A DNA stretch of 64,000 bases from Archaeoglobus sp. JdFR-37. Its GTDB lineage: Archaea > Halobacteriota > Archaeoglobi > Archaeoglobales > Archaeoglobaceae. This document shows positions 1 through 64,000 of this stretch, piece after piece (the first letter of the stretch is position 1; each line of letters begins with the position of its first letter). A model generated the notes under the pieces. That model saw nothing but the letters and a program-made list of their open reading frames with translations, made no database searches and had not been told where the DNA came from. A program made the position numbers and the translations under genes. The DNA lies in assembly GCA_002010215.1 (NCBI GenBank), contig MTMY01000033.1, positions 1-64,000 of the forward strand, given 5' to 3'.

Positions 1-111
1 AATCTTTCCTTGATTTTTTCCGACTAAAACAGGCTTTCTACGCTTAGGACACCAGACCAAATGGTATTGGATTAGATACACTTTGTTTCTTGAATGTTGA
101 TGATTGCCCAT
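1..111 (-). CDS. tnpA: IS200/IS605-family transposase TnpA, N-terminal part (cut by window edge)
   Basis: The reverse strand reads from an ATG at 111 to the window edge without a stop. The product starts MGNHQHSRNKVYLIQYHLVW and continues CPKRRKPVL, which is the typical N-terminus of the IS200-type Y1 transposase (beta strand with a conserved hydrophobic YHLVWCPK motif). The family cuts and rejoins single-stranded DNA at subterminal hairpins and gives no target duplication. The catalytic HUH motif and tyrosine would lie beyond the edge, so integrity cannot be judged. A hairpin at 179-198 lies 68 bases upstream of the start and is a good candidate for the left end of the element. Confidence 0.85.
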   Translation of the reverse strand, partial: MGNHQHSRNKVYLIQYHLVWCPKRRKPVLVGKNQGKI

Positions 112-178
112 CTATAAACAATTTAGCTATTGATACATTTAAACTTATCGATAAAGATACTTACATCCCCTAATTCAT

Positions 179-198
179 CCCCTCGTTGAAACGAGGGG
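179..198. repeat. Subterminal hairpin, probable left end of the IS200-type element
   Basis: Seven-base perfect stem (cccctcg at 179-185, cgagggg at 192-198) closed by a six-base loop. Y1 transposases recognise such hairpins at element ends. Its place just upstream of tnpA fits a left end; the exact cleavage site cannot be read without the other end. Confidence 0.55.
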
Positions 199-211
199 CT
201 TTCTTAGATAA

Positions 212-230
212 CATGTTTGGGCTTCCGTCC
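212..230 (+). repeat. Left inverted repeat of the IS110-type element
   Basis: catgtttgggcttccgtcc pairs with the reverse complement of 1444-1461 with one extra T and one mismatch. It also pairs with 273-283 across the transposase start codon. Confidence 0.55.
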
Positions 231-283
231 TTAAATGTTTCAAATAAGAATAAAAATTGGAGGAGATAACATGGGCGGAAGCC
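220..283 (+). promoter_or_regulatory. Hairpin that can occlude the transposase start codon
   Basis: ggcttccgtcc (220-230) is complementary to gggcggaagcc (273-283), an 11-base stem with one G-T pair. The right arm includes the last base of the ATG at 271-273, and the ribosome binding site (ggagga, 259-264) lies in the loop. Several insertion sequences use such a structure to block translation from readthrough transcripts; that role here is inference. Confidence 0.4.
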
Positions 284-1253
284 AAGTGTATGTAGGGGTG
301 GATGTACATAAGAATTACTCCTGGGTATGTGCAATGGATGAGGAGGGCGAAGTCCTTTTCGAGAAGAAAGTGAGATCTGAAGAGCTCGAAGATGCAATTA
401 AAGAGATCCCTGGAAACAAAGTCATCATCCTTGAACCAACTACAATAACGATGCCGATAGCAACAAAGATTCATAAAGCTATGAACGTTAAGCTCGCACA
501 TCCTTTAAAAACTAAGCTTATAGCAGAATCAAAGAAAAAGACAGGCAAAGTAGATGCAAAGGTTCTTGCTGATTTAGCAAGAGCAAACTTTTCTGCCTGA
601 AGCTTATCTACCACCAGACGATATACTAGAGCTAAGAGAAATAATCAGGGAAAGAGTGAGGCTGAAAAGACTATCAGTTTCGATAAAAAAACAGAATTCA
701 CTCAATTCTTGTAAAGAACGGAATAAAGATAGACAAGCCATTTACGAAAGATGGAAGAGGAGAACTTAGATCTATGGGAAATAAGTGGATAGATCGCTAC
801 TTAAGAATTCTTGAGAGAATAGAGGATGAGATAAATGAGATAGATAAGGAGATCAAGAATATATGCCTTATGAATGAGGAAATATCAATTCTGCTTACAA
901 TTCCAAGAATAGGCTATTTCTCAGCTCTATTAATTTACGCAGAAGTTGGAGATATAAATCGATTCCCAAACTCGAAAAAGTTGTGCAGCTATGCAGGCTT
1001 AGTTCCAACTGTTAGGCAATCAGGGAACAAGATAATCAGAGGGAGAATAACGAAGGAAGGAAATAAGCTGTTAAGATGGGTTCTTGTTCAGTGTGCTCAT
1101 ATGGCTGTAAGGAAGGATGAAAAGTTCAAACAGTTCTATGAAAGAATAAAACACAGAAAGGGTCCTCAAAAAGCTATAATAGCTACAGCAAGAAAACTAC
1201 TAACGGTGATTTATGCATGCTGGAAGAATAGAACTGCTTACGATGAGGGCTGA
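271..1253 (+). pseudogene. IS110-family transposase, two frameshifts
   Basis: Three consecutive reading frames together encode one IS110-type DEDD transposase. The first frame (271-600) holds the N-terminal RuvC-like half, starting MGGSQVYVGVDVHK with its first catalytic Asp. It stops after ARANFSA, but one fewer T in the T4 run near 590-594 gives ANFLPEAYLPPDD and continues. A second shift lies in an A7 run near 690-697; one fewer A restores a path to IHSILVKNGIKIDKP and the C-terminal IS116/IS110/IS902 domain (774-1253, with IPRIGYFSALLIYAEVGD and the serine-type region ending RKLLTVIYACW). Both breaks are +1 changes in homopolymers, so true decay and sequencing error are both possible. A ribosome binding site (ggagga) precedes the ATG by six bases. 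Confidence 0.85.
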
Positions 1254-1443
1254 AACCCGGAATGTCGCTGGATTGATTAAATCCGTTTCTTAGATTGGGT
1301 TAGGCCCTCACCGAACGACTGTTAATGTGGGGGAACCTCGGATGGAAGCTTGTCGATAAAAAGATAATAATAAGAATAAGATGATAAAAAGAGGGTGAGG
1401 GTTGGGGTTGAATAAACTTTAACTACTAAATACTATCACCTTT
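1254..1443 (+). ncRNA. Candidate guide (bridge/seek) RNA region of the IS110 element
   Basis: About 190 bases separate the transposase stop from the right inverted repeat, whereas only about 40 separate the left repeat from the start codon. IS110-family elements encode a guide RNA in one non-coding end; IS1111 members carry it downstream. Visible structure: a 7-bp stem 1305-1311/1327-1333 with a 15-base loop (extended by agg 1302-1304/cct 1336-1338), and a 5-bp stem 1270-1274/1280-1284. ccctcacc (1305-1312) can alternatively pair with ggtgaggg near 1394-1401. The RNA itself is inference. Confidence 0.35.
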
Positions 1444-1461
1444 GGTCGGAAGCCCAACATG
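1444..1461 (-). repeat. Right inverted repeat of the IS110-type element
   Basis: ggtcggaagcccaacatg, the inverted partner of 212-230. The remaining sequence up to 1598 shows no gene. Confidence 0.55.
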
Positions 1462-1598
1462 GAAGCGACGTTTTGTAAAAGAAAAATCTCCTTTCGCAAG
1501 AGAAGGTATGTGGGTTACTTTCACCTGTAATGCGAAATTCTAAAAAAGAAAAACTTCGATCAACTGTGAAATCTCTCCTCAAACGTGGCTTCTCGCCT

Positions 1599-1928
1599 TC
1601 ACTGTTCGTCTAATCTTATTTCCAGATCTAGGAGTGGAGCATATTGCTGACTGCCAAAGATGTCGGTTTCACCTGGACTGCCACTTGGCTTAACTCTTCG
1701 AATTGTGAACTTAATGGCGTTTGCCGGATCGAACTCCACGAAACTGATGATCCGCTCCTCAGGAATCCCAAACAACTGTGCAATAGTCTTTTTATTCAAC
1801 ACTCCACTTTTTTTAACCATCATGTAGTTATCTGGATTGCTGAAGATTATGTCGAATGTGATGCTGTTAACTCCAGCATTCTTGCTTCTTATCGTTGTAG
1901 CCAACTCAACCAATCTTTTCACAGCCAT
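1599..1928 (-). CDS. DUF4387 protein, partner of AtuA
   Basis: A 109-residue protein from the ATG at 1928, preceded by gaggtgat at a good distance; the longer frame to 1964 would overlap the upstream gene. Conserved stretches typical of DUF4387 are visible: TIRSKNAGVNSITFDIIF near residue 12, FDPANAIKFTI near 68 and GSPGETDIFGSQQYAPLL near 82-100. DUF4387 is nearly always encoded directly after, or fused to, the AtuA/DUF1446 protein, as here (10-base gap). The biochemical function is not established; co-occurrence with CoA-dependent catabolism suggests the pair acts on a carboxylic acid or acyl-CoA. It is the distal gene of a two-gene operon under the palindromic operator at 3343-3362. Confidence 0.85.
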   Translation of the reverse strand: MAVKRLVELATTIRSKNAGVNSITFDIIFSNPDNYMMVKKSGVLNKKTIAQLFGIPEERIISFVEFDPANAIKFTIRRVKPSGSPGETDIFGSQQYAPLLDLEIRLDEQ

Positions 1929-1938
1929 CCAATCACCT

Positions 1939-3285
1939 CTAAACCTCCTCAAAATGTATCTCAAACAGCTCCAACGGGTCTGAAACCGGAACCAAGTGGT
2001 TAACTGTCCATTCGTATGCTGGTTTTGTCAGTATCGCTTCATCAGACATCATGGCTGCAGTTCCCGCAGTTCCTTTCACATCTGGTAACCTAGCGTAGAA
2101 TGTGTTTCGAGCAGCCAATGTTGCAATTTCTTTAGCCTTTTCTGCAGTTTCTGCAACACATTCGACAATCAAGCAGATCTCATGAGGTGAAGGATTCTTA
2201 ATCGGCTCCAGGTCTTTCATCACCCCGTTGATGCCATACAGGTGGTAATATAGCTGGTATGAGTTGGTGGAATATCTTTCTTCAACCTTCTCCCTTGACC
2301 ACTCAACAACCTTGTCTATATGCTTGATTAAGTATGGGTCTCTGAACCCAACTATGCATATGCATCTCTCACCTACTTTTCCTGCTCCCTCAAGCTTTAT
2401 TTTCAGTTCACTCTCTATGAACTTGAAGCCCGTCACCCTTGTTCTTCTATAGTCAATCTGCTCATATATGCATTCACTCATGTCCAGAATGCCTCCCGGC
2501 ACCCTTTCGTAGTACGGGTCAATTCTTTCATACATGCTATGGCTTGCTACAGAAGCAACTGTACAGCGCTGTTTTGGATGCATGGGCTCAACAATAACTT
2601 CTCCCTCTCTTACATACCCCATCACGCTTTCCTTGCCCATAAAAGGCTCGGCACAAAACGACGCGCACTCCAGAACTTTTCCCGCATAAAATGCTGTTGC
2701 TTTGGATAAACCCTCCCAAATGAGGGGGGCAGCGAAAATTGATGAATCTGAACTGCGTCCCGCGATTATAACATCCGCACCATTGTCCAGTGCATGGATT
2801 ATCGGTTCGGGACCCATTACTGCAACTATTGTGTCAGTTCTATCCAGTATCTGTGGAGTCAGGTCTTCAAAGCCATCCAACCCCTCAATTCTCACTTCGT
2901 TTAGAATCTGCTTGATTTTGTTTTTATCCTGCTGTGAGTATATGTAAGCAAGGTTGAAGTGTAAGTCATTCTCTTTTGCAATATCCTTGATTATCCGTAC
3001 AAATTGGTCAACACCTCTGTTTGTTCCGGTATCTGAAGCGCTTCCTATGATCATAGGGATATCCAGTTCTCTGGATGCTCCGAGGATCAGCTCCAGATCG
3101 TGTTTTTGCCAGATTTCGGGGCTGCAGGGCTTATCAGCCCCCAAATAATACGGGCCGATATCAGCACTTCCGGAGTCTGCAACAATATAATCTGGCTCTT
3201 TGCTAACTCCCAACAGAAAGCTACCTTTTTCTAAAGGGGTGAAACCCAGATGTCCAGTAGGTGACAGTATTTTAATTTCTTTCAA
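1939..3285 (-). CDS. AtuA-like (DUF1446) protein
   Basis: About 448 residues of the AtuA family (acyclic terpene utilisation A, DUF1446). The N-terminal region has LSPTGHLGFTPLEKGSF and VADSGSADIGPYYLG, then the family's conserved ILGASRELDIPMIIGSASDTG and ADVIIAGRSSDSSIFAAPLI. AtuA is needed for citronellol/geranyl-CoA catabolism in Pseudomonas but its reaction is unknown. Three tandem possible starts exist (GTG 3291, GTG 3288, TTG 3285). The ribosome binding site ggaggt at 3297-3292 abuts the first, so TTG 3285, six bases away, is preferred. A TATA box (gatttaaatac, 3331-3342) lies between start and operator. The divergent arrangement with the NrpR-like gene suggests control by that protein. 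Confidence 0.85.
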   Translation of the reverse strand: MKEIKILSPTGHLGFTPLEKGSFLLGVSKEPDYIVADSGSADIGPYYLGADKPCSPEIWQKHDLELILGASRELDIPMIIGSASDTGTNRGVDQFVRIIKDIAKENDLHFNLAYIYSQQDKNKIKQILNEVRIEGLDGFEDLTPQILDRTDTIVAVMGPEPIIHALDNGADVIIAGRSSDSSIFAAPLIWEGLSKATAFYAGKVLECASFCAEPFMGKESVMGYVREGEVIVEPMHPKQRCTVASVASHSMYERIDPYYERVPGGILDMSECIYEQIDYRRTRVTGFKFIESELKIKLEGAGKVGERCICIVGFRDPYLIKHIDKVVEWSREKVEERYSTNSYQLYYHLYGINGVMKDLEPIKNPSPHEICLIVECVAETAEKAKEIATLAARNTFYARLPDVKGTAGTAAMMSDEAILTKPAYEWTVNHLVPVSDPLELFEIHFEEV

Positions 3286-3314
3286 CACCACACCTCCTAT
3301 TAACCTCGCTTTGT

Positions 3315-3328
3315 AACCGAAATCGGTT
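3315..3328. promoter_or_regulatory. 14-base perfect palindrome in the atuA leader
   Basis: aaccga-aa-tcggtt lies between the TATA box and the atuA start, around the expected transcription start. It could be a second operator or a 5'-leader hairpin. No other copy was found by eye. Confidence 0.4.
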
Positions 3329-3342
3329 TCAGTATTTAAATC

Positions 3343-3362
3343 TTTGGAAATTAGCTTCCAAA
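3343..3362. promoter_or_regulatory. NrpR-type operator upstream of atuA
   Basis: TTTGGAA-attagc-TTCCAAA, a perfect 7-base inverted repeat matching the GGAA-N6-TTCC consensus known for NrpR in Methanococcus. On the minus strand it sits immediately upstream of the TATA box at 3331-3342, over the BRE position, which suits repression of preinitiation complex assembly. Confidence 0.75.
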
Positions 3363-3430
3363 AGATTGAAAAATAAAAAGATTAAATTTTGAAGATAAAT
3401 GGAATAAGATGTCCATTTAGGAGTGCAATG

Positions 3431-4438
3431 TTATTTTAAAATTTTGTCAGGGGTCTTCATCTTGCTTATTTCAATCAATGTGGCGTTTATAGTCAATTTT
3501 ACATTCATTCTTTCTTCGATTAAAGGAGCAAAGTAATTTCCCCCTCCAAAAACGATTAATCTTCCTTTGCTTGCATCCGTGACGTCGATTCTCTCTATTT
3601 CGGGTGTTATTGCAAAAAGTTCGATAATGCCATCTATGCCTACTTTCTTTAATTGGTTAACAGTGCTTTCAACGACATCCGAAAAGAAAAAAGGAAATCT
3701 TTTGATTGCTGCCGTGACATACCCATTACCTGTTTCTGCAATCTTCCTCACAGATGTCCACCCTGCTTTGATGAACAACTCACCTGGGCTTAAAGTAGCC
3801 CCATTATGTGTTATCAGCTCCACAAATCCCACAGGTCTTTTATCTCTGATCTCATAAACTCCTGCTGCAATTGATTCAACAAATATCCCCTTTTTACGGA
3901 GTACGCTGTCATATACTGTAGTGGAAATGCAACCCAGTCCTACATGGTCTTCAGGCACACTGTATTCTCCAAGACTCTCTTCTTCGTCACTCACGGCAAT
4001 CAGCGGTGAAGGAAAAACGTTCAGAGATGAAACGGAATTGATAATCTCCACTGCCCTTTCAAAATCATCTTTGGGCACAACAGCCACATTTGCAAGAACT
4101 GTCCCTTTACCAGTCTCAGGGCTAAAGGTGCTGCTTGAAATCATTTTCTCTACCTGAATGGAGGGCATACCAAGCCTCTCATAAACCATTATTCTTTTCA
4201 GTTGTTCGAGCCCTTCAGGTGTTATAACGCACCCCTTCCTTCCTATCTTGACGATAAATCCGAGCTCTTCCAGCTGCCTAAGATGGTACCTAACCGTTCT
4301 GGAGTCAACGTATACCTTCTCCTTATGGAGAATTCTGGCTATTTCGATTGAATTGGTTAGTTTTGATGACATGGAAATTATCTTAAGTATCTCTACCGCG
4401 GTTTTCGGAAGATCGCCGTACTTCTGAGTCATCATCAT
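3431..4438 (-). CDS. NrpR-like transcriptional repressor (winged HTH + one DUF128 domain)
   Basis: 335 residues. Residues about 10-75 form a winged helix (SRTVRYHLRQLEELGFIVKIGRKGCVITPEG). The rest is one NrpR/DUF128 regulatory domain with the conserved VGLGCISTTVYDSVL, FVELITHNGATLSPGELFIKAGWTSV and FGGGNYFAPLIEERM. In methanogens NrpR represses nitrogen-assimilation genes and is released by 2-oxoglutarate; many of those proteins carry two DUF128 domains. No nitrogen genes are nearby. Instead, GGAA-N6-TTCC palindromes precede atuA, the TRAP genes and glutaryl-CoA dehydrogenase, so it is probably a local regulator of that catabolic set, perhaps sensing a C5 dicarboxylate. An AT-rich TATA-like stretch near 4455-4475 suggests a leaderless transcript starting at the ATG triplet 4438. 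Confidence 0.88.
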   Translation of the reverse strand: MMMTQKYGDLPKTAVEILKIISMSSKLTNSIEIARILHKEKVYVDSRTVRYHLRQLEELGFIVKIGRKGCVITPEGLEQLKRIMVYERLGMPSIQVEKMISSSTFSPETGKGTVLANVAVVPKDDFERAVEIINSVSSLNVFPSPLIAVSDEEESLGEYSVPEDHVGLGCISTTVYDSVLRKKGIFVESIAAGVYEIRDKRPVGFVELITHNGATLSPGELFIKAGWTSVRKIAETGNGYVTAAIKRFPFFFSDVVESTVNQLKKVGIDGIIELFAITPEIERIDVTDASKGRLIVFGGGNYFAPLIEERMNVKLTINATLIEISKMKTPDKILK

Positions 4439-4515
4439 GTTTTTGGTCTTTTTACTATTAAAATTTTATTAAGGATTCGCAATTCCAATTGGATCGTTTT
4501 TCATCACTTCAGTTA

Positions 4516-4533
4516 TTGGAAGTCAATTACCAA
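4516..4533. promoter_or_regulatory. NrpR-type operator upstream of the TRAP genes
   Basis: TTGGAA-gtcaat-TACCAA, one mismatch from a perfect palindrome, followed within a few bases by a TATA box (agttttaatatt, about 4535-4546) for the rightward transcript. The nearby tccaattgga (about 4486-4495) is another short palindrome between the divergent promoters. Confidence 0.65.
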
Positions 4534-4586
4534 AAAGTTTTAATATTATCAATGATGTTGAACCTGACGTCGCTGGAGGTGGTAGG

Positions 4587-4697
4587 ATGTGTGAAACTCG
4601 AATGGACGGCTACATTGAAAGAGAAATTCTTGTAGAAAATGGCAAGAGAACACCGATCTCAGTGATATCAAACGTCATCTCACTTTTCCGGAGGTGA
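4587..4697 (+). CDS. Short leader ORF, 36 residues, upstream of the TRAP permease
   Basis: ATG at 4587 follows ggaggt (4574-4579) with seven-base spacing, a better initiation context than the permease itself. The frame encodes a 36-residue peptide starting MCETRMDGYIEREILVENGK and ends at TGA 4695-4697, inside the ribosome binding site (gaggtgag, 4691-4698) of the next gene. The MCE start recalls small CooT-type nickel proteins, but the rest does not match well enough to assign. It may be a translated leader that couples translation to the permease, or a small protein of its own. Confidence 0.45.
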   Translation: MCETRMDGYIEREILVENGKRTPISVISNVISLFRR

Positions 4698-4701
4698 GAG
4701 A

Positions 4702-6078
4702 TTGGACACTCTTTTAGGAATCCCTCTACCGATACTCTACATTGTACTGTTGCTAGGAATAATTGCTGTACTGTTCGTTGTCTTTAGACGGCCGATATAC
4801 GAAGTGATGGCTCTCTCGTACGTTCTTCTGATAGTGTTCAGTGGCAGGTTCGACATATTCCTGAAATATCTGATAAAGCCTTCGACCAGTACCCTTTTCT
4901 ATGCAATCGTCGGATTTCTTCTGCTTGCCCACGTCTTCGGAGAGACTAAGGTTATTGACAAGATAATAGGGATAATACTGGCGGCCGTTGGCAGATTCAG
5001 GGGTGGTGCTGGATACGTTAGCCTTTTTGGTAGCACATTCATGGCATCTCTCTCTGGATCAGGTCCGGGTAACGTTGCCTCAACAGGAGTCTTCACGATC
5101 CCATCCATGATACGCACAGGCTTTCCAAGACACCTTGCAGCCTCTGTTGAAATGGCATCAAGTGCCATGGGCCCTATGATTCCCCCTTCGGGAACAATCT
5201 TGCTTGCTTTCGGAGTACTTGACGCATTATATCCAGAGATGTTCTCTCTTTCTGAGTTCTGGCTGGTGGTATGGGGGATCGGAATTTGGTTCGTTCTCCA
5301 GAGGCTGATCACTTTAGTCTCAATGACCTACGTATATGATGTTAAGCCAATACCCAAGGAAGAACTTCCATCGCTGAAAGAGTCGCTTAAGGATAGCTGG
5401 TATGTCTTGATACTTCCGATAATGATATTCCTGCCATTCCTGATAGATGCAACGATGAAGGATCTCATAATAGGCAGAATAGGGGCTGACGGAGCCAAAG
5501 CTTTCTCTAAGACCGTGCTGTTCTTCACACCACCCGTCACAATGGCCTACGCAATTCTGATCTCGCGCTCAGAGTTATCTAAAGGTGGTCTCTTCAACAA
5601 CATTGCAAGAATGTTCAAGAACTCGTACCACAGTGTTGTACCGGTGTCACTCACAGTTTACTTTGCATACTCCATTGCCTATGTATTCAAAGAGCTAGAG
5701 CTGGGACAGGCTGTGAATGCCGTCATAGAGCCATTGAATCTCAGTACCGTAGCTCTTGTGCTTCTGATAGTCTTTCTGGGCGTTGTACTCGGAATGGTTC
5801 TTCCTGGCAGTTCTCAGATAGCAATACTTGGTCCAACGCTGGTTACACTGCTGGTTGCAACGGGAATGAGCCCAATTGTGGCAGCAGCAATCTTGCCGGC
5901 TCTTACAGGTGCTCTGGAAGGTATGACTCCGCCATTAGCATTGTGCATGTATGTGGCGATGGGAATAGCTGGATCTGGATTTAAAGAGACAACAAAGATA
6001 ACCCTTGTGTGGGTTGGAGCCCACGTCATCGTACTGCTGCTACTGTTGCTGGGCCTTCTGCCAATTGCTTTCGCATGA
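4702..6078 (+). CDS. TRAP-type transporter large permease (DctM-like)
   Basis: 458 residues, almost entirely hydrophobic, with about 11-12 membrane segments. The diagnostic TRAP/DctM region is GSTFMASLSGSGPGNVASTG around residues 108-130 followed by MASSAMGPMIPPSGTILLAFG; the C-terminal repeat has the matching MVLPGSSQIAILGPTLV and ALTGALEGMTPPLALCMYVA. TRAP systems import organic acids with sodium and normally use a periplasmic binding protein; none is encoded nearby. Start is TTG 4702, four bases after gaggtgag. The gene belongs to the block with the NrpR-like repressor, so the likely substrate is the organic acid processed by the downstream CoA enzymes (inference). Confidence 0.88.
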   Translation: MDTLLGIPLPILYIVLLLGIIAVLFVVFRRPIYEVMALSYVLLIVFSGRFDIFLKYLIKPSTSTLFYAIVGFLLLAHVFGETKVIDKIIGIILAAVGRFRGGAGYVSLFGSTFMASLSGSGPGNVASTGVFTIPSMIRTGFPRHLAASVEMASSAMGPMIPPSGTILLAFGVLDALYPEMFSLSEFWLVVWGIGIWFVLQRLITLVSMTYVYDVKPIPKEELPSLKESLKDSWYVLILPIMIFLPFLIDATMKDLIIGRIGADGAKAFSKTVLFFTPPVTMAYAILISRSELSKGGLFNNIARMFKNSYHSVVPVSLTVYFAYSIAYVFKELELGQAVNAVIEPLNLSTVALVLLIVFLGVVLGMVLPGSSQIAILGPTLVTLLVATGMSPIVAAAILPALTGALEGMTPPLALCMYVAMGIAGSGFKETTKITLVWVGAHVIVLLLLLLGLLPIAFA

Positions 6079-6092
6079 TAGGAGGTGATATC

Positions 6093-6341
6093 ATGAAAGA
6101 AAAGACTGAAGAAATTGTAAAAGGAGTCTTTGGGGCACTTCTGGGGATTTCGATGATCTCTGGATTGCTGGTATTTCTCATGATACTTGCTGCTTTCGTA
6201 GTAGGTGGAGAACCGGGAGCATCTATCGCCACATTTGCTTGGAAGCAGATTGTTCCGACATCCATTCAGGTTGCGACACTTGGAGTAATTGTAGGATTCC
6301 TGATATTCTACATACGTGGCGAGCATACTTTGAGAATATAA
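6093..6341 (+). CDS. Small two-helix membrane protein, possible TRAP small subunit
   Basis: 82 residues from ATG 6093, which follows ggaggtgat (6081-6089) at four bases. Two hydrophobic segments are visible (about residues 12-36 and 54-75), separated by EPGASIATFAWKQIVPTSIQ and ending in a charged tail. It begins 14 bases after the permease stop and is therefore cotranscribed. Position and size suggest an accessory subunit of the permease, although a DctQ subunit usually has four helices, so assignment is tentative. Confidence 0.6.
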   Translation: MKEKTEEIVKGVFGALLGISMISGLLVFLMILAAFVVGGEPGASIATFAWKQIVPTSIQVATLGVIVGFLIFYIRGEHTLRI

Positions 6342-6372
6342 ATTTCATTTTTATTTATTAGTAAATTATGAA

Positions 6373-6522
6373 TCTATTATTGTTGTATCCAATTCAAGTT
6401 CTCTAATCACCCTTGCAAAGATGGGAAAGCTGAGCATTCTGAAGGAACTTTTTGGCGAAATAACTATTCCAAAGGCAGTTTGGATTGAGGTTGTTAAGAA
6501 GCTGAAGGAGGAGTATGGCTAA
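6373..6522 (+). pseudogene. Remnant of a DUF3368 PIN-like toxin gene
   Basis: An open stretch without a proper start codon encodes a segment containing IVVSNSSSLITLAKMGKLSI followed by LKELFGEITIPKAVW and a stop at 6520-6522. This matches the N-terminal third of DUF3368 PIN-like proteins (usually about 150 residues). The rest is absent; 6523-6647 shows no continuation in another frame. It is probably a decayed toxin gene of a UPF0175/DUF3368 pair. Confidence 0.6.
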
Positions 6523-6647
6523 ATACGAGCTCGGAAACATACCTGCAGAACATTGAGATAAGATAGATTAAAAACACAAAAATCACTTACTTGGACACAG
6601 TTCTTAGAAGAAAAAATAGTCAGGAAGCAGTACTGCCTCTAAAATCC

Positions 6648-7520
6648 TTACCAGCACATGATTTTTCTGACTGCACCAACCACCTCATGAAGTGACTGTG
6701 CAACTAAAACCCCTACACCTCTCAATGCTTCTATCTTGGACTCTGCCGTCCCTCTACCACCTTCGATGATTGCCCCTGCATGGCCCATTCTTTTGCCTGG
6801 AGGGGCAGTTATTCCTGCGATGTATCCTACAACAGGCTTGCTCATTTTTGTTGCGATGTATTCTGCTGCCTCCTCTTCAGCACTTCCTCCGATTTCACCG
6901 ATGAGTAGAACCGTGTCGGTTTCATCATCTTCGTCGAACATCTGGAGAACATCCCTGAAGGCCAGCCCTGGCATTGGGTCTCCGCCTATTCCGACGACCG
7001 TTGACTGGCCAATTCCTGCCATAGTAAGGCTCTCGGAAATCTGGTAGGTGAGTGTTCCACTTCTCGAAACTATCCCTAGCCTTCCGGGAGTGAAACTTCT
7101 GTCTGGAAGCAGGCCTACCTTAGATTTCCCTGGACTGATAACTCCAGGGCAGTTCGGGCCGAGAAGCATAGTTGTAGAGCTTTCAAGCCTAAGATGAATC
7201 TTCATTTCGTCGTAAAGTGGGATTCCTTCGGTGACACAGACCACCAAATCAAGTTCAGAATCTACTGCTTCAAGAACTGCATCGTATGCAAACTTGGCAG
7301 GTACGTAAATTATCGACGTGTTTGCCCCTGTCTCCTCAACGGCCTCCTCCACCGTGTTGAAAACGGGAATCCCAAAAACGTCTTCTCCACCCTTTCCCGG
7401 GGAGACTCCTCCAACGATCTTTGTTCCATAATCAAGCATCCTTTTAGTCTGAAATCTCCCCTGAAACCCGGTAATCCCCTGAACTATTACTTTCGTGTTT
7501 TCATCAACCAGTATTGCCAT
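6648..7520 (-). CDS. sucD: Succinyl-CoA ligase (ADP-forming) alpha subunit-type
   Basis: 290 residues, the usual length. The N-terminal CoA-binding Rossmann domain has [17 protein letters not shown] (about 13-29); the ligase domain carries the phosphohistidine loop [13 protein letters not shown] with His247. The catalysed reaction is acid + CoA + ATP to acyl-CoA + ADP + phosphate, reversibly. The start ATG 7520 immediately follows the sucC stop, with ggaggt inside the sucC end. The pair lies downstream of glutaryl-CoA dehydrogenase in one operon, so besides succinate it could activate glutarate or a related diacid; a TCA-cycle role is the alternative. Confidence 0.93.
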
Positions 7521-8672
7521 TCAGATACCTCCTGCAATCTCCACGGCTTTTTTAGCTCCTTCTTCAATGCTGTCCACCAGATATATCTCGGCTCCTGTCT
7601 TTTCTGCATATTCTTTGAGTAATTGCTTTCCGAGTTCCTCATTTGTTCCTACTAGCTTGATGACGTGCGGAACCCTGCCAGTATTTTGCATAGCCAGAAT
7701 TATTCCTTCAGCTACTTTTTCACATCTCGTAATCTCAGCGAAGATGTTTACGAAAACGACCTTCACGTTCTCATCCTTAACCACATGCTCCAGACACATC
7801 TTCATTTTCTGAGGATCGGCCAAACCCCCTCCTGTATCGAGGAAATTTGCAGGCCTGCCCCCCATGAGCCTTATGAGATCCATCGTCGCCATGGCCAGTC
7901 CGGCGCCGTTGGCAACGATTCCTATGTCTCCTTCGATTTTGACGTAGTTTAGCCCTTTCAGTATCGCTTCCCTTTCGAGTTCATCAACCTCTGTCGCATC
8001 CCTGAGTTTTAACAGCTCAGGGTGACGGTAAAGAGAGTTGTCATCGATGTTCAGCCTTGCATCTGCAGCAACGAATCCGGTATCTGTTAAAACAAGAGGG
8101 TTTATTTCGGTAAGCTCGGCTTCAAATTTGAGAGCTATTTTGCAAAGGTTTTTGACTATTTTCAAAAACTCTGAAACCTCGGAACTGCTGAACTCTGCTC
8201 TAAACAGCGTTTTTCTCACCTGATAATCCTGCAAACCCCAGAGAGGGTCGATGTAAATCTTAAGCATCTCTTCAGGATATTTTTCTGCGATTTCCTCCAC
8301 ATTCATTCCGCCCTTTTTACTCAGAATCAATGCGGGTCTCTTTCTGCCCTTATCTATCACATAACCGACGTAGTACTCCTCTTGGACATTCAGAGCTTCC
8401 TCAACGAGAACCTTTTCAACTTTGTGACCTTTTATATAGCTTCCAATAAGCTTCTCAGCAATCCTCTCCGCCTCATCGGGACTCTCTGCCCTCTTTATTC
8501 CTCCAGCCTTTCCCCTGCCACCGACAAGAACCTGTGCCTTGACAACAACCACTCCACCAAGCTCTTCAGCTATCTCTCTGACCTCTTCAGGGGTTTCAGC
8601 AAGTCTCCCTCTTGGAACCGGTATGCCGTGCTCTGAGAAAATTTTCTTTGCCTGATACTCGTGAAGCCTCAT
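7521..8672 (-). CDS. sucC: Succinyl-CoA ligase (ADP-forming) beta subunit-type
   Basis: 383 residues. ATP-grasp domain at the N-terminus (MRLHEYQAKKIFSEHGIPVP, VVVKAQVLVGGRGKAGGIK) and the C-terminal ligase-CoA domain with DTGGGLADPQKM. It binds ATP and the acid substrate and works as a dimer or tetramer with SucD. The ATG at 8672 overlaps the stop of the preceding dehydrogenase gene (ATGA), so translation is coupled. That tight coupling ties this enzyme to the acyl-CoA dehydrogenase rather than to TCA genes, none of which lie near. Confidence 0.93.
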   Translation of the reverse strand: MRLHEYQAKKIFSEHGIPVPRGRLAETPEEVREIAEELGGVVVVKAQVLVGGRGKAGGIKRAESPDEAERIAEKLIGSYIKGHKVEKVLVEEALNVQEEYYVGYVIDKGRKRPALILSKKGGMNVEEIAEKYPEEMLKIYIDPLWGLQDYQVRKTLFRAEFSSSEVSEFLKIVKNLCKIALKFEAELTEINPLVLTDTGFVAADARLNIDDNSLYRHPELLKLRDATEVDELEREAILKGLNYVKIEGDIGIVANGAGLAMATMDLIRLMGGRPANFLDTGGGLADPQKMKMCLEHVVKDENVKVVFVNIFAEITRCEKVAEGIILAMQNTGRVPHVIKLVGTNEELGKQLLKEYAEKTGAEIYLVDSIEEGAKKAVEIAGGI

Positions 8673-9862
8673 AGTTTCAGCTCCCTTCTGAATGCCTGAA
8701 ATCCCGTTATTGCCCTTCCCAGAATGAGCGTGTGGATGTCATCTGTTCCCTCGTATGTATAAACGGACTCAATGTTTGTCATGTGCCTTATCGGAGAGTA
8801 GTCGAGGCTTATTCCGTTGGCTCCCAGAAGCTCTCTGGCAGTTCTCGCACAGTATCTTGCAACTCTGAGGTTGTTTTTCTTTGCGAGGGATACCTGCTCT
8901 GGAGTGGCCTTTCCCTTATCCATGAGCCTTCCGAGTCTCCAGGATAGCAGCTGCCCCTTCGTTATTCTGATGAGCATATTCACCAGCTTCTCCTGAACAA
9001 GCTGATAGCTTGCAATTGGCACGCCGAACTGCTTCCTCTCCTTTGTATAATTCAGAGCAGTCTCATAGCAGTCCATGGCTGCCCCTATCGCCCCCCAGGA
9101 GATTCCGTATCTGGCCTGATCAAGACAGCTCAAGGGAGCTCTTAAACCGAGAGCTTCGGGCAGTCTGTTCTCTTCAGGGACTCTACAATTGATTAATCCT
9201 ATCTCTCCAACACCTCCAGCCCTCATCGACCCTTTCTTGGTAATTGCATTCTGTTGGAACCCCTTCACCCCTCTCTCAACGATGAAGCCCTTGATCTTTC
9301 CGTCATCAACATCCCTAGCCCACACGACAGCTATATCTGCTATATCTGCCTCCGTTATCCATGTCTTCGTCCCGTTGAGAACCCATTCGTCTCCATCTCT
9401 TCTAGCTGTTGTAGTCATTGAACCTGGATCGCTGCCATGATTTGGCTCAGTAAGGCCGAAGCATCCGATCATCTCTCCTTTCGCAAGTCTTGGCAAATAC
9501 TTGCGCTTTTGCTCCTCACTTCCATACTTCCATATTGGATACATCACAAGCCCGCTTGTTACAGCTACGAAGCTTCTCAGAGCACTGTCAACTCTCTCAA
9601 CTTCCTGACAGATTATCCCGAAGGTTGTATAGTTCATCCCCGGGCAGCCATATTCTTCTGGAATAAATGCGCCGAGCATTCCGAGCTCTCCAAATTTAGG
9701 CCCGAGCTCTCTGAAGTCCAATGATTCCTCCTTGTGCCAGGCTTCGACGACTGCATCTTTAACTTCCTTTTCAAGAAATTCTCTGACAGCACTTCTTACG
9801 AGCCTCTCTTCGTCGGTTAGAAGCTCATCGATGTTGTAAAAATCAACCCCTCTAAACACCAC
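8669..9862 (-). CDS. gcdH: Glutaryl-CoA dehydrogenase-type acyl-CoA dehydrogenase
   Basis: 397 residues. It follows glutaryl-CoA dehydrogenases closely over the whole length: ERVDSALRS (89-97) holds the Glu and Arg that in the human enzyme contact the substrate gamma-carboxylate; GCFGLTEPNHGSDPGSM and LNGTKTWIT bind FAD; QARYGISWGAIGA; and TYEGTDDIHTLILGRAITG contains the catalytic base Glu371. The expected reaction is oxidative decarboxylation of glutaryl-CoA to crotonyl-CoA and CO2, as in aromatic, lysine or glutarate breakdown. A non-decarboxylating version cannot be excluded by eye. Start is GTG 9862 with ggtga six bases upstream. It heads the gcdH-sucC-sucD operon, with TATA at 9897-9909 and an NrpR-type operator behind it. 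Confidence 0.88.
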   Translation of the reverse strand: MVFRGVDFYNIDELLTDEERLVRSAVREFLEKEVKDAVVEAWHKEESLDFRELGPKFGELGMLGAFIPEEYGCPGMNYTTFGIICQEVERVDSALRSFVAVTSGLVMYPIWKYGSEEQKRKYLPRLAKGEMIGCFGLTEPNHGSDPGSMTTTARRDGDEWVLNGTKTWITEADIADIAVVWARDVDDGKIKGFIVERGVKGFQQNAITKKGSMRAGGVGEIGLINCRVPEENRLPEALGLRAPLSCLDQARYGISWGAIGAAMDCYETALNYTKERKQFGVPIASYQLVQEKLVNMLIRITKGQLLSWRLGRLMDKGKATPEQVSLAKKNNLRVARYCARTARELLGANGISLDYSPIRHMTNIESVYTYEGTDDIHTLILGRAITGFQAFRRELKL

Positions 9863-9896
9863 TTTACTTCACCCACTTGTGGCTGCATTAAGAATC

Positions 9897-9928
9897 AATA
9901 TATATAATTTTTGGAAGTTAACTTCCAT
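9897..9928. promoter_or_regulatory. gcdH promoter: TATA box and NrpR-type operator
   Basis: On the minus strand the operator TTGGAA-gttaac-TTCC (9911-9926) is followed by an AT-rich TATA box (9897-9909), then the gcdH start. The order and spacing match the atuA and TRAP promoters. Confidence 0.75.
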
Positions 9929-9962
9929 TTTAATCAGTCAATTAAGCCTCATATCCTTCATA

Positions 9963-10082
9963 TACTTTTAGAGCAATAGGACGCTATAATATAGAAATAA
10001 GCTCCTCTAAACACCATTTTACTTCATTTTATTTATGATAATATTGAAAATTAATGCAAATAGTTTTCGGAAGTAAATTTCC
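9963..10082 (-). pseudogene. Relic of a duplicated gcdH promoter and 5' end
   Basis: The reverse strand from 10017 reads MVFRGAYFY and then diverges to a stop, against MVFRGVDFY at the real gcdH start; the upstream bases also match (aatgaagtaaaatggtg versus ggtgaagtaaagtggtg). Behind it lies another perfect GGAA-gtaaat-TTCC operator (10069-10082). The duplicate therefore includes operator, promoter and first codons of a gcdH-like gene, with the rest lost. The ribosome binding site has decayed (ggtga to aatga). Confidence 0.6.
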
Positions 10083-10094
10083 ATATAAGATACT

Positions 10095-10328
10095 TTACAA
10101 AAATCGCAAAGAAAGCTTCTTCGAAACGAATGGGTGATAATCCGTATTGGCTGAGCTGTCACACCTCAAACGGAACTTTTTGTCTCTCGGATAGAACTGC
10201 TCTTTGGTTACATCTCTAATTGAGATCACTTGAAGTGAAGGTTCTTCGCTCCAATACTCAGTAGCTCTCCCAACCTCACACCCTGATAGAATTAAGGTTA
10301 TGTTTAGTTCTAATTCAAAACATATCAC
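10095..10328 (-). CDS. Unrecognised ORF, 77 residues, possibly not a gene
   Basis: Open from 10328 to 10095 with no clear ribosome binding site and no family I recognise. It has a hydrophobic start (MICFELELNITLILSG) and a basic C-terminus. It lies between the decayed gcdH relic and the PRC-barrel gene, so it may be a remnant of a deleted gene or a chance ORF. Confidence 0.2.
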   Translation of the reverse strand: MICFELELNITLILSGCEVGRATEYWSEEPSLQVISIRDVTKEQFYPRDKKFRLRCDSSANTDYHPFVSKKLSLRFL

Positions 10329-10391
10329 ATCTTCGACAGGAATGTAAAAAAGTTAATATATTGGACGTTGAAAGTAAATTTGGTGGCTGAG

Positions 10392-10676
10392 ATGATCAGT
10401 GAAATCTCAACGCTTTTCGGTATGCGAGTATATACTGATGAGGGAAGATATGTCGGAAAGATTCAGGATGTAGTGATAGACGAGGAAAAGAAGATGATTA
10501 AGGGCATCGCTGTTGTTGAGTACAATAGAGCTCTGATAGAATCGCGGGCACAAGGAGTGATACTGCCATACGCTCTTGTCAAGGCTATAGGGGATATAGT
10601 TCTGGTTAAAGATGTTTTCAAGAGAAGGAGGAAGAAACAGGAAGCGGAAGAAGCTGATGAAGTTGAAGCATCTTGA
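10392..10676 (+). CDS. PRC-barrel domain protein
   Basis: 94 residues from ATG 10392 (the frame is open further to 10368, but family members start close to the MISEISTLFGMRVYT segment). The PRC-barrel spans about 5-75 with VYTDEGRYVGKIQDVVID and VILPYALVKAIGDIVLV; the tail is very charged (KRRRKKQEAEEADEVEAS). Archaeal stand-alone PRC-barrel proteins are small and of uncertain function; bacterial relatives take part in RNA processing (RimM) and photosynthesis. A TATA-like element (aagttaatatatt, about 10350-10362) lies upstream. The next gene overlaps its last 20 bases. Confidence 0.85.
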   Translation: MISEISTLFGMRVYTDEGRYVGKIQDVVIDEEKKMIKGIAVVEYNRALIESRAQGVILPYALVKAIGDIVLVKDVFKRRRKKQEAEEADEVEAS

Positions 10677-11382
10677 GCTATATTCTCTTCTCTTAGCTCC
10701 TCTGCCATTTATGGTTCGAGTTGATGGGCGCAATTTTTCAAAAATTCTTTCTGATTTTGAGAAGCCGTATGACGAGAAATTCGCAAGAATCATGGTGAAC
10801 TCAGCTGTAGCAATTATGAAGGAGTTCAACGCAACACTCTGTTACATTTTCAGCGATGAGGCAAATTTCTATTTTCAGCATGAAATTTTCTCCCGAAGAG
10901 TGGAGAAAATCAATTCTGTGATTGCATCAATGTTCTCGTCAAGCTTCTCTCTTGCAATAGGTAAGCCAGTGAGCTTCGATTCTAGGATAATACACGTTCC
11001 AGAAAATCTGCTGGTTGAGTATCTTTCAGGCAGGCAAAAGGAATGCTGGAGGAACCACCTAAACGCCTATGCATTCTATAAAATGCTGGAGAAAGTTAAG
11101 AATAGGAATGAGGCTCAAAGGAGGCTCACGGGTATGAAATCTGCACTCCTTCACGATTTTCTTTTTGAGAGAGGTATAAATCCTGCCAGAACTCCTGCTT
11201 GGCAACGAAGAGGAATACTGATTCACTGGGTTCAGGAGGAAAGGAGAAAAATTCATCAGGGAAAAGAAGTGGTTTTTACCAGAAGGGTGTTGAAGCAGAA
11301 CTGGGAACCACCACTTTTCTGGACAGAAGAAGGAAAAAATTATCTTTCGACGGTTACTGGGGTAGTTGGAAATGGGTTATAA
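10657..11382 (+). CDS. Thg1-like 3'-5' RNA polymerase (tRNA-His guanylyltransferase family)
   Basis: 241 residues from ATG 10657. The palm-like catalytic core is visible: PFMVRVDGRNFSKI (metal-binding Asp) and YIFSDEANFYF (second carboxylate pair), followed by IHWVQEERRK and a basic C-terminus typical of the family. These enzymes add nucleotides to RNA 5' ends in reverse direction; archaeal members add template-dependent G-1 to tRNA-His or repair truncated tRNAs. Only the catalytic residues and fold support this, so tRNA-His specificity is not proven. The start overlaps the PRC-barrel gene by 20 bases. HisRS and a protein-only RNase P occur 33 kb away. Confidence 0.85.
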   Translation: MKLKHLELYSLLLAPLPFMVRVDGRNFSKILSDFEKPYDEKFARIMVNSAVAIMKEFNATLCYIFSDEANFYFQHEIFSRRVEKINSVIASMFSSSFSLAIGKPVSFDSRIIHVPENLLVEYLSGRQKECWRNHLNAYAFYKMLEKVKNRNEAQRRLTGMKSALLHDFLFERGINPARTPAWQRRGILIHWVQEERRKIHQGKEVVFTRRVLKQNWEPPLFWTEEGKNYLSTVTGVVGNGL

Positions 11383-11437
11383 TAAGGCAAAAGGGCTCGA
11401 AGGGATTAGAAAGAGCTGAGGTAGTTGAGGTGAAGGG

Positions 11438-12931
11438 ATGGTAGTAGGCATTGATGTTGGTGGTACGAACACCGATGCTGCGATAGTTAAGGATGACATA
11501 ACCACAATAAAGCTCCCCAATGAACAGGGGATTGAGGGAGTTCTTGCCGTCATAAGTAAAAAAGTAAATTTAAAGGATGAAAAAGTAATAGTTTCTACAT
11601 CACTTCCACTGAATCTAGTTCTCAGCAAGTTTGATGAGATTTCCACCCTCACACTTCTTGTTCCGGGCCCCGGTCTAGATTACAGTAGTTATGGTGTAAT
11701 CCTCAGAGGTGCAGTCAACCACAGAGGCGATGTGGTTGAGGATGTTGACGTGGCAGAAATACAGAAGATTCTTTCTGGGCTACAGGCAGAGAACGTGGCA
11801 ATTGCGGTTAAGTTTTCTGTAAGAAATCCAAAATTGGAGCACGACATATTCAGATTAGCAGAGTCATATTACGGAGAGACTAGAATTGCCCTGAGCCACC
11901 ATGTTGGTGGTATGAACTATCCTCTGCGGATAAACACTACAGTTCTTAATGCAAAGATAATGGAGACCGTGCACAACCTCACCAGCAATATTCGAGCAAT
12001 GGCTGGAGATTTCTTCTACTATAAAGGAGATGGTGGCATAATCCCATTCTCAATAGCTCTTCGCAATCCCTCCGAGCTTTATAACTCAAGCAGCGCTGCT
12101 GTGGCCATAGGTGCTCATTACCTAAGCAGAAAAAAGGATGCGCTAGTAGTAGATTTTGGTGGTACAACAACGGACTTTGTGATGTTGAAGGATGGAAAGC
12201 CCGAAATCGATGAGAGTGCGATAATTGTAGGGAAAAAAACACTGGTGAGGTGCGTAAAATCAGCAAACATTCCTTATGGTGGAGATTCTCCTATAGTTGA
12301 TGGCGGATTGATAAAGGGGAGAAAAGACAATTCTCTAGCCTTTGGTGGCAGGTACTTCACGATTACCGATGCCCTCAACTGCATGGGATGTGAAATAGGA
12401 GACTACAGAGCTTCCAGAAACTATCCTGAGGAATTTGAGTTACCGCTTCAAACGTATCTCGAAATGGTTGCTGAGATAATAAAAAATAGCAGGGCTGAGA
12501 GGGTAATCGGAACAGGCTATCTCGCCAGATATATGGCGGATGTGCTCCATGACACATTCGGAATTCGCATGGAGGTCCCACTATATGCTGAATCTGCTAA
12601 CGCAATTGGTGTAGCAGTTTCCAGAATCAGCCTCACCCTTTACGCAAGATATGACTTTGAGAACAGGAAAGTTGTGTATAATGGTGAAATTGAAGGGGTT
12701 GAGACTCTCTCCAGAAATGCAGATGATGAGGAGATAATAGCCATGGCGGAGGAGAAGCTGAGAACCATGGCTATGCAGTATGGAGCGGATGAGGAGGATG
12801 TGAAAGACGTTAGAATTCTTTACTTCAACTCCTTTGATGTTGTCAGAGGGGGCATAATGAGAGGTAGAATTGCAGATGTTGTTATTCAGATAGAACCCGG
12901 AATTAGGAGTGATATAGAGGTGGTTGTTTGA
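11438..12931 (+). CDS. Hydantoinase/oxoprolinase family protein (HyuA-like)
   Basis: 497 residues. The ASKHA-fold start is clear (MVVGIDVGGTNTDAAIVKDD), with the second phosphate loop VVDFGGTTTDFVMLKDGKP near 230-250 and the family region HHVGGMNYPLRINTTVLNAKI. Relatives hydrolyse hydantoins or 5-oxoproline with ATP, usually with a HyuB partner, which is absent here. Shorter archaeal versions like this have no known substrate. Start ATG 11438 has gaggtg at five bases. It overlaps the next gene by four bases. Confidence 0.8.
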   Translation: MVVGIDVGGTNTDAAIVKDDITTIKLPNEQGIEGVLAVISKKVNLKDEKVIVSTSLPLNLVLSKFDEISTLTLLVPGPGLDYSSYGVILRGAVNHRGDVVEDVDVAEIQKILSGLQAENVAIAVKFSVRNPKLEHDIFRLAESYYGETRIALSHHVGGMNYPLRINTTVLNAKIMETVHNLTSNIRAMAGDFFYYKGDGGIIPFSIALRNPSELYNSSSAAVAIGAHYLSRKKDALVVDFGGTTTDFVMLKDGKPEIDESAIIVGKKTLVRCVKSANIPYGGDSPIVDGGLIKGRKDNSLAFGGRYFTITDALNCMGCEIGDYRASRNYPEEFELPLQTYLEMVAEIIKNSRAERVIGTGYLARYMADVLHDTFGIRMEVPLYAESANAIGVAVSRISLTLYARYDFENRKVVYNGEIEGVETLSRNADDEEIIAMAEEKLRTMAMQYGADEEDVKDVRILYFNSFDVVRGGIMRGRIADVVIQIEPGIRSDIEVVV

Positions 12932-14028
12932 CCACAGGTATAGTTTACCACCGCCGCTACTTGGAGCATGAACAAACGCCAACCCATCCTGAGAGGAGAG
13001 AAAGACTGGCATATACCATGGATCAGTTTCTTGAAGAAGGTATTTTTGACTTGGATGAAATAATACTTCTTGAGCCCTTTGAAGCAGATGTAGAGGATGT
13101 TCTTGAAGTGCATACCCCTGAATATGTGGAATTCTTGAGGAGAGAGAGCAGGAAAGGTGGAATAATAGATTACGACACCAACATCCCCGTCGGAGTTTTT
13201 GAGAATGCATTGCTGGCTGCAGGAGGGGCCATAAGGGCCGCCATGGCAGTGAAGGATGGTGAAGTTGATAACGCATTTGCCATGGTCAGGCCGCCCGGCC
13301 ATCATGCAAAACCATACACTGGAGCAGGTTTCTGTTACTTCAACAACATGGCAATAATGGTTAGATGGTTACAGAAGAACGGTTTCAGGAAGGTGCTGAT
13401 AATTGACTGGGATGCACACCATGGAGATGGTACTCAGGAAGTATTTTACCATGATAACACTGTTCTTTTCATCTCTGCCCATCAGATGCCTCTGTATCCT
13501 GGTACAGGCTTCCCACATGAGCTTGGAGAGGGAGATGGAGAAGGATATACTATAAACATACCTCTCCCACCAGGTTCTGGGGATGAGGTGTATCTTTATG
13601 TATTTGAAAAGGTTATTGAGCCTGTAGTGAGGGAATTCAAGCCAGATTTCATCTGCATTTCTGCTGGACAGGACAATCATTTCACAGATCCGATTACGGG
13701 GCTTGCTCTGACAGCTAGAGGGTATGCTGAAATTATGAAGAGGGCCGTCGATCTATCTGAGGAACTCTGCAATGGGAGACTCGTGGCGGTTCTTGAAGGA
13801 GGGTACAGTGTTGAAGCTGCCCTTCCTTACACAAATCTAGCAATTGTGACTGCCATGGCTGGACTTGATACCTCAAACATTAGAGAACCCCCAAAATACC
13901 TTTCTGAGCTTAGATGGCGCAAAAAAGAGTATGCCGGGCAAAAAGCAAGAGATAATATTATGGAGCTCATTAGACTGCACTCTAATTACTGGGAATGCTT
14001 TAGGAAATATCTAGAATCACTGGGTTAG
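12928..14028 (+). CDS. Histone deacetylase-family (HDAC/AcuC-like) deacetylase
   Basis: 366 residues, class II-like. Catalytic features: RPPGHHAKPYTGAGFCYFNN (His pair), DWDAHHGDGTQEVFY (zinc-binding Asp and His), and LEGGYSVEAALP with the last loop. The third zinc-ligand motif reads SAGQDNHFTDPITG instead of the common SAGFDAH, keeping the Asp but changing the residue before it. The family removes acetyl groups from protein lysines, polyamines or small amides; the substrate here is unknown. TTG 12928 overlaps the HyuA stop. Archaeal chromatin proteins make lysine deacetylation plausible, but context (HyuA) equally suggests amide hydrolysis. Confidence 0.9.
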   Translation: MTTGIVYHRRYLEHEQTPTHPERRERLAYTMDQFLEEGIFDLDEIILLEPFEADVEDVLEVHTPEYVEFLRRESRKGGIIDYDTNIPVGVFENALLAAGGAIRAAMAVKDGEVDNAFAMVRPPGHHAKPYTGAGFCYFNNMAIMVRWLQKNGFRKVLIIDWDAHHGDGTQEVFYHDNTVLFISAHQMPLYPGTGFPHELGEGDGEGYTINIPLPPGSGDEVYLYVFEKVIEPVVREFKPDFICISAGQDNHFTDPITGLALTARGYAEIMKRAVDLSEELCNGRLVAVLEGGYSVEAALPYTNLAIVTAMAGLDTSNIREPPKYLSELRWRKKEYAGQKARDNIMELIRLHSNYWECFRKYLESLG

Positions 14029-14068
14029 TGGGGTAAAGTGATAACCAGAAATTTAATTAGAAGTTAAG

Positions 14069-14105
14069 TTTAAATACTCAGCTATACTCGGGTCTTCGGG
14101 TGATT
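14069..14105 (+). promoter_or_regulatory. Promoter and RBS of the L10e gene
   Basis: tttaaata (14069-14076) follows the purine-rich aagttaag, giving a BRE/TATA pair. gggtgat (14098-14104) serves as ribosome binding site for ATG 14108, so the mRNA has a short leader. Confidence 0.6.
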
Positions 14106-14107
14106 AT

Positions 14108-14632
14108 ATGGCAAGAAAACCTGCTAGGATGTTCAGGAGGATCGAAAGGCCCTTCACAAGGAAGGAGTACATAGATGGTGTACCTGGCACCAGACTTAGG
14201 CAGTTCGAGATGGGTAATAAAACGGCCACCTTCCCCGTTAAGGTCACACTTGTGGCAAAAGAAGCCGTTCAGATTAGAGATACTGCTCTTGAGGCTGCTC
14301 GTATTGCAGCCAACAAGTTCATTTCCAGAAGAGTTGGTTCAAGCAATTATTTCCTAAAAGTCCGTATCTATCCCCATCACGTCATTAGGGAGCACAAAAT
14401 GGCTGTAGGGGCAGGAGCAGACAGAATTTCCCAGGGAATGAGAAAGGCTTTTGGAAAACCAGTGGGTCTGGCTGCGCGAGTATTCCCTGGAACAAAGATT
14501 ATAAGTCTCTGGGTAAAACCAGAGAGCTTTGACTTTGCCAAGGAAGCGTTGAAGAGGGCAAGCATGAAATTGCCAACACCAACAACAATCGTAGTGGAAG
14601 AAGGTGCTGAATATCTAAAAGGTAAAGTTTAA
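14108..14632 (+). CDS. rpl10e: Ribosomal protein L10e (uL16)
   Basis: 174 residues, full length. Starts MARKPARMFRRIERPFTRKE and contains the conserved FKVRIYPHHVIREHKM-type region (here FLKVRIYPHHVIREHK), GADRISQGMRKAFGKPVGLAARV and the C-terminal LPTPTTIVVEEG. It binds 23S and 5S rRNA near the A-site and peptidyl-transferase centre. It stands alone with its own promoter, as L10e often does in archaea, and converges with the symporter gene across an AT-rich 18-base gap. Confidence 0.97.
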   Translation: MARKPARMFRRIERPFTRKEYIDGVPGTRLRQFEMGNKTATFPVKVTLVAKEAVQIRDTALEAARIAANKFISRRVGSSNYFLKVRIYPHHVIREHKMAVGAGADRISQGMRKAFGKPVGLAARVFPGTKIISLWVKPESFDFAKEALKRASMKLPTPTTIVVEEGAEYLKGKV

Positions 14633-14650
14633 AAATTAATTTTAAAAAAT

Positions 14651-16273
14651 TTATTTTACTGCTTCTTTTGACACAACACCTTCGAAACATCTTTTCACGT
14701 GTTCTTCTGGTGGTGGAGATGTCATTAGGCTGACAACTACGAATATTGCTGCGGATATGGGTAGCACAACCACCAGCGGGTCAATGACAGTCCATGGTAG
14801 TCCAACGATTGTAGGCTTCCCGAATAAAGCCTGACTTATCCCGAGGGGCTTTGCTTCAGATGCGTGGATGAAGGTAAGGTAGAACAGGGCTCCGAAGAAG
14901 CCAACCAGCATGCTTGAGATTGCTCCTGCTTTTGTGGCTCTCTTCCAGAACAAGGCTCCTGTAAAGGCTGGAAGCGTTGATTCTGCCATGAGTGCAAAGA
15001 AAATTGCCGTCCCTCGTGCAATTATGCTTCCTGGTAGAATGTAGGCGAGAACTAGGCTTATGAACACGCCTATGATCACAGCAATTCTAGTAATATGCAC
15101 TGTGCTCTCTCCTCCAGCTCCCAACTTGATTCCCTGCTCATAAACATCCCTGCCCAAGGAAGAGCCGATGGTGAAAATGAGGCTTCCAACTGTAGACATG
15201 GCGGCAGCAATCAGTGTGATCATGAAAAGAGCCACAAACCACTCCGGCATGAAGGCGTCAATGAAAGTTGGAATTATCTTGTCTATGTTCCCTCCTGCCA
15301 CTGCAATGGCTGGCTTTCCATACTTCTCAAGGAAAAAGACATTGGACAGGCTGCCCACTATGAAGGCTGTTCCAGTCATCATGAACACAAAGAACGCCCC
15401 AGTACCAACAGCCCTGTTGAGGGATTTGGTACTTTCCACAGTCATGAATCTTATTGCAAGCTGAGGCTGTGCTAGAACACCTATACCCACACCTAGTATC
15501 AGCGTTGAAACAAGAATCCACCATGTAACTGATGCGAATTCAGGCATGGCGTGCCATCCGGTATGCCCCGGTAACTTCCCTGACTCATGGAATGCCTTTA
15601 TTGCCACATCGGCAAATCCAGCCAGCTTTTCATGAGCTGTCGTGAAGCCGCCAAGGATAGCGTAGGTAGAGAAGAGCAGGAGTACCATTGAGAAAAGCAT
15701 TATTGCACCGTTTAAGGCATTGGTGTAGGATATGGCTATTAAACCGCCGTAAACCACCCAGATTACCACGACTATGGCGATAATGAGTAGCGCTATATTG
15801 TAATCTATGTTGAGGGCCACTTCGAAAAATCTCGCCCCCCCAATTATAACAACTCCTGCGTAGAGGGGCATGAAAAGGAAAATCACAATGCCTACAAATA
15901 TCTGAATGAACCGGGACTGATAACGCCTCGCCAGAAATTCAGGATATGTAAGGGCTCCTAGGTTCATGCCCATGCGCCTTACCCTCTTACCAAACAGCAC
16001 GTAAGCTATGAAAATGCCGACTAGAATGTTGAGAACTGTAAGCCATAGCAATCCCAGACCAAAGAGGGCAGCGGCTCCACCGAAGCCAACGATGGCGGAT
16101 GTACTTATGAATGTTGATCCATAATCCAGAGCCATGATTGCAGGATGTACCTTCCGCCCAGCGACCAAATAATCCTCGGCAACTCTGGTTCGCCTGTAGC
16201 CATACCATGCAAGATATGCTACAACAAGAGTGTACAAAACCACAACAAAACCCATTACTCTATAGTCAACCAC
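14651..16273 (-). CDS. Sodium:solute symporter (SSS family) permease
   Basis: 540 residues with about 13 membrane helices. SSS features: VAEDYLVAGRKVHPAIMALDYGSTFISTSAIVGFGG near residues 30-68 (sodium-site region of helix 2) and LIAAAMSTVGSLIFTIGSSLGRDVY near 350-375. The family includes proline, pantothenate, acetate and lactate/pyruvate carriers; the substrate cannot be told. GTG 16273 follows ggaggtg at a normal distance; ATG 16255 is an alternative. It is preceded by the 37-residue accessory protein, separated by three bases. Confidence 0.9.
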   Translation of the reverse strand: MVDYRVMGFVVVLYTLVVAYLAWYGYRRTRVAEDYLVAGRKVHPAIMALDYGSTFISTSAIVGFGGAAALFGLGLLWLTVLNILVGIFIAYVLFGKRVRRMGMNLGALTYPEFLARRYQSRFIQIFVGIVIFLFMPLYAGVVIIGGARFFEVALNIDYNIALLIIAIVVVIWVVYGGLIAISYTNALNGAIMLFSMVLLLFSTYAILGGFTTAHEKLAGFADVAIKAFHESGKLPGHTGWHAMPEFASVTWWILVSTLILGVGIGVLAQPQLAIRFMTVESTKSLNRAVGTGAFFVFMMTGTAFIVGSLSNVFFLEKYGKPAIAVAGGNIDKIIPTFIDAFMPEWFVALFMITLIAAAMSTVGSLIFTIGSSLGRDVYEQGIKLGAGGESTVHITRIAVIIGVFISLVLAYILPGSIIARGTAIFFALMAESTLPAFTGALFWKRATKAGAISSMLVGFFGALFYLTFIHASEAKPLGISQALFGKPTIVGLPWTVIDPLVVVLPISAAIFVVVSLMTSPPPEEHVKRCFEGVVSKEAVK

Positions 16274-16276
16274 GCC

Positions 16277-16390
16277 TCACACCTCCGAGTTCCATTTGAG
16301 AGCTGAATACGCTATACATCCTGCTACGAGAACTATACAGAGTATATAGGCAAGACCTACCCATACATCCAGTCCACCTAGCAAACCCAT
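16277..16390 (-). CDS. Symporter small accessory protein, 37 residues
   Basis: ATG at 16390 has ggaggtg directly upstream. The product begins MGLLGGLDVWVGLAYILCIV, has one membrane helix (about residues 9-30) and ends ALKWNSEV at a TGA (16277-16279). This matches the small single-helix proteins found immediately before archaeal SSS permeases. It is translationally coupled to the permease and presumably assembles with it. Confidence 0.8.
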   Translation of the reverse strand: MGLLGGLDVWVGLAYILCIVLVAGCIAYSALKWNSEV

Positions 16391-16714
16391 CACCTCCGCT
16401 GTGGGAACGCTTACGAAATATATACATTGCTACAGTGTCTCAAAGTCTCAATTTATCAATCCAGCTTTTTCAATCTTTATTCATGTGGGATATGCACTAT
16501 ATATGGTTTTCGTTGTAAAGTATTAGACCACTAAATCATACCAAATTAAACTTCATAATTTGTTGTGATTTTACAATGTTAAATAAGTTGAGCTGTCTAA
16601 GATTTCACGAAAAAAATTGTCAAACCGGATGAAAACTGAACTTTTATCATTGACAAGTAGTGTATTCTGGCAGAAGTAAAACTCAAATTTGAAAAAATAT
16701 GGAGAATTACCGAA
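16391..16714. other. Intergenic region with the symporter promoter
   Basis: 324 bases without a gene. On the minus strand a TATA-like aatgtatatatttcg lies at about 16415-16430 for the symporter operon. The remainder is AT-rich; no repeats or structured RNA were noticed. Confidence 0.5.
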
Positions 16715-18334
16715 TTACTCAGATTTCAAAAAGTAGTCCTTAAACTGCTCTTTCAGAACTTTCTTGTCGAATTTACCCACACTCGTCTTCGGAATGCTGT
16801 CTGTGAATATTATGTCATCTGGTAGCCACCATTTTGCGAATTTTGGCCTCAAAAACTCTATAAGCTCCTCTTTTGTCACTTTTCCCTTGTACTCTGGCTT
16901 AAGCACTACAAATGCCAAAGGCCGCTCCTGCCATTTGGGATGTTCAACACCAATTACTGTTGCTTCAGCTACAGCTTCATGTCCCATAAGGGCATTCTCT
17001 AGATCGACACTGCTAATCCACTCTCCACCGCTTTTTATAACGTCTTTGGCCCTGTCGACAATTTTAACATAACCCTCTTCGTCCACTACAACAATATCCT
17101 CTGTCCTGAACCAGCCGTCGGTGAATTTCTCAGCTGTTTTCTCTGGATCCTTGTAGTATTCCTTAGCTATCCACGGACCTCTAACCAGCAGTTCACCCAT
17201 ATCTCTGCCATTCCACTCAACCTCACTGCCATCATCCTTCACGACTTTCATCTCCAGAAGAGGTGCAAGAACTCCCTGCTTGGTCTTCAAGTCGTAATAT
17301 GCAGCATCGTCAAGCTGCATGTAGCTCTTGGGTCTGTTGAGAGTTACAAGAGGCGTTGTCTCTGTAAGTCCATAGGCATGAATTATCTCGATGCCAAATT
17401 CTTCCCGGAAGGCTTTGATGAGGGCAACTGGAGGAGCAGATCCACCACTTATAACCTCTTTCAGGCTGCTGACATCGTAATCCGGATTCTCCTTCAGGAA
17501 CTGGTAAACCATCAGCCATATCGTTGGCACACCTGCTGTGAAGTCTATCTTCTCGTTCTGTATCAGTTCCACAAGATCCTTTGGGGTTGGGTGGGGCCCT
17601 GGAAACACCTGCTTGGCTCCAACCATTGTGGCAGCGAAGGGTATACTCCAGGCGTTGGCGTGGAACATTGGTACGATGTGCAACACATTGTTTTTCTCAC
17701 CGAGACCCATCATATCGGGAAGAGCAGCCACTATACTGTGCAGAACAAGACCTCGATGGGTGTATTCAACGCCTTTCGGCAGTCCTGTTGTGCCTGAGGT
17801 GTACGCTGTCCCGGCAGTCTGCCACTCGTCCAGCTCAGGCCAGTCGTAGTTCTTTGGCTTTCCTGAGATGAGGTCTTCGTAGGCGTAAGCAGGTTCCAGT
17901 TTCGTGTCGTAGCTCTTCTCCTTGCCCATAATAACATAGTGTTTGACATTCAGCTTGTCCTTCAGTTTCTCTATCAACGGAACCAAGTCCGAATCAATGA
18001 ATAGAACCTTGTCGTTGGCGTGATTGATTATGTAGGCGATCTGCTCGGGAAACAGCCTGATGTTAACTGTATGATAAACAGCTCCCATGCAGGCAGGAGC
18101 GAAGTAGAGCTCCAGATGGCGATGGGTGTTCCAGGCGAAGGTGCCAACTCTATCATCCTTCCCAACATCAAGCTCTTCCAGCGCATTTGCCAGCTGGCAA
18201 ACTCTGTTGTACATCTCGCCGTAATTATATCTGAAAAAGCTCCCGTCCTCCTCTCTGGAAATCAACTCTTTTTTCTTATACAGCTTTCTGGCCCTCTCTA
18301 AAAAGTTTTGCAAGGTTAGGGGATATTCCATCAT
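16715..18334 (-). CDS. AMP-dependent acyl-CoA synthetase (fatty-acid--CoA ligase type)
   Basis: 539 residues. The ANL superfamily motifs are complete: phosphate loop TSGTTGLPKGVEYTHRG, AYGLTETTP, the hinge region DGWFRTEDIV, then DRAKDVIKSGGEWIS and the C-terminal catalytic Lys in PKTSVGKFDKKVLK. It activates a carboxylic acid through an acyl-adenylate; the sequence type (long-chain/medium-chain DMSO lyase-like group) favours fatty acids. ATG 18334 has aggtg six bases upstream and is preferred over GTG 18343, which overlaps it. It is transcribed alone and would feed beta-oxidation, prominent in Archaeoglobales. Confidence 0.92.
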   Translation of the reverse strand: MMEYPLTLQNFLERARKLYKKKELISREEDGSFFRYNYGEMYNRVCQLANALEELDVGKDDRVGTFAWNTHRHLELYFAPACMGAVYHTVNIRLFPEQIAYIINHANDKVLFIDSDLVPLIEKLKDKLNVKHYVIMGKEKSYDTKLEPAYAYEDLISGKPKNYDWPELDEWQTAGTAYTSGTTGLPKGVEYTHRGLVLHSIVAALPDMMGLGEKNNVLHIVPMFHANAWSIPFAATMVGAKQVFPGPHPTPKDLVELIQNEKIDFTAGVPTIWLMVYQFLKENPDYDVSSLKEVISGGSAPPVALIKAFREEFGIEIIHAYGLTETTPLVTLNRPKSYMQLDDAAYYDLKTKQGVLAPLLEMKVVKDDGSEVEWNGRDMGELLVRGPWIAKEYYKDPEKTAEKFTDGWFRTEDIVVVDEEGYVKIVDRAKDVIKSGGEWISSVDLENALMGHEAVAEATVIGVEHPKWQERPLAFVVLKPEYKGKVTKEELIEFLRPKFAKWWLPDDIIFTDSIPKTSVGKFDKKVLKEQFKDYFLKSE

Positions 18335-18424
18335 TTTATTCACCTGCCGGCAATTTTATAATTAAAATTACTAAAAGTTTGCGCTATGAGGCAGATTTTG
18401 AGTTCAGAATTTAATTTTAAACTG

Positions 18425-19225
18425 TCAGCAAATTCCGTTTTTCAGGAGCTCTTCATAAGCTCTGACGTTTCTATCTGTAAGAGAGTAATTCACATTCTTA
18501 TATGCTCTAATGCTCTCAATGTCCATAGTTGCCATAACTAATTCTTCATCAGTCTCGCTGCTGTATTTGGCTAGAATACCTTCGTGGGAGACTATCACGC
18601 TTCTGCCCACAGTTTCTTCTCCAAGAAAAGTGTAGCCAACACCACCGGCTTTTATTATACCATACGCGTTGTCAAATGATCTTGTAAAGTATAGACAGTA
18701 CCTCAGGTTAGATGAAGGAAGCTCAGAGCGCTTGAATGACACAACCGGATTCAGAACAATCTCTGCACCTTTTAAAGCTGCAACTCTGCATATTTCTGGG
18801 TAAAGAATGTCTGCACAGATAAGTCCAGCAATTTTTACGCCTCTAACGTCGAAAACCTTCAGTTCTTTGCCACATTCAATCCCGAGCTCCCGCTCACTCT
18901 TTGTGGGGTGGAGTTTTTCTTGTACTCCTACAAGCTCTCCCCTGTCGAATATGTGGAGAGAATTGATATATCCTCTTCCACTGGCAGATTCCATCAGTGC
19001 ATTTCCAGCAACAACCATTGAATACTCTCTGCTAACTTTTTCCAGCCAGTCTATTGTTCTAAATGATGTTTCCAAGCTTGTGTCTCCAACTTTGTAAGAA
19101 AAGTACTCTGGAAGAAGTACAATCTCACACTCTTGATCATTGGCCTTTGAAATGAGTTTTTCAGCACTTTTAAAACTTTTTTCAGTCCCACAAGCACACT
19201 GAATGGCTGCAACCTTAACTTTCAT
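18425..19225 (-). CDS. Carbon-nitrogen hydrolase (nitrilase superfamily)
   Basis: 266 residues from ATG 19225. The nitrilase Glu-Lys-Cys triad is visible: Glu in LLPEYFSY, Lys in GVQEKLHPT and Cys in LICADILYPE. Members hydrolyse amides or nitriles, such as omega-amidase or N-carbamoyl substrates; the exact reaction is unknown. Although the frame is open to 19285, the family N-terminus (VKVAAIQC-like) starts at 19225. A TATA box (gttaaatac) about 27 bases upstream would make it leaderless. Confidence 0.88.
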   Translation of the reverse strand: MKVKVAAIQCACGTEKSFKSAEKLISKANDQECEIVLLPEYFSYKVGDTSLETSFRTIDWLEKVSREYSMVVAGNALMESASGRGYINSLHIFDRGELVGVQEKLHPTKSERELGIECGKELKVFDVRGVKIAGLICADILYPEICRVAALKGAEIVLNPVVSFKRSELPSSNLRYCLYFTRSFDNAYGIIKAGGVGYTFLGEETVGRSVIVSHEGILAKYSSETDEELVMATMDIESIRAYKNVNYSLTDRNVRAYEELLKNGIC

Positions 19226-19356
19226 TGCTGCAAAAGTGTCAAAGGTAGTATTTAACTCATTCTTTGACACAGCTTGACAGCTCACTTGGGTTTTGAAACA
19301 TTTTAAAACATAGCTAAAAAACTAAAAAAGTAGGGCTATAAGTTTCGGAAGAATAG

Positions 19357-20220
19357 CTATGCAGTTCTTTTGACTTGGGTATCTCTCACAGATTTACTTT
19401 CTGGTATCCCAGAATAAATCCGCATGATAGTCGGTATTGCTATTGCTAGGTATAATGCGTGTACAATCAGTCTGAGCCATTCTGCTTTCACCGTATATCC
19501 AAAAAGCACTGCGAAGATACTTCCAACAATCCCTTTGTGATGGAACGGTGAACTTTTGTCTATCCCGAGGTCATAGGCAGGGCTGGCCAGCCATCCCAGT
19601 TCTATGTCCTTCTCCTCAGCATATTCAATGAGTTCATGGACACCGTATCCAGCAAGACCTCCAGCAATTAGGATCAGCAGTATACTCGAGTAGTAAAAGA
19701 ACCTTCTCAGGTCGAAGCTCATTCCAGCCGCAGAGATACCATACGACAGAACAAGTGCCATTATAACTCCAGACACTGCCCCCACTGCAGTTCCCACTGC
19801 ATCTCTGGCGGCGAATGGAATCAGAAACAGGATAGTCTCTATAACTTCCCTCACAACGAAAACAAAGGATGCAGCTGCTATGGCCAGGGACCCTCTACTG
19901 GACTCTACCCTCTTTTCCACATCTTTTCTGATTTCTCTACCTTTGATAGCCATCCAGTAGACCATGTATGTAAGTACTGCAACTGCCAGAAGCGATGCAA
20001 CCCCTTCGAAAAGTTCCTTATTGCCTTCTCCAAGCCCGCCATATATCACCATCACTGAAGCGGCAATGACTGCCCCTACCACCAGTGCTGCAAGAACCCC
20101 ATAGATAGCACTTTTCACGAACTGCTCCCTTCCAGTCTTTTTGAGATATGCTATCAATATCGTAACCAGCAGCAACGCTTCCAAAGCTTCTCTAAATGTT
20201 ATAACCAGTTGTCCGATCAT
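19357..20220 (-). CDS. FTR1-family iron permease
   Basis: 287 residues, seven membrane helices. Both FTR1 iron-binding signatures are present: REALEAL in the first helix (residues 10-16) and VREVIET in the fourth. In yeast and bacteria FTR1/EfeU carry ferric iron, often with an oxidase; none is nearby, and an anaerobe may instead use it for Fe(II) or ferric chelates. ATG 20220 is preferred to GTG 20229, because the TATA box and operator place the transcription start close to it. The promoter carries TTAGG/CCTAA boxes typical of DtxR/IdeR-type metal regulators, so iron repression is likely. Confidence 0.9.
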   Translation of the reverse strand: MIGQLVITFREALEALLLVTILIAYLKKTGREQFVKSAIYGVLAALVVGAVIAASVMVIYGGLGEGNKELFEGVASLLAVAVLTYMVYWMAIKGREIRKDVEKRVESSRGSLAIAAASFVFVVREVIETILFLIPFAARDAVGTAVGAVSGVIMALVLSYGISAAGMSFDLRRFFYYSSILLILIAGGLAGYGVHELIEYAEEKDIELGWLASPAYDLGIDKSSPFHHKGIVGSIFAVLFGYTVKAEWLRLIVHALYLAIAIPTIMRIYSGIPESKSVRDTQVKRTA

Positions 20221-20262
20221 ACCTAACACCGTTAAGTTAGGTTGCCCTAAATTATAAAAATT
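20221..20262 (-). promoter_or_regulatory. FTR1 promoter with DtxR-type operator
   Basis: TTAGG-ttgc-CCTAA at 20237-20250 lies directly after a TATA-like stretch (20248-20262, minus strand). A second inverted pair ACCTAA (20221-20226) / TTAGGT (20237-20242) overlaps it. The arrangement resembles operators of DtxR/IdeR family repressors such as MDR1 of A. fulgidus. No such regulator is encoded in the window. Confidence 0.6.
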
Positions 20263-20268
20263 TTTCGG

Positions 20269-22920
20269 CTAGCCTAATGTGGTGGTATTCAACTGCTCAA
20301 GAACCTCTCCAAGTCTTTCAAGCATCTCTCCAAAACCACTCCAATTTCCTTTTCCAGCTTCTTCCATCGCCTTACGATAGATCTCGATTGCAATCTGTAC
20401 AAGATCTTCTCTTTCGATTCCCTCTACTTTTTTAGCTACTTCTTTTTCTTTTTCCACTCCAAAAATATCTGATATCGCCTCGTCAAGCGTTGGCCTCATC
20501 ACCAGAACATCATTGTAAGCCACTATGACGCCCCTTAATTCTGGAATCTGGGCATTTTCAGCACGGAGATATACAGGTTCAACGTAAAGGATAGCGTTTT
20601 CAATAGGTATCACCAGCAGATTCCCACGTATCACTCTCGATCCTGACTGGCCCCAAAGGGTGAAGAGCTGAGATATTTCGGCATCCTGGTCTATTCTCGC
20701 CTCTATTTGCATGGGCCCATACACAAGCTCACCCTTAGGGAACTCGAAGAGCAGAAGTTCTCCGTACTTCTCATCGCTTCTTGCAGCCAGCCAAGCTATT
20801 ACGTTGTCCCTGCCTTTAGGTACAAAAGGCAACATAAGGAGAAATTCAGGTTTATCTGAGTCAGGGAGCTTTAATATAACATAGTACGGCTCCATGTCTA
20901 TCCTCTTTTCTTCAAAAAGCTCTTGCGGGATTTCCCAGACATCTTCTCTGTTGTAAAATGTCCTGGGCTCTTCCATATGGTAAAGGGAGAGGATCTCAGA
21001 CTGGATTCTGAAAAGGTCTTTCGGATACCTTATATGTTCTCTGAACTCCTCAGGCATGCTGTCAGAATAGAGCTGAGGGAAGGCTTTGCTTAAAACCTGT
21101 ATTACAGGCTCATATGCCACGATATAATAGCTAACGCTTCCGTTGTATGCATCTACGAATATCTTAACTGGATTTCGAATATAGTTTATGCTTGCTCCTT
21201 TCCAGTATATTTTCTGAGAATATGGAAATCCGTTCAGACTAGTATATGCATCTATAACCCAGTAAAGCTTCCCGTTTATCACTGTAATGTAAGGATCATC
21301 GTCATATTGTAAATACGGTGCGAGGGTCTTCACTCTATCCATGATGTTTCTGTGGAACATTATCTTACTCTCTTCAGTTATGTACTTGGACAGAATCAGA
21401 TTAATGTCGCCGAAACGGGTTGCAAAAAGAATCTTCTTGAGGGGGGAATCCACAGGGACGCCTCCTATTCCTGAGTAGGTTGTAAAAACATTAATATCAC
21501 CTTTCGGGTAATCGAACTCTTTCTGGAGAGTTTTCACAACAATGAAATCGTTTGTTAGTTCCCCGTAGTATATCTCTGGCCTTGTAACGTTGATCTTCCC
21601 CATCGGAGGAATGTCTCTGATTATTAGTTCAGGCAACCCCTCCTTCGAAACACTGTTGACCGGGGCAGCTACAACACCGTAGCCGTGGGTGTAGATCAAG
21701 TGAGTGTTAAGCCAAGTTTTGGCTTTAGCTGAGAGGAGGTCCGTAGACAACTCCCTTGCGGATATCATAACTTGGACATATTTGTGGTCAATGTAATACC
21801 TGTCAACATCAACGTCCCTAATGGTGTAGTATGTCCTTATTTGCTGTACCTGCCTGAAAACACTGGCGATGGGGCGATGATCCCAGAGTCTGATGTTCTT
21901 GATAGTTTCTTCATTCTTTCCTATTTCCTCTATGCTCAGATTACCGGTAGCAGAATAGCTCTTCCGTTCTATGACATCTATACCATAGGCAGCTCTTGTA
22001 AAATTGATGCCATATCCTATGTATTCCTCTTCCATAACCAGCTCATTTGGCTCTACACTGAACTTCTGAACAAGAGCAGGTGGGACATACAGAGTAAATC
22101 CAGCTATCAGCAAGATTACAGCGGGAATGGCTATGAATTTTATTTCCCTCTTCGCTGCTAAATAAATCGTTATAGGGATAGACAGAATACTTAGGGCTGC
22201 CAGAGCCAAAAGCAGTGGAATTTTGATTCTGACGTCAACATAGAGGGCTCCGGCTACAATTCCATGCTGGGAGGTAAGTATTTCGAACCTACTCAGGTAA
22301 AAAAATGATGCAAGGATTACTAGGAAAAACGATGCCAAAAATGCAATATGGGCAAAGCCTATCTGTGGGAAAATCTCTCCTAACTCCTCCAAACTCCTCA
22401 CCCATCGGAACAGGTAGCCATAATAAGCAACGCTTAGAATAATCGACAGCATTAGCACTACCGAAAGAAGGGAGATGAGTTTGGCATAGAAGGGGAGCTT
22501 AAAGGCGTAAAAAGATGCGTCAAGTCCAAAAATTGGATCACTTATATTAAAGTTCTCTGATTTTAGAAAGTAAACGAATTCCACCCAGTTCAATGAGAAT
22601 GTGTAGGCCAGAAACATGGAGAGAAAGATGTCAACCCATACTGGAATTTTGATGGATTCTCCTAGAAATTCATAACTCGCCTTCCTCAACATGAGGTTGT
22701 TGATGGAGAGAACCATAAAGGATACTGCAAAGAATAAAAGAAAGTATTCAAACCTGTAAAGGAGCATAGATACAAAGAGAGATGCCATATTAAGGGATTC
22801 AAACCAGAGATACTCTGTATAGAGCTCAACAGACACTTTAACAGCGATAAGAAATATGATGGGTAACAAAATGGCGAGAACTACCACCCTGTCAATAGGG
22901 GCATATTCTACTTTTTCCAT
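20269..22920 (-). CDS. UPF0182 family large membrane protein
   Basis: 883 residues. The N-terminal third holds about seven membrane helices with the UPF0182 signature LYTEYLWFESLN near residue 35; the C-terminal two thirds form a large soluble, probably extracellular, domain (NWVEFVYFLKSENFNISDPIFGLDASFYAFKLPFY, AFPQLYSDSMPEEFREHIRYPKDLF). The last 60 residues are Glu-rich and coiled. The function of the family is unknown; it is widespread in actinobacteria, cyanobacteria and some archaea. The start ATG 22920 is four bases from the divergent small ORF, so promoters must overlap. Confidence 0.9.
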   Translation of the reverse strand: MEKVEYAPIDRVVVLAILLPIIFLIAVKVSVELYTEYLWFESLNMASLFVSMLLYRFEYFLLFFAVSFMVLSINNLMLRKASYEFLGESIKIPVWVDIFLSMFLAYTFSLNWVEFVYFLKSENFNISDPIFGLDASFYAFKLPFYAKLISLLSVVLMLSIILSVAYYGYLFRWVRSLEELGEIFPQIGFAHIAFLASFFLVILASFFYLSRFEILTSQHGIVAGALYVDVRIKIPLLLALAALSILSIPITIYLAAKREIKFIAIPAVILLIAGFTLYVPPALVQKFSVEPNELVMEEEYIGYGINFTRAAYGIDVIERKSYSATGNLSIEEIGKNEETIKNIRLWDHRPIASVFRQVQQIRTYYTIRDVDVDRYYIDHKYVQVMISARELSTDLLSAKAKTWLNTHLIYTHGYGVVAAPVNSVSKEGLPELIIRDIPPMGKINVTRPEIYYGELTNDFIVVKTLQKEFDYPKGDINVFTTYSGIGGVPVDSPLKKILFATRFGDINLILSKYITEESKIMFHRNIMDRVKTLAPYLQYDDDPYITVINGKLYWVIDAYTSLNGFPYSQKIYWKGASINYIRNPVKIFVDAYNGSVSYYIVAYEPVIQVLSKAFPQLYSDSMPEEFREHIRYPKDLFRIQSEILSLYHMEEPRTFYNREDVWEIPQELFEEKRIDMEPYYVILKLPDSDKPEFLLMLPFVPKGRDNVIAWLAARSDEKYGELLLFEFPKGELVYGPMQIEARIDQDAEISQLFTLWGQSGSRVIRGNLLVIPIENAILYVEPVYLRAENAQIPELRGVIVAYNDVLVMRPTLDEAISDIFGVEKEKEVAKKVEGIEREDLVQIAIEIYRKAMEEAGKGNWSGFGEMLERLGEVLEQLNTTTLG

Positions 22921-22923
22921 AAA

Positions 22924-23187
22924 TTGAAAGTGTTTTTAATCCTTCTAAAACCTTCCCCTAATAAGAGTAACTCAACTCTCAGGATTATAGGTGATCACGT
23001 TGAAGACAGGGTTGTTACTCAGGCAATGATTCAGGCAGAAGGCTTTGATTCAGTATGGCTGTATGAATGCGATAGCAAAACAGTTCTTCGATATTGGAAT
23101 GGTGATTTCTCTGAGAATATGTATCTGAAAAAGAATATATGCTTGGTTGTAAAGGGAGAAGGCAGAGTGATGCTGGATTTTTCATAG
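22924..23187 (+). CDS. Hypothetical protein, 87 residues
   Basis: Open from TTG 22924; ATG 23026 is an alternative that gives 53 residues. No ribosome binding site supports the long form. No family is recognised. The middle reads VVTQAMIQAEGFDSVWLYEC and the end NICLVVKGEGRVMLDFS, which looks like a small alpha/beta protein. Whether it is expressed is uncertain. Confidence 0.4.
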   Translation: MKVFLILLKPSPNKSNSTLRIIGDHVEDRVVTQAMIQAEGFDSVWLYECDSKTVLRYWNGDFSENMYLKKNICLVVKGEGRVMLDFS

Positions 23188-23275
23188 TCCAGTCTTTTTC
23201 CATTCCTTTTTCACATTCCATATTCCATGCTCCGCAATAATTTTTTAAATTCCGCCCTCCATTTCACCTTTCACC

Positions 23276-23749
23276 ATGCTCAGGCTAACCATCGCTTCAG
23301 CCTTCAAGAGCAAGGGAAAGCGGAAGATGACAATGAGTGAGCTAGTCTACACTCTCAGCCTAGATCTCAAATGGTTCTCTCACGAAATAAGCAAGAAAGT
23401 TGTGGAGCGGGCTTTGGACATGGGGATTATTGTGAAGGAAAATGGCGATGTTCTGCCAGCCTTTGACCTTAACGAAATAAGCATCCCGCCCAATTTCAAA
23501 CCAGACATTCGAAAAGTTCTTTCGAGCAGTGTTTTCGATGAAGTTGTTGCAGATATAAGCTTTAAAATCGGGAAAACGGTGCCAGAGGTTATAGCAGAAA
23601 TCAATCAGCTTCAGGAAAAGTTCAACTACATGTTGGAGATTGAAGTGGTTGCTCTGATTCTAGCCAAGAAACATGGCATAGATATTTCTCCGTATCTCAA
23701 AAGAATCAGGAAGTCTGATGAAGCTCCAACAATCTCTGACCATGCTTAA
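23276..23749 (+). CDS. DUF2240 family protein
   Basis: 157 residues with the archaeal DUF2240 pattern: a winged-helix-like start (MSELVYTLSLDLKWFSHEISKKVVERALDMGII) followed by a Pro-rich linker (LNEISIPPNFKPD) and a helical end (INQLQEKFNYMLEIEVVALILAKKHGIDI). The role is unknown, possibly DNA or RNA binding. A TATA-like tttttaaatt about 30 bases upstream suggests a leaderless mRNA from ATG 23276. The phosphoesterase gene follows 34 bases later. Confidence 0.8.
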   Translation: MLRLTIASAFKSKGKRKMTMSELVYTLSLDLKWFSHEISKKVVERALDMGIIVKENGDVLPAFDLNEISIPPNFKPDIRKVLSSSVFDEVVADISFKIGKTVPEVIAEINQLQEKFNYMLEIEVVALILAKKHGIDISPYLKRIRKSDEAPTISDHA

Positions 23750-23783
23750 ACTTTTTATCCATGAATTATGAGGAATATGGAAT

Positions 23784-24434
23784 ATGAAAATTCGAAGAAT
23801 CCTTAATCATCCCGCTCTACTGGATAATGGAAGAAGAAAGACTCTAATTGTTGCTGATCTTCACATAGGGATAGTCTCTTTTCCAGATAAGGTTGTGGAT
23901 GATGTCGTCAGTCTTGTCAAATCCACTGGAGCGGAGAGGCTGGTGGTTGTTGGGGATGCGAAACATGACGTGGGAAAGCGTTTTGTGGAGCTGAAAGCCT
24001 GTCAGGAGCTCGTAATAAAAGTTGAGTCTGAAGGGGTGGAGGAGGTTTTGTTCATCAGGGGAAATCACGATGGAGGGCTTGAAGCTGAAAGGTATTTCAT
24101 CGAAGGTGATACGGCCTTTTTCCATGGACACTTCATACCCAATGAAGTTCTTGAGGCAAAACGTTTTATTATTGCCCATGCTCATCCTGCAGTCTTTATA
24201 GCGGATGAGGTATCGGGCTTCAAAGAGAGGGTCTGGCTTGAGGGTTTTGTGGAGATAGATGGAGAGAATAAAGAAGTAATCGTCATGCCCGCTTTCAATG
24301 AGCTGTGCAGCTCCACAGCGGTAAATATTGAGCGTCCAGCAGGGACTCTTTTCAAACTCTGGGACTACTCCAGAGCAGAAATAGTCCTTCTAGATGGAAC
24401 CTATCTGGGAAGAGTTGAGCAGGTAAGGGTATGA
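23784..24434 (+). CDS. Archaeal metallophosphoesterase (TIGR00024-like)
   Basis: 216 residues. All metallophosphoesterase motifs are in order: DLHIG (26-30), VVGDAKHD, RGNHDGG, then HGHF and HAHP. This is the archaeal SbcD-related phosphoesterase group often encoded beside the Lhr helicase, as it is here two genes away. It probably cleaves phosphodiesters of nucleic acids or nucleotides. It overlaps the next gene by four bases. Confidence 0.9.
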   Translation: MKIRRILNHPALLDNGRRKTLIVADLHIGIVSFPDKVVDDVVSLVKSTGAERLVVVGDAKHDVGKRFVELKACQELVIKVESEGVEEVLFIRGNHDGGLEAERYFIEGDTAFFHGHFIPNEVLEAKRFIIAHAHPAVFIADEVSGFKERVWLEGFVEIDGENKEVIVMPAFNELCSSTAVNIERPAGTLFKLWDYSRAEIVLLDGTYLGRVEQVRV

Positions 24435-25408
24435 GGGTTAGGGCCAAGCTCTGGAGGATTAAAAATAGTAAGGCTGTGTGTCACCTCTGCTACAACCTCT
24501 GCCAGATTGAAGCTGGAGAAGCGGGTTTCTGTGGAGCAAGGTACTTCGATGGCAGAGAACTTGTAACGAAAAACTATGGTGTAATTTCGGCTATTGAAAA
24601 CAGACCCATGGAGATAAAACCTTTCTATCATTTTTATCCTGGAAGCTACGCTCTCACATTTTCCACCTTCTCATGCAACCTTGACTGCCCATGGTGCCAG
24701 AACTGGCATCTGTCAAAGGAGAGAGAATTTAGAGGCCAGTATGTGGGGCCTGAAGAGCTAGTGGCGATGGCGGTGGCAAAGAAAAGCCATGGACTTTGTG
24801 CAAGTTTCAACGAACCCACCATTCTTTTCGAATACCTCTTGGATGTTTTCAGTCTTGCCAAGAAAAAAGGGTTGCACACTTCCATGGTCAGCAACGGCTA
24901 TATGACACCTGCTGCCCTGAAAGAACTGTCAGGGGTGCTTGATGCCATCAATATAGATGTGAAGGGTGATGAGGAGATTTACAAACTTATAAGCAGAAGA
25001 GAGAACCTTAAAGGGGTCTGGAGGAACGTAAAGCTCTGCCTTGATTTAGGCATTCATGTTGAGGTAATTCATCTCGTTGTAAGCGGTTTGAATGACAGCA
25101 TGGAGAAATTTGAGGGGATTTTGAGAGGCATGGAGAGATACGCTCAAAGTTACGTGCCACTACACATAAACCGCTACTTCCCAGCTTACCGCTATGTTCA
25201 TCCACCAACAAGCGTTGAATTTCTATACAAGGCTAGAGAAAAGGCGAAGGAGATGCTGGAATTCGTCTATGTTGGGAACGTTGGAGGACATGAGAACACC
25301 TATTGTCCGGAATGCGGAAGGTTACTCATCGAGAGGAGAGGGGTTGTGAAAGTGTACATGGAAGGGAATCGGTGCAAATGTGGAAAAGAAGTATATGGGA
25401 GGTTTTAG
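24431..25408 (+). CDS. AmmeMemoRadiSam-type radical SAM enzyme (AmrS-like)
   Basis: 325 residues. The radical SAM cluster motif is CNLDCPWCQNW (CX3CX2C). N-terminal cysteines (CHLCYNLCQIEAGEAGFCGARY) and a C-terminal zinc-like motif (CPECGRL...CKCG) flank it. The group is named for frequent co-occurrence with AMMECR1 and Memo domain proteins; neither partner is in the window. The reaction is unknown, although relatives include pyruvate formate-lyase activase-like proteins. Translation is coupled with the phosphoesterase. Confidence 0.9.
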   Translation: MRVRAKLWRIKNSKAVCHLCYNLCQIEAGEAGFCGARYFDGRELVTKNYGVISAIENRPMEIKPFYHFYPGSYALTFSTFSCNLDCPWCQNWHLSKEREFRGQYVGPEELVAMAVAKKSHGLCASFNEPTILFEYLLDVFSLAKKKGLHTSMVSNGYMTPAALKELSGVLDAINIDVKGDEEIYKLISRRENLKGVWRNVKLCLDLGIHVEVIHLVVSGLNDSMEKFEGILRGMERYAQSYVPLHINRYFPAYRYVHPPTSVEFLYKAREKAKEMLEFVYVGNVGGHENTYCPECGRLLIERRGVVKVYMEGNRCKCGKEVYGRF

Positions 25409-25578
25409 TTGCGACTTAGTTGAATTTGCACCATCACTTTGAACTCTAAGATGGATGAGGGGCGGGCGGTTGGATAAAAAGAGTAAAAGAACATTATTCA
25501 AAAGGATTTTTGAGATGTTGGCACACCCACACACCGATTATAACTTTAAATATCACAACGTAAAAACTCTGGTTTCCC

Positions 25579-28272
25579 ATGATTCAGGTAGTTCAGCATG
25601 CCCTTAAAAAGGTTGGAATTGAGAGGCTGAATGAGCTTCAACTCAAGGCTTACCCAGTAATATCGTCTGGAAGGGATGCCATCATTGTAGCCCCTACAGG
25701 AACCGGGAAGACTGAAGCAGCCTTGATCCCGCTCGTTGAGAAAATAATGACTGAAAACCTCCCTGGCATAGCTCTTCTTTATGTGACTCCCCTCAGGGCT
25801 TTAAACAGAGATATGCTTAGAAGAATTGAGACGCTAGCCAAGGAACTCCACTTGAGCGTTGCTGTAAGACATGGTGACACTGGCAGCTCGGAAAGGAGAA
25901 GACAATCTCTAAAACCACCTCACATTGTCATAACAACGCCTGAAACCTTCCAGATACTCTTCCTTGGAAAGAGACTGAGGAGCGCTCTAAAAAACGTGAG
26001 GTTTGTGGTGCTGGATGAGGTGCATGAGCTTGCGGACAGCAAAAGAGGTGTCCAGCTCAGCGTAGCTCTTGAGAGGCTGAGGAAGCTCACCAGATTCCAG
26101 ACAGTCTGCCTCTCCGCTACAGTAAAGAGTCCTGAAAGGGTTGCTAGATTCTTTGGAGGGGAAATGGAAGTAATTGTTCACGATACGGCCAAAGAGTATG
26201 ATTTTACTGTCGTGAAACCCGCAGAAACAGAAGAGGATGAGAAAATTTCTGAAGAGCTGTTCGTGGATGTTGATGTGGCTGCAGAGCTCAGATTCATCGG
26301 GGATGTGGTAAAATCCCACAAAAGTGCTCTGATATTCGTGAACACTCGCCAGACTGCTGAGGCTCTCGGTCTGAAGCTTAAAAAGCTGGTTGATGTAGAG
26401 GTTCACCATGGCTCTCTCTCAAAAGAGGTGAGAATAGACAGTGAGACCAGATTTGCGGCTGGTAATCTAAAAGCATTGATATGTACATCATCAATGGAGC
26501 TTGGAATAGACATAGGGCATGTAGATGTGGTTATACAGTATAACAGCCCCAGAGAAGTCGCTAGGCTCGTTCAAAGAGTTGGGAGGAGCGGGCACAGAGA
26601 AGGAGAGGTTTCAAAGGGATATATCATTGCCTCAAGCTTCGACGACATCATGGAGTCGTGGGTCATTGCAAAGAAGGCCCTTTGCAATGAGATTGAAGAT
26701 GTAAAGTTCCACGAACTCAGTCTCGACACCTTGGCCAATCAGATCTCCGCAATAGCTCTTGAGTATGGTAGCATTAGTGCGGAAGAAATGTATGCTATTT
26801 TGAGAAGTGCCTATCCCTTCCGCAAACTGAGCTTTGAAGAATTTCTGGAGATCTGTCAGTTTCTCAACGATGCGAATATAGTATACTTTGATGGAGAGAG
26901 AATTGCAGCTCTGCGAAAAAGCAGGAGGTATTTCTACGACAATATCTCCATGATTCCTGATGAGAAACACTATCCTGTTGTAGATATGACGACAGGTAAA
27001 CGAATCGGCGTGCTGGATGAAACTTTTCTGACTACTTTCAGCGGTGAAGTCTTTGCCATGCGGGGGGAACTGTGGAAGGTTGTTGGTGTGGATGACGTGG
27101 TAAAGGTGGAACCAGTCACAAGAGAGGGCGAGATTCCAAGTTGGGTTGGTGAGGAAATTCCCGTTCCCTTTGAGGTGGCTCAGGATGTTGGTAGGCTGAG
27201 GAAGAGGATTGCAGATTTGCTGGTTTCTGAAGGAAGAGAAAAGACGGTGGACTGGTTGATGCAGGAATTCTCCACCAACAGGAAAGCGTGTGAGGAAGTT
27301 GTGGATATTATCCACGAGCAACTTCAAAAGGGATTCGAGATCCCCTCACATGACACGATAACTGTAGAAGGGAGGGACACAGCCGTCATAAACGCCTGCT
27401 TCGGGCACAAAGTCAATGAGACTATAGGCAGAATTGTTGCCCTTCTGCTTTCAGCCAGAAAGGGGCAGAATGTTGCTATTGAAGTTGACCCCTACAGAAT
27501 CAAGCTCAGTCCTGTCAACAGTCAGGAAGTAGTGGAGGTGCTGAGGGAGATCAGGAGTGATGCCGTGGAGAGCTTGGCAGAAAGAGGGCTTGCCGAAACC
27601 AGACTCCTGCAGTGGAAAGTCATCAACGCAGCCAGAAAATTTGGATATCTCAGTAAAGATATGGAACTCAGCAGAATTAACCTGAAAAAACTTGTTGCAA
27701 GATTTATAGGCACGCCTGTGTACAGAGAAGCTCTGAGAGAGCTTTTCGTGGAGAAGCTAGATGTGGAGAAGGCGAAACTGATTTTCGATTCCATTGCTGC
27801 TGCCAGCATAAGGGTGATAATTTACGACGAGCTGAGCCCCATATCTCTTGCGTCCCGGGACCATGTTTTTGACTTGCTGATGCCTACCAGACCTACAAAA
27901 GCCATTCTCAGGATATTCAGAAAGAGGCTAGAGGAGGAGTTTTGCATCATAAAATGCTTGGGCTGTGGTTACAGCATAAGGTGCAGAGTGAAGGATGTAG
28001 AGCTGTCATGCCCGAGATGCGGTTCAAGGCTGATTGCTTGCGTGAATGCTAGAAGGGGCATGGAAGAAGTTTCTAAGAATGAGCTTTTCAGGATAGCCAA
28101 TTTGGTTATGGCATATGGTATGAAGGCTGTTTATGCCATGAACACATATGGTGTGGGGGTTGAGAACGCTAGCAGAATCTTGGGCAGATACTATCCTGAA
28201 GAGGATTCTTTCTTCATGGAGCTGATGGAGGCTGAAAAGAGGTTTATCCGGACGAGGAAGTTCTGGGAGTGA
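25579..28272 (+). CDS. Lhr-like superfamily 2 helicase (archaeal Lhr2 type) with zinc ribbon
   Basis: 897 residues. Motif I APTGTGKTEAALIPL (38-52), motif II LDEVHELADSKRG, motif III LSATVKS, and motif VI VQRVGRSGHREG are intact. Next comes a winged-helix and Lhr core region, then a C-terminal zinc ribbon with two CX2C pairs (CLGCGY and CPRCGS) and a helical tail. Lhr proteins unwind RNA:DNA hybrids and branched DNA and are linked to repair. TATA-like aactttaaatatc lies about 30 bases upstream of ATG 25579, so it may be leaderless. Its 3' end overlaps aroK by 29 bases in convergent orientation. Confidence 0.92.
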   Translation: MIQVVQHALKKVGIERLNELQLKAYPVISSGRDAIIVAPTGTGKTEAALIPLVEKIMTENLPGIALLYVTPLRALNRDMLRRIETLAKELHLSVAVRHGDTGSSERRRQSLKPPHIVITTPETFQILFLGKRLRSALKNVRFVVLDEVHELADSKRGVQLSVALERLRKLTRFQTVCLSATVKSPERVARFFGGEMEVIVHDTAKEYDFTVVKPAETEEDEKISEELFVDVDVAAELRFIGDVVKSHKSALIFVNTRQTAEALGLKLKKLVDVEVHHGSLSKEVRIDSETRFAAGNLKALICTSSMELGIDIGHVDVVIQYNSPREVARLVQRVGRSGHREGEVSKGYIIASSFDDIMESWVIAKKALCNEIEDVKFHELSLDTLANQISAIALEYGSISAEEMYAILRSAYPFRKLSFEEFLEICQFLNDANIVYFDGERIAALRKSRRYFYDNISMIPDEKHYPVVDMTTGKRIGVLDETFLTTFSGEVFAMRGELWKVVGVDDVVKVEPVTREGEIPSWVGEEIPVPFEVAQDVGRLRKRIADLLVSEGREKTVDWLMQEFSTNRKACEEVVDIIHEQLQKGFEIPSHDTITVEGRDTAVINACFGHKVNETIGRIVALLLSARKGQNVAIEVDPYRIKLSPVNSQEVVEVLREIRSDAVESLAERGLAETRLLQWKVINAARKFGYLSKDMELSRINLKKLVARFIGTPVYREALRELFVEKLDVEKAKLIFDSIAAASIRVIIYDELSPISLASRDHVFDLLMPTRPTKAILRIFRKRLEEEFCIIKCLGCGYSIRCRVKDVELSCPRCGSRLIACVNARRGMEEVSKNELFRIANLVMAYGMKAVYAMNTYGVGVENASRILGRYYPEEDSFFMELMEAEKRFIRTRKFWE

Positions 28273-29116
28273 AATGGGAGAAATTAGTGAATAGAGATTC
28301 GGGAATTTCAACATCTTCAGCCTTTTCGTTTACAACTTCTACCATTTTCACTTTTCCAAATTCCTGCCATTCTGATGAGAGCTGTTTCAGCTCCTTCTTA
28401 TCTCCTAAAGCCAGAAAAGTCGGGCCATTTCCTGAGAGGCCAGCTGAAACATCATATTTTGTCGCGACTTCTATGGGCTGGAAAGTGTAACTCAGAACCC
28501 TGCAGTAATACATCGAGTTGTGAAGCATCGCTTGCCTTATGTTGCCCCTTAGCACCTCTTTAAGGGCTATTTCGACAGGTTTAGGGTCTCTTTGAATCTC
28601 TTTCAGGTTTACATTACCTCTCTCCCATTCAGGAAAGAGGAGGAGGCAACTGGTGTTGAGTTCTTCCCACTTCAGAATTTTCATGGCGAAATTGTCTGTT
28701 ACAACGAGGCCGCCCAAGAGGGAGGCGGAGGCATCATCAAAGGCTCCAGTATAGCTTATTCCCATCTCTAGGCTGAGGCGAGAATTAGCAGTAAGAATCC
28801 TTCTCGCGTCCAATCTTTCTCTTCTTTCCTTTAAGCAAGCTGTGATGAGAGCGTTCATGAACGCGCTACTGCTGCCAAGTCCGGATCCCTGTGGGATTTC
28901 GCTTTCAACCTCAACAACCCCTCCACTTCCAAAGCTTCTGAGAACTCTCTCTGCCACTTCGCTTTTACTTTCCTCACCGTTCAGAATGAACGTTACACTC
29001 CTCCCACTTAGTTCCACCTTTACTTTGGTAATGAGAGAGATAGCAAAAGCTACTCCTTTCCCTGTTGCGAGAGCATTTACGACAGTTCCAGCACCAAAGG
29101 CCTTTGCCTCAGCCAT
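28244..29116 (-). CDS. aroK: Shikimate kinase, archaeal GHMP type
   Basis: 290 residues. GHMP-kinase motifs are present: SEIPQGSGLGSSSAFMNAL (phosphate loop, about 93-111) and the C-terminal SAGLSGNGPTFLALG. Conserved GISYTGAFDDASASLLGG matches archaeal shikimate kinases, which replace the P-loop bacterial enzyme in chorismate synthesis. The start overlaps the DUF255 stop by eight bases, and the 3' end overlaps the helicase. No other aro gene lies in the window. Confidence 0.9.
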   Translation of the reverse strand: MAEAKAFGAGTVVNALATGKGVAFAISLITKVKVELSGRSVTFILNGEESKSEVAERVLRSFGSGGVVEVESEIPQGSGLGSSSAFMNALITACLKERRERLDARRILTANSRLSLEMGISYTGAFDDASASLLGGLVVTDNFAMKILKWEELNTSCLLLFPEWERGNVNLKEIQRDPKPVEIALKEVLRGNIRQAMLHNSMYYCRVLSYTFQPIEVATKYDVSAGLSGNGPTFLALGDKKELKQLSSEWQEFGKVKMVEVVNEKAEDVEIPESLFTNFSHFTPRTSSSG

Positions 29117-30926
29117 CCACTACCTCCTTGGTCCGGCTGAGAGGGAAGCATGTTCTGCTGGTACAAACGATATCATTACCCTCGGTGAAGATAACTTCGG
29201 GAGATATGAACTTGATGGGTCTGCTGTTTTTATCGCTTTCAATCACCACAGGATTCAGATAGGTCCTCAAAGCCAGCAGGTAGCCGGCAGAGTAAAGGTT
29301 ATGCTCTAGGCCAGCGAACTTCTTTAGGTTTCTGGCTGCAATATCTCTGAATTCTTCCTCTCCGGTTAAGTGGCCAAGGTGGGCGGCATTGAGGCACATC
29401 ATTGGTATGGCAGCGAAGTTTGGTGTGTCGAAGGGCTGAGAAACTCCACCCTTATCCACGAATTCTTCTCCAAATTCCTTAATAGCAGATTCAAAAAGTT
29501 CCACTGCTGGATCAATATCCTGATCTCTCACGTAATGGGACGTTATTATTGCATTTATCAGGTATGCATAGTCTTCTAGGGTTCCTTCTACCTCTTCTTC
29601 CCGGTACAGGACATCATGGAATCTTTTGAGGAGGTTCTTCAATATTGTCGTGATGTTCGGAACATCTGAATGTCCAGTAATAGCTTCAGAATAAAGAAGG
29701 GAAGTTACAGCAGAGGCAGAATAACCAGTGTACACGCTTCTGTCAATCTCCAATCTTTCTTTGAATTTCAGCCTTTCCTTCCGCATTTTTTCCAGAGCTT
29801 TTTGTTCTATCTCCTCAACTTGGCTGATGTCAAAGTTCAGCTCGTCTGCAACGGTCTCAGCACGTGAAACCAGCCGTAAATGGTTTTTACCGTTAAGATT
29901 TCCCTTTTCTGTTACTCCATAAAAGATTTTGATGAGGTTGAACTCATCCTTGTCTAACAGCTCTTCAAGCTCCGAATAACTCCAGAGGTAAAATCCACCT
30001 TCTTCATTGTCAAAATCTGCAGAGATAGAGGAATAGAACCCTTTATTTGACGTCAGAAAATCATTAATGAACTCAGTAATCCCACTAGCTGTTCTGAGGT
30101 AGAGACTAATCCCGAGCTTTCGGTAAGCAAGGAGATAATCCATGAGGAGGAAAGCGTTATCAATCAGCAATTTTTCGAAATGAGGGATTTCCCAGTAGCG
30201 GTCAACGCAGTACCTGAAAAAGCCGCCAAAAACGTGGTCCCGTAAGCCACCTGAGGCCATCTCTGTCAGGCTGTGCTCCGCAACAACATATCTTTTTTCA
30301 ACCAACAACAACAAGTTGGCAACAGGGAAAGGGAACTTCTGAGCGTAACCATAGCCGCCATAAACTTCATCGCTGACAGCCTCTATCCTTCTAATCCCCT
30401 CAATAATTATCCTTTCTTCAGTCTCTGCTGGAGATGCCAGATTAACCCTCCTCTTTATCTCCTTCGCCACTTCTTCTGCCAGCATCTCCACCTTATCCCT
30501 CTCATGCCTGTACGAATGAAGAACAGTCCTCAGAATCTCCAAGAATTTGGCTTTTGGAAAGTAACTGCCTCCGAAAAAGACCTTGCCAGAAGGGGTTGTT
30601 ATTACTGTTAAAGGCCAGCCCGAAATACCAGTCAGAGCGGAAACAGCTTCTTGATATATCTTGTCAATGTGGGGCATCTCGTCTCTGTCTACTTTTATGC
30701 AGATGAAGTTCTCATTCAGAAAAGCTGCAACTTCTTCATCGCTGTAGATCTCAGAGTCCATGACATGGCACCAGTGGCACCACAGTGCGCCAATATCTAT
30801 TAGCACGGGCTTGTCTTCTCGTTCAGCCCTCTCAAAAGCCTCTTCACAGTAGGGATACCAGTTAACCGGCTGGGATGAGCTGTCCCTGAGATATTGGCTC
30901 CTCGAATCCTTCAGTCTGTTTGCCAT
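29109..30926 (-). CDS. DUF255/YyaL-type thioredoxin-domain protein
   Basis: 605 residues. The N-terminal thioredoxin-like domain (about 1-160) has the characteristic NWYPYCEEAFERAEREDKPV and WCHWCHVMDSE with a CX2C; the remainder is an alpha/alpha-toroid six-hairpin glycosidase-like domain (HFEKLLIDNAFLL, YTGYSASAV). Family members are often 640-690 residues, so this is somewhat short. The function is unknown; a mammalian homologue is spermatogenesis-associated protein 20. It lies seven bases after cofH and overlaps aroK. Confidence 0.9.
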   Translation of the reverse strand: MANRLKDSRSQYLRDSSSQPVNWYPYCEEAFERAEREDKPVLIDIGALWCHWCHVMDSEIYSDEEVAAFLNENFICIKVDRDEMPHIDKIYQEAVSALTGISGWPLTVITTPSGKVFFGGSYFPKAKFLEILRTVLHSYRHERDKVEMLAEEVAKEIKRRVNLASPAETEERIIIEGIRRIEAVSDEVYGGYGYAQKFPFPVANLLLLVEKRYVVAEHSLTEMASGGLRDHVFGGFFRYCVDRYWEIPHFEKLLIDNAFLLMDYLLAYRKLGISLYLRTASGITEFINDFLTSNKGFYSSISADFDNEEGGFYLWSYSELEELLDKDEFNLIKIFYGVTEKGNLNGKNHLRLVSRAETVADELNFDISQVEEIEQKALEKMRKERLKFKERLEIDRSVYTGYSASAVTSLLYSEAITGHSDVPNITTILKNLLKRFHDVLYREEEVEGTLEDYAYLINAIITSHYVRDQDIDPAVELFESAIKEFGEEFVDKGGVSQPFDTPNFAAIPMMCLNAAHLGHLTGEEEFRDIAARNLKKFAGLEHNLYSAGYLLALRTYLNPVVIESDKNSRPIKFISPEVIFTEGNDIVCTSRTCFPLSRTKEVVDG

Positions 30927-30932
30927 GTCTGC

Positions 30933-31940
30933 TTAATATCCTTCTATTATCTTATAAAGGGTATCCCTCTGCCTAGGGACCCTCCCTGCCACTTCTATCA
31001 GCTCTCTAAGCTCCTCAACTGGCATAAATTCGCCACTCGTAGCTCCTGCAGCCTTAGATATGTTCTCTTCCATGAGCGTGCCGCCGAGGTCATTTGCCCC
31101 AGTGTAAAGAGCAGTCTGGGCCAGTTTTGCTCCGAGCTTGACCCATGAAGCCTGGATGTTTCTAATCTCAGGATACAGGATTATTCTTGCAAGGGCAATT
31201 ACCAGTAGGTCTTCGAATCCAGAAGAGCCCTTTGCAATTTTGCCGAGCTCGTTGTTTTTCCTGAGGAAGGGAAGGGGAATAAATTCAGTAAAACCGCTGG
31301 TTTCCTGCTGGATCTCCTTTATGAGGCTTAGGTGTCTGATTCTATCTTCCCAGCTCTCAATGTGGCCATACATCATTGTAGCAGTGGTTGGAATGCCTAT
31401 CTCATGGGCTGCAGTTATGACTTCAACCCACTGCTGGGTTGTCAGCTTCTCAGGACAGATGATTTTTCTGATGGAATCAACCAGAATTTCTGCTGCAGTT
31501 CCGGGCATTGAATCCAGACCCGCATCCTTTAATCTTTCAAGAACCTTCTCTACACTCATCCCTGAATTTCTGGCTGCATGGAATACTTCCATTGGTGAAA
31601 AAGCGTGGATGTGTATGTCGTCTGAAACTTCCCTCACAGCCTCGAGTATGGAAATGTAGAAACTAACGTCTGCTTTTGGGATGAGTCCTCCCTGAATACA
31701 GACTTCAGTACATCCATAATTTACTGCTTCCTCAACTTTCCTTTTTATTTCATCAAGGCTTAAAGTGAAGTTCCTCCTGCTTCTGAAGGAGCAGAAGCGG
31801 CAGCGGTTGATGCAGACATCAGAGAAATTGATATTCCTGTTGACGACGTATGTGACAACTTCTCCCGCTACTTTTTTCCTCAATTCATCTGCATAACGGA
31901 AGGTTTCAAAAGGATCGTTCAACAGCTCTGCTACAAGCAT
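30933..31940 (-). CDS. cofH: CofH, F0 synthase subunit 2 (tyrosine hydroxyphenyl transferase)
   Basis: 335 residues. Radical SAM motif CINRCRFCSF (CX3CX2C), then CTEVCIQGG, and the family region DSMPGTAAEILVDSIRKIICPEKL. It joins the tyrosine-derived hydroxybenzyl group to 5-amino-6-ribitylaminouracil in F420 chromophore synthesis. The start overlaps the cofG stop by ten bases. Archaeoglobales use F420 in the reverse methanogenesis-like pathway. Confidence 0.95.
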   Translation of the reverse strand: MLVAELLNDPFETFRYADELRKKVAGEVVTYVVNRNINFSDVCINRCRFCSFRSRRNFTLSLDEIKRKVEEAVNYGCTEVCIQGGLIPKADVSFYISILEAVREVSDDIHIHAFSPMEVFHAARNSGMSVEKVLERLKDAGLDSMPGTAAEILVDSIRKIICPEKLTTQQWVEVITAAHEIGIPTTATMMYGHIESWEDRIRHLSLIKEIQQETSGFTEFIPLPFLRKNNELGKIAKGSSGFEDLLVIALARIILYPEIRNIQASWVKLGAKLAQTALYTGANDLGGTLMEENISKAAGATSGEFMPVEELRELIEVAGRVPRQRDTLYKIIEGY

Positions 31941-32899
31941 CTGTATCCCTCTTCATCACTCATTTTTTCAACAAGTTTGGCAACTTCCTGACCATAACAC
32001 CCAAGCCTCACGTATTTCGGATGCACAGGCAATCTTTCCCTCAGGACATACTTCCCCTTTAAACTACTTTCGATTTTTTTCAGGGATGGCCACGGAGCTT
32101 CGGGGTTTATGTAGTCTGGTGTAACGCTGCTTATCCCGCCAATATCGCGGGCTCCAGCATCAAGAAGAGGGAGGATGTCTACAAGGTTTGCAGGTATCTG
32201 AACAACAACATCCTTAGGCAGAATTTCCCGGGCTGCTTTGACCGTTTCTATCATCTCTTCAAGGCTTGGTGGAGGTGTGTTTTCCATGGGGGTGCCTTTT
32301 TTAGGGCTGAAGTTCTGAACTATGACCTCTTGGATGTGCCCATAAGCATCATGAATGTCTGCAATTACCTCAAGGGAGTAAAGACGGTCGTAATGAGTTT
32401 CACCTATGCCGATGAGCAAACCGGTGGTGAAGGGGATCTGGAGTTTTCCTGCATCTTTTATGGTTCTAATCCTCTCTTCGGGCTTTTTACCCGGACTCTC
32501 GTCGTGACATGGCAGTTCCACAGCCTGCTCTAGCATCAAGCCCATACTGGCGTTAAGAGGCTTTAAAATCTTGAGTTCAGATTTGCTGAGCACTCCAGCA
32601 TTTGTGTGGGGTAGAAGACCATGGGAGATTGCCAGTTTATTCATGTCGGCAACGTAGAGTATGAAATCTTTGTATCCGAGGCTTTTCAGCTTTAACGCTA
32701 TTCTCTCATCAACCTCTGGTCTTTCACCGAAGGTAAAGAGTGCTTCACTCGCATTTTGAGCTCTTTTGAGAAAAGAGGCGACTTTATCCGGAGTCATCAA
32801 ATTTGGGTTGTTACTTCTGAACCCGCAGTAGTGGCAGCGGTTTCTGCAGGCATTTGTGAGGGGGATGAAGACATTTCGAGAGTAGGTTACGATTTTCAC
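31931..32899 (-). CDS. cofG: CofG, 7,8-didemethyl-8-hydroxy-5-deazariboflavin synthase
   Basis: 322 residues. Radical SAM motif CRNRCHYCGF and the conserved EALFTFGERPE, HTNAGVL, LIGIGET and NFSPKKGTPMEN stretches. It closes the deazaflavin ring after CofH. Start is GTG 32899; the cofG-cofH pair forms one operon with the DUF255 and aroK genes downstream. Confidence 0.95.
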   Translation of the reverse strand: MKIVTYSRNVFIPLTNACRNRCHYCGFRSNNPNLMTPDKVASFLKRAQNASEALFTFGERPEVDERIALKLKSLGYKDFILYVADMNKLAISHGLLPHTNAGVLSKSELKILKPLNASMGLMLEQAVELPCHDESPGKKPEERIRTIKDAGKLQIPFTTGLLIGIGETHYDRLYSLEVIADIHDAYGHIQEVIVQNFSPKKGTPMENTPPPSLEEMIETVKAAREILPKDVVVQIPANLVDILPLLDAGARDIGGISSVTPDYINPEAPWPSLKKIESSLKGKYVLRERLPVHPKYVRLGCYGQEVAKLVEKMSDEEGYRCL

Positions 32900-33091
32900 G
32901 GGAGATGGTTTTGCGGAGGGAAATTAAGTTTTTGCTGTAGAGACTATGAGGCGTACAGACTAATGAATTAAATAGTATGAGTCTCTGGAAATCTAGTAGG
33001 TTTGTGAGGTTTTAGTCTCAAGTTTAAAATATAGGTCAGAAAAACAGCAAACACAGCTAAAGCTATATATCCAGTAAGACTTAAAAAACTC

Positions 33092-33445
33092 ATGGAATTT
33101 CTCAGGAAAAATGCTCTGAAGTTTCTTAAAAAAGCTGAAGAAAGTTTGGAGGAGGGGGATTATAACTTCACCATGTTCTTCGTTGAGCAGTTCTTTCAGC
33201 TTGCCCTGAAGTACTATCTCTACAACAAATATGGCGATTTTCCAAAAACCCACAGTTTGAAGGTGCTTTTCGAGTTAACAAAAGACGGCAGGCTTTTGAA
33301 ATATTATAAAGAGAATTTAGACCTGTTAAGAGAGGTGGAGTTGTCTTACGTTGCATCAAGATATTTTGATGTTGACTACAGTGAAAATGTGGCAAAGAAA
33401 AGTTTAGAGTTGGCTAAAAGATTTGTTGAGGTTTTGGCTTTATGA
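33092..33445 (+). CDS. HEPN-domain toxin
   Basis: 117 residues, all helical. It has the HEPN pattern: AEESLEEGDYNFTMFFVEQFFQLALKYYLY and GDFPKTHSLKVLFELTKD, the latter holding the conserved His region. HEPN proteins are often RNases or substrates of AMPylation by a partner MNT protein. The gene ends in ATGA overlap with the MNT gene. A TATA-like agctatatatcc lies about 25 bases upstream. Confidence 0.88.
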   Translation: MEFLRKNALKFLKKAEESLEEGDYNFTMFFVEQFFQLALKYYLYNKYGDFPKTHSLKVLFELTKDGRLLKYYKENLDLLREVELSYVASRYFDVDYSENVAKKSLELAKRFVEVLAL

Positions 33446-33789
33446 CGGAGTTTCTGATGGAATACTTCAGATTGCTGGAAAAGAACAGAAAATTTTTTGA
33501 TAATGCGATGATTACAGCTAGACAAGTAGAGAGGAGAGCTAAAAAGATCTTTGACGACTGTCAGGTATTTATAGTTGGGAGTTTTGCTGAAGGAAGACAC
33601 AAATTGTCTTCTGATCTGGATATACTAATCATCTCTCAGAAAATCCCTGAAAAGTTCAGCTTTGAGTGGTATTGCAATATAGTGAAACGCTTGAGTGACG
33701 ATAACAGAGTGAATATTCACTTGGTAAATAAAAGGAAGTTTAAAGAGGTTAAGAGGCTTTATTGGCCCAGAATTGAAGTCGTACCTTAA
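33442..33789 (+). CDS. MNT-type nucleotidyltransferase (antitoxin of the HEPN pair)
   Basis: 115 residues. The minimal nucleotidyltransferase signature GSFAEGRHKLSSDLDILI (about 50-67) with the GS-x-D-x-D core is intact. In characterised HEPN-MNT pairs the MNT protein modifies and neutralises the HEPN RNase. It follows the toxin and is translationally coupled, the common order for this type. Confidence 0.88.
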   Translation: MTEFLMEYFRLLEKNRKFFDNAMITARQVERRAKKIFDDCQVFIVGSFAEGRHKLSSDLDILIISQKIPEKFSFEWYCNIVKRLSDDNRVNIHLVNKRKFKEVKRLYWPRIEVVP

Positions 33790-33794
33790 AAACT

Positions 33795-34163
33795 TCAATC
33801 AATCAGAGTTAACTCAAGTCCGAAGTCTTCAAGGATCTTGAAATCTGAATCAAGGGTTATAAGGCCGTGTCTATTCGTTATGCAAATAGTGCCTATGAAG
33901 AGGTCTCTCAAGCTCATTTCTCTACCAGATTTTTTTAGTTCCTTGTAAATATTTGCAGATATGTCCGCAGATTTTTCGTCGAAGGGTAAGCAGTCCAGAG
34001 ATCCAATCAAATTGAGTTCAACTAGTTTTGGAGTTCCCACCATTATTTCAAATCTCGTTATTGAAGTAATAAGGAAGTAGCTGTCAATAGAAAGAACCTT
34101 GTCAAGTAATTCTTTGTTTCCTCGTGCTACCTCGATAATCACGTTCGTATCAAGGACTGCCAT
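33795..34163 (-). CDS. vapC: VapC-type PIN-domain toxin
   Basis: 122 residues. PIN acidic residues are visible: MAVLDTNVIIE (first Asp), TRFEIMVG (Glu), MSLRDLFIGTI (Asp) and TLDSDFKIL (last Asp). Expected to be a metal-dependent RNase. It overlaps vapB by 25 bases and converges with the MNT gene five bases away. Confidence 0.9.
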   Translation of the reverse strand: MAVLDTNVIIEVARGNKELLDKVLSIDSYFLITSITRFEIMVGTPKLVELNLIGSLDCLPFDEKSADISANIYKELKKSGREMSLRDLFIGTICITNRHGLITLDSDFKILEDFGLELTLID

Positions 34164-34372
34164 TTCTCGAACTCACCTTTGATAGCTTCGATTTTTTTCT
34201 TGGCTTCATTGTACTCGTCCTCACTGAGCACGCCAAACATTTTGAGTAATGTATCTGAGTTACCCTTTTTTGTTTTCAGCAATTCTCTGAGTACCTCTGA
34301 GAAACTCTTATTTCCCTTTATTCTCAGGAGTTCCATGTAAACATCGTCCGCTATGGTTATAGTTTTGACCAT
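34139..34372 (-). CDS. vapB: VapB-type antitoxin
   Basis: 77 residues from ATG 34372 (the frame is open to 34426, but family members begin MVKTITIADDVYMELL). The N-terminal ribbon-helix-helix-like part is followed by SFSEVLRELLKTKKGNSDTL and a helical C-terminus that would wrap VapC. It precedes and overlaps vapC as usual. Confidence 0.85.
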   Translation of the reverse strand: MVKTITIADDVYMELLRIKGNKSFSEVLRELLKTKKGNSDTLLKMFGVLSEDEYNEAKKKIEAIKGEFEKWQSLIRT

Positions 34373-34616
34373 ATTAAACTGAGTGCACTCAATGTATTTT
34401 AGGTTTTTGTTTGATGCAAATCGCAATCTTGGCAGTTCCTTTTTTGGCAGATCGAGTAACTTTTGTTCTTATACGGTAATAAGAAGGTTAGATAAGGCAT
34501 AATAACTAAACCAACAGCTTATGAGAGATTTTGTTTGTTATTGTGAAATGAATTCTACAATTAATCTTTTGCAAATCTTCAAAAAATAATTAAATAATTA
34601 AGTTCTAAAAAACTTG

Positions 34617-35114
34617 TTACCACACTTGCACCTGTGCTGAGGTAATAGGCTGATTGCTTACTGTATCGAGCACTTTGACTTTCAATATAGATCCAGAACT
34701 AACATTGAATCCGGTGAACTCTTTAATAACAATGACATCTCCGGGATCGAATCTACTATCACTCAGTGTCGTATCTGATGTAAGCTTACCAGTTCCGTTG
34801 TATTTTGTGGTCGTTGTGTCAAAGGTTAATGTATCAAGTACTGTGTCGTTTTGATAGTATACTATTATTTTCATATTTCCGGCTGATATTGCTTCACCAC
34901 CATTGTGTGCTATAGTCATGATATCATCTGTCGAAGAACTTGATAAACTTGCTTGTGCATCACTAATTGCAAGTTGTGCTTGTGGAGCAGTTTTTGGAGC
35001 CTTGCTTCCCAGTCCGAAGACGAAACTCGCAATCACTGCCGCCAGTATAACTGTTATTGCCACCATCAGTATTACACCAATTACTGGCGAGACACCTTTC
35101 TCATCTTTCCACAT
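34617..35114 (-). CDS. Type IV pilin-like protein
   Basis: 165 residues from ATG 35114 with gggaggtgg upstream. A class III signal is clear: short basic start MWKDEKG, cleavage after KG, then VSPVIGVILMVAITVILAAV as the assembly helix. The mature part is Ser/Thr-rich beta structure (TFDTTTTKYNGTGKL, DPGDVIVIKEFTG). This is the archaeal pilin N-terminal domain group. TATA (cttaaatagg, about 35152-35163, minus strand) is nearby. No prepilin peptidase or assembly ATPase is encoded here, so assembly genes must be elsewhere. Confidence 0.88.
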   Translation of the reverse strand: MWKDEKGVSPVIGVILMVAITVILAAVIASFVFGLGSKAPKTAPQAQLAISDAQASLSSSSTDDIMTIAHNGGEAISAGNMKIIVYYQNDTVLDTLTFDTTTTKYNGTGKLTSDTTLSDSRFDPGDVIVIKEFTGFNVSSGSILKVKVLDTVSNQPITSAQVQVW

Positions 35115-35276
35115 CAAACCACCTCCCTACGTAATCATTATAATCATGTAATCCTATTTAAGCCTTTTGGTATTATAATAACAATAATGAAATCAGGTAA
35201 TTGTGGGGAAATAAATAATTTAACGTTCATTATGATTTAAAGTTACAAACTAAGGGTGAAACAAAAAGATTAGAGA

Positions 35277-35882
35277 CTAAACGTATCTGTCGCCCACATC
35301 TATTCTTTCTCCTTCAATGACTAACTCATAAAAATCACTAGGTGGTCTGAAAGGGCTCTTCTTTACTCTGATACCCTTCTTTAGTCTGAATCCTTCTGCA
35401 ATTTCCCTCAGCTCAATTACGTAATCAGATTCCTCTTCGAACATCGCAAGTATTTTTTCATCAACCAGATTTTTATCAAATGTGACGATAAGAATCTGCT
35501 CCTTTTTTCTCACAACATCTGTGATCTCCCTGAAGAGCTGGAAAACTTTTTCGGGAGAATGTAGAATTATGAGGGTGTCCAAAAGGAGGAATCCACCAAT
35601 CTTCTGTCGAGCATTACGAAGTGCAAGAGAAATTGAGAAAAGTTCGTGAAGGTTGATACCTTGCTCTGGATAGATTACAAAGGCATTTTTCAGCCATTTC
35701 CTAACGTCATGGACCATTCTCCCAGGTACGAAGATAAAGACTTCCTCTCCACTCTTCTCAGCAGTCTGAAGAAATTTGAAAACGAACTCTCTACCCAATT
35801 CACCTACTGTCTCCAGTAATACCACCCTTCCTGGTTCAATCTCTCCTATCAACTCATCCAGCTTTGCTATCGCAAAGCGCAT
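35277..35882 (-). CDS. RecA-fold protein without P-loop, partner of the KaiC-like ATPase
   Basis: 201 residues. The overall pattern recalls a RecA/KaiC fold (ELIGEIEPGRVVLLETVGELGREFVFKFLQTAEKSGEEVFIFVPG), but the Walker A position has ETVGELGRE and no GKT/S. A Walker B-like strand GGFLLLDTLIIL survives. It starts six bases after the KaiC-like gene and probably acts as its non-catalytic partner, as in FlaH-like or other regulatory pairs. The function is unknown. Confidence 0.6.
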   Translation of the reverse strand: MRFAIAKLDELIGEIEPGRVVLLETVGELGREFVFKFLQTAEKSGEEVFIFVPGRMVHDVRKWLKNAFVIYPEQGINLHELFSISLALRNARQKIGGFLLLDTLIILHSPEKVFQLFREITDVVRKKEQILIVTFDKNLVDEKILAMFEEESDYVIELREIAEGFRLKKGIRVKKSPFRPPSDFYELVIEGERIDVGDRYV

Positions 35883-35888
35883 ACCCCA

Positions 35889-36578
35889 TCACTTGAAAAG
35901 AGCAGTTTCATGCAAAACCTCTATCCCCTTCTCAGTAATTCTATATGGCCGAATCACCTCATCAAAATCAGAACCTCTGAATTTCCGTATCATAACTCCT
36001 CTTATGATTCTACCCGAGTCTGTTGAGGTTAGCAGTTCAATCACGCCACTCACAAGAAAGTCCTCGATGGTCTCTCCTGTTCTTTCGGAGGTGATTATGG
36101 TGGTGGCTCCAGTGTTTTTAAGCAGTTTTATCAGTATCAGTAAATCCCGCCTGTAGTCAGTTTCAGACTTGCTGCCCACTTCCAGCATTGTAATTGGGTC
36201 GATAACAATTCTTGATGGATTGTTTTGTTTCAATACATCTTCAATGATCGATTTGAGATTAGATACATCAAGTGTATACTCAGAGAAAAACATCTCGCTG
36301 AAGATCGTTAGGCTGCCTGCGGGGGATGCATCAACGAAAGTCACAGGAGATAAATCGAATCCAAAAACTTCCATTTCTTCAGCTATTTCATCAGCACTCT
36401 CTTCAAGAGTTATATAAAGGACATTCTCACCAGAAACAACACCCTGATACGCAAATTGAGATGCAAGAGTTGTTTTTCCACTTCCTGGGCCACCCTTAAC
36501 TAAATAAGATTTCCCCTTTATTAGGCCTCCGTTAAGCATGTTATCCAGCCCAGGTATCCCGATTGAAATTCTTTCCAT
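35889..36578 (-). CDS. KaiC-like RecA-superfamily ATPase
   Basis: 229 residues from ATG 36578, preceded by ggtgg. The KaiC domain is complete: GIPGLDNMLNGGL (8-20), Walker A GGPGSGKTT (29-37), EESADEIAEEMEVFGFDL, and Walker B IVIDPITML. Archaeal single-domain KaiC proteins are signalling or motility regulators rather than clock parts. The neighbouring pilin suggests a link with surface structures, but this is only context. Confidence 0.88.
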   Translation of the reverse strand: MERISIGIPGLDNMLNGGLIKGKSYLVKGGPGSGKTTLASQFAYQGVVSGENVLYITLEESADEIAEEMEVFGFDLSPVTFVDASPAGSLTIFSEMFFSEYTLDVSNLKSIIEDVLKQNNPSRIVIDPITMLEVGSKSETDYRRDLLILIKLLKNTGATTIITSERTGETIEDFLVSGVIELLTSTDSGRIIRGVMIRKFRGSDFDEVIRPYRITEKGIEVLHETALFK

Positions 36579-36713
36579 CAGCCACACCACCCAATTCCTT
36601 ATACATTGTTCAAACCTCTTATTGAGCATCCTCATTATATGTTTGAGTAGTAAACATAGAAAACTCTTTCGCAGATGGAAAACATTCATAACCTTCCAAG
36701 ACAGTTGTAGAAT

Positions 36714-37058
36714 ATGCGAAGAATTGAGATATATACTATTGAAGATGCTAAAAGAGACCTTGATAAGGGCGATAGCAATTCAGAAGTTGCTCTAAGAAAA
36801 TGGGAATCAATTCTAGATGCCCTCAGAGCTGTGGAGGAAACAGCAGTTCAGATGACCTCCTTCTGCTTGAAGTACATGGATAAGGGCTGCCAAGGTTGCC
36901 CAATTCTCAACTATGATTATCCATGCGGACACCCCTACGCCTCATTTACCCTCTTTTATCAGGAATTGAGGAAGTTAAGGATGATCTCCGAAAACCTTTA
37001 TGCAATACTAATGGCAATTTATAGAGATGACATGGATACCCGAAAGGATTTTGTTTGA
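36714..37058 (+). CDS. Uncharacterised four-cysteine protein
   Basis: 114 residues, helical, with four cysteines at 51, 59, 62 and 71 (CLKYMDKGCQGCPILNYDYP then CGHP), a possible metal or Fe-S site. No family is recognised. It is divergent from the KaiC-like gene and ends one base before the ModE-like gene's stop on the other strand. Codon use looks normal for the region, so it is likely a real gene. Confidence 0.65.
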   Translation: MRRIEIYTIEDAKRDLDKGDSNSEVALRKWESILDALRAVEETAVQMTSFCLKYMDKGCQGCPILNYDYPCGHPYASFTLFYQELRKLRMISENLYAILMAIYRDDMDTRKDFV

Positions 37059-37601
37059 TTACTCTCTAGCCACCATCACTTCAGTCGCTTTGATTACGGC
37101 ATAGACTTTCTCGCCCTCCCTCAGTTCAAGCTCCTCGGCGGCCTCTTTCGTAATAACAGCCTTAATCACACAGGGCTGTGAAACCTCTATTTCAACCTTT
37201 GCAGCAATTCCGTCAACCTCTATTTTCCTCACAACACCTTCTATCTTATTCCTCGCAGATATTTTCAATCCTATCGCCTCCCAGAAGCTGTCATAATCTC
37301 TGCCGACATCTTCAATATATTTCTCGATCCTTCTATACTGCCTGAGAACTCTTTCACCAAATTCTGTTAGCTCTGCTCTGCCCCCTTTTGCTCCTCCCCT
37401 TCTTGCATCAACAACTTTCGTTCCAAGGACTTCCTCCATTCTCTTCAGATAGTTCCAGACATAACGGTAAGACATACCAAGCTTTTCAGCGGCTTTGGAG
37501 ATGGAACCGTATTCCTTTATGGCTGAGAGTATCTCTGCTCCGCCTTTTCCAAGTAAATGTTCCCCATCTTTCTCAAGCCAGACTCGCCATGCAACCTTCA
37601 T
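37059..37601 (-). CDS. ModE-like regulator (winged HTH + TOBE)
   Basis: 180 residues from ATG 37601. The N-terminal LysR-like winged helix of ModE is visible (AILSAIKEYGSISKAAEKLGMSYRYVWNYLKRMEEVLG) with the following RGGAKGGRAELTEFG. A single molbindin TOBE domain forms the C-terminus (SARNKIEGVVRKIEVDGIAAKVEIEV). Bacterial ModE has two TOBE modules, so this is a short form. It is the last gene of the tup operon and likely senses tungstate or molybdate. Confidence 0.88.
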   Translation of the reverse strand: MKVAWRVWLEKDGEHLLGKGGAEILSAIKEYGSISKAAEKLGMSYRYVWNYLKRMEEVLGTKVVDARRGGAKGGRAELTEFGERVLRQYRRIEKYIEDVGRDYDSFWEAIGLKISARNKIEGVVRKIEVDGIAAKVEIEVSQPCVIKAVITKEAAEELELREGEKVYAVIKATEVMVARE

Positions 37602-37608
37602 GCAATAT

Positions 37609-38322
37609 CTAAAAGTAAGTTTCACCCATTATGAATCTTTTTGTCATCTCTTTCTCTGGACTTTCAAAAATCTGTTTTACGCTGCCAACTTCTACCAGCT
37701 CACCAGAATTCAAATATGCAACCATATTTGCAAGTCTTTTAGCTTGAAAGAGGTTATGGGTGGCCATAACAACGGTAACACCATCATCCGTAATTTCCTT
37801 GATGATTGCCTCAATCATCTGAACGTTCCCAGCATCAAGATTTGCTGTTGGTTCATCCAACACAAGAACTTCTGTTTCAAGAACGAGAGCTCTAGCTAGA
37901 GCTACTCTCTGCTGTTCTCCTCCGCTGAGTTTTTTCGCATTCTTTTTTCTCAGCTCATAAAGGCCGACAAGCTCGAGAACGCTATTTACTCTGCTTTCGA
38001 CTTCCCGGCTACTCAACCCCCGGATTCTGAGGCCATATGCCACATTATCAAAGACTGAGGTATTGAACATCACAGGTTTCTGGAACACCATGGTGATACG
38101 TTTCCTCAAATCCTCCTGATTCTTCCTGACGTCGATGTCATTGAGGTAATACTCACCGGAGTAATCGGTTTCCAACATGGAAATTATCCTGAGCAAAGTA
38201 GTTTTACCGGCTCCACTGCTCCCGATGATGGCAAACACATCACCCTTCTTTATCTCGAGGCTCACGTCCCTCAGCGCCTCAGTTTCTCCATACCTCTTTG
38301 TTATTCCTACTAGCCTAATCAT
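37609..38322 (-). CDS. tupC: Tungstate ABC transporter ATP-binding protein
   Basis: 237 residues from ATG 38322 (ATGA overlap with tupB). Walker A GSSGAGKTT, Q-loop VFQKPVMF, signature LSGGEQQRVALARAL, Walker B VLVLDEPTANLD and switch His in MATHNLF are all present. It lacks the TOBE extension of ModC, as TupC does. Specificity is inferred from the TupA neighbour. Confidence 0.92.
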   Translation of the reverse strand: MIRLVGITKRYGETEALRDVSLEIKKGDVFAIIGSSGAGKTTLLRIISMLETDYSGEYYLNDIDVRKNQEDLRKRITMVFQKPVMFNTSVFDNVAYGLRIRGLSSREVESRVNSVLELVGLYELRKKNAKKLSGGEQQRVALARALVLETEVLVLDEPTANLDAGNVQMIEAIIKEITDDGVTVVMATHNLFQAKRLANMVAYLNSGELVEVGSVKQIFESPEKEMTKRFIMGETYF

Positions 38323-39038
38323 TTCAACACCCATCGGCTCTGCAGGAAGTTAGATACGGTCGTAATGACAAAGACTATCCCAAGCAGGATCATTCCAAGA
38401 GCTATGGCTATGTCTATATCTCCTCTGGCCACATACATCTGAATCGATGTTGTTAGTACTCTGGTGTTCAGGGCTCCCCCTCTGACAAAAATATTTCCGC
38501 CCACCATGAGGGCTATTCCGAGTTCTGCAATGGCTCTGTTGAAGGCTGCGATAACAGCAAGCAAAACTCCTGCCGAAGCCTCTCTAATAACCTTCAGCGT
38601 CGCCTCAGCTCTGCTAGCTCCCAGTGTAAGTGCAAGCTCTCTAATCTCCCTCTCAACACTCTCAATTGAACTTGCTGTAAAGCTCACAACTATCGGCAAA
38701 ATCAATAGCATCTGTCCAAAACTTATGCCCATTTCCGTATAAAGGAGCTTTAAAGAGCCAAGAGGCCCTGCTGGAGCCAAAATAAGGTAAAGAATTAACC
38801 CCATAACTACGGTGGGAATCCCGAGCATGCCGTTGAAAAACGATCTCAGCACATTTCTGCCTCTGAATGTGGATATTCCCAGTGCAACACCTGTCGGGAT
38901 TCCGATTATGGCAGCCATTAGCGTGGCGATACCGGAAACTTTTATGCTTCTCAGTGCTATGTCTGCAACCTCTACGTCAAGAGATGCTATCATCTCAAAG
39001 GCTCCTTCAATTCCCTTGAGTACGTATTCCCAAGTCAT
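38319..39038 (-). CDS. tupB: Tungstate ABC transporter permease
   Basis: 239 residues, about five membrane helices. The EAA-type loop is ELALTLGASRAEATLKVIREA. FNRAIAELGIALMVGGNI matches TupB permeases. It starts nine bases after tupA. Confidence 0.92.
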   Translation of the reverse strand: MTWEYVLKGIEGAFEMIASLDVEVADIALRSIKVSGIATLMAAIIGIPTGVALGISTFRGRNVLRSFFNGMLGIPTVVMGLILYLILAPAGPLGSLKLLYTEMGISFGQMLLILPIVVSFTASSIESVEREIRELALTLGASRAEATLKVIREASAGVLLAVIAAFNRAIAELGIALMVGGNIFVRGGALNTRVLTTSIQMYVARGDIDIAIALGMILLGIVFVITTVSNFLQSRWVLK

Positions 39039-39047
39039 GGTCCAATA

Positions 39048-40040
39048 TCAAGTTTGGTTAACCTCGAAAAAGGTCAGTGATGACTGATATCTGTACCTCT
39101 GGGGACATTCAGTGAGCTTATCACCATCTTCTATTAAGCCATAGCGGAGGATCCAGTCGTATATCGGTTCTTCCTTCTTTTCCAGTACACTCACGATCGG
39201 GAAGAAGAGGGGTTTGTCGTACTGATCGACTCCAAATTGGCCAATTATCTTCTGACCTTCTCGGCTTGTTAGCCATTTGGCGAGCAGTATTGCCCCTTCA
39301 AAGTCCTTCTGGAACTTTTCCGGGTTGACGATTATTATGGCATAGATGTTTATCAGCTCCTCTCCTTTGTCAACGAGAGCTTCTAAGCTGATCAGACCGT
39401 CCTTTCTGAATTTCAGATATGTTCCAGTATCTGATAGAGTGTATCCGCCCACATTGTTGGCGTAGTTGAGCGTAGCCCCCATTCCTGTTCCGGTTCTTCT
39501 GAACCAGTTTTCTTCCTTGACCTCAACATAGTCAAAACCTGCCATTTTCCACAAAGCCTTCTCTTTTGTGTTAGTTCCGGATCCATCGTCTCTGGACACC
39601 CAGATCGCCTTCCCTGATCTGCCTGCCTCAGCAATCTTCTTAAGAGCTTCGACAGGTGAGAGACCCTTTATCTCTGCTGGGTCTTCTGGTGGACCCACTA
39701 TAACAAAGAAATTGTATGCGAAAATCTTTCTGTTCACTCCATATCCTTCTTCCATGAACTTTACTTCCTTGCTTCTGGCGTGCACCATTATTGCATCGCT
39801 GGCACCATTTTTAGCATCTTGAATTGCTGCACCGGTTCCTTTTGGGATGAAGTGGAGCTCTATCCCGTATTTTTCCTTGAATGCTGGAGCAATTGCCTCT
39901 TCAAGCAAACCAGTATCATATAGGCTAGTAGTTGTAGAGATTGTTAGCACTCTAGTTTGATTTTGATGCTGGACCTGCAATACCCAAGCAATGCTTATTA
40001 CGAATACTATTAAGAGTATGGCTACCAATACTCTTTTCAT
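39048..40040 (-). CDS. tupA: Tungstate-binding protein TupA-like
   Basis: 330 residues from ATG 40040 (ggtga seven bases upstream). A signal peptide or N-terminal anchor spans about residues 4-22. The mature start has the TupA hallmark ISTTTSLYDTGLLEE (oxyanion-binding TTTS), then KGTGAAIQDAKNGASDAIMVHA and WVSRDDGSGTNTKE. Archaeoglobales depend on tungsten or molybdenum pterin enzymes, so uptake is expected. The operon is tupA-tupB-tupC-modE. Confidence 0.92.
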   Translation of the reverse strand: MKRVLVAILLIVFVISIAWVLQVQHQNQTRVLTISTTTSLYDTGLLEEAIAPAFKEKYGIELHFIPKGTGAAIQDAKNGASDAIMVHARSKEVKFMEEGYGVNRKIFAYNFFVIVGPPEDPAEIKGLSPVEALKKIAEAGRSGKAIWVSRDDGSGTNTKEKALWKMAGFDYVEVKEENWFRRTGTGMGATLNYANNVGGYTLSDTGTYLKFRKDGLISLEALVDKGEELINIYAIIIVNPEKFQKDFEGAILLAKWLTSREGQKIIGQFGVDQYDKPLFFPIVSVLEKKEEPIYDWILRYGLIEDGDKLTECPQRYRYQSSLTFFEVNQT

Positions 40041-40048
40041 CAACTCAC

Positions 40049-40084
40049 CGATATGTACGACTATGCATAACGATAAAAATATTT
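40049..40084 (-). promoter_or_regulatory. tupA promoter with imperfect palindromic box
   Basis: CGATATG (40049-40055) and CATAACG (40066-40072) form an imperfect inverted repeat downstream of a TATA-like stretch (about 40074-40084, minus strand), a repressor position. The part tatgcataacg (40062-40072) recurs as tatgcatatcg at 40149-40159. Confidence 0.5.
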
Positions 40085-40148
40085 CGGTTGTTTATACATT
40101 ACTCCAGTTTCCGATCATTCTAGAATGTAGTGGATAAAACGTCTAAAG

Positions 40149-40173
40149 TATGCATATCGGTAATATTAAATAC
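40149..40173 (+). promoter_or_regulatory. Shared box and TATA upstream of the HTH-CBS gene
   Basis: tatgcatatcg (40149-40159), 10 of 11 bases identical to the tupA promoter box, sits just upstream of a TATA box (aatattaaatac, about 40162-40173). ATG 40196 would be nearly leaderless. Confidence 0.5.
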
Positions 40174-40195
40174 TGGACAGTTGAAAGCGTAGCAA

Positions 40196-40750
40196 ATGAT
40201 CTTTGAAGTGGATGAGATAAAACGTCGCCGCAAAAAACTTGGTATTACCCAGAAGAGGTTGGCGGAACTCGTTGGAGTGAGTCAGCCATTAATAGCGAGG
40301 ATAGAGAGTGGAGACATCGACCCAAAGCTATCTCTCGTCAAGAAAATTTTTGAAGTGCTTGAGGAGCTTGAAGGAAAGCATGTTACTGCCCGTTCAATAA
40401 TGAATTCTCCAGTCATTTCAGTCCCTCCTGACGCAAATCTCAGAGAAGCAATAGAGATCATGAGACGAGATAACATTTCTCAGATACCTGTTATGGATTC
40501 AGGCAGGGTTCTAGGAAGCATAACTGAGAGCTCGGTCGTCAGGATTATCCTTGCCAGAGGACTTGAGGGGGTTGAAAGCTTGAAAGTAAGGGAAGTTATG
40601 GAAGACCCTTTGCCGACTGTTGAGGCAGAGGAGAAACTAGAAACTATATCGAGAATCCTTCTTTCAAATCCGGCTGTTCTGGTGATGGAAAACGGTAAAA
40701 TAGTGGGAATTATTACCAAACACGACGTCATGAAGGTGATGGGTAAATGA
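40196..40750 (+). CDS. XRE-type HTH regulator with two CBS domains
   Basis: 184 residues. The HTH is at about 5-55 (IKRRRKKLGITQKRLAELVGVSQPLIARIESG), followed by a CBS pair (ARSIMNSPVISVPPDANLREA and VREVMEDPLPTVEAEEKL). CBS domains bind adenylates such as AMP, ATP or SAM. It is divergent from tupA with a shared promoter box, so it could regulate tup and its own long operon. It overlaps the next gene by four bases. Confidence 0.88.
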   Translation: MIFEVDEIKRRRKKLGITQKRLAELVGVSQPLIARIESGDIDPKLSLVKKIFEVLEELEGKHVTARSIMNSPVISVPPDANLREAIEIMRRDNISQIPVMDSGRVLGSITESSVVRIILARGLEGVESLKVREVMEDPLPTVEAEEKLETISRILLSNPAVLVMENGKIVGIITKHDVMKVMGK

Positions 40751-41367
40751 GCATGAAGCTGATTTTCTGGCATGGAATGGCAGATGAGGACAAAATAGAA
40801 TACCTCAAGAAATTTAGTGTGGCCATAATAGGAAGCAGAATGCTCATGGAGCTTCTCTGGAGGGGTGGGGTTGGCTGTATAAGGTATATTGGCGATTACA
40901 TAACCCCAAATGATGCCAGAATAGATTCAACAATTCACCCTCTTGAGGCCAATGACTATGATGTTGTTCACCCTATGAGTACAGATTCGTGTGTTATCAG
41001 CTACCCTTATCCTTGGGATTACAGAGAGCTCAAAAGGCAGTTGAAGGGAATAGATGTGGTTGTAGCTCACAAACATATGGAGGTGGCTGCCAGAATCGCT
41101 GAAGAGCTTGGCGTCCCCTTCATTCCGGACATCATCACGACCTTTCTCCCTGATGGCGTATCTTTCTTTGATGTAGAATATCCCCGGATCAAACTTGACC
41201 CCATCAGTTATGCTCTCACATGCTCAATTCAGGCCGGAGAGATCATGAGAATATTCACCGGATACCATCTCCCTGCCATTGCTCCAACAGCATATGTGGT
41301 GGACACACGAATAGAGAATTATTTAAAGAGGATTCAACTGAGGATTAGGGATGAAGGTGAAGATTAG
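40747..41367 (+). CDS. Degenerate ThiF/MoeB-like (E1-like) protein
   Basis: 206 residues. The pattern resembles the Rossmann core of the ThiF family (VAIIGSRMLMELLWRGGVGCIRYIGDYITPNDARI, ending with AGEIMRIFTGYHLPAIAPTAYVVD), but the GxGxxG nucleotide loop is IIGSRM, and the catalytic Cys and zinc CX2C pairs are absent. It may be a non-adenylating relative. It overlaps both neighbours and directly precedes the beta-RFAP synthase gene, so a role in methanopterin synthesis is possible but unproven. Confidence 0.55.
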   Translation: MSMKLIFWHGMADEDKIEYLKKFSVAIIGSRMLMELLWRGGVGCIRYIGDYITPNDARIDSTIHPLEANDYDVVHPMSTDSCVISYPYPWDYRELKRQLKGIDVVVAHKHMEVAARIAEELGVPFIPDIITTFLPDGVSFFDVEYPRIKLDPISYALTCSIQAGEIMRIFTGYHLPAIAPTAYVVDTRIENYLKRIQLRIRDEGED

Positions 41368-42307
41368 AACACCTTCCAGAATTCACATCAGTCTTATAGA
41401 CCTCAATGGCGCTCTCGGCAGAGTGGACGGAGGTGTGGGTTTAGCACTTGAAGAACCATTCATTGAAATAATTGCTGAGGAGGCAGACGAATCTGAAGGT
41501 GTAATTGTCGAAGGATCGAAAAACGAGCGGTATAGAGATGTAGCGAAGAAAGTTTCTTCTATTTTCAATTCTGGAGGTTTAAAACTCAGAGTTCTTCACG
41601 AATATGAACCACATATAGGACTTGGAAGTGGGACGCAAATCTCTCTTGCTGTGGCAAAGGCCTATGCGGAGATTTACAGGATTGATAAAAGTGTTGAGGA
41701 ACTAGCATACATAGTGGGTAGAGGGGGGACGTCCGGGATTGGCGTGGCAGCCTTTAGGGTAGGTGGTTTTGTTGTTGATGGTGGACACTCCAGAAACGAG
41801 AAAAAGGATTTTCTACCATCTTCTGCCAGCAAAGCGACACCGCCTCCCCTGATATCTCGACTCGAGTTTCCTGACTGGAAGATTTTTCTGGCTGTCCCCA
41901 GCAAGAAGGGGTTTTATGGTCACAAGGAGGTCAATCTCTTTCAAGAAAACTGCCCTATTCCCTTGGAAGAGGTCAGAGAACTCGCTCATCTAATTCTAAT
42001 GAAACTGCTCCCCTCAGTTGTAGAGGAAGATGTCCAGACTTTTGGCGATGCTCTGTGGAGGATTCAGCACCTAGGGTTCAAAAAGGTCGAAGTGGATCAA
42101 TATGGCGAGAAAATCTGGAATGTGATGGGGGAGGCAAGAGAAGTTTTTCCTGCTGTGGGTATGAGTTCAACAGGCCCCACCGTTTACTGCATCTCTGATT
42201 CGGGAAGAAAGAAAGATCTTGAATCTATATTTAAAGAGGCCGAAATGAACTTTGTGGTTTTCGAAACTGTCGCAAGGAACAGGGGGGCCGACATTGAGCG
42301 AATATAG
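41351..42307 (+). CDS. Beta-ribofuranosylaminobenzene 5'-phosphate synthase
   Basis: 318 residues, GHMP-kinase fold. Signatures: RTPSRIHISLIDLNGALGRVDGGVGLALEEP, HIGLGSGTQISLAVAKAYAEIY, GRGGTSGIGVAAFRVGGFVVDGGH and GMSSTGPTVYCISD. It condenses 4-hydroxybenzoate (or p-aminobenzoate) with PRPP, losing CO2, as the first committed step to tetrahydromethanopterin. It overlaps the ThiF-like gene by 17 bases and nop5 by 14. Confidence 0.93.
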   Translation: MKVKIRTPSRIHISLIDLNGALGRVDGGVGLALEEPFIEIIAEEADESEGVIVEGSKNERYRDVAKKVSSIFNSGGLKLRVLHEYEPHIGLGSGTQISLAVAKAYAEIYRIDKSVEELAYIVGRGGTSGIGVAAFRVGGFVVDGGHSRNEKKDFLPSSASKATPPPLISRLEFPDWKIFLAVPSKKGFYGHKEVNLFQENCPIPLEEVRELAHLILMKLLPSVVEEDVQTFGDALWRIQHLGFKKVEVDQYGEKIWNVMGEAREVFPAVGMSSTGPTVYCISDSGRKKDLESIFKEAEMNFVVFETVARNRGADIERI

Positions 42308-43076
42308 ACTCTGGTTTGGCATAGTGAAAAATGGCAAAATAACTCCAAGCGATGACTTCAAAAAATCTTTCCAGAACTGTGAAAACGCTGAACCACTGCC
42401 GTTTTCACCTTCAGAAGTTGGAATCAAGCATTTTGGGTCTCTCGATGCATATTTCTCAGCTCTGAGGAAAGTGGCAATAGATGTGGTAAAGAAGATAATA
42501 GAGCATGAGCTGAAAAGAGAGGACAGATATGCGGTTCTCTTACTCAAGTCTTTGGATGAACTAAATGAGACTATAAACCTGCTGGAGGAGAAGCTCAGAG
42601 ATCTGGAAGAAGTTAAAGTCAGTGAGGTAACGGAAAGCTTTAGAGACAGAATAGCTGAGCTTAAGAGGCTCAGAAGAGATGTGGAAAAGGAGATCGAAGC
42701 AATAGTTAGCAAAATAGCTCCGAACCTCACTGAGATTGTTGGAGCAGTAATTGCTGCTAGGCTGTTAGAAAAGGCAGGAAGTCTAAAAAGGCTTGCGGAA
42801 ATGCCTGCCAGCGCTATTCAGCTACTTGGTGCGGAGAAAAGCCTTTATAAAGCTCTCAGCAGGATGAAGAAAGGAAAACCAGCCAAGTTTCCAAAACATG
42901 GCGTGATTTTTCAACATCCTTTCGTAAGAACTCTCCCAAAAGCTAAACGGGGCAAAATGGCCCGTTTTATGGCAGCAAAGCTAGCAATTGCTGCTAGGCT
43001 GGATTATTTCAGCGGTGAACTGAATGAAGAACTCGCAGAAGCCGTTAGAAAGAGATATGAGCAGCTAAGGAGATAG
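42294..43076 (+). CDS. nop5: Nop5 (Nop56/58) C/D box RNP protein
   Basis: 260 residues from TTG 42294; aggggg lies eight bases upstream. The Nop domain carries NLTEIVGAVIAARLLEKAGSL and GKPAKFPKHGVIFQHPFVRTL, binding the L7Ae-C/D RNA complex; a coiled coil (about 75-140) and a short N-terminal domain bind fibrillarin. The length matches short archaeal Nop5 proteins. With fibrillarin it directs 2'-O-methylation of rRNA and tRNA. Confidence 0.93.
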   Translation: MSEYRLWFGIVKNGKITPSDDFKKSFQNCENAEPLPFSPSEVGIKHFGSLDAYFSALRKVAIDVVKKIIEHELKREDRYAVLLLKSLDELNETINLLEEKLRDLEEVKVSEVTESFRDRIAELKRLRRDVEKEIEAIVSKIAPNLTEIVGAVIAARLLEKAGSLKRLAEMPASAIQLLGAEKSLYKALSRMKKGKPAKFPKHGVIFQHPFVRTLPKAKRGKMARFMAAKLAIAARLDYFSGELNEELAEAVRKRYEQLRR

Positions 43077-43090
43077 GTTGGGGAGATAGG

Positions 43091-43747
43091 ATGGATAGGA
43101 TGAAGGTCAAAGAAGTGCTTCACAATGTAGTTCTCCTAGATCGAAACGGCAGGAAAATTCTTGCAACTAAAAGCAGATACGCTCCTCATTACGGGGAGAA
43201 GAAGTATGGAGAGTTCAGAGAGTGGATGGCTTCAAGAAGCAAGCTGGCGGCGTTGATCCTCAAGGAGTACGTGCCTGAAATAAAAGAAGACTGGAAAATA
43301 CTGTACCTTGGTGCTGCAAGCGGTACTACAGTCAGTCATTTTGCTGATATTGTTGAGAAAGGAGTCATTTTTGCTGTAGAGTATTCAGCAAAACCTTTCT
43401 CAAAATTCTTGGAGTTGGCCATGGAGAGAAAGAACATAATACCCATTCTCGCTAACGCTCTGCAACCTTGGAAATACAGCGGAATCGTGGACAAAGTAGA
43501 TATGATATACCAAGATGTTGCTCATCCCGAGCAAGTGGAGATTTTTGAAAGAAATGCTGACTTCTTCTTGAAAAAAAGAGGAGAGGGACTCATAATGGTT
43601 AAAGCAAGGAGCATTGACTCCACCGCCGAACCCAAAGAGGTGTTTACTCGGGTTAAGCAGAGACTTAAGAGTAAGTTTAGAGTTCTTGCTGTTATTGACC
43701 TTGAACCTTACCACAAGGACCACGTTGCAATTCACATTCAGAGGTAA
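43091..43747 (+). CDS. flpA: Fibrillarin, rRNA/tRNA 2'-O-methyltransferase
   Basis: 218 residues (ATG 43100 is an alternative). SAM-binding motif [20 protein letters not shown], then VFAVEYS-type strand ([11 protein letters not shown]), [13 protein letters not shown] and VKARSIDST. Encoded 14 bases after nop5, the standard pairing. Confidence 0.95.
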
Positions 43748-43779
43748 TTTTTTATCCTCAGCTTCCGTGGTGTTTTCAG

Positions 43780-44454
43780 ATGAGGCAGAGATTCGTTCTC
43801 GACACAACAGCCATAACTGATACTGGGATGAGGGTTCAGGAGGGTTTTGAAACCCTTTGCGATTCAGCCATGGCTATTCTCGATCTTATCGCTCAAGCCC
43901 GTCTCAAGCTGGATATCAGCTGTTATATTCCATACCCTACCGTTTACGGGGAGCTTGTGAGCTTTCTTCGTCGTTATGACTGCAATGACGAGGTATTTGT
44001 TAAACTCGATACATGGTTGGTGAAGAAAACTCCCAACAGGTATGAGGTCGCAATTCCAGCAGCAATTTTCTACGAATATGTTCTCACCATGAGGCAAAAA
44101 ATTAACAGAGGTCGAAGGGTTGCTGAAGAATTCATCTGGGAGAGTTCGACAGTAGCTTCAAAAATTGAAGATAAAGATGAGCTTCAAAAGGAAATTGGAC
44201 AACTAGTGAGTAAATTTAGAGATAAATATCGTGCCACATTACGACAGGGAATTCTTGACAGCACTCCTGACTTAGATGTACTACTCCTCGCGAAGGAGCT
44301 TGATGCAGGCGTTGTCAGTAGTGATGCAGGCATTAGGAAATGGAGTGAGAGAATGGGTTTGAGGTTTGTAGAAGCTAGCAAATTTCCAAGGATGCTGAAA
44401 GAGTATCTTGTTCTTTCGGAAGAAGGTTTAAAGGAGGGGAAGAGTATTGATTGA
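43780..44454 (+). CDS. HARP, RNA-free ribonuclease P (UPF0278, former RNA ligase partner protein)
   Basis: 224 residues. PIN-like start [12 protein letters not shown] with the first Asp, a helical spike segment in the middle ([22 protein letters not shown]), and the metal-binding end [32 protein letters not shown]. This family (Aquifex Aq_880 type) removes 5' leaders from pre-tRNA without RNA. Archaea also carry RNA-based RNase P, so HARP is usually secondary. It overlaps hisS by eight bases and is therefore translationally coupled to it. Confidence 0.88.
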
Positions 44455-45676
44455 GCGACCAAGAGGGACGAGAGATTTTCTGCCGGATGAGATGGAGAAG
44501 AGAAGAGCAATTGAAGTGAGATTTAGGGAGATTGCCGAAAGTTATGGCTATAGGGAGATTGCCACACCGACCTTTGAGCATCTGGAACTTTTCACTATAA
44601 AGTCTGGAGAGAGTATAGTAGAGGAGATCTACGCTTTCAAGGATAAAAGTGGGAGAGATCTTGCACTGCGGCCTGAGCTTACAGCCCCTGCCATGCGTTT
44701 GTTCATCAACGAATGTAGCGTTATGCCCAGGCCCCTCCGCTTCTACTATTTCGGCAATTGTTTCAGATACGAAAGGCCTCAGAAAGGAAGGTATCGAGAG
44801 TTCTGGCAGTTCGGTGTGGAGCTTATCGGCTCAGAGAGGGTTGAGGCTGATGCAGAAGTAATAATTCTTGCATATCGTATGCTTAAAAGCCTGAATATTA
44901 ACTTTGACTTACAAATAGGGCATGTTGGAATTTTGAGGAGTATTTTGGAGAATGTTGACGAAGAAAAATCTTCCAAAATCATGAGGCTCATTGACAAGAA
45001 AGACTATGATGGGCTGGCAAGTTACATGGATGAAGCCAAAATTCCAGAAGATGTTCAGGAGAACGTTTTTCAGGTTTCAGCACTTCATGGTGGCAGAGAA
45101 GTTCTGAACGAGGCTGAAGGGTTTACGGGTCGGGAAAATCTCCAATATCTTAATGGATTGTGCGATATTTTGGACTCCACCGAGATAGAATATACAATAA
45201 ACCTTGGAATTGCCAGAGGGCTGGACTATTACACAGGCATGGTTTTCGAAATTTACGCTGAGGGTTTGGGGGCGCAGAAGCAGATTTGCGGTGGTGGAAG
45301 ATACAGACTGGCACATCTATTTGGTGGAGAGGATGTCCCATCAACTGGCTTCGCCATCGGATTTGACAGAGTTTCAGAAATTTGCAAAATCAGTGCTGAA
45401 CGTAGAAAACTCGTTGTCATAGTGAATTTTCCCGACACCTTAAAAGAATCTCTCGAAATTGCTGAAAAGCTGAGATCTGCAGGTTTAAGGGTTGTGTCAG
45501 ATGTCATGGGCAGGAATGTTAGGAGACAGCTCTCCCACGCCAGCGATATAGGTGCCGATTATGCTATAATTGTTGGTAAAAAAGAGATTAATGAGGGTGC
45601 GGTAGGGGTAAAGGACCTTCATACCGGGATTCAGAAATCTGTAGCGATAAATGAGCTAACAGAATATTTGACTTAA
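44447..45676 (+). CDS. hisS: Histidyl-tRNA synthetase
   Basis: 409 residues. Class II motifs: [11 protein letters not shown] at the N-terminus, [20 protein letters not shown] (motif 2), [15 protein letters not shown] and the histidine loop CGGGRY, motif 3 near [11 protein letters not shown], then a C-terminal anticodon domain. TTG 44447 is the only plausible start. It ends the seven-gene run from 40196; an AT-rich tail (about 45678-45705) may terminate transcription. Confidence 0.95.
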
Positions 45677-45677
45677 A

Positions 45678-45705
45678 ATTTTTTAAAAAATAAAATTTTT
45701 AATAG
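45678..45705 (+). terminator. T-rich end after hisS
   Basis: Two T5-T6 tracts in an AT-only stretch right after the stop codon, as in archaeal intrinsic termination. Confidence 0.35.
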
Positions 45706-45760
45706 CTTGTCCAAAAGGTTTAAATAGATGTAAGTTTATGACTTTTTGTCGGTGATTATA

Positions 45761-46366
45761 ATGATTACAATAAGAATAAGTAAGCCTGGAATACTATTTT
45801 TGATGATGGCGGTGGCCATTTCAATATTTAGTTATGAACCAGTTCTGACACTAAGTGGAGAGATTACAGTACCTGATTTTTCTACATCCTCAACACCATC
45901 ATCTTTTCCAAATCAAGGGGGGAAAAACCTCTATGCTGATGAGGAGAACATTAGAATTCTGGAACGGTATGTCATGCAGTTCCTCAATATAGAGAGAGCA
46001 AACAATGGCCTTCCACCACTTCTGTGGAATGATCAGCTAGCTGAAGCTGCCAAAATGCACAGTACAGACATGGCGGAACGGAACTACTTGAGTCACTACT
46101 CACCAGAGGGAGAGGGTGTTGAAAATAGACTGAATAAGGTAGGGTATCGCTTTGCTGTAGCTGGAGAAAACATATTTGAGGCAACATATCTTGAAAACAA
46201 AGAACCAGTAGAACTTGCAAAGATTATAGTCACTGGATGGATGGAGAGCAAAGGACATCGATTTAACATCCTAAATAAAGCCTACGAGGAATGTGGTGTA
46301 GGTATCGTTTACGATAAGGACACGCATCGGATAATCGTTACTGCTGTTTTTGCTACCCCCCTCTGA
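45761..46366 (+). CDS. Secreted CAP-domain (SCP/PR-1-like) protein
   Basis: 201 residues from ATG 45761 (ggtgat upstream). A hydrophobic signal or anchor segment spans about 10-33; a Ser/Thr/Pro-rich linker follows; then the CAP domain from about residue 65 with INLERANNGLPPL-like FLNIERANNGLPPLLWNDQL, AAKMHSTDMAERNYLSHYSPEG, AGENIF and GHRFNILNKAYEECGVGIVY. Bacterial and archaeal CAP proteins resemble YkwD; the function is unknown. TATA (ggtttaaatag, about 45717-45727) precedes it. Confidence 0.9.
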   Translation: MITIRISKPGILFLMMAVAISIFSYEPVLTLSGEITVPDFSTSSTPSSFPNQGGKNLYADEENIRILERYVMQFLNIERANNGLPPLLWNDQLAEAAKMHSTDMAERNYLSHYSPEGEGVENRLNKVGYRFAVAGENIFEATYLENKEPVELAKIIVTGWMESKGHRFNILNKAYEECGVGIVYDKDTHRIIVTAVFATPL

Positions 46367-46830
46367 TTTTTCTGAGGGTTTCATTTCTTTTATTTTCCCA
46401 AGATTTTCCATACAAGCCACTTAAACTCCGAGATTTTTCCAACAAAAGAGTCAGATACAGCCGAATTAAGGACTCATTAAATCGTACTCTGTTGGAACGG
46501 AATTAGTTTGTTGTTTTTTGCAAAGATGTGGATTTCTGGAGCAATTAACTGTGGATAACTACTATTATTTCAGACTCTCAACACTCACATTTCCGAATCG
46601 AGAGGTTAATTATTATATATATTTAATAAAATTAGTCAAATTATCTTCACAAGTAATTATTATTCTAAATTTGAATTAAATGTTTTGAATACTTAATATT
46701 TTGCAGTACGAAATAATCTTTGAATAATATTATCATTAAAATTTAAGTATTAGAAATTTTAATTTTAATCAAAATCTATTATTTTAATCACTAAAAGTAA
46801 TTATTCCAAATTTTTTGAAATAAAATTGCA

Positions 46831-46844
46831 TTAGGATGGCCTAA
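46831..46844. promoter_or_regulatory. DtxR-type box TTAGG-N4-CCTAA (first)
   Basis: TTAGG-atgg-CCTAA, the same arms and spacing as the box at the FTR1 promoter. Confidence 0.45.
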
Positions 46845-46947
46845 AATATATGAAGTAAGCACTTTCATGCAATTACCCCCCCTTCAACACACAGCAACCC
46901 CCGTATTCACATGTTATTTGGAATAATTGAGTTCCTCAATTGCAGGT

Positions 46948-46965
46948 TTTTAGGGCCTCCTAAAA
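46948..46965. promoter_or_regulatory. DtxR-type box TTTTAGG-N4-CCTAAAA (second)
   Basis: TTTTAGG-gcct-CCTAAAA, a perfect 7-base inverted repeat containing TTAGG-N4-CCTAA. No promoter is clearly associated. Confidence 0.45.
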
Positions 46966-47216
46966 TTCATCCATTCTACAAATTTTGGAATAATTATATT
47001 GCGCTATTTTAAGAATATTAATTTATTTTTGTAGCTTATACTCATACTACCGGATATATTTTGTAAAATATATGAAATTAATAGAAAATATAAATTAATA
47101 AATTTATTTTTTTACAAATAATACATATATTAAAACATTAAAATTTCTTTAGAATTATTATTTCTTCCCAAATTAAATTGGTCACAATGTGAGTTGTGAG
47201 TGATGGAATACATGAT

Positions 47217-48254
47217 TTAATACAGCATGTCTCCGATAAGAGAGCATCCACCACACCTAATACAACCAGCAGCACTCTTTTTGGGAGAGAGACCATATTC
47301 TTTCATTTTTTCCGCTGCAAATTTAGATAGTCTGATTAAATATTCTGGATCTGGAGGTCTTAGAGAGACATGAGGTGGGTTAAGAGGTGCTACAAATGGG
47401 ATAACACCAATAGAGGCGATAAGCTCTAAACCTGCCTTGGTAACGTTTTCACGTTCTCCTAGGCCTAGGATTATCCAAGAAGAGACTTGATTTTCTCCGA
47501 AAAGCTCAATAGCGTAATTCCAGCTAGCCATGTAGCTCTTCAAATCTTTCTTGGCTGGCACATGCTTAGCTCGAACATATGGGTCAAAAGATTCCGCATT
47601 GAACCCTACTGAGTCGGCACCGGCTGCATAAATCTCTTCGATCAAGTCATTTCTGATTGGTTCCAGCTGAACCTGTATGGGTATATCACAGCGTTCCTTG
47701 ATAGCTCTAACAGCTTCCGCAATATTTTTGGCAGTCACCTCCCTATCAGGGAAGGTTCCACTGGTCATTACAAGGTGACGATTTTTATCCTCTCGGTAAG
47801 CTTCTAGCACAATTTCTGCCAGAGTTTCAGGATCTTTGTTCCAGACAGGGTTGCCATGCTGAATGCTGCAAAAACTACATCTCCGTCCGGAACTCCAGTG
47901 AACGCATTTTCTCGATAGAGACGTAACAAGACACTCTAATCCATCCAGAGCTACATATTTATTGTATGGTATGCCCTCCCTAGTCTTTAACCGATAGTAC
48001 TTGGGATAAACTGGAAGTAACAATTTGGATATTTCATCCCCATTCTTTGTGAGTATCCATTCTCCATCCAGATTGATAATTTCGTAGGGAGAATAACTTC
48101 TAGGGGGTGCAGAAACTGTACTTCCTTTTATCTTGAAACCTATTCCAGCTATACCTCCTCCACCGCCTCTAAGCTTTTGAACCTCTCCTTTAACGCCCAA
48201 AGTCAGCAAGTCGGCCTTTAGTCTAGGGATATCCGCATTCTTAACATCTTCCAT
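47217..48254 (-). CDS. Radical SAM protein with CX8CX2C motif (MSMEG_0568-like)
   Basis: 345 residues. A Gly-rich start (KLRGGGGGIAGIGFKIKG) precedes the cluster motif KCVHWSSGRRCSFCSIQHG, that is CX8CX2C instead of CX3CX2C. Further features are MTSGTFPDREVTAKNIAEAV and a C-terminal cysteine group AGCIRCGGCSLIGD. The layout resembles MSMEG_0568-family radical SAM proteins, though identification is from memory. It lies 15 bases after the marker-11-like gene and is probably functionally tied to it. Confidence 0.75.
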   Translation of the reverse strand: MEDVKNADIPRLKADLLTLGVKGEVQKLRGGGGGIAGIGFKIKGSTVSAPPRSYSPYEIINLDGEWILTKNGDEISKLLLPVYPKYYRLKTREGIPYNKYVALDGLECLVTSLSRKCVHWSSGRRCSFCSIQHGNPVWNKDPETLAEIVLEAYREDKNRHLVMTSGTFPDREVTAKNIAEAVRAIKERCDIPIQVQLEPIRNDLIEEIYAAGADSVGFNAESFDPYVRAKHVPAKKDLKSYMASWNYAIELFGENQVSSWIILGLGERENVTKAGLELIASIGVIPFVAPLNPPHVSLRPPDPEYLIRLSKFAAEKMKEYGLSPKKSAAGCIRCGGCSLIGDMLY

Positions 48255-48269
48255 ATTTTTCCACCTAAA

Positions 48270-49208
48270 TTAAGGAATCTTAACTGCATCATCTGGTGAG
48301 TCGGAAAAAGATATCGCTGCAAGAGCACCAATAATTCCTCTCTCTCCCGTTACGGCTATTAGCTCAATATCGTTTCTCTCTGCCACATCTCTTGCGTAAT
48401 TTACATCCAGCATCTCCATCTTTGCCAGCTTTCCGTATTCCCTTAACTCTTCGTCAATTGTGATTTGAGTAGAGACAGCCATGGCGGTATCTTCACTGAG
48501 TGTTCTCTCTTCAAGCATACTTCCGAATTCATCCACCAGTGCCTCCACATCTTGGGTGGCGAATGTGACGGAAATGCTGACACAATTAGTGGTTTTATAT
48601 GGATTGTCGAGATAGAGTTGAGTGATAGTGTGTAGCAAATAAATGCCCAGCCCATCTTTTTCAAGTTTGTAGGCTATTTCATTAACCAGTGACCATGTGG
48701 CTCCGCTTTCTTTGGTATCAGTATCATCAACACCAATTACAACCTTTTTCATGGCTGGAACAACGAGTTTCGCCTTTCCGAGCTTCCCACCGCCCCCTTC
48801 TTGAATTATTTCGATGCCCTTCACACCTTCAGCCATTCCCCTGCATACTGTCGCAGCAATACCTCCCCCAGCCAGACCAGCATAGGTTATCTCTATATTC
48901 TCCCCATTGATTTCAGCCATCTCCATGCCAGCTCCTGCAACTCCAGGAATGAGATTGAGCTCTGCTCTTCCAGTTCTTACCACAAAAATATTCCTTGATC
49001 CTTCCCGTCTCGCTCCCAAAACCAGATTACTAACTCTGGGATAGTGATAAACCTCCCATGCGGCTCCGCCGCTGCATTTATTTCGGGCATGAAATTCGTG
49101 CAATTCTATGTACTCTCCATCAGTCATGGCAATTATCCTCTCATATGGTGATATCCAAGGAATATCACCGTATCTCCTGATGAGTTCGCTTTTGCTCATT
49201 AACGACAT
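48270..49208 (-). CDS. Methanogenesis marker protein 11-like
   Basis: 312 residues. The central block VVIGVDDTDTKESGATWSLVNEIAYKLE resembles the DDTD motif of TiaS/DUF1743 proteins and of methanogenesis marker 11; it continues NPYKTTNCVSISVTFAT and GERGIIGALAAISF. Marker 11 was named for its distribution in methanogens, and its role is unknown. The start may be ATG 49208 or 49199; a TATA-like cattataaaatc lies about 49218-49229 on the minus strand. Confidence 0.75.
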   Translation of the reverse strand: MSLMSKSELIRRYGDIPWISPYERIIAMTDGEYIELHEFHARNKCSGGAAWEVYHYPRVSNLVLGARREGSRNIFVVRTGRAELNLIPGVAGAGMEMAEINGENIEITYAGLAGGGIAATVCRGMAEGVKGIEIIQEGGGGKLGKAKLVVPAMKKVVIGVDDTDTKESGATWSLVNEIAYKLEKDGLGIYLLHTITQLYLDNPYKTTNCVSISVTFATQDVEALVDEFGSMLEERTLSEDTAMAVSTQITIDEELREYGKLAKMEMLDVNYARDVAERNDIELIAVTGERGIIGALAAISFSDSPDDAVKIP

Positions 49209-49310
49209 ATCAGCTCACGATTTTATAATGCAAAAACCAACCTAAAAAAGGTTTATGTAACCCCGTTGTGTAGCGGGAGTGTATCAAGAGGAGATGAGGG
49301 AGGTGTCATC

Positions 49311-50258
49311 ATGGAAGTGTTCATAGAACGTAATGATGGTGATCTAGAATTTGATGTGGCAATAGTTGGGGCGGGTCCTGCTGGCCTTACCGCTGCAATA
49401 TACGCAGCAAGATATGGACTCAAAACAGTTTTTTTCGAAACAGTAGATCCCACTTCTCAGCTTGCTCTGACCCCCACAATCGAAAATTATCCTGGATTTG
49501 AAGGGCCTGGTTACAGGCTTTTGGAAAAAATGAGGGAACAGGCTCTGAAGTTTGGTGCAAATCACAAACTTGAGAACGTGGAGAAAGTCATAAGAGGAGA
49601 GAATGGATTTATCGTGATAACCGATTCTGCTACATACAAAGCAAAGGCTATTATCATCGCAACTGGTGGAAAACACGCAGAACTTGGAGTTCCAGGCGAG
49701 AAGGAGTTTGTTGGAAGAGGTGTCAGCTACTGTGCCACCTGTGATGGCAACTTTTTCAGAGATAAGAGAGTTTTGGTGGTTGGTGGCGGGAACACTGCAG
49801 TTACTGATGCTATTTATCTCAAAGAAATTGGATGCGATGTAACACTTATCCATCGTAGAGATGAGTTGAGGGCTGAAAAAGCTTTGCAGGAAGAGCTTTT
49901 TAAGAGAAAGATACCTGTAATCTGGAATTCAGTAGTTATAGGGATAGAAGGGGATGGAAAGGTTCAAAGAGCAGTCATCAAAAACAGAGTTACGGGAGAG
50001 GAAAGTGTCATTGAAGTTGATGGGGTCTTTATTGCAGTGGGCATAAGGCCTGCCACTGAAATTGTTGAAGAGCTAGGAGTGGAGAGAGACGAGAATGGTT
50101 ACATAGTCGTGGATTCGAGGCAGGCTACGAACGTTAAAGGTGTTTTTGCTGCTGGAGACTGCTGCAATAAACCCCTCAAGCAGGCAGTGACTGCTGCTGG
50201 AGATGGAGCATTGGCTGCCAACTCAGCTTTTGAGTACATAAAGATGGCATCAAAATGA
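49311..50258 (+). CDS. trxB: Thioredoxin reductase
   Basis: 315 residues from ATG 49311, with gggaggtg at five bases. FAD-binding VAIVGAGPAGLTAAIYAARYG, redox motif SYCATCDGNFF (CATC), NADP(H)-type VLVVGGGNTAVTDA followed by HRRDELRAEK, and the C-terminal FAD motif GVFAAGDCCNKPLKQAVTAAGDG. It reduces thioredoxin-like proteins. Confidence 0.94.
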   Translation: MEVFIERNDGDLEFDVAIVGAGPAGLTAAIYAARYGLKTVFFETVDPTSQLALTPTIENYPGFEGPGYRLLEKMREQALKFGANHKLENVEKVIRGENGFIVITDSATYKAKAIIIATGGKHAELGVPGEKEFVGRGVSYCATCDGNFFRDKRVLVVGGGNTAVTDAIYLKEIGCDVTLIHRRDELRAEKALQEELFKRKIPVIWNSVVIGIEGDGKVQRAVIKNRVTGEESVIEVDGVFIAVGIRPATEIVEELGVERDENGYIVVDSRQATNVKGVFAAGDCCNKPLKQAVTAAGDGALAANSAFEYIKMASK

Positions 50259-50284
50259 GATAAATATCTGACTTTTTCACAAGA

Positions 50285-51241
50285 CTATGATGAAGTGATA
50301 CTGATTATTTTTTGATGAGTCTTGTAAAGCCTGTCGGCAACACCTATAAGATAATCGAGGTCCTTTAAACTCTCTAGAAACTTTTTCTCTATTCCCTCCA
50401 ACCCAACCTTTGCCCCCATAAGGCTTCCAGCAATAGCAGCGGTTGAATCTGCATCTCCTCCGGAATTCACGGCTGTGATGACTGCATCACTGAATTTCTC
50501 TGCTGAAAAGTAGCAGTAGAAAGCGAAAGGAACAGCATCATAGCTGGATATGGAGTTGCCAAGTTCTGCTATTGCTTTACCTACATCTTCTCCTGCAATT
50601 TTGTAGGCATATCTTACTTTATCAGCAAGGAGCTCATCATACTTGGTGGCACGTGTAGCTGCCTCTTCAGCAATCTCTGCATCATCAAAATCTAGAAGTA
50701 TTGAAGCAACGGCTACAGCAACAGCCACGCTTCCTGCGATGGCAGCATCACCTTTGTGAGTAACCATGGCAGATATGACAGCATACCTCTCAACTAGGTC
50801 AAGATTGAAGTGGTATACCAGACCTACCGGCGCAACCCTCATAGCTGCCCCGCAAGTGTCCGAAATTATTCCTGAATTTTTCCATTCTGCTCCTTGACTC
50901 AGTCTGTAAATTGCCCTTCTTGTTGTCGGCCCGATTCGAGGGTTCATGGACTCTATGCCCCACTTTTTCAGCCTTTCAGAAAAATCTTCTGGGCTGAAAT
51001 AGATGGTTTCTGCAATGGATTGTGCAAGAATGATTGCCTGTTCTGTGTCGTCAGTCCACTCTCCTGCATTGAAATCACCGACAGGAGATGGGAGATAGCA
51101 GTCTATTCGCCCGTAAATTTCATTAATCTGTTCTACACTCATTCCTTCCGCTGGCATTCCCAGAGCATCACCTACCGCAAGCCCAGTTATACAGCCTCTG
51201 AACTGTGACTGGAGATCCATTGAATCAAGCTCTGCAGCCAC
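50285..51241 (-). CDS. ADP-ribosylglycohydrolase family protein
   Basis: 318 residues (GTG 51241; ATG 51220 is an alternative that begins at the family's usual N-terminus). Metal-binding motifs: GLAVGDALGMPAEG, EWTDDTEQAI and the final NSGGDADSTAAIAGSLMGA. Enzymes of this DraG/ARH type remove ADP-ribose from proteins or hydrolyse related compounds. No ADP-ribosyltransferase is visible nearby. Confidence 0.9.
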   Translation of the reverse strand: MAAELDSMDLQSQFRGCITGLAVGDALGMPAEGMSVEQINEIYGRIDCYLPSPVGDFNAGEWTDDTEQAIILAQSIAETIYFSPEDFSERLKKWGIESMNPRIGPTTRRAIYRLSQGAEWKNSGIISDTCGAAMRVAPVGLVYHFNLDLVERYAVISAMVTHKGDAAIAGSVAVAVAVASILLDFDDAEIAEEAATRATKYDELLADKVRYAYKIAGEDVGKAIAELGNSISSYDAVPFAFYCYFSAEKFSDAVITAVNSGGDADSTAAIAGSLMGAKVGLEGIEKKFLESLKDLDYLIGVADRLYKTHQKIISITSS

Positions 51242-51299
51242 GGTTAAAAATGTAGCGGAAAAGATAAAAGATATAATTCCTACATGCTATTAGTTCTTC

Positions 51300-51914
51300 A
51301 TGGATCGTAAAATTGCAGCTTTAATGGTTCTTGGAGTCATTCTTGTTCCGATTGTCATGCTACTGCCTCCTGAAAAGAGTCTGGGCAACTCTTACAAATT
51401 CATCTATGTCCATCTGCCAATGTCTATAATTGTGCTCGGCTCCGTGATGCTCTACCCCATCATAATTCTAGCATTCAGAAATACTGAACTAAGTGCTCTG
51501 ACATTTACTATCGTAACCTTTCTTTTCTCTATTGCCCAAATCTTGGTTTCCATGCTGTTCATGCAGTTTGCATGGTCAGGTATCGCATTTTATGAGCCTA
51601 GAATGCTTTTTAATTTAGCAATTGTGGTGATTCTGGCAGGATCAGTCGCCCTTAGATTCCTCGAACAAAAACTTGCTTTTTCATATTCCCTAGCAGTTCC
51701 CATTCTAGCCATTTGGGTGTATTACAGCATCATGTCGAATTATACATTCCAGCTCCATCCTGAGAGTTTTGTCAAAATGAATGTCCTTCTTTTATCGCCT
51801 TTTGTGATTGCAATCCCGTTTTTTGGGCTTCTGTACATAGTGACATTCGAAAAAATTAGAGTAATTCTGAAAAAACTCTCAGAGCATGGTCAACTTCCTC
51901 TTCAGAAATTGTAA
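51300..51914 (+). CDS. CcmC-like cytochrome c assembly protein with degenerate tryptophan motif
   Basis: 204 residues, six predicted helices. YKFIYVHLP (His38) and FQLHPESF (His153) sit where CcmC has its two haem-ligand histidines. The tryptophan-rich WGTWWVWD loop is replaced by AWSGIAFYEPRM at 91-102. It may handle haem differently or be a divergent haem exporter. Its 3' end overlaps argD by 59 bases. A divergent promoter region with the ADP-ribosylglycohydrolase gene lies upstream. Confidence 0.7.
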   Translation: MDRKIAALMVLGVILVPIVMLLPPEKSLGNSYKFIYVHLPMSIIVLGSVMLYPIIILAFRNTELSALTFTIVTFLFSIAQILVSMLFMQFAWSGIAFYEPRMLFNLAIVVILAGSVALRFLEQKLAFSYSLAVPILAIWVYYSIMSNYTFQLHPESFVKMNVLLLSPFVIAIPFFGLLYIVTFEKIRVILKKLSEHGQLPLQKL

Positions 51915-52998
51915 GAGGTGGAAGAAGTCTGACTGTTTTTTCGGAAGTATTGTTAATAACCACTCCTTTCTCAAGAGCTTTTTTGACGAACTCTGCAGCG
52001 TCTTTTACCTCGAAGCCAATCATCAAACCCATACCTCTGCTTATTAGACCTAGGTCTGAAAGAGCCTCTTTAAACCGTTCACCCATTTTTCTGGAGTTTT
52101 CAACCAAGTTCTCCTTTTCTAACACTTCAATAGTGGCAAGAGCTGCCATACATGCAAGTGGATTTCCGCCGAATGTGGAACCGTGATCTCCTGCCTCAAG
52201 CTTTTCTGCAACCTCTTCTGTTACCCCAATCGCTCCTATAGGAAAGCCGTTGCCCATACCCTTGGCCAAGGTGATTATATCTGGCTGAACTCCGAAATGC
52301 TCTTTGGCAAACCACTTCCCAATTCTGCCGAACCCTGTTTGGATTTCGTCAAAAATGACCAAATAGTTGTACTCATCCCTCAGCCTCATGATCTCTTGGA
52401 TAAACATCTGTTCTGCAGGATAAACTCCTGCCTCTCCTTGGACAGGCTCTACTATCACCGCTGCAGTCTCATTATCAACTGCTTTATTCAAATCATCCAC
52501 GTTGTTATATTCTGCAAACTCTACAGGATGAATTAGTGGTTCAAAGGGTTTTCTGAATTTCTCCTTGTAAGTGACAGAGAGGGCCCCCATTGTTCTGCCA
52601 TGAAATGCATTGCTGAAAGCTACAAACTTCTTTCTGCCCGTTACTTTCCTTGCAATTTTTAATGCAGCTTCAACAGCCTCAGTTCCACTGTTACAGAAGA
52701 AAAACCTGTCCATACCAGTGATTTTCCCCAGCATTTCAGCCAGCTCCACCTGTGGAGTTGTATAGTAGAGGTTTGAAACTTGAATGAGTCTGGAAAGCTG
52801 CTCAGAGACCTTTTTGACAAAGTAAGGGTGGGAGTGGCCGAGCACAACGCATGCTATTCCTGCAACCAAATCAAGGTATTTTCTCCCCTCTACATCGTAG
52901 AGCCAGCATCCCTCGCCTCTTTCAAACACAACTTTCTGTCGCCTGAAGAATTGTATCAAAAATTCTGCCTCCCTCTTGATGATATCGTCGGCATTCAT
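51856..52998 (-). CDS. argD: Class III aminotransferase, acetylornithine type
   Basis: 380 residues. PLP motifs: FFCNSGTEAVEAALKIAR, AFHGRTMGALSVT, VIFDEIQTGFGRIG and the Schiff-base Lys in TLAKGMGNGFPIGA; the end has STFGGNPLACMAAL. Acetylornithine/LysW-type or 4-aminobutyrate aminotransferase activity is possible; length favours ArgD. It follows guaAB by 33 bases. Confidence 0.88.
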   Translation of the reverse strand: MNADDIIKREAEFLIQFFRRQKVVFERGEGCWLYDVEGRKYLDLVAGIACVVLGHSHPYFVKKVSEQLSRLIQVSNLYYTTPQVELAEMLGKITGMDRFFFCNSGTEAVEAALKIARKVTGRKKFVAFSNAFHGRTMGALSVTYKEKFRKPFEPLIHPVEFAEYNNVDDLNKAVDNETAAVIVEPVQGEAGVYPAEQMFIQEIMRLRDEYNYLVIFDEIQTGFGRIGKWFAKEHFGVQPDIITLAKGMGNGFPIGAIGVTEEVAEKLEAGDHGSTFGGNPLACMAALATIEVLEKENLVENSRKMGERFKEALSDLGLISRGMGLMIGFEVKDAAEFVKKALEKGVVINNTSEKTVRLLPPLTISEEEVDHALRVFSELL

Positions 52999-53031
52999 AA
53001 CTACCCCTACCCGATGGAAACCCTACAACCT

Positions 53032-53946
53032 CTACTCATACTCGATGGTGGCGGGAGGTTTGGGAGTAATATCGTAGACCACTCTTGCAACCTCTGGGAT
53101 TTCTCCTGTTATCCTCAAAGCCATTTTTCTGAGCTTTTCATAGTCGATTTGAATGGGGTCTGCTGTCATGCCATCCCTACTTTCTACAGCCCTGATGGCA
53201 ATTATGTAACCATAAACTCTGATATCTCCCTTAACGCCTGTTGCTTTTCCAATCAAGGCAGCAAATGCCTGCCATTTTGGATAATCCTTGAGTTCGTCCT
53301 CCACTATTTTTGTGGCTCTTCTTACAACCTCTACTTTCTCAGGTGTTACCTCTCCGACAATCCTGACTGCCAGTCCAGGGCCAGGAAACGGCATTCTTTC
53401 TGAAATCTCGTCAGGTAAGCCTAAATACCTTGCAACTTCCCTCACCTCATCCTTGTAAAGTTCTCTCAGAGGTTCAATAACATCCTGGAAGGTATAGTGA
53501 AGCGGAAATCCGCCAACGTTGTGATGACTCTTTATCCCACCCTGGCTTTCGATGATGTCTGGATATATTGTTCCCTGTATCAGGTAATCTGCCTTGTGCT
53601 CTTCGGCAACCCTCTCGAATATCCTCACAAATAGCTCTCCAACAACCTTTCTCTTTTCTTCTGGGTCGATAATACCTTCAAGTGCCTTGAAAAACTCATC
53701 CTTCGCATCAACAAAAACCAGATTCATTTTGCCAAATATCTCTCGAACTCTCTCTGGCTCGCCTTCTCTCATAAGCCCCGTATCAACAAAAACCGGGATC
53801 AATCTCTCGCCTATTGCTTTGTAGGCCAGAACGGTACATACAGAGCTATCAACACCGCCCGATAGGGCAATTATCGCTTTTCCTTCACCAACCTTTTCTT
53901 TTATCTCTTGAATCGCTTCCTCAACGAACTTTTCAACATTCACCAT
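53032..53946 (-). CDS. guaAB: GMP synthase ATP-pyrophosphatase subunit B
   Basis: 304 residues from ATG 53946 (ggaaggtga upstream). PP-loop [13 protein letters not shown], then [26 protein letters not shown] and the dimerisation end [26 protein letters not shown]. As in many archaea the glutaminase is a separate subunit, which is not in this window. It converts XMP to GMP. Confidence 0.94.
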
Positions 53947-53956
53947 GATCACCTTC

Positions 53957-55624
53957 CTAGTTCTCTTCCTGATATTCCTCCCGACCTTTAATTTGATCTT
54001 TAACTTCACCTTCTCCGGCCTCTTTAGCCAGTGTTCCATATTCTTCAGCATAGGAAAGAGCTGCTTTAACAAGCCCTACGAAGGGTGGAGATGGTGCATA
54101 GGGGCGTGATTTAAATTCAGGATGGAACTGAGTCGCAAAGAAAAACCTCCTGTTCGGAAGTTCAAGAATTTCCATTCTTCTTCCGCTATCAGAAAAACCT
54201 GAGAAAACTATCCCTTTTTCTTCGAATTCGGGGATATACTCTGGGTTCACTTCATAACGGTGCCTGTGCCTCTCAACAATCTTATCTTTTCCATACAGCT
54301 TCCAAGCTATGGTGTTGGGCTTTATGGTTACTTCAATGTCGCCCAACCTCATAGTTCCTCCTAATTTATCCAGATTCTTCTGTTCTGGAAGCAAATCTAT
54401 GACTGGATGAGGTGTGTCTGCAAGCTCATTGCTGTTGGCCTCTTCAAGACCTAGCACATTTCTAGCAAACTCTATCACCGCCAGCTGAAAACCGAAACAA
54501 ATGCCCAGAAAAGGAATGTCGTTAACTCTTGCATATTCTATGGCCTTTATCTTACCCTCGCTCCCTCTCTTTCCGAAACCTCCGGGGACAAGAACTCCAT
54601 CTGCCTCAATTTCAACCTCATCGAACCACTCGAATTCCTCACTATCTATCCACAATACATTAACCTTACAGCCTGCTGCAATTCCTCCATGCTTCAATGC
54701 CTCTCTTATGCTGATGTATGCGTCTCTCACATCAATATATTTCCCAACCACCGCAATAGTGATCTCTTTTTCAAGCTCTTTAAGCCGTTTCACCATATCA
54801 GTCCACTCTTTTCTCTCCTTCTTTCTGTCAAGCCTGAGCCGTTTTAGAAGAATCTCATCAAGCTTCTCCTCCTTGAACTTCAAAGGTACTTCATAAATAT
54901 CTTCAGCGTCTTCAGCGCTGATGACTGCTTCAGGTGAGACATCACAGAACAGGGCGATCTTCTTTTTCGTGGATTCCTTCAACCTTTCTCTGCACCTTCC
55001 CACAATGACGTCTGGATGTAGACCTAAACTCCTCAATTCCTTCACGCTGTGCTGCGTCGGCTTTGTTTTCTGTTCACCACCGCTGTCTAGAGGCACGAGA
55101 GTTACATGCACGAGGATGAAGTCCTCTTCTTTTTCCTCGTTGTGCATCTGCCTTACCGCTTCTAGGAATGGCATGCTTTCAATGTCTCCTACTGTGCCCC
55201 CAATCTCAATTAAACAGATGTCCGCATCATTTTTCGATGCAGTCCTTCTTATCCAAGATTTAATCTCGTCTGTTATGTGGGGGATTATCTGGACCGTCTG
55301 ACCGAGATATTCTCCTTTTCTCTCCTTTTCTATAACTCTGCTGTAAACCTTACCTGTGGTTATGTTGTGGTCTCCTGTTAGCTCTACGCCAATAAAACGT
55401 TCGTAATGTCCTAAATCAAGATCAACCTCAGTTCCATCCTTCAAAACATAAACTTCTCCGTGTTGGAATGGGTTCATGGTGCCGGCATCTATGTTAATAT
55501 AGGGATCAATCTTGATAGGTGTCACCTTATATCCCATGTCTACCAGCAGCCTGCCTATGCTAGCCGCTGTAATCCCTTTGCCCAGCCCACTCATGACACC
55601 GCCTGTCACAACGATATACTTCAT
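53957..55624 (-). CDS. pyrG: CTP synthase
   Basis: 555 residues. Synthetase domain starts [24 protein letters not shown] with [19 protein letters not shown]; the C-terminal glutaminase has nucleophile Cys in FLGICFGFQ and His/Glu in [12 protein letters not shown]. It makes CTP from UTP with glutamine. Stop codon lies ten bases before guaAB. The C-terminal tail after [10 protein letters not shown] is Glu-rich. Confidence 0.96.
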
Positions 55625-55656
55625 TGCTTCACCTCAGACATCTAGCTCTCAAGACA

Positions 55657-55836
55657 TCATCTCAATTCCGGCGGGAGCATGTTTGGAATACCCTCTTCGA
55701 TGGGATAAATGATGTCGCACTTCTCACAGATCAGCTTTCCAGTTATGATTTCCTCTTCTGTCTCCTCATCTATCTCAAGCTCGAGATCTCCTTTACACAG
55801 TGGGCAGCAGAGTATTTCCATCAGCTTTTTCCTCAT
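55657..55836 (-). CDS. Trm112-like zinc protein, 59 residues
   Basis: ATG 55836 follows gaggtgagt. The product starts MRKKLMEILCCPLCKGDLEL, has a second pair in ICEKCDIIYPIEEGIPNMLP and stops at 55657. This is the Trm112/YcaR (UPF0434) pattern: CPxCKG, then I-YPI-GIP-ML. In eukaryotes and Haloferax Trm112 activates several methyltransferases. It lies between purA and pyrG in their operon. Confidence 0.85.
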   Translation of the reverse strand: MRKKLMEILCCPLCKGDLELEIDEETEEEIITGKLICEKCDIIYPIEEGIPNMLPPELR

Positions 55837-55888
55837 ATACTCACCTCTTACCTCCTTATCCGGCTCACCAGCTCACCATTACATCCCA

Positions 55889-56899
55889 TTACAGCTTCTC
55901 ATCTCTCAAGTCAATTATATGCTCCATTTCAGGGCCAGTGGATATAAGCGTTACAGGTGTTCTGGTGTCCTCCTCAACTTTCTCAATGAAGGACTTAGCT
56001 TTGGATGTCAGCTTCCCCCACTCCTTCACTCCAAAACATTCTTTGTCCAACTTATCTATTCCGGTAATAGCAATCTGCGTCGCCCCATTAATCATTGCGG
56101 AGTACCTTGCAAGCTCACCATCCCAATAGCCAACTCTCCTCCTTCTACCAGTGACCGTGCCATATTCCACAATCCCTAGTCTTTCGGCTTCCTCTTCAGG
56201 CATCTCCGTTGGGAATGGGCCAGCACCAACTCTCGTTGGGAACGATTTGAAGACCACAACAACATCTTCAACTCTTGTAGGCCCGATTCCAACATCAGCG
56301 GCCATGGTAGAGGCTGTTGTATCTTTGGAAGTTACATATGGATACGTTCCATAATAAAGACTTAGAGCGAATCCCTGAGACCCTTCTACCAAAACGAACT
56401 CTCCCTTGTCCATAGCTTCGTTTATGGCAATGGGAACATCTTCAAGAAACGGTTGAAGGGTTTCCACATCTTTGGCAAGTTTTGCAACTCTCAGCACTCT
56501 ATCTGCATTTGCTGGCCCACATCCACTTCCTGTTGTGCCAATTTTTTCCTTTAGGTAATCCTTCGAGTCTGCTTCGATGTGCTTTTGCTCAATAACAGCA
56601 CACCTATAATCAATAAAAGTTCTGTCATGGGCCTTCAGAAGCTCAACCTCCTTTAGAAACACTTCAGGGTTAATCAAAACACCAGCCCCAATCATTAACT
56701 TAGCATCCCTGTACACAAAACCAGAGGGAATCATTCTAACTCCAAACTTCTTTCCTTCAAAATATACTGTATGTCCTGCATTCGGACCCACGCCACCTCT
56801 TGCTATTATGCTTGGTTCATCGGTATGTGCGATGTGGGCGATTATTTTCCCTTTACCTTCATCACCCCAAAATCCTCCAACAACTATAGTTGCCGTCAT
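55889..56899 (-). CDS. purA: Adenylosuccinate synthetase
   Basis: 336 residues from ATG 56899 (the longer frame lacks support). GTP-binding start [14 protein letters not shown], then [29 protein letters not shown] and [11 protein letters not shown]. Archaeal enzymes of about 340 residues lack segments of the bacterial form. It makes adenylosuccinate from IMP and heads the purA-trm112-pyrG-guaAB-argD run. TATA (ttatatac, about 56929-56938) is upstream. Confidence 0.94.
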
Positions 56900-56954
56900 A
56901 GCCAATCCCACTAAAGCTCGGGAAGGGTGTATATAAGGTTGATGAATATCCAAT

Positions 56955-57737
56955 ATGGTGAGGGTGAAACACCCTATCGGCACTTTTTTATTCAAAGCAA
57001 TGTTCAATTTCGTCATGCTCTTTGTAATTCTCTTAAGCTCCATCCTTGTAAGCTTGCCTTCACTTGCTGGAGTAGTAACCCTTTCTATGAGGGAAGATCT
57101 CTTCAGAAAAATAATCTTCATGCTTGTAAGCCTTTCTGCAGGAGTTCTCATGGGTGCATCGCTTCTCCACCTGATACCTGAGGCTATAGAGGAGATAGAA
57201 GTAAGAACAGTAATGCTGATTACATTACTGGGTTTTTCCTCCTTTTTCCTCCTTGAGAGGGTGATGAGGTGGCGGCACTGCCATGAAGATGAATGCGATG
57301 TTCATCCGGTAACGTACCTCGCACTGATAGGCGATAGCCTCCACAACTTTATTGATGGAGTCATCATTGCGGGAAGCTACCTCATAGACTTTAACGTGGG
57401 ATTGATAACTACAACAGCAGTACTGCTGCATGAGGTTCCTCAAGAGCTAGGAGATTTTGCAGTTCTCGTACACGGCGGTTTTACAAAGAATAAGGCCATT
57501 ATGTTTAATTTTGTAACAGCATTGACTTCTGTCTTGGGAGCGGTTCTTGGGTATTTCCTCCTCTTTTCTGAAAATTTTGTTGTCTTCATCCTGCCTTTTG
57601 CTGCAGGAAACTTTCTGTATATAGCAAGCTCAGACCTGATTCCTGAGCTACATAAAGAGACCGAGATCAGGAGATCAGCTACAAGCTTTACGATATTCCT
57701 CCTTGGATTGGGAATTATGGTCCTGTTCTCCATCTGA
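56955..57737 (+). CDS. ZIP-family metal transporter
   Basis: 260 residues; ATG 57000 or 57015 are later possible starts close to the first helix. About eight helices. Metal-site helices: [21 protein letters not shown] (HNFIDG) and [20 protein letters not shown] (HEVPQE). The variable loop has [14 protein letters not shown], a His/Cys metal-binding patch. Imports zinc, iron or related ions. Confidence 0.92.
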
Positions 57738-57820
57738 TGCAAATTGAAATTATTTTACATTACAAAAACTCAACGTTAAGCTTCCTAAAAATTATAAATC
57801 CCATTTGACAACTGGACATC

Positions 57821-58318
57821 ATGAAACTTACCGGTAAAGCATGGAAATTCGGTGACGACATTTCCACCGACCATATTACTCCAGGAAGGTACTACCATTT
57901 AAGAAGCAAAATGGAAGAGCTTGCAAAACACGTAATGGAGGATGCTGATCCTGAATTTCCCAAGAAAATGAAACCCGGAGATTTTATTGTTGCTGGAAAA
58001 AATTTCGGTATGGGGAGCAGCAGAGAACATGCTCCTCTGGCTCTGAAAATAGCTGGTGTTTCAGCGATTATAGCAAAATCTTTTGCCAGAATTTTCTACA
58101 GAAATGCCATCAATATTGGCCTTCCGGTCCTCATTGCTGATACTGATGCTATTGAGGAAGGGGATGAACTTGAAGTTGACCTCTCCACAGGTGTTATAAA
58201 GAACCTGACAAAGGGAAGTGAGATAAAGGCAAAGCCAATGCCGAAAGTAATGATAAGAATCCTTCAGGAAGGTGGACTGGTAAATTTCGTCAAAAAACAC
58301 GGTGATCTGGCAGTATGA
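57821..58318 (+). CDS. leuD: 3-isopropylmalate (or homoaconitate) dehydratase small subunit
   Basis: 165 residues. [25 protein letters not shown], then [19 protein letters not shown] and [18 protein letters not shown]. Partner of the LeuC large subunit, which is not in the window. The YHLRS stretch lies in the substrate-specificity loop, so the isopropylmalate/homoaconitate choice is uncertain. TATA (attataaat) about 25 bases upstream suggests a leaderless transcript. Confidence 0.92.
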
Positions 58319-58404
58319 GATGCCCGAATTGTGGTAACGGATCGTATTTCAGCAGTTCTGGCGGTAAAGTAAGATGCGACGTTTGTGGAGAAGAGATAGG
58401 ATAG
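58315..58404 (+). CDS. Zinc-ribbon micropeptide, 29 residues
   Basis: ATG 58315 overlaps the leuD stop (ATGA). The product is [20 protein letters not shown] followed by CDVCGEEIG and a TAG. Two CX2C knuckles spaced 14 residues apart make a complete small zinc ribbon. It sits between leuD and the JAMM gene in the same direction. Confidence 0.6.
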
Positions 58405-58409
58405 ACAGG

Positions 58410-58790
58410 GTGGATGAGACTGCCCCCAAGAAGGCTATTAGAAGGGGGTTGTTGATGGCCATGATAGAAGCCTCCAAGAGCAGTCACCCTTACGAGTTTG
58501 TAGCACTTTTGACAGGTAAAAAAGGCGTGATAGAAGAATTCATAATGCTACCCTATGAGAGTGGCGAGACAATGGCCATTATTCAAACTCATGCTCTTCC
58601 TATTGGAGTCAAGATAATGGGAACCGTTCACAGCCATCCCTCACCGAACCCAACACCATCCGATGAGGACTTAAACATGTTCTCCTCTTATGGTGGTGTA
58701 CATATAATCATTCATTACCCCTATTGCCAGAATTGCTGGAAAGCATACAATGTAAGGGGTGAAGAGACGGAACTGGAGGTGATAGATTGA
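58410..58790 (+). CDS. JAMM/MPN-type metalloprotease
   Basis: 126 residues from GTG 58410, chosen because it starts just after the zinc peptide; ATG 58374 is possible but overlaps it. The JAMM motif is complete: Glu29 in PYEFVALLTG, H74-S-H76-P, and S84-x-x-D87 in VHSHPSPNPTPSDED. Archaeal JAMM proteases remove ubiquitin-like SAMP proteins. It overlaps ribL by four bases. Confidence 0.85.
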   Translation: MDETAPKKAIRRGLLMAMIEASKSSHPYEFVALLTGKKGVIEEFIMLPYESGETMAIIQTHALPIGVKIMGTVHSHPSPNPTPSDEDLNMFSSYGGVHIIIHYPYCQNCWKAYNVRGEETELEVID

Positions 58791-59239
58791 AAAGGGTGGT
58801 GGCAACCGGTACTTTTGACATCATACATCCCGGTCACATTACCTTTCTTGAGGAGGCAAAAAAACTGGGAGATGAGCTAATCGTAATTGTAGCCAGAGAA
58901 AAGAATGTTAAACACAAGCCCAAGCCCGTTATTCCAGAGGAACAGAGGAGAAAAGTTGTTGAAGCCCTTAAACCCGTAGATAAGGCAATTCTGGGAGATA
59001 GAGACGATATTTTTAAACCAATAATGGAGCTAAAGCCAGATGTTATAGTTCTCGGGTACGATCAGCACTTTAACGAATCTTGGCTTGAGAATGAACTAAT
59101 GAAAAGGGGTCTTAACTGCAGAGTTGTAAGGATAGAAAAAAGGGTTGAGTGCGAACTCTGCAGCTCTGCTAAGATTATTGAAAGAATTCTTGGCTTGAAA
59201 TTGCAGCAAGAACAGCAAGAACAGAAACAGCAGCCTTGA
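58787..59239 (+). CDS. ribL: FAD synthetase, archaeal RibL type
   Basis: 150 residues from TTG 58787. Nucleotidyltransferase motifs GTFDIIHPGHITFLEEAKKLG and LGYDQHFNESWL, with C-terminal CELCSSAKII as in RibL, which has functional cysteines. It makes FAD from FMN with ATP (CTP in some). The C-terminus is Gln-rich (QQEQQEQKQQP) and overlaps pcc1 on the other strand by 65 bases. Confidence 0.92.
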   Translation: MKRVVATGTFDIIHPGHITFLEEAKKLGDELIVIVAREKNVKHKPKPVIPEEQRRKVVEALKPVDKAILGDRDDIFKPIMELKPDVIVLGYDQHFNESWLENELMKRGLNCRVVRIEKRVECELCSSAKIIERILGLKLQQEQQEQKQQP

Positions 59240-59417
59240 GATTTATCATAAAATCATCTATGGCAGATATAACCGACTCTACTCTCGATTCTACTTCTAT
59301 AACCACCCCGTCTTCAAACCTGCTTTTTGCCCATGGCTGGTCATCAGGATTCAGGGAAGCTGCTAGAATCTCAGAATTCTCATGGCATATGTCTATACGG
59401 ACGCGAACTCGTAGCAA
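59175..59417 (-). CDS. KEOPS complex subunit Pcc1
   Basis: 80 residues from TTG 59417. LAASLNPDDQPWAKSRFEDG followed by VVIEVES and SAIDDFMINLKAAV matches Pcc1, the dimerisation subunit of the KEOPS complex that makes t6A in tRNA. It overlaps the DHH gene by 25 bases upstream and the 3' end of ribL by 65. Confidence 0.85.
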   Translation of the reverse strand: MLRVRVRIDICHENSEILAASLNPDDQPWAKSRFEDGVVIEVESRVESVISAIDDFMINLKAAVSVLAVLAAISSQEFFQ

Positions 59418-60697
59418 AGTCTGTCAACCTCCTTTATAAACTCTTCAACCCTCTCGGGAGGTACTGTAGCTCCTGCAGCAACGCTATGGCCACCACCAGT
59501 CCCTCCAACTTTTTCTGCAGCCATTCTCATAACTGCTGCCAGATCAATCTTTTCAGCAATTCTGGCATTGGATCTGGCTGAAACCTTGGCGATACTGTTC
59601 TTGATGTTTACTACAATCAGTGGCCTATCACTGAAGAGGCATCTTGAGAGAGCTGAAGCTATCGGACCGGTTGTTGGAGCTCTTTCCATAATGAGATATC
59701 TTATGCATTCTCCTTCCTGTACTTCTGCCCTTCTCTTTCTGATCTCCTCTACAACTTCACTCTGGAACCTCATCCAAATTTCGTAGGCTCTATGGAGGTA
59801 ACTCTCATCCCTCATGCATAATGCAAATCCTACAGAATGCTCAGATACTCTCCCACATGCATTTACAATTTCAGAGAGCATAAATGCGTTATTTACAAGT
59901 TCGTGTCTGAGCCAGTATTTCCTACCAATGAACTGTTCAAAGACGCCTTCATAGGCGTTATTCCCTAGCAACCTGATTGCTATGGCGTTTGCAAGCTTCT
60001 CTTCCGATTCCTCATCCAGTTCATCAAGTTCTATGTCACCTGAAAGGCTGATATCCTCGAGAAATTCATCAACTTCAGCTGGCTCATTAAAACCTAGATA
60101 CGGCTCAGTGGAAAGCCAGAGAACATCCTTGAGTTTGCCTGAGATCATGTTGAGTCCTTTTCTTTCTTCTATAAATCCTCTTTCTAAACCTTCTTTGACG
60201 ATTTGAGCGTTTCCAGCAGTTATTTGCTGCTTATCACCTATGATTCCAAGAAGCGCAATCGTCGAAAGGTCGTGATTTTCTCCGAGTTCGCTCGCCACAA
60301 AATATGCTGTCCCACTTCCAGAAAGTTCAAAACTACCGTCAAGCCCGGCAAGATGTGGGTTTACGTGAACAAATGTTCTGGTAGGTGTTGCCTTACCATA
60401 TGGGAAGTGATGGTCTATTACTATGATGTCAGCGTTTATGGATGAGATCACCTCTGGATACCCGCTGCCCATGTCCTGAAAGATTACTAACTCATCGCTG
60501 CTGTACTCCAGTTCATCGCTAGCAGGATTGCGTACGTATGAAATATGAAAAGGCTTCCCTGCTCTGAGTAAAGATGTAGCAAGAACGGCGGAAGCAGATA
60601 TACCATCTACATCATAGTGGGCGAAGATTCTTATGAAATCATGCCTCATTATCAGCTCTGCTGCTTTTCTCGCTTCAGCTCTCAGTAAATCAAACAT
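59393..60697 (-). CDS. DHH-family phosphoesterase (archaeal RecJ-like)
   Basis: 434 residues. DHH motifs: FAHYDVDGISASAVLATSL, FQDMGSG, VIDHHFPYG; C-terminal DHHA1 GGTGGGHSVAAGATVP. Archaeal RecJ-like proteins (GAN) associate with the replisome or degrade RNA and DNA. It and pcc1 form one operon. Confidence 0.9.
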   Translation of the reverse strand: MFDLLRAEARKAAELIMRHDFIRIFAHYDVDGISASAVLATSLLRAGKPFHISYVRNPASDELEYSSDELVIFQDMGSGYPEVISSINADIIVIDHHFPYGKATPTRTFVHVNPHLAGLDGSFELSGSGTAYFVASELGENHDLSTIALLGIIGDKQQITAGNAQIVKEGLERGFIEERKGLNMISGKLKDVLWLSTEPYLGFNEPAEVDEFLEDISLSGDIELDELDEESEEKLANAIAIRLLGNNAYEGVFEQFIGRKYWLRHELVNNAFMLSEIVNACGRVSEHSVGFALCMRDESYLHRAYEIWMRFQSEVVEEIRKRRAEVQEGECIRYLIMERAPTTGPIASALSRCLFSDRPLIVVNIKNSIAKVSARSNARIAEKIDLAAVMRMAAEKVGGTGGGHSVAAGATVPPERVEEFIKEVDRLCYEFASV

Positions 60698-60745
60698 GAA
60701 ATCACCTTAAAATTGGGGGTGGAGTGAGGTGTTGGTTGTGCATAT

Positions 60746-60819
60746 AGCGGGGCGTGGATTTGAACCACGGATCTGCGGGTTATGAGCCCGCCGGGATTAC
60801 CTAGCTACCCCACCCCGCT
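60746..60819 (-). tRNA. Initiator tRNA-Met (CAU)
   Basis: 74 bases, anticodon CAT. Read on the minus strand, acceptor AGCGGGG pairs with CCCCGCT, so pair 1:72 is A-U as in archaeal initiators. The anticodon stem GCGGG/CCCGC has three consecutive G-C pairs next to the loop (initiator feature). D arm and T arm (GTTCAAATC) are regular. CCA is not encoded. Confidence 0.93.
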
Positions 60820-61020
60820 TCATGATGTAGAGGCGGCATGCTGTATTTAAATTTTTAGCTCATATTGTTCAGCCATGTTTTCTGGATTTTGTTGCCCATC
60901 AGTAAAACCCTTTTATAGAGATAAGTAGCCCACATACCTTTACCTACCTCATAAAGGATTTGTATCAAATTGAGGAAAGTGTTAAATCTGGCAGCTTAGC
61001 TTCAGACCACTAAGAACACA

Positions 61021-61566
61021 TTAAGAACCAACAATCTTTTTTATGGCACCCTCTATATCTTCGGGCTTCTCCAGAATATAAATCCCATCCATTGCCTTGA
61101 GTTTTTCTACGTGTTCAACATCCTCCTTCCTTATCCTTAGCCTTAGCTTCCTGCCATCTGGTAGCTCTGTAGTAACTTCACCCTCCTCATAATCTGAAGG
61201 CATGATATATACTGGTACAAAAGCCTTGAGGGCCATGAGGGCTGCATTGGATAACAATGTGTCTGCTATACCGCTGGCAATTTTTGCTACAGTGTTTGAA
61301 GTAGCAGGAGCAATAACCAGCATGGCGTACTTACCAATTTGAACCTCACCGGCAAGAAAAGGAGAATTAGCATTCACCTCAACTGCAAATCTGTCAAAAG
61401 AACTCTTAACATCATCGTAAACTTTATACCACTTGAGAACTTGTTCTCCAGCCTTTGATGCAAAAATCCTGATCTCAACCAGATACAACTTTTTCACTTT
61501 CTTCATTACGTCGATTGTCTCTCTGAGCCTATCCCCTGCCCCTGTTATTCCCCAAGCTATCCTCAC
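61021..61566 (-). CDS. afpA: Archaeoflavoprotein AfpA-like
   Basis: 181 residues from GTG 61566 (ATG 61584 is an alternative). VRIAWGITGAG, NANSPFLAGEVQIGKYAMLVIAPATSNTVAKIA and VPVYIMPSDYEEGEV match the flavoprotein (A. fulgidus AF1518 type) that accepts electrons from ferredoxin and reduces ISF. The gene overlaps isf, the expected redox partner. Confidence 0.9.
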   Translation of the reverse strand: MRIAWGITGAGDRLRETIDVMKKVKKLYLVEIRIFASKAGEQVLKWYKVYDDVKSSFDRFAVEVNANSPFLAGEVQIGKYAMLVIAPATSNTVAKIASGIADTLLSNAALMALKAFVPVYIMPSDYEEGEVTTELPDGRKLRLRIRKEDVEHVEKLKAMDGIYILEKPEDIEGAIKKIVGS

Positions 61567-62158
61567 TTTTCCTATATTTTCCATACATTCTCAAATATTC
61601 CGCAAACTTCTTAAGAGTTTTCCTGAGGCTTCTAAACCCCTCCTCATCGTCCATTACTCCTTCAAGAGTATCTCTGCTCCATAGCGTTGCACCCAGATTG
61701 GCTCCAAAGAATCCACCACTCACAGGTATTACCCCGTTGAGAATGAAAAATGCATGGATCTGGAGAAGAGCAATCTCCTGTCCACCCATCCTGTCCCCTC
61801 CTACTGCAATACCCATTCCTACCTTACCTCGTAATGCGTTGGGATTTTTAGCCATGAGTGCACGGGTTCTGTCCATCACCGTTTTGAGTTGGGCAGAAAC
61901 TCCGCTGTTGTAAACCGGAGTTGCGAATATCAACCCTTCTGCATCTTCAAGAACGTCATATATTTCCCCCATTCCGTCTTGGAATATACACTCTTTCGCT
62001 TTTAAACAGTGATCGCAATGAATGCAGAAATTTATTTTCCGACCCCTAACGGTAATAAGCTTAGTTTCGAAACCCTCGTCTTCAAGGTATTTAAGTGCCT
62101 GAGAGAGCACATATTCTGTTGTTTTCTTTCTGGGGCTGCCTGAAATCCCAAGAATCAT
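61529..62158 (-). CDS. isf: Iron-sulfur flavoprotein
   Basis: 209 residues. Flavodoxin-like start ILGISGSPRKKTTEYVL, the compact cluster motif CIHCDHCLKAKEC (CX2CX2CX5C), and FATPVYNSGVSAQLKTVMDRT. ISF proteins take part in oxygen or peroxide defence and electron transfer in anaerobes. It overlaps afpA downstream. Confidence 0.93.
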   Translation of the reverse strand: MILGISGSPRKKTTEYVLSQALKYLEDEGFETKLITVRGRKINFCIHCDHCLKAKECIFQDGMGEIYDVLEDAEGLIFATPVYNSGVSAQLKTVMDRTRALMAKNPNALRGKVGMGIAVGGDRMGGQEIALLQIHAFFILNGVIPVSGGFFGANLGATLWSRDTLEGVMDDEEGFRSLRKTLKKFAEYLRMYGKYRKSEDSLGNNRGRG

Positions 62159-62238
62159 ATTTATAATGCTTGATTTACTAATTTAAATTTTGGGATAAAT
62201 GTCGAAATTAAAATATACTTCCCCGTTAAATTAACATT

Positions 62239-62862
62239 ATGAGCGATGCTGATTTGCTTGTGATTGCCGATCCTGGCGTTGAAGGCTCATCTCTCCTATT
62301 TGACCTTGCTACATCTGTTTCGGACAATGTTATATGGCTCGCATCAGAGCCAGCATTCACGATAAAAAATATTATTTTTTCCCACGATTATTCACCCGAT
62401 AAATTCACCATTTTCACAACCAAACAGATTGAAGGGTTCCATTTCGCCAACCTGATGAACCTCAATGAGATAAGCATAGGAATCTCCAAGGCAACATCTG
62501 GATTGAAGGATTTCAGCATGATAATCACGCTTCTTCCTGAACTCCTCCTGATCCATGGTCTGGAAAAAACATACATGTTCATGCTGAATACTATGTGGAA
62601 GATTCACAATCAGAACGGCAGGATATTCTGTCTTCTCACAAGGGGGGCTCAGCCAGAGAGAGATGAAATAATAGTTGGTCGGCTTTTTGCAATAGCCCTC
62701 AAACTTATCAGGAGGTTCTCAGAAAAGGCCTTCGAGCGGTATATTTTGCTGGAAACCCCTGTGGAGAGTGTAAAAGAAGATGTTTTTCCCGTCTCTACTG
62801 AAGGGTACAAAACGGTAATACCCCCTGCCCTCAAACACAAGCTTGTTGAAATAATGAAATAA
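62239..62862 (+). CDS. Uncharacterised protein, RecA-like fold without P-loop
   Basis: 207 residues. LLVIADPGVEGSSLLFDLATSVSDNVIWLASE resembles the start of RecA/KaiC-type domains, but the loop lacks GKT/S; MIITLLPELLLIHGLEKTYMFMLNTM may be the Walker B part. No family is assigned. It is convergent with the reductase gene, nine bases apart. Confidence 0.6.
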   Translation: MSDADLLVIADPGVEGSSLLFDLATSVSDNVIWLASEPAFTIKNIIFSHDYSPDKFTIFTTKQIEGFHFANLMNLNEISIGISKATSGLKDFSMIITLLPELLLIHGLEKTYMFMLNTMWKIHNQNGRIFCLLTRGAQPERDEIIVGRLFAIALKLIRRFSEKAFERYILLETPVESVKEDVFPVSTEGYKTVIPPALKHKLVEIMK

Positions 62863-62871
62863 ATTTATAAA

Positions 62872-63801
62872 CTATTTTCCATACATATATTCAAGCGATT
62901 TTACAAGCATTGTTATGACCTTATTCGCTTTCACATCAACTCCTAACTTTTCGCCTTCTGCAACTATCGCACCATTTAGAGTATCAATCTCTGTTCTGCG
63001 CTTTGCCTCCACATCCTGAAGCATAGAAACCTTATTATCTTTGGTTCCAGCGAAGGCCTGATAAACAAAGTCAGTGATGTTTTCCATCTCCGGGAAGTAG
63101 ATTCCCCTGGCTCTGGCAACATCCACGACTTCCTCTGCCAGCATCCTGATTAGCTCCTTAGTCTCACTGCATGCTAAGGCTTCAATACTGGTCATCCCGG
63201 TTATGGCTGCAACAGGGTTGCAGGCGACATTAGCAACGAGCTTCTTCCAAATGACTGCCTCGATATCGTCAACTACTTCAATCTGCTCTCCGGTCTTCTT
63301 CAGTTCGCCTATTACCTCCCAAAATCTCTCGTCAGGTTGCTTGTCGTACTTTCCAATCATCAAGAGGGGGCCATATCCACCAACGTACCTTATCACGTTC
63401 GGCTTCACAGGCATGCCGCTGTGAGCAGTTATTCCGGCAATAACTTTCTCCTTTCCTACAATGGATGCAATTATATCGTGAACTAGACCGTTCTGCACAG
63501 AAAGCACCATAGTGTCGTCTCCAATCATTGGCAATGCACCCTTTGTTGCGGGTTCAGTGGCATAACCTTTTACAGAAATCTGCACAAGGTCGACAACTCC
63601 GACTTCTTTAGGATTGGAGGTCACATTGATATTGTCAACGTGAACTTCAGAGCCGTCGGGCATGATTATCATAAATCCCTCTTTCCTGTACAGATCCACT
63701 TTATCCTTCACAACCTCGATCAGTGTAACTTCATGGGCTTTACTGAATATGTATGCAAAAATGCTACCGATAACTCCAGCCCCAACAATTGCAACCCGCA
63801 T
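62872..63801 (-). CDS. 2-dehydropantoate 2-reductase-family oxidoreductase
   Basis: 309 residues. NADP-binding GAGVIGSIFAYIFSKAHEVTLIE, NGLVHDI and the C-terminal KLVANVACNPVAAITGMT with Lys and Asn at the catalytic positions; RRTEIDTLNGAIV closes. The ketopantoate reductase step of CoA synthesis is likely, although archaeal members may have other substrates. Confidence 0.88.
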   Translation of the reverse strand: MRVAIVGAGVIGSIFAYIFSKAHEVTLIEVVKDKVDLYRKEGFMIIMPDGSEVHVDNINVTSNPKEVGVVDLVQISVKGYATEPATKGALPMIGDDTMVLSVQNGLVHDIIASIVGKEKVIAGITAHSGMPVKPNVIRYVGGYGPLLMIGKYDKQPDERFWEVIGELKKTGEQIEVVDDIEAVIWKKLVANVACNPVAAITGMTSIEALACSETKELIRMLAEEVVDVARARGIYFPEMENITDFVYQAFAGTKDNKVSMLQDVEAKRRTEIDTLNGAIVAEGEKLGVDVKANKVITMLVKSLEYMYGK

Positions 63802-63911
63802 ATTTAATAGTTACTTTACAGAATTTAAAAACTATTCGTGATAACTTGACACACTGTCTCAGGGTTCCAATGTATGATTAGCTTTTAATACTCTCCTGAT
63901 TGCATAATCTC

Positions 63912-64000
63912 ATGCCCGGCATAATTCCACATCGCCACTGTATAGTTTGTGGGAAAGCTGTTGAACCTGATGTTGTATATTGTAGTGATGAATGTCAGGA
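63912..64000 (+). CDS. Zinc-ribbon protein, 5' part (cut by window edge)
   Basis: ATG 63912, open to the edge. It reads MPGIIPHRHCIVCGKAVEPD and then VVYCSDECQ, the DUF2116-like treble-clef start (HCxxCGK, CSxxC). TATA (cttttaatac) about 28 bases upstream suggests a leaderless transcript. Confidence 0.8.
   Translation, partial: MPGIIPHRHCIVCGKAVEPDVVYCSDECQ

Follow-up and report, generated by a model that had tools for sequence, protein, structure and literature searches.

In the 64,000-nucleotide window analysed here (Archaeoglobus sp. JdFR-37, contig MTMY01000033.1), the gene for HARP, a protein-only RNase P homolog, overlaps the gene for histidyl-tRNA synthetase (HisRS; hisS), and the same pair, with order and orientation unchanged, turns up in several groups of archaea at the level of family or higher, so that adjacency by chance is unlikely. 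With moderate confidence, we favour a reading in which the seven-gene run holding the pair is a directional expression unit of three blocks, one of them an old HARP–hisS pair that would make a tRNA 5′-end nuclease in step with HisRS. To HARP in archaea equipped with RNA-based RNase P, a passage in a 2024 review assigns 'specialized, yet unknown functions' (PMC10941002), and the genomic lead in print, within the literature covered, is the ligase Rnl3 (PMC12153264). Retained next to HARP in a number of archaeal groups, hisS offers a second, independent and testable lead on HARP, from which exclusive service to histidine tRNA does not follow. No published report of the pair was found in the portion of the literature covered.

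Layout of the run and identity of HARP

Seven packed genes had been claimed between 40196 and 45676, and all seven frames, checked on the sequence, are present there on the + strand. Counted in order along the run, they are separated by overlaps of 4, 17 and 14 bases, gaps of 14 and 32 bases, and a final overlap of 8 bases, again as claimed; a Thg1-like enzyme, also claimed, is present elsewhere in the window. The features are as follows.

10612–11382: Thg1, about 33 kb from HARP
40196–40750, + strand: HTH_3 and CBS-pair protein (PF01381, PF00571), a predicted regulator that opens the run
40747–41367, + strand: conserved 206-aa protein with no family, overlapping the first gene by 4 bases
41351–42307, + strand: beta-ribofuranosylaminobenzene 5′-phosphate synthase (beta-RFAP synthase, methanopterin synthesis), 17-base overlap
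42294–43076, + strand: Nop5/56 of the C/D box RNP, TTG start, 14-base overlap
43091–43747, + strand: fibrillarin, C/D box 2′-O-methyltransferase (NF003276, 267 bits; PF01269, 225 bits)
43748–43779, + strand: 32-base fibrillarin–HARP gap with TTTTTTATCC, by eye a possible weak terminator or TATA-like box
43780–44454, + strand: HARP, PIN_5, 224 aa
44433–44439, + strand: Shine-Dalgarno-like GGAGGGG for hisS, within the end of the HARP frame (by eye)
44447–45676, + strand: hisS, histidyl-tRNA synthetase, TTG start, 8-base overlap with HARP

The spacing suggests that the genes are expressed together as a single directional unit, which may have been assembled from the HTH–CBS, 206-aa and beta-RFAP synthase genes, the Nop5–fibrillarin pair, and HARP–hisS. 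The beta-RFAP synthase scored 393 bits with TIGR00144 and 371.9 bits with NF040726, and Nop5/56 scored 152 bits with PF01798 and 182 bits with NF011121, the latter below its cut-off of 452; the longest Nop5 frame opens at 42252, and the TTG at 42294 was taken as the start. The 206-aa protein is 70–80% identical in 11 relatives, matched nothing in NCBIfam or Pfam and nothing in the PDB below E 0.5, and its AlphaFold model was uninformative (mean pLDDT 39.1). For hisS, TIGR00442 gave 409 bits against a cut-off of 286.75, the sole hisS above cut-off in the window genome, and GGAGGGG sits 7 bases ahead of its TTG. A TATA-like TTAAATA was seen by eye about 27 bases upstream of the HTH–CBS gene.

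HARP matched its family profiles over its full length (TIGR03875 RNA_lig_partner, 290.5 bits against a cut-off of 95.3; PF08745 PIN_5, 303 bits against 27) and PDB entry 7e8j at 112.9 bits. It has the same catalytic aspartates as the known members of the family (Aq_880, PbHARP, TcHARP): D151, D155 and D173 of PbHARP, placed by eye from the PDB alignment, correspond to D160, D164 and D182 of the window protein, which are invariant in 99/99 aligned HARPs. Arginines matching PbHARP R108, R116, R138, R142 and R146 are retained as well. Among the tRNA-elbow arginines of PbHARP, R116, R138 and R142 are kept, whereas R123 is replaced by W120; at this position the set holds Trp in 75/99 HARPs, Leu in 16, Arg in 7 and Lys in 1. 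The Ala mutant of PbHARP R123 cleaved pre-tRNA-His far more poorly. An Arg-to-Trp change at this tRNA-elbow contact cautions that bacterial HARP biochemistry may not apply to these archaea. For HARP on viral contigs, no relative was confirmed.

Distribution and history of the HARP–hisS pair

The survey rested on genomes whose HARP match was not below the cut-off (59/220 fell below it) and reached no record titled as Thermococci, Methanococci, Methanobacteria or bacteria, Aquificales included. Beyond families f1–f3, one locus per genus was taken, together with 10 Methanoperedens-type loci, with f20 and f22 (HARP present) left aside. HARP followed directly by hisS on the same strand was found in 23 of 80 Halobacteriota loci: 16/47 in f1 (Archaeoglobaceae), where five genera including that of the window carry it, 2/2 in each of f2, f3 and f12, and 1/1 in f18. 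It was also found in 6/15 HARP-bearing Hydrothermarchaeota genomes and in one orphan-phylum genome (G393). Conservation of the adjacency, which the original prediction had proposed as a check, extends beyond genus and family, so that the restriction to this genus which the prediction had named as a refutation does not apply: outside Archaeoglobaceae the adjacency reaches one more family in its order, a different order within the class, two further Halobacteriota families, Hydrothermarchaeota and the orphan phylum. The complete seven-gene set, by comparison, was seen in Archaeoglobaceae only, at 10/47 HARP loci.

An open neighbour census was given 106 loci, 8 of them without a called HARP frame, so that counts are out of 98; all 15 HARP-bearing Hydrothermarchaeota genomes were entered, and the orphan-phylum locus (L236) was entered because it has the pair. 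HisRS was the most widely shared HARP neighbour, lying within three genes of HARP in 30/98 loci from 8 lineages, 28 of the 30 at +1 on the same strand; the runner-up family reached 4 lineages, partly nested. HARP's neighbour is the ordinary HisRS, which was above cut-off exactly once in 52/55 Archaeoglobaceae genomes and in 9/9 others checked. Flanking genes vary by group, whereas HARP and hisS remain paired in unchanged order and orientation. A stop/start overlap of 4 bases occurs in 7/23 pairs, those of f2, f3 and f18 among them (8 bases in the window), and some pairs have no overlap, with gaps of up to 63 bases and one of 316. The pair is dispensable, being absent from 31/47 Archaeoglobaceae loci, although 4 of these 31 stop less than 0.9 kb past HARP with hisS on other contigs (L090, L096, L098, L105), and from all 25 loci of nine other families (f5, f10, f15, f21, f27, f31, f33, f36, f37).

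In trees of HARP and HisRS, in which several long branches were flagged, grouping was mostly by organism, with exceptions. Proteins from pair-bearing and pair-less genomes group together within Archaeoglobaceae and likewise within Hydrothermarchaeota, so that horizontal spread of a single HARP–hisS cassette is not favoured as the whole account. The exceptions are f3, which shares its class with f1 but in both trees was placed among other families of Halobacteriota, and f12/f19, which lie beside Hydrothermarchaeota in the HisRS tree and inside Halobacteriota in the HARP tree. Taken with a common block of T2SS-type genes downstream of hisS in f3, f12 and f18, they make some transfer of the block among these three families possible. 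The minimum number of changes of state of the pair is 8, gains and losses not being told apart. Judged from distribution and trees, HARP and hisS were probably already joined in the ancestor common to Hydrothermarchaeota and Halobacteriota, and the pair would have been mostly inherited vertically and split up many times, making it the presumed old part of the run.

Proposed co-expression with HisRS and competing explanations

Under the favoured co-expression reading, the stop–start overlap would couple HARP output to HisRS output, and an auxiliary RNase P-type 5′-end nuclease would be made alongside the synthetase. Cleavage of this type would leave a 5′-monophosphate on G-1 of tRNA-His, to be read by HisRS, which depends on G-1 with a 5′-monophosphate and prefers the 5′-monophosphate (PMC10100707, in part). 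RNase P RNA was found in the window genome, and HARP is here not the sole RNase P of the cell. The original prediction had offered two readings, of which an expression unit fits; HARP may, as in the other reading, have a role in tRNA-His 5′ maturation, and a dedicated role of this kind is not supported in view of the G-1, Thg1 and bacterial cleavage data given below.

Ordinary housekeeping clustering, in which genes unrelated to one another are driven from a single promoter and the pair persists since breaking the overlap harms hisS rather than for any joint function, is a possible but less probable account. The other five genes belong to unrelated pathways, overlaps make breakage costly, the pair is frequently absent, and in f3, f12 and f18 it lies within the longer common block with T2SS-type genes, so that the whole region is retained there; however, the pair keeps its order and orientation while flanking genes differ between groups, and the non-overlapping pairs described above persist too. 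Another account, which we consider unlikely, takes the C/D box RNP as HARP's partner: HARP would trim C/D box RNAs at the 5′ end, ahead of their circularisation by Rnl3, a hypothesis put forward by Seshadri and Gopalan in 2025 (PMC12153264, in part), and Nop5–fibrillarin–HARP would be the trace of this, with hisS a passenger. Fibrillarin and HARP overlap by 4 bases in 9 loci of g4/g5 (Ferroglobus/Geoglobus), against the 32-base gap in the window, and a further archaeal locus (L273) has fibrillarin 2.7 kb downstream of HARP. The Nop5–fibrillarin pair, with these two genes in this order, is a common archaeal arrangement and is present as such in the window. There, in g4, g5 and g13, and at some g6 loci, it stands directly upstream of HARP and is continued by HARP–hisS, as at no other of the 80 loci. 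Against this account, fibrillarin lies within three genes of HARP only in f1 and is missing from 3 Archaeoglobaceae loci that retain HARP–hisS (L066, L074, L084). Rnl3, above cut-off in 51/55 Archaeoglobaceae genomes, is present in the window genome together with HARP, in line with the published association, but on another contig; it was matched in just 2/80 HARP loci (L137 in f10, L138 in f15) and in 0/41 of a further set (L233–L273 of 80 loci, leaving out L194–L232, which are Archaeoglobales or kin). The conserved neighbour here is instead hisS, which the part of PMC12153264 covered here does not mention.

An improbable account: HARP dedicated to tRNA-His

The tRNA-His evidence was drawn from 29 loci, from which 26 genes were typed for G-1 (L297, L306 and L307 yielded none). 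An encoded G-1, proposed as a check by the original prediction, was present in 20/20 typed Archaeoglobaceae tRNA-His genes, although the window genome's own gene was not found, no tRNA-His being among the 34 tRNA matches of this draft genome. There ARAGORN left two of the first 30 tRNA loci untyped and typed the remaining 28 as well as all 4 others; by eye, those two look intron-bearing, with anticodons CAT and GTA, and the sole tRNA-His pattern match (L189) is not a tRNA. Thg1 was found in 8/55 Archaeoglobaceae genomes (the window genome, 2 of genus g2 and 5 of g9), 7 of the 8 belonging to pair-less genera, and a link between Thg1 and the pair was rejected, as the g2 and g9 loci are without the pair.

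A HARP dedicated to tRNA-His would cut between -2 and -1 and leave G-1 with a 5′-monophosphate, hence the coupling to HisRS, whose need for such an end (PMC10100707, in part) speaks for this account, as do the pair's recurrence from family to phylum rank, the encoded G-1, and TATA-like boxes of Archaeoglobaceae tRNA-His genes positioned, by eye, such that a leader is expected. We nevertheless regard it as improbable. The preference for tRNA-His that it calls for, whose absence the original prediction had named as a refutation, is opposite to published data, though on bacterial enzymes, PbHARP and TrHARP cutting native 8-bp pre-tRNA-His worse than a 7-bp acceptor variant, with a 9-bp variant left uncut by HARP (PMC9051087, in part), and HARP knockouts of H. 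volcanii and M. mazei grew as wild type under the conditions tested, according to a section of PMC10941002. G-1 is encoded alike in pair genera (13 genes) and pair-less genera (7 genes), while Hydrothermarchaeota genome G414 has the pair (L287) yet does not encode G-1 (L304); no tRNA-His gene lies in any of the 80 HARP loci, and the RNase P RNA of the window genome also argues against the account. Less probable still is a HARP–HisRS functional pair at the tRNA-His 5′ end, in which HARP would measure a 7-bp acceptor stem and could trim or mis-trim G-1 unless HisRS held the tRNA, the coupled pair would set the amount of chargeable tRNA-His per cell, and substrate choice would be tuned by the Trp that most of these archaeal HARPs carry in place of the elbow arginine.

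One observation counts against the favoured co-expression of HARP with HisRS: the gene after the pair is hisI in Hydrothermarchaeum and G393, and a HisA/HisF-type gene lies close to HARP in Methanoperedens loci, so that the pair's tie could be to histidine synthesis.

The seven-gene run

The window was taken from contig 8 of the draft genome (1.97 Mb, 52 contigs), whose family, Archaeoglobaceae, includes Archaeoglobus, Geoglobus and Ferroglobus. Frames and spacing were counted on the sequence, giving seven genes at 40196-45676, all on the + strand, in the order:

HTH-CBS protein; 4-base overlap with the next gene
206-aa protein without a family (40747-41367); 17-base overlap
beta-RFAP synthase; 14-base overlap
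Nop5; 14-base gap
fibrillarin; 32-base gap
HARP (PIN_5 protein-only RNase P homolog); 8-base overlap
HisRS (hisS)

Every overlap and gap of the original prediction was recovered in this count, and the run is a real arrangement. By eye, a Shine-Dalgarno-like GGAGGGG for the TTG start of hisS was located within the HARP frame. The 32-base gap contains TTTTTTATCC, a possible weak terminator or promoter element, so that a separate HARP-hisS transcript in the window is possible.

The 206-aa protein had no family match and was found at 70-80% identity in 11 Archaeoglobaceae relatives, in whose HARP loci its gene precedes beta-RFAP synthase and, in 10 of the 11, follows the HTH-CBS gene (the eleventh contig ends); its N-terminal part appears by eye to resemble E1/ThiF-like Rossmann proteins, and the protein is possibly methanopterin-related. 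Just past hisS, 45746-46366 encodes a CAP/SCP-family protein (PF00188) with an N-terminus hydrophobic by eye.

Conservation and spacing of HARP and hisS

The window genes were sought by tblastn in 80 HARP-centred loci from Halobacteriota genomes (47 from Archaeoglobaceae), and HARP was detected in all 80. The full seven-gene set was present in 10 of the 47 Archaeoglobaceae loci (Ferroglobus 2/2, Geoglobus 6/7, the genus titled Archaeoglobus, g6, 2/7), with three further loci (L103, L107, L108) cut by contig ends, and the run as a whole is a putative lineage-level expression unit and ordinary as such. The upstream genes have a narrower reach, as three g6 loci (L066, L074, L084) keep HARP and hisS but lack fibrillarin and Nop5.

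In 23/80 Halobacteriota loci hisS comes next after HARP in the same orientation: 16/47 in Archaeoglobaceae (Ferroglobus 2/2, Geoglobus 7/7, g6 6/7, g13 1/1), 2/2 in family f2 of the same order (one being JdFR-42), 2/2 in family f3 of the same class (one being Mnemosynella), 2/2 in family f12 (SCG-AAA382B04, Methanohalarchaeum), and 1/1 in family f18, titled Methanocellales. The pair was absent from 31/47 Archaeoglobaceae loci (genera g2, g3, g7-g12, and the second HARP locus of g6 genome G253) and from all 25 loci sampled from families f5, f10, f15, f21, f27, f31, f33, f36 and f37. In some loci hisS lay on the opposite strand: after HARP at 1.3 kb in the sole f19 locus, 6.5 kb off in L121 (f21), 5.6 kb off in L130 (f36), and 3.4-5.7 kb away in five Methanoperedens-type loci. 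The second HARP of G253, a metagenome-assembled genome (locus L100, contig C1), encodes a protein identical to a g10 HARP (L075), probably through mixed bins. In 14 loci from three Archaeoglobaceae genera, HARP is followed by a same-strand cluster whose tested member (L076, 1776-2726) is methenyl-H4MPT cyclohydrolase.

A named-genome scan, in which 41 of the best 80 among 358 relatives were examined, added the pair in Hydrothermarchaeum profundi (L244), SZUA-158 (L267) and NC_groundwater_1681 (L236), the last being the only member of its phylum in the genome collection. Among 23 Hydrothermarchaeota genomes, the phylum of L244 and L267, HARP was found in 15, six of which carry the pair (L244, L267, L287, L290, L291, L292). 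Adjacency therefore extends well past one genus, across five Halobacteriota families, Hydrothermarchaeota and NC_groundwater_1681. Since hisS scored above cut-off once per genome in 9/9 checked genomes, and in 52/55 Archaeoglobaceae genomes, the neighbour of HARP is the cell's ordinary HisRS.

For an open census, frames were called in 106 loci (HARP frame in 98), proteins were clustered, and clusters within three genes of HARP were counted. HisRS was the top cluster, with 30 loci in 8 lineages (NC_groundwater_1681 having entered because it bears the pair, and hisS being inverted relative to HARP in f19); in 28/30 it occupies the +1 position, co-oriented with HARP. The runner-up, a small protein that matches no Pfam family, reached four lineage labels, partly nested (Methanoperedens, f36). 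A rough arithmetical estimate puts the chance that one specified gene sits immediately downstream in the same orientation, in a genome of ~2,000 genes, at 1 in 4,000. Flanking genes vary by group: f3, f12 and f18 carry T2SS-type genes past hisS, Hydrothermarchaeum and NC_groundwater_1681 carry hisI and a PIN-ATPase gene, and f2 has a sugar nucleotidyltransferase upstream of HARP.

A 4-base stop/start overlap joins HARP and hisS in 7/23 pairs, including f2, f3 and f18; the remaining distances span -71 (where the start is uncertain) to +63, apart from one of +316. In nine Ferroglobus and Geoglobus loci a further 4-base overlap links fibrillarin to HARP, so fibrillarin-HARP-hisS there looks like one coupled unit. 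Two g6 loci have fibrillarin-HARP gaps of 95 and 172 bases and, by eye, a TATA-like stretch ahead of HARP; such boxes were also seen by eye in many loci without the pair.

Descent of the pair

Trees were built from 51 HisRS and 99 HARP proteins, with midpoint roots for drawing and several exceptional rows flagged as long branches. Pair-bearing and pair-less Hydrothermarchaeota rows group together in both trees (the divergent HARP L293 stands apart), as do Archaeoglobaceae rows; f3, of the same class as Archaeoglobaceae by kinship code, joins other Halobacteriota families in both. Families f12 and f19 lie beside Hydrothermarchaeota in the HisRS tree and inside Halobacteriota in the HARP tree, and block transfer among f3, f12 and f18 is possible because they share genes past hisS. 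The fewest state changes on the HARP tree numbered 8 (30 pairs, 99 rows), and parsimony by itself cannot tell losses from gains. Identical gene order and orientation in all pairs favour one old pair, broken many times. HARP-hisS is probably an ancient core that has been retained repeatedly, and we lean modestly toward an old co-expression unit in which a 5'-end nuclease is made in step with HisRS. The pair offers a fair new lead on HARP, and no description of it was found in the literature searched (mostly open-access main texts).

tRNA-His, C/D box RNA and the HARP protein

A role for HARP in 5' maturation of tRNA-His, one of the two readings originally offered, is possible but currently disfavoured. 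Typing yielded 26 tRNA-His genes, outside genera g3, g7, g9 and g11, with a search pattern that matched 13/25 genomes; none was found among the draft genome's 34 tRNA matches. TATA-like boxes stand by eye ~25-45 bases upstream, so a leader probably needs removal, and passages of PMC10100707 state that HisRS needs a 5'-monophosphate at G-1. A G precedes the 7-bp acceptor stem in 20/20 typed Archaeoglobaceae genes (13 from pair-bearing genera, 7 from pair-less ones), in 1/1 from f2 and in 2/2 from one f3 genome; single genes have T in f36, C in f21 and A in the Hydrothermarchaeota genome of L287, which has the pair. The pair therefore does not track encoded G-1 among the 26 genes: each is found both with and without the other. 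Thg1 was found in 8/55 Archaeoglobaceae genomes, besides the JdFR-37 draft only in genera without the pair. PMC9051087 reports that for the bacterial PbHARP and TrHARP native pre-tRNA-His is a poorer substrate than its 7-bp version, and that a 9-bp one was left uncut.

According to parts of PMC10941002, archaea with HARP also have RNP RNase P, with which the archaeal RNase P RNA at C9 (189 bits) of the JdFR-37 draft agrees, and deleting HARP in two species left growth like that of wild type, a specialised role being presumed. Seshadri and Gopalan (PMC12153264) connect HARP with the RNA ligase Rnl3 and suggest a part in the maturation of C/D box RNA; the Nop5-fibrillarin-HARP order is a mild point for this, and Rnl3 of the draft genome lies on another contig than HARP.

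The window protein is HARP by profile and by PDB relatives. Across 99 aligned HARPs (correspondence read from the PDB alignment), positions matching PbHARP D151, D155, D173, R138 and R146 are invariant. Arg predominates at R142 (93, with Lys in 6) and R108 (96), and 66 sequences retain Arg or Lys at R116. The R123 position is mostly Trp (75), with Leu (16), Arg (7) and Lys (1) making up the rest. Excerpts of PMC9051087 describe R123 as touching the tRNA elbow, its Ala mutant cutting pre-tRNA-His much less, and M. mazei and H. volcanii HARPs as active in vitro; the replacement of R123 in this set is no proof of lost activity. Window W120 (44137-44139) matches this elbow Arg.

Genome G149 (f3; L308, L296) has two tRNA-His genes, one very Archaeoglobaceae-like and on another contig, either contamination or a second gene. 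Upstream in the window, a PRC-barrel frame (10368-10676) and the frame of Thg1 (10612-11382), an enzyme rare in this family, are listed on one strand and share 65 bases, a toxin-antitoxin-like HEPN/nucleotidyltransferase pair (33092-33789, 33795-34163) lies beside a PIN-domain gene on the opposite strand, and a seemingly broken IS110-family transposase occupies two separate frames (235-600, 774-1253).
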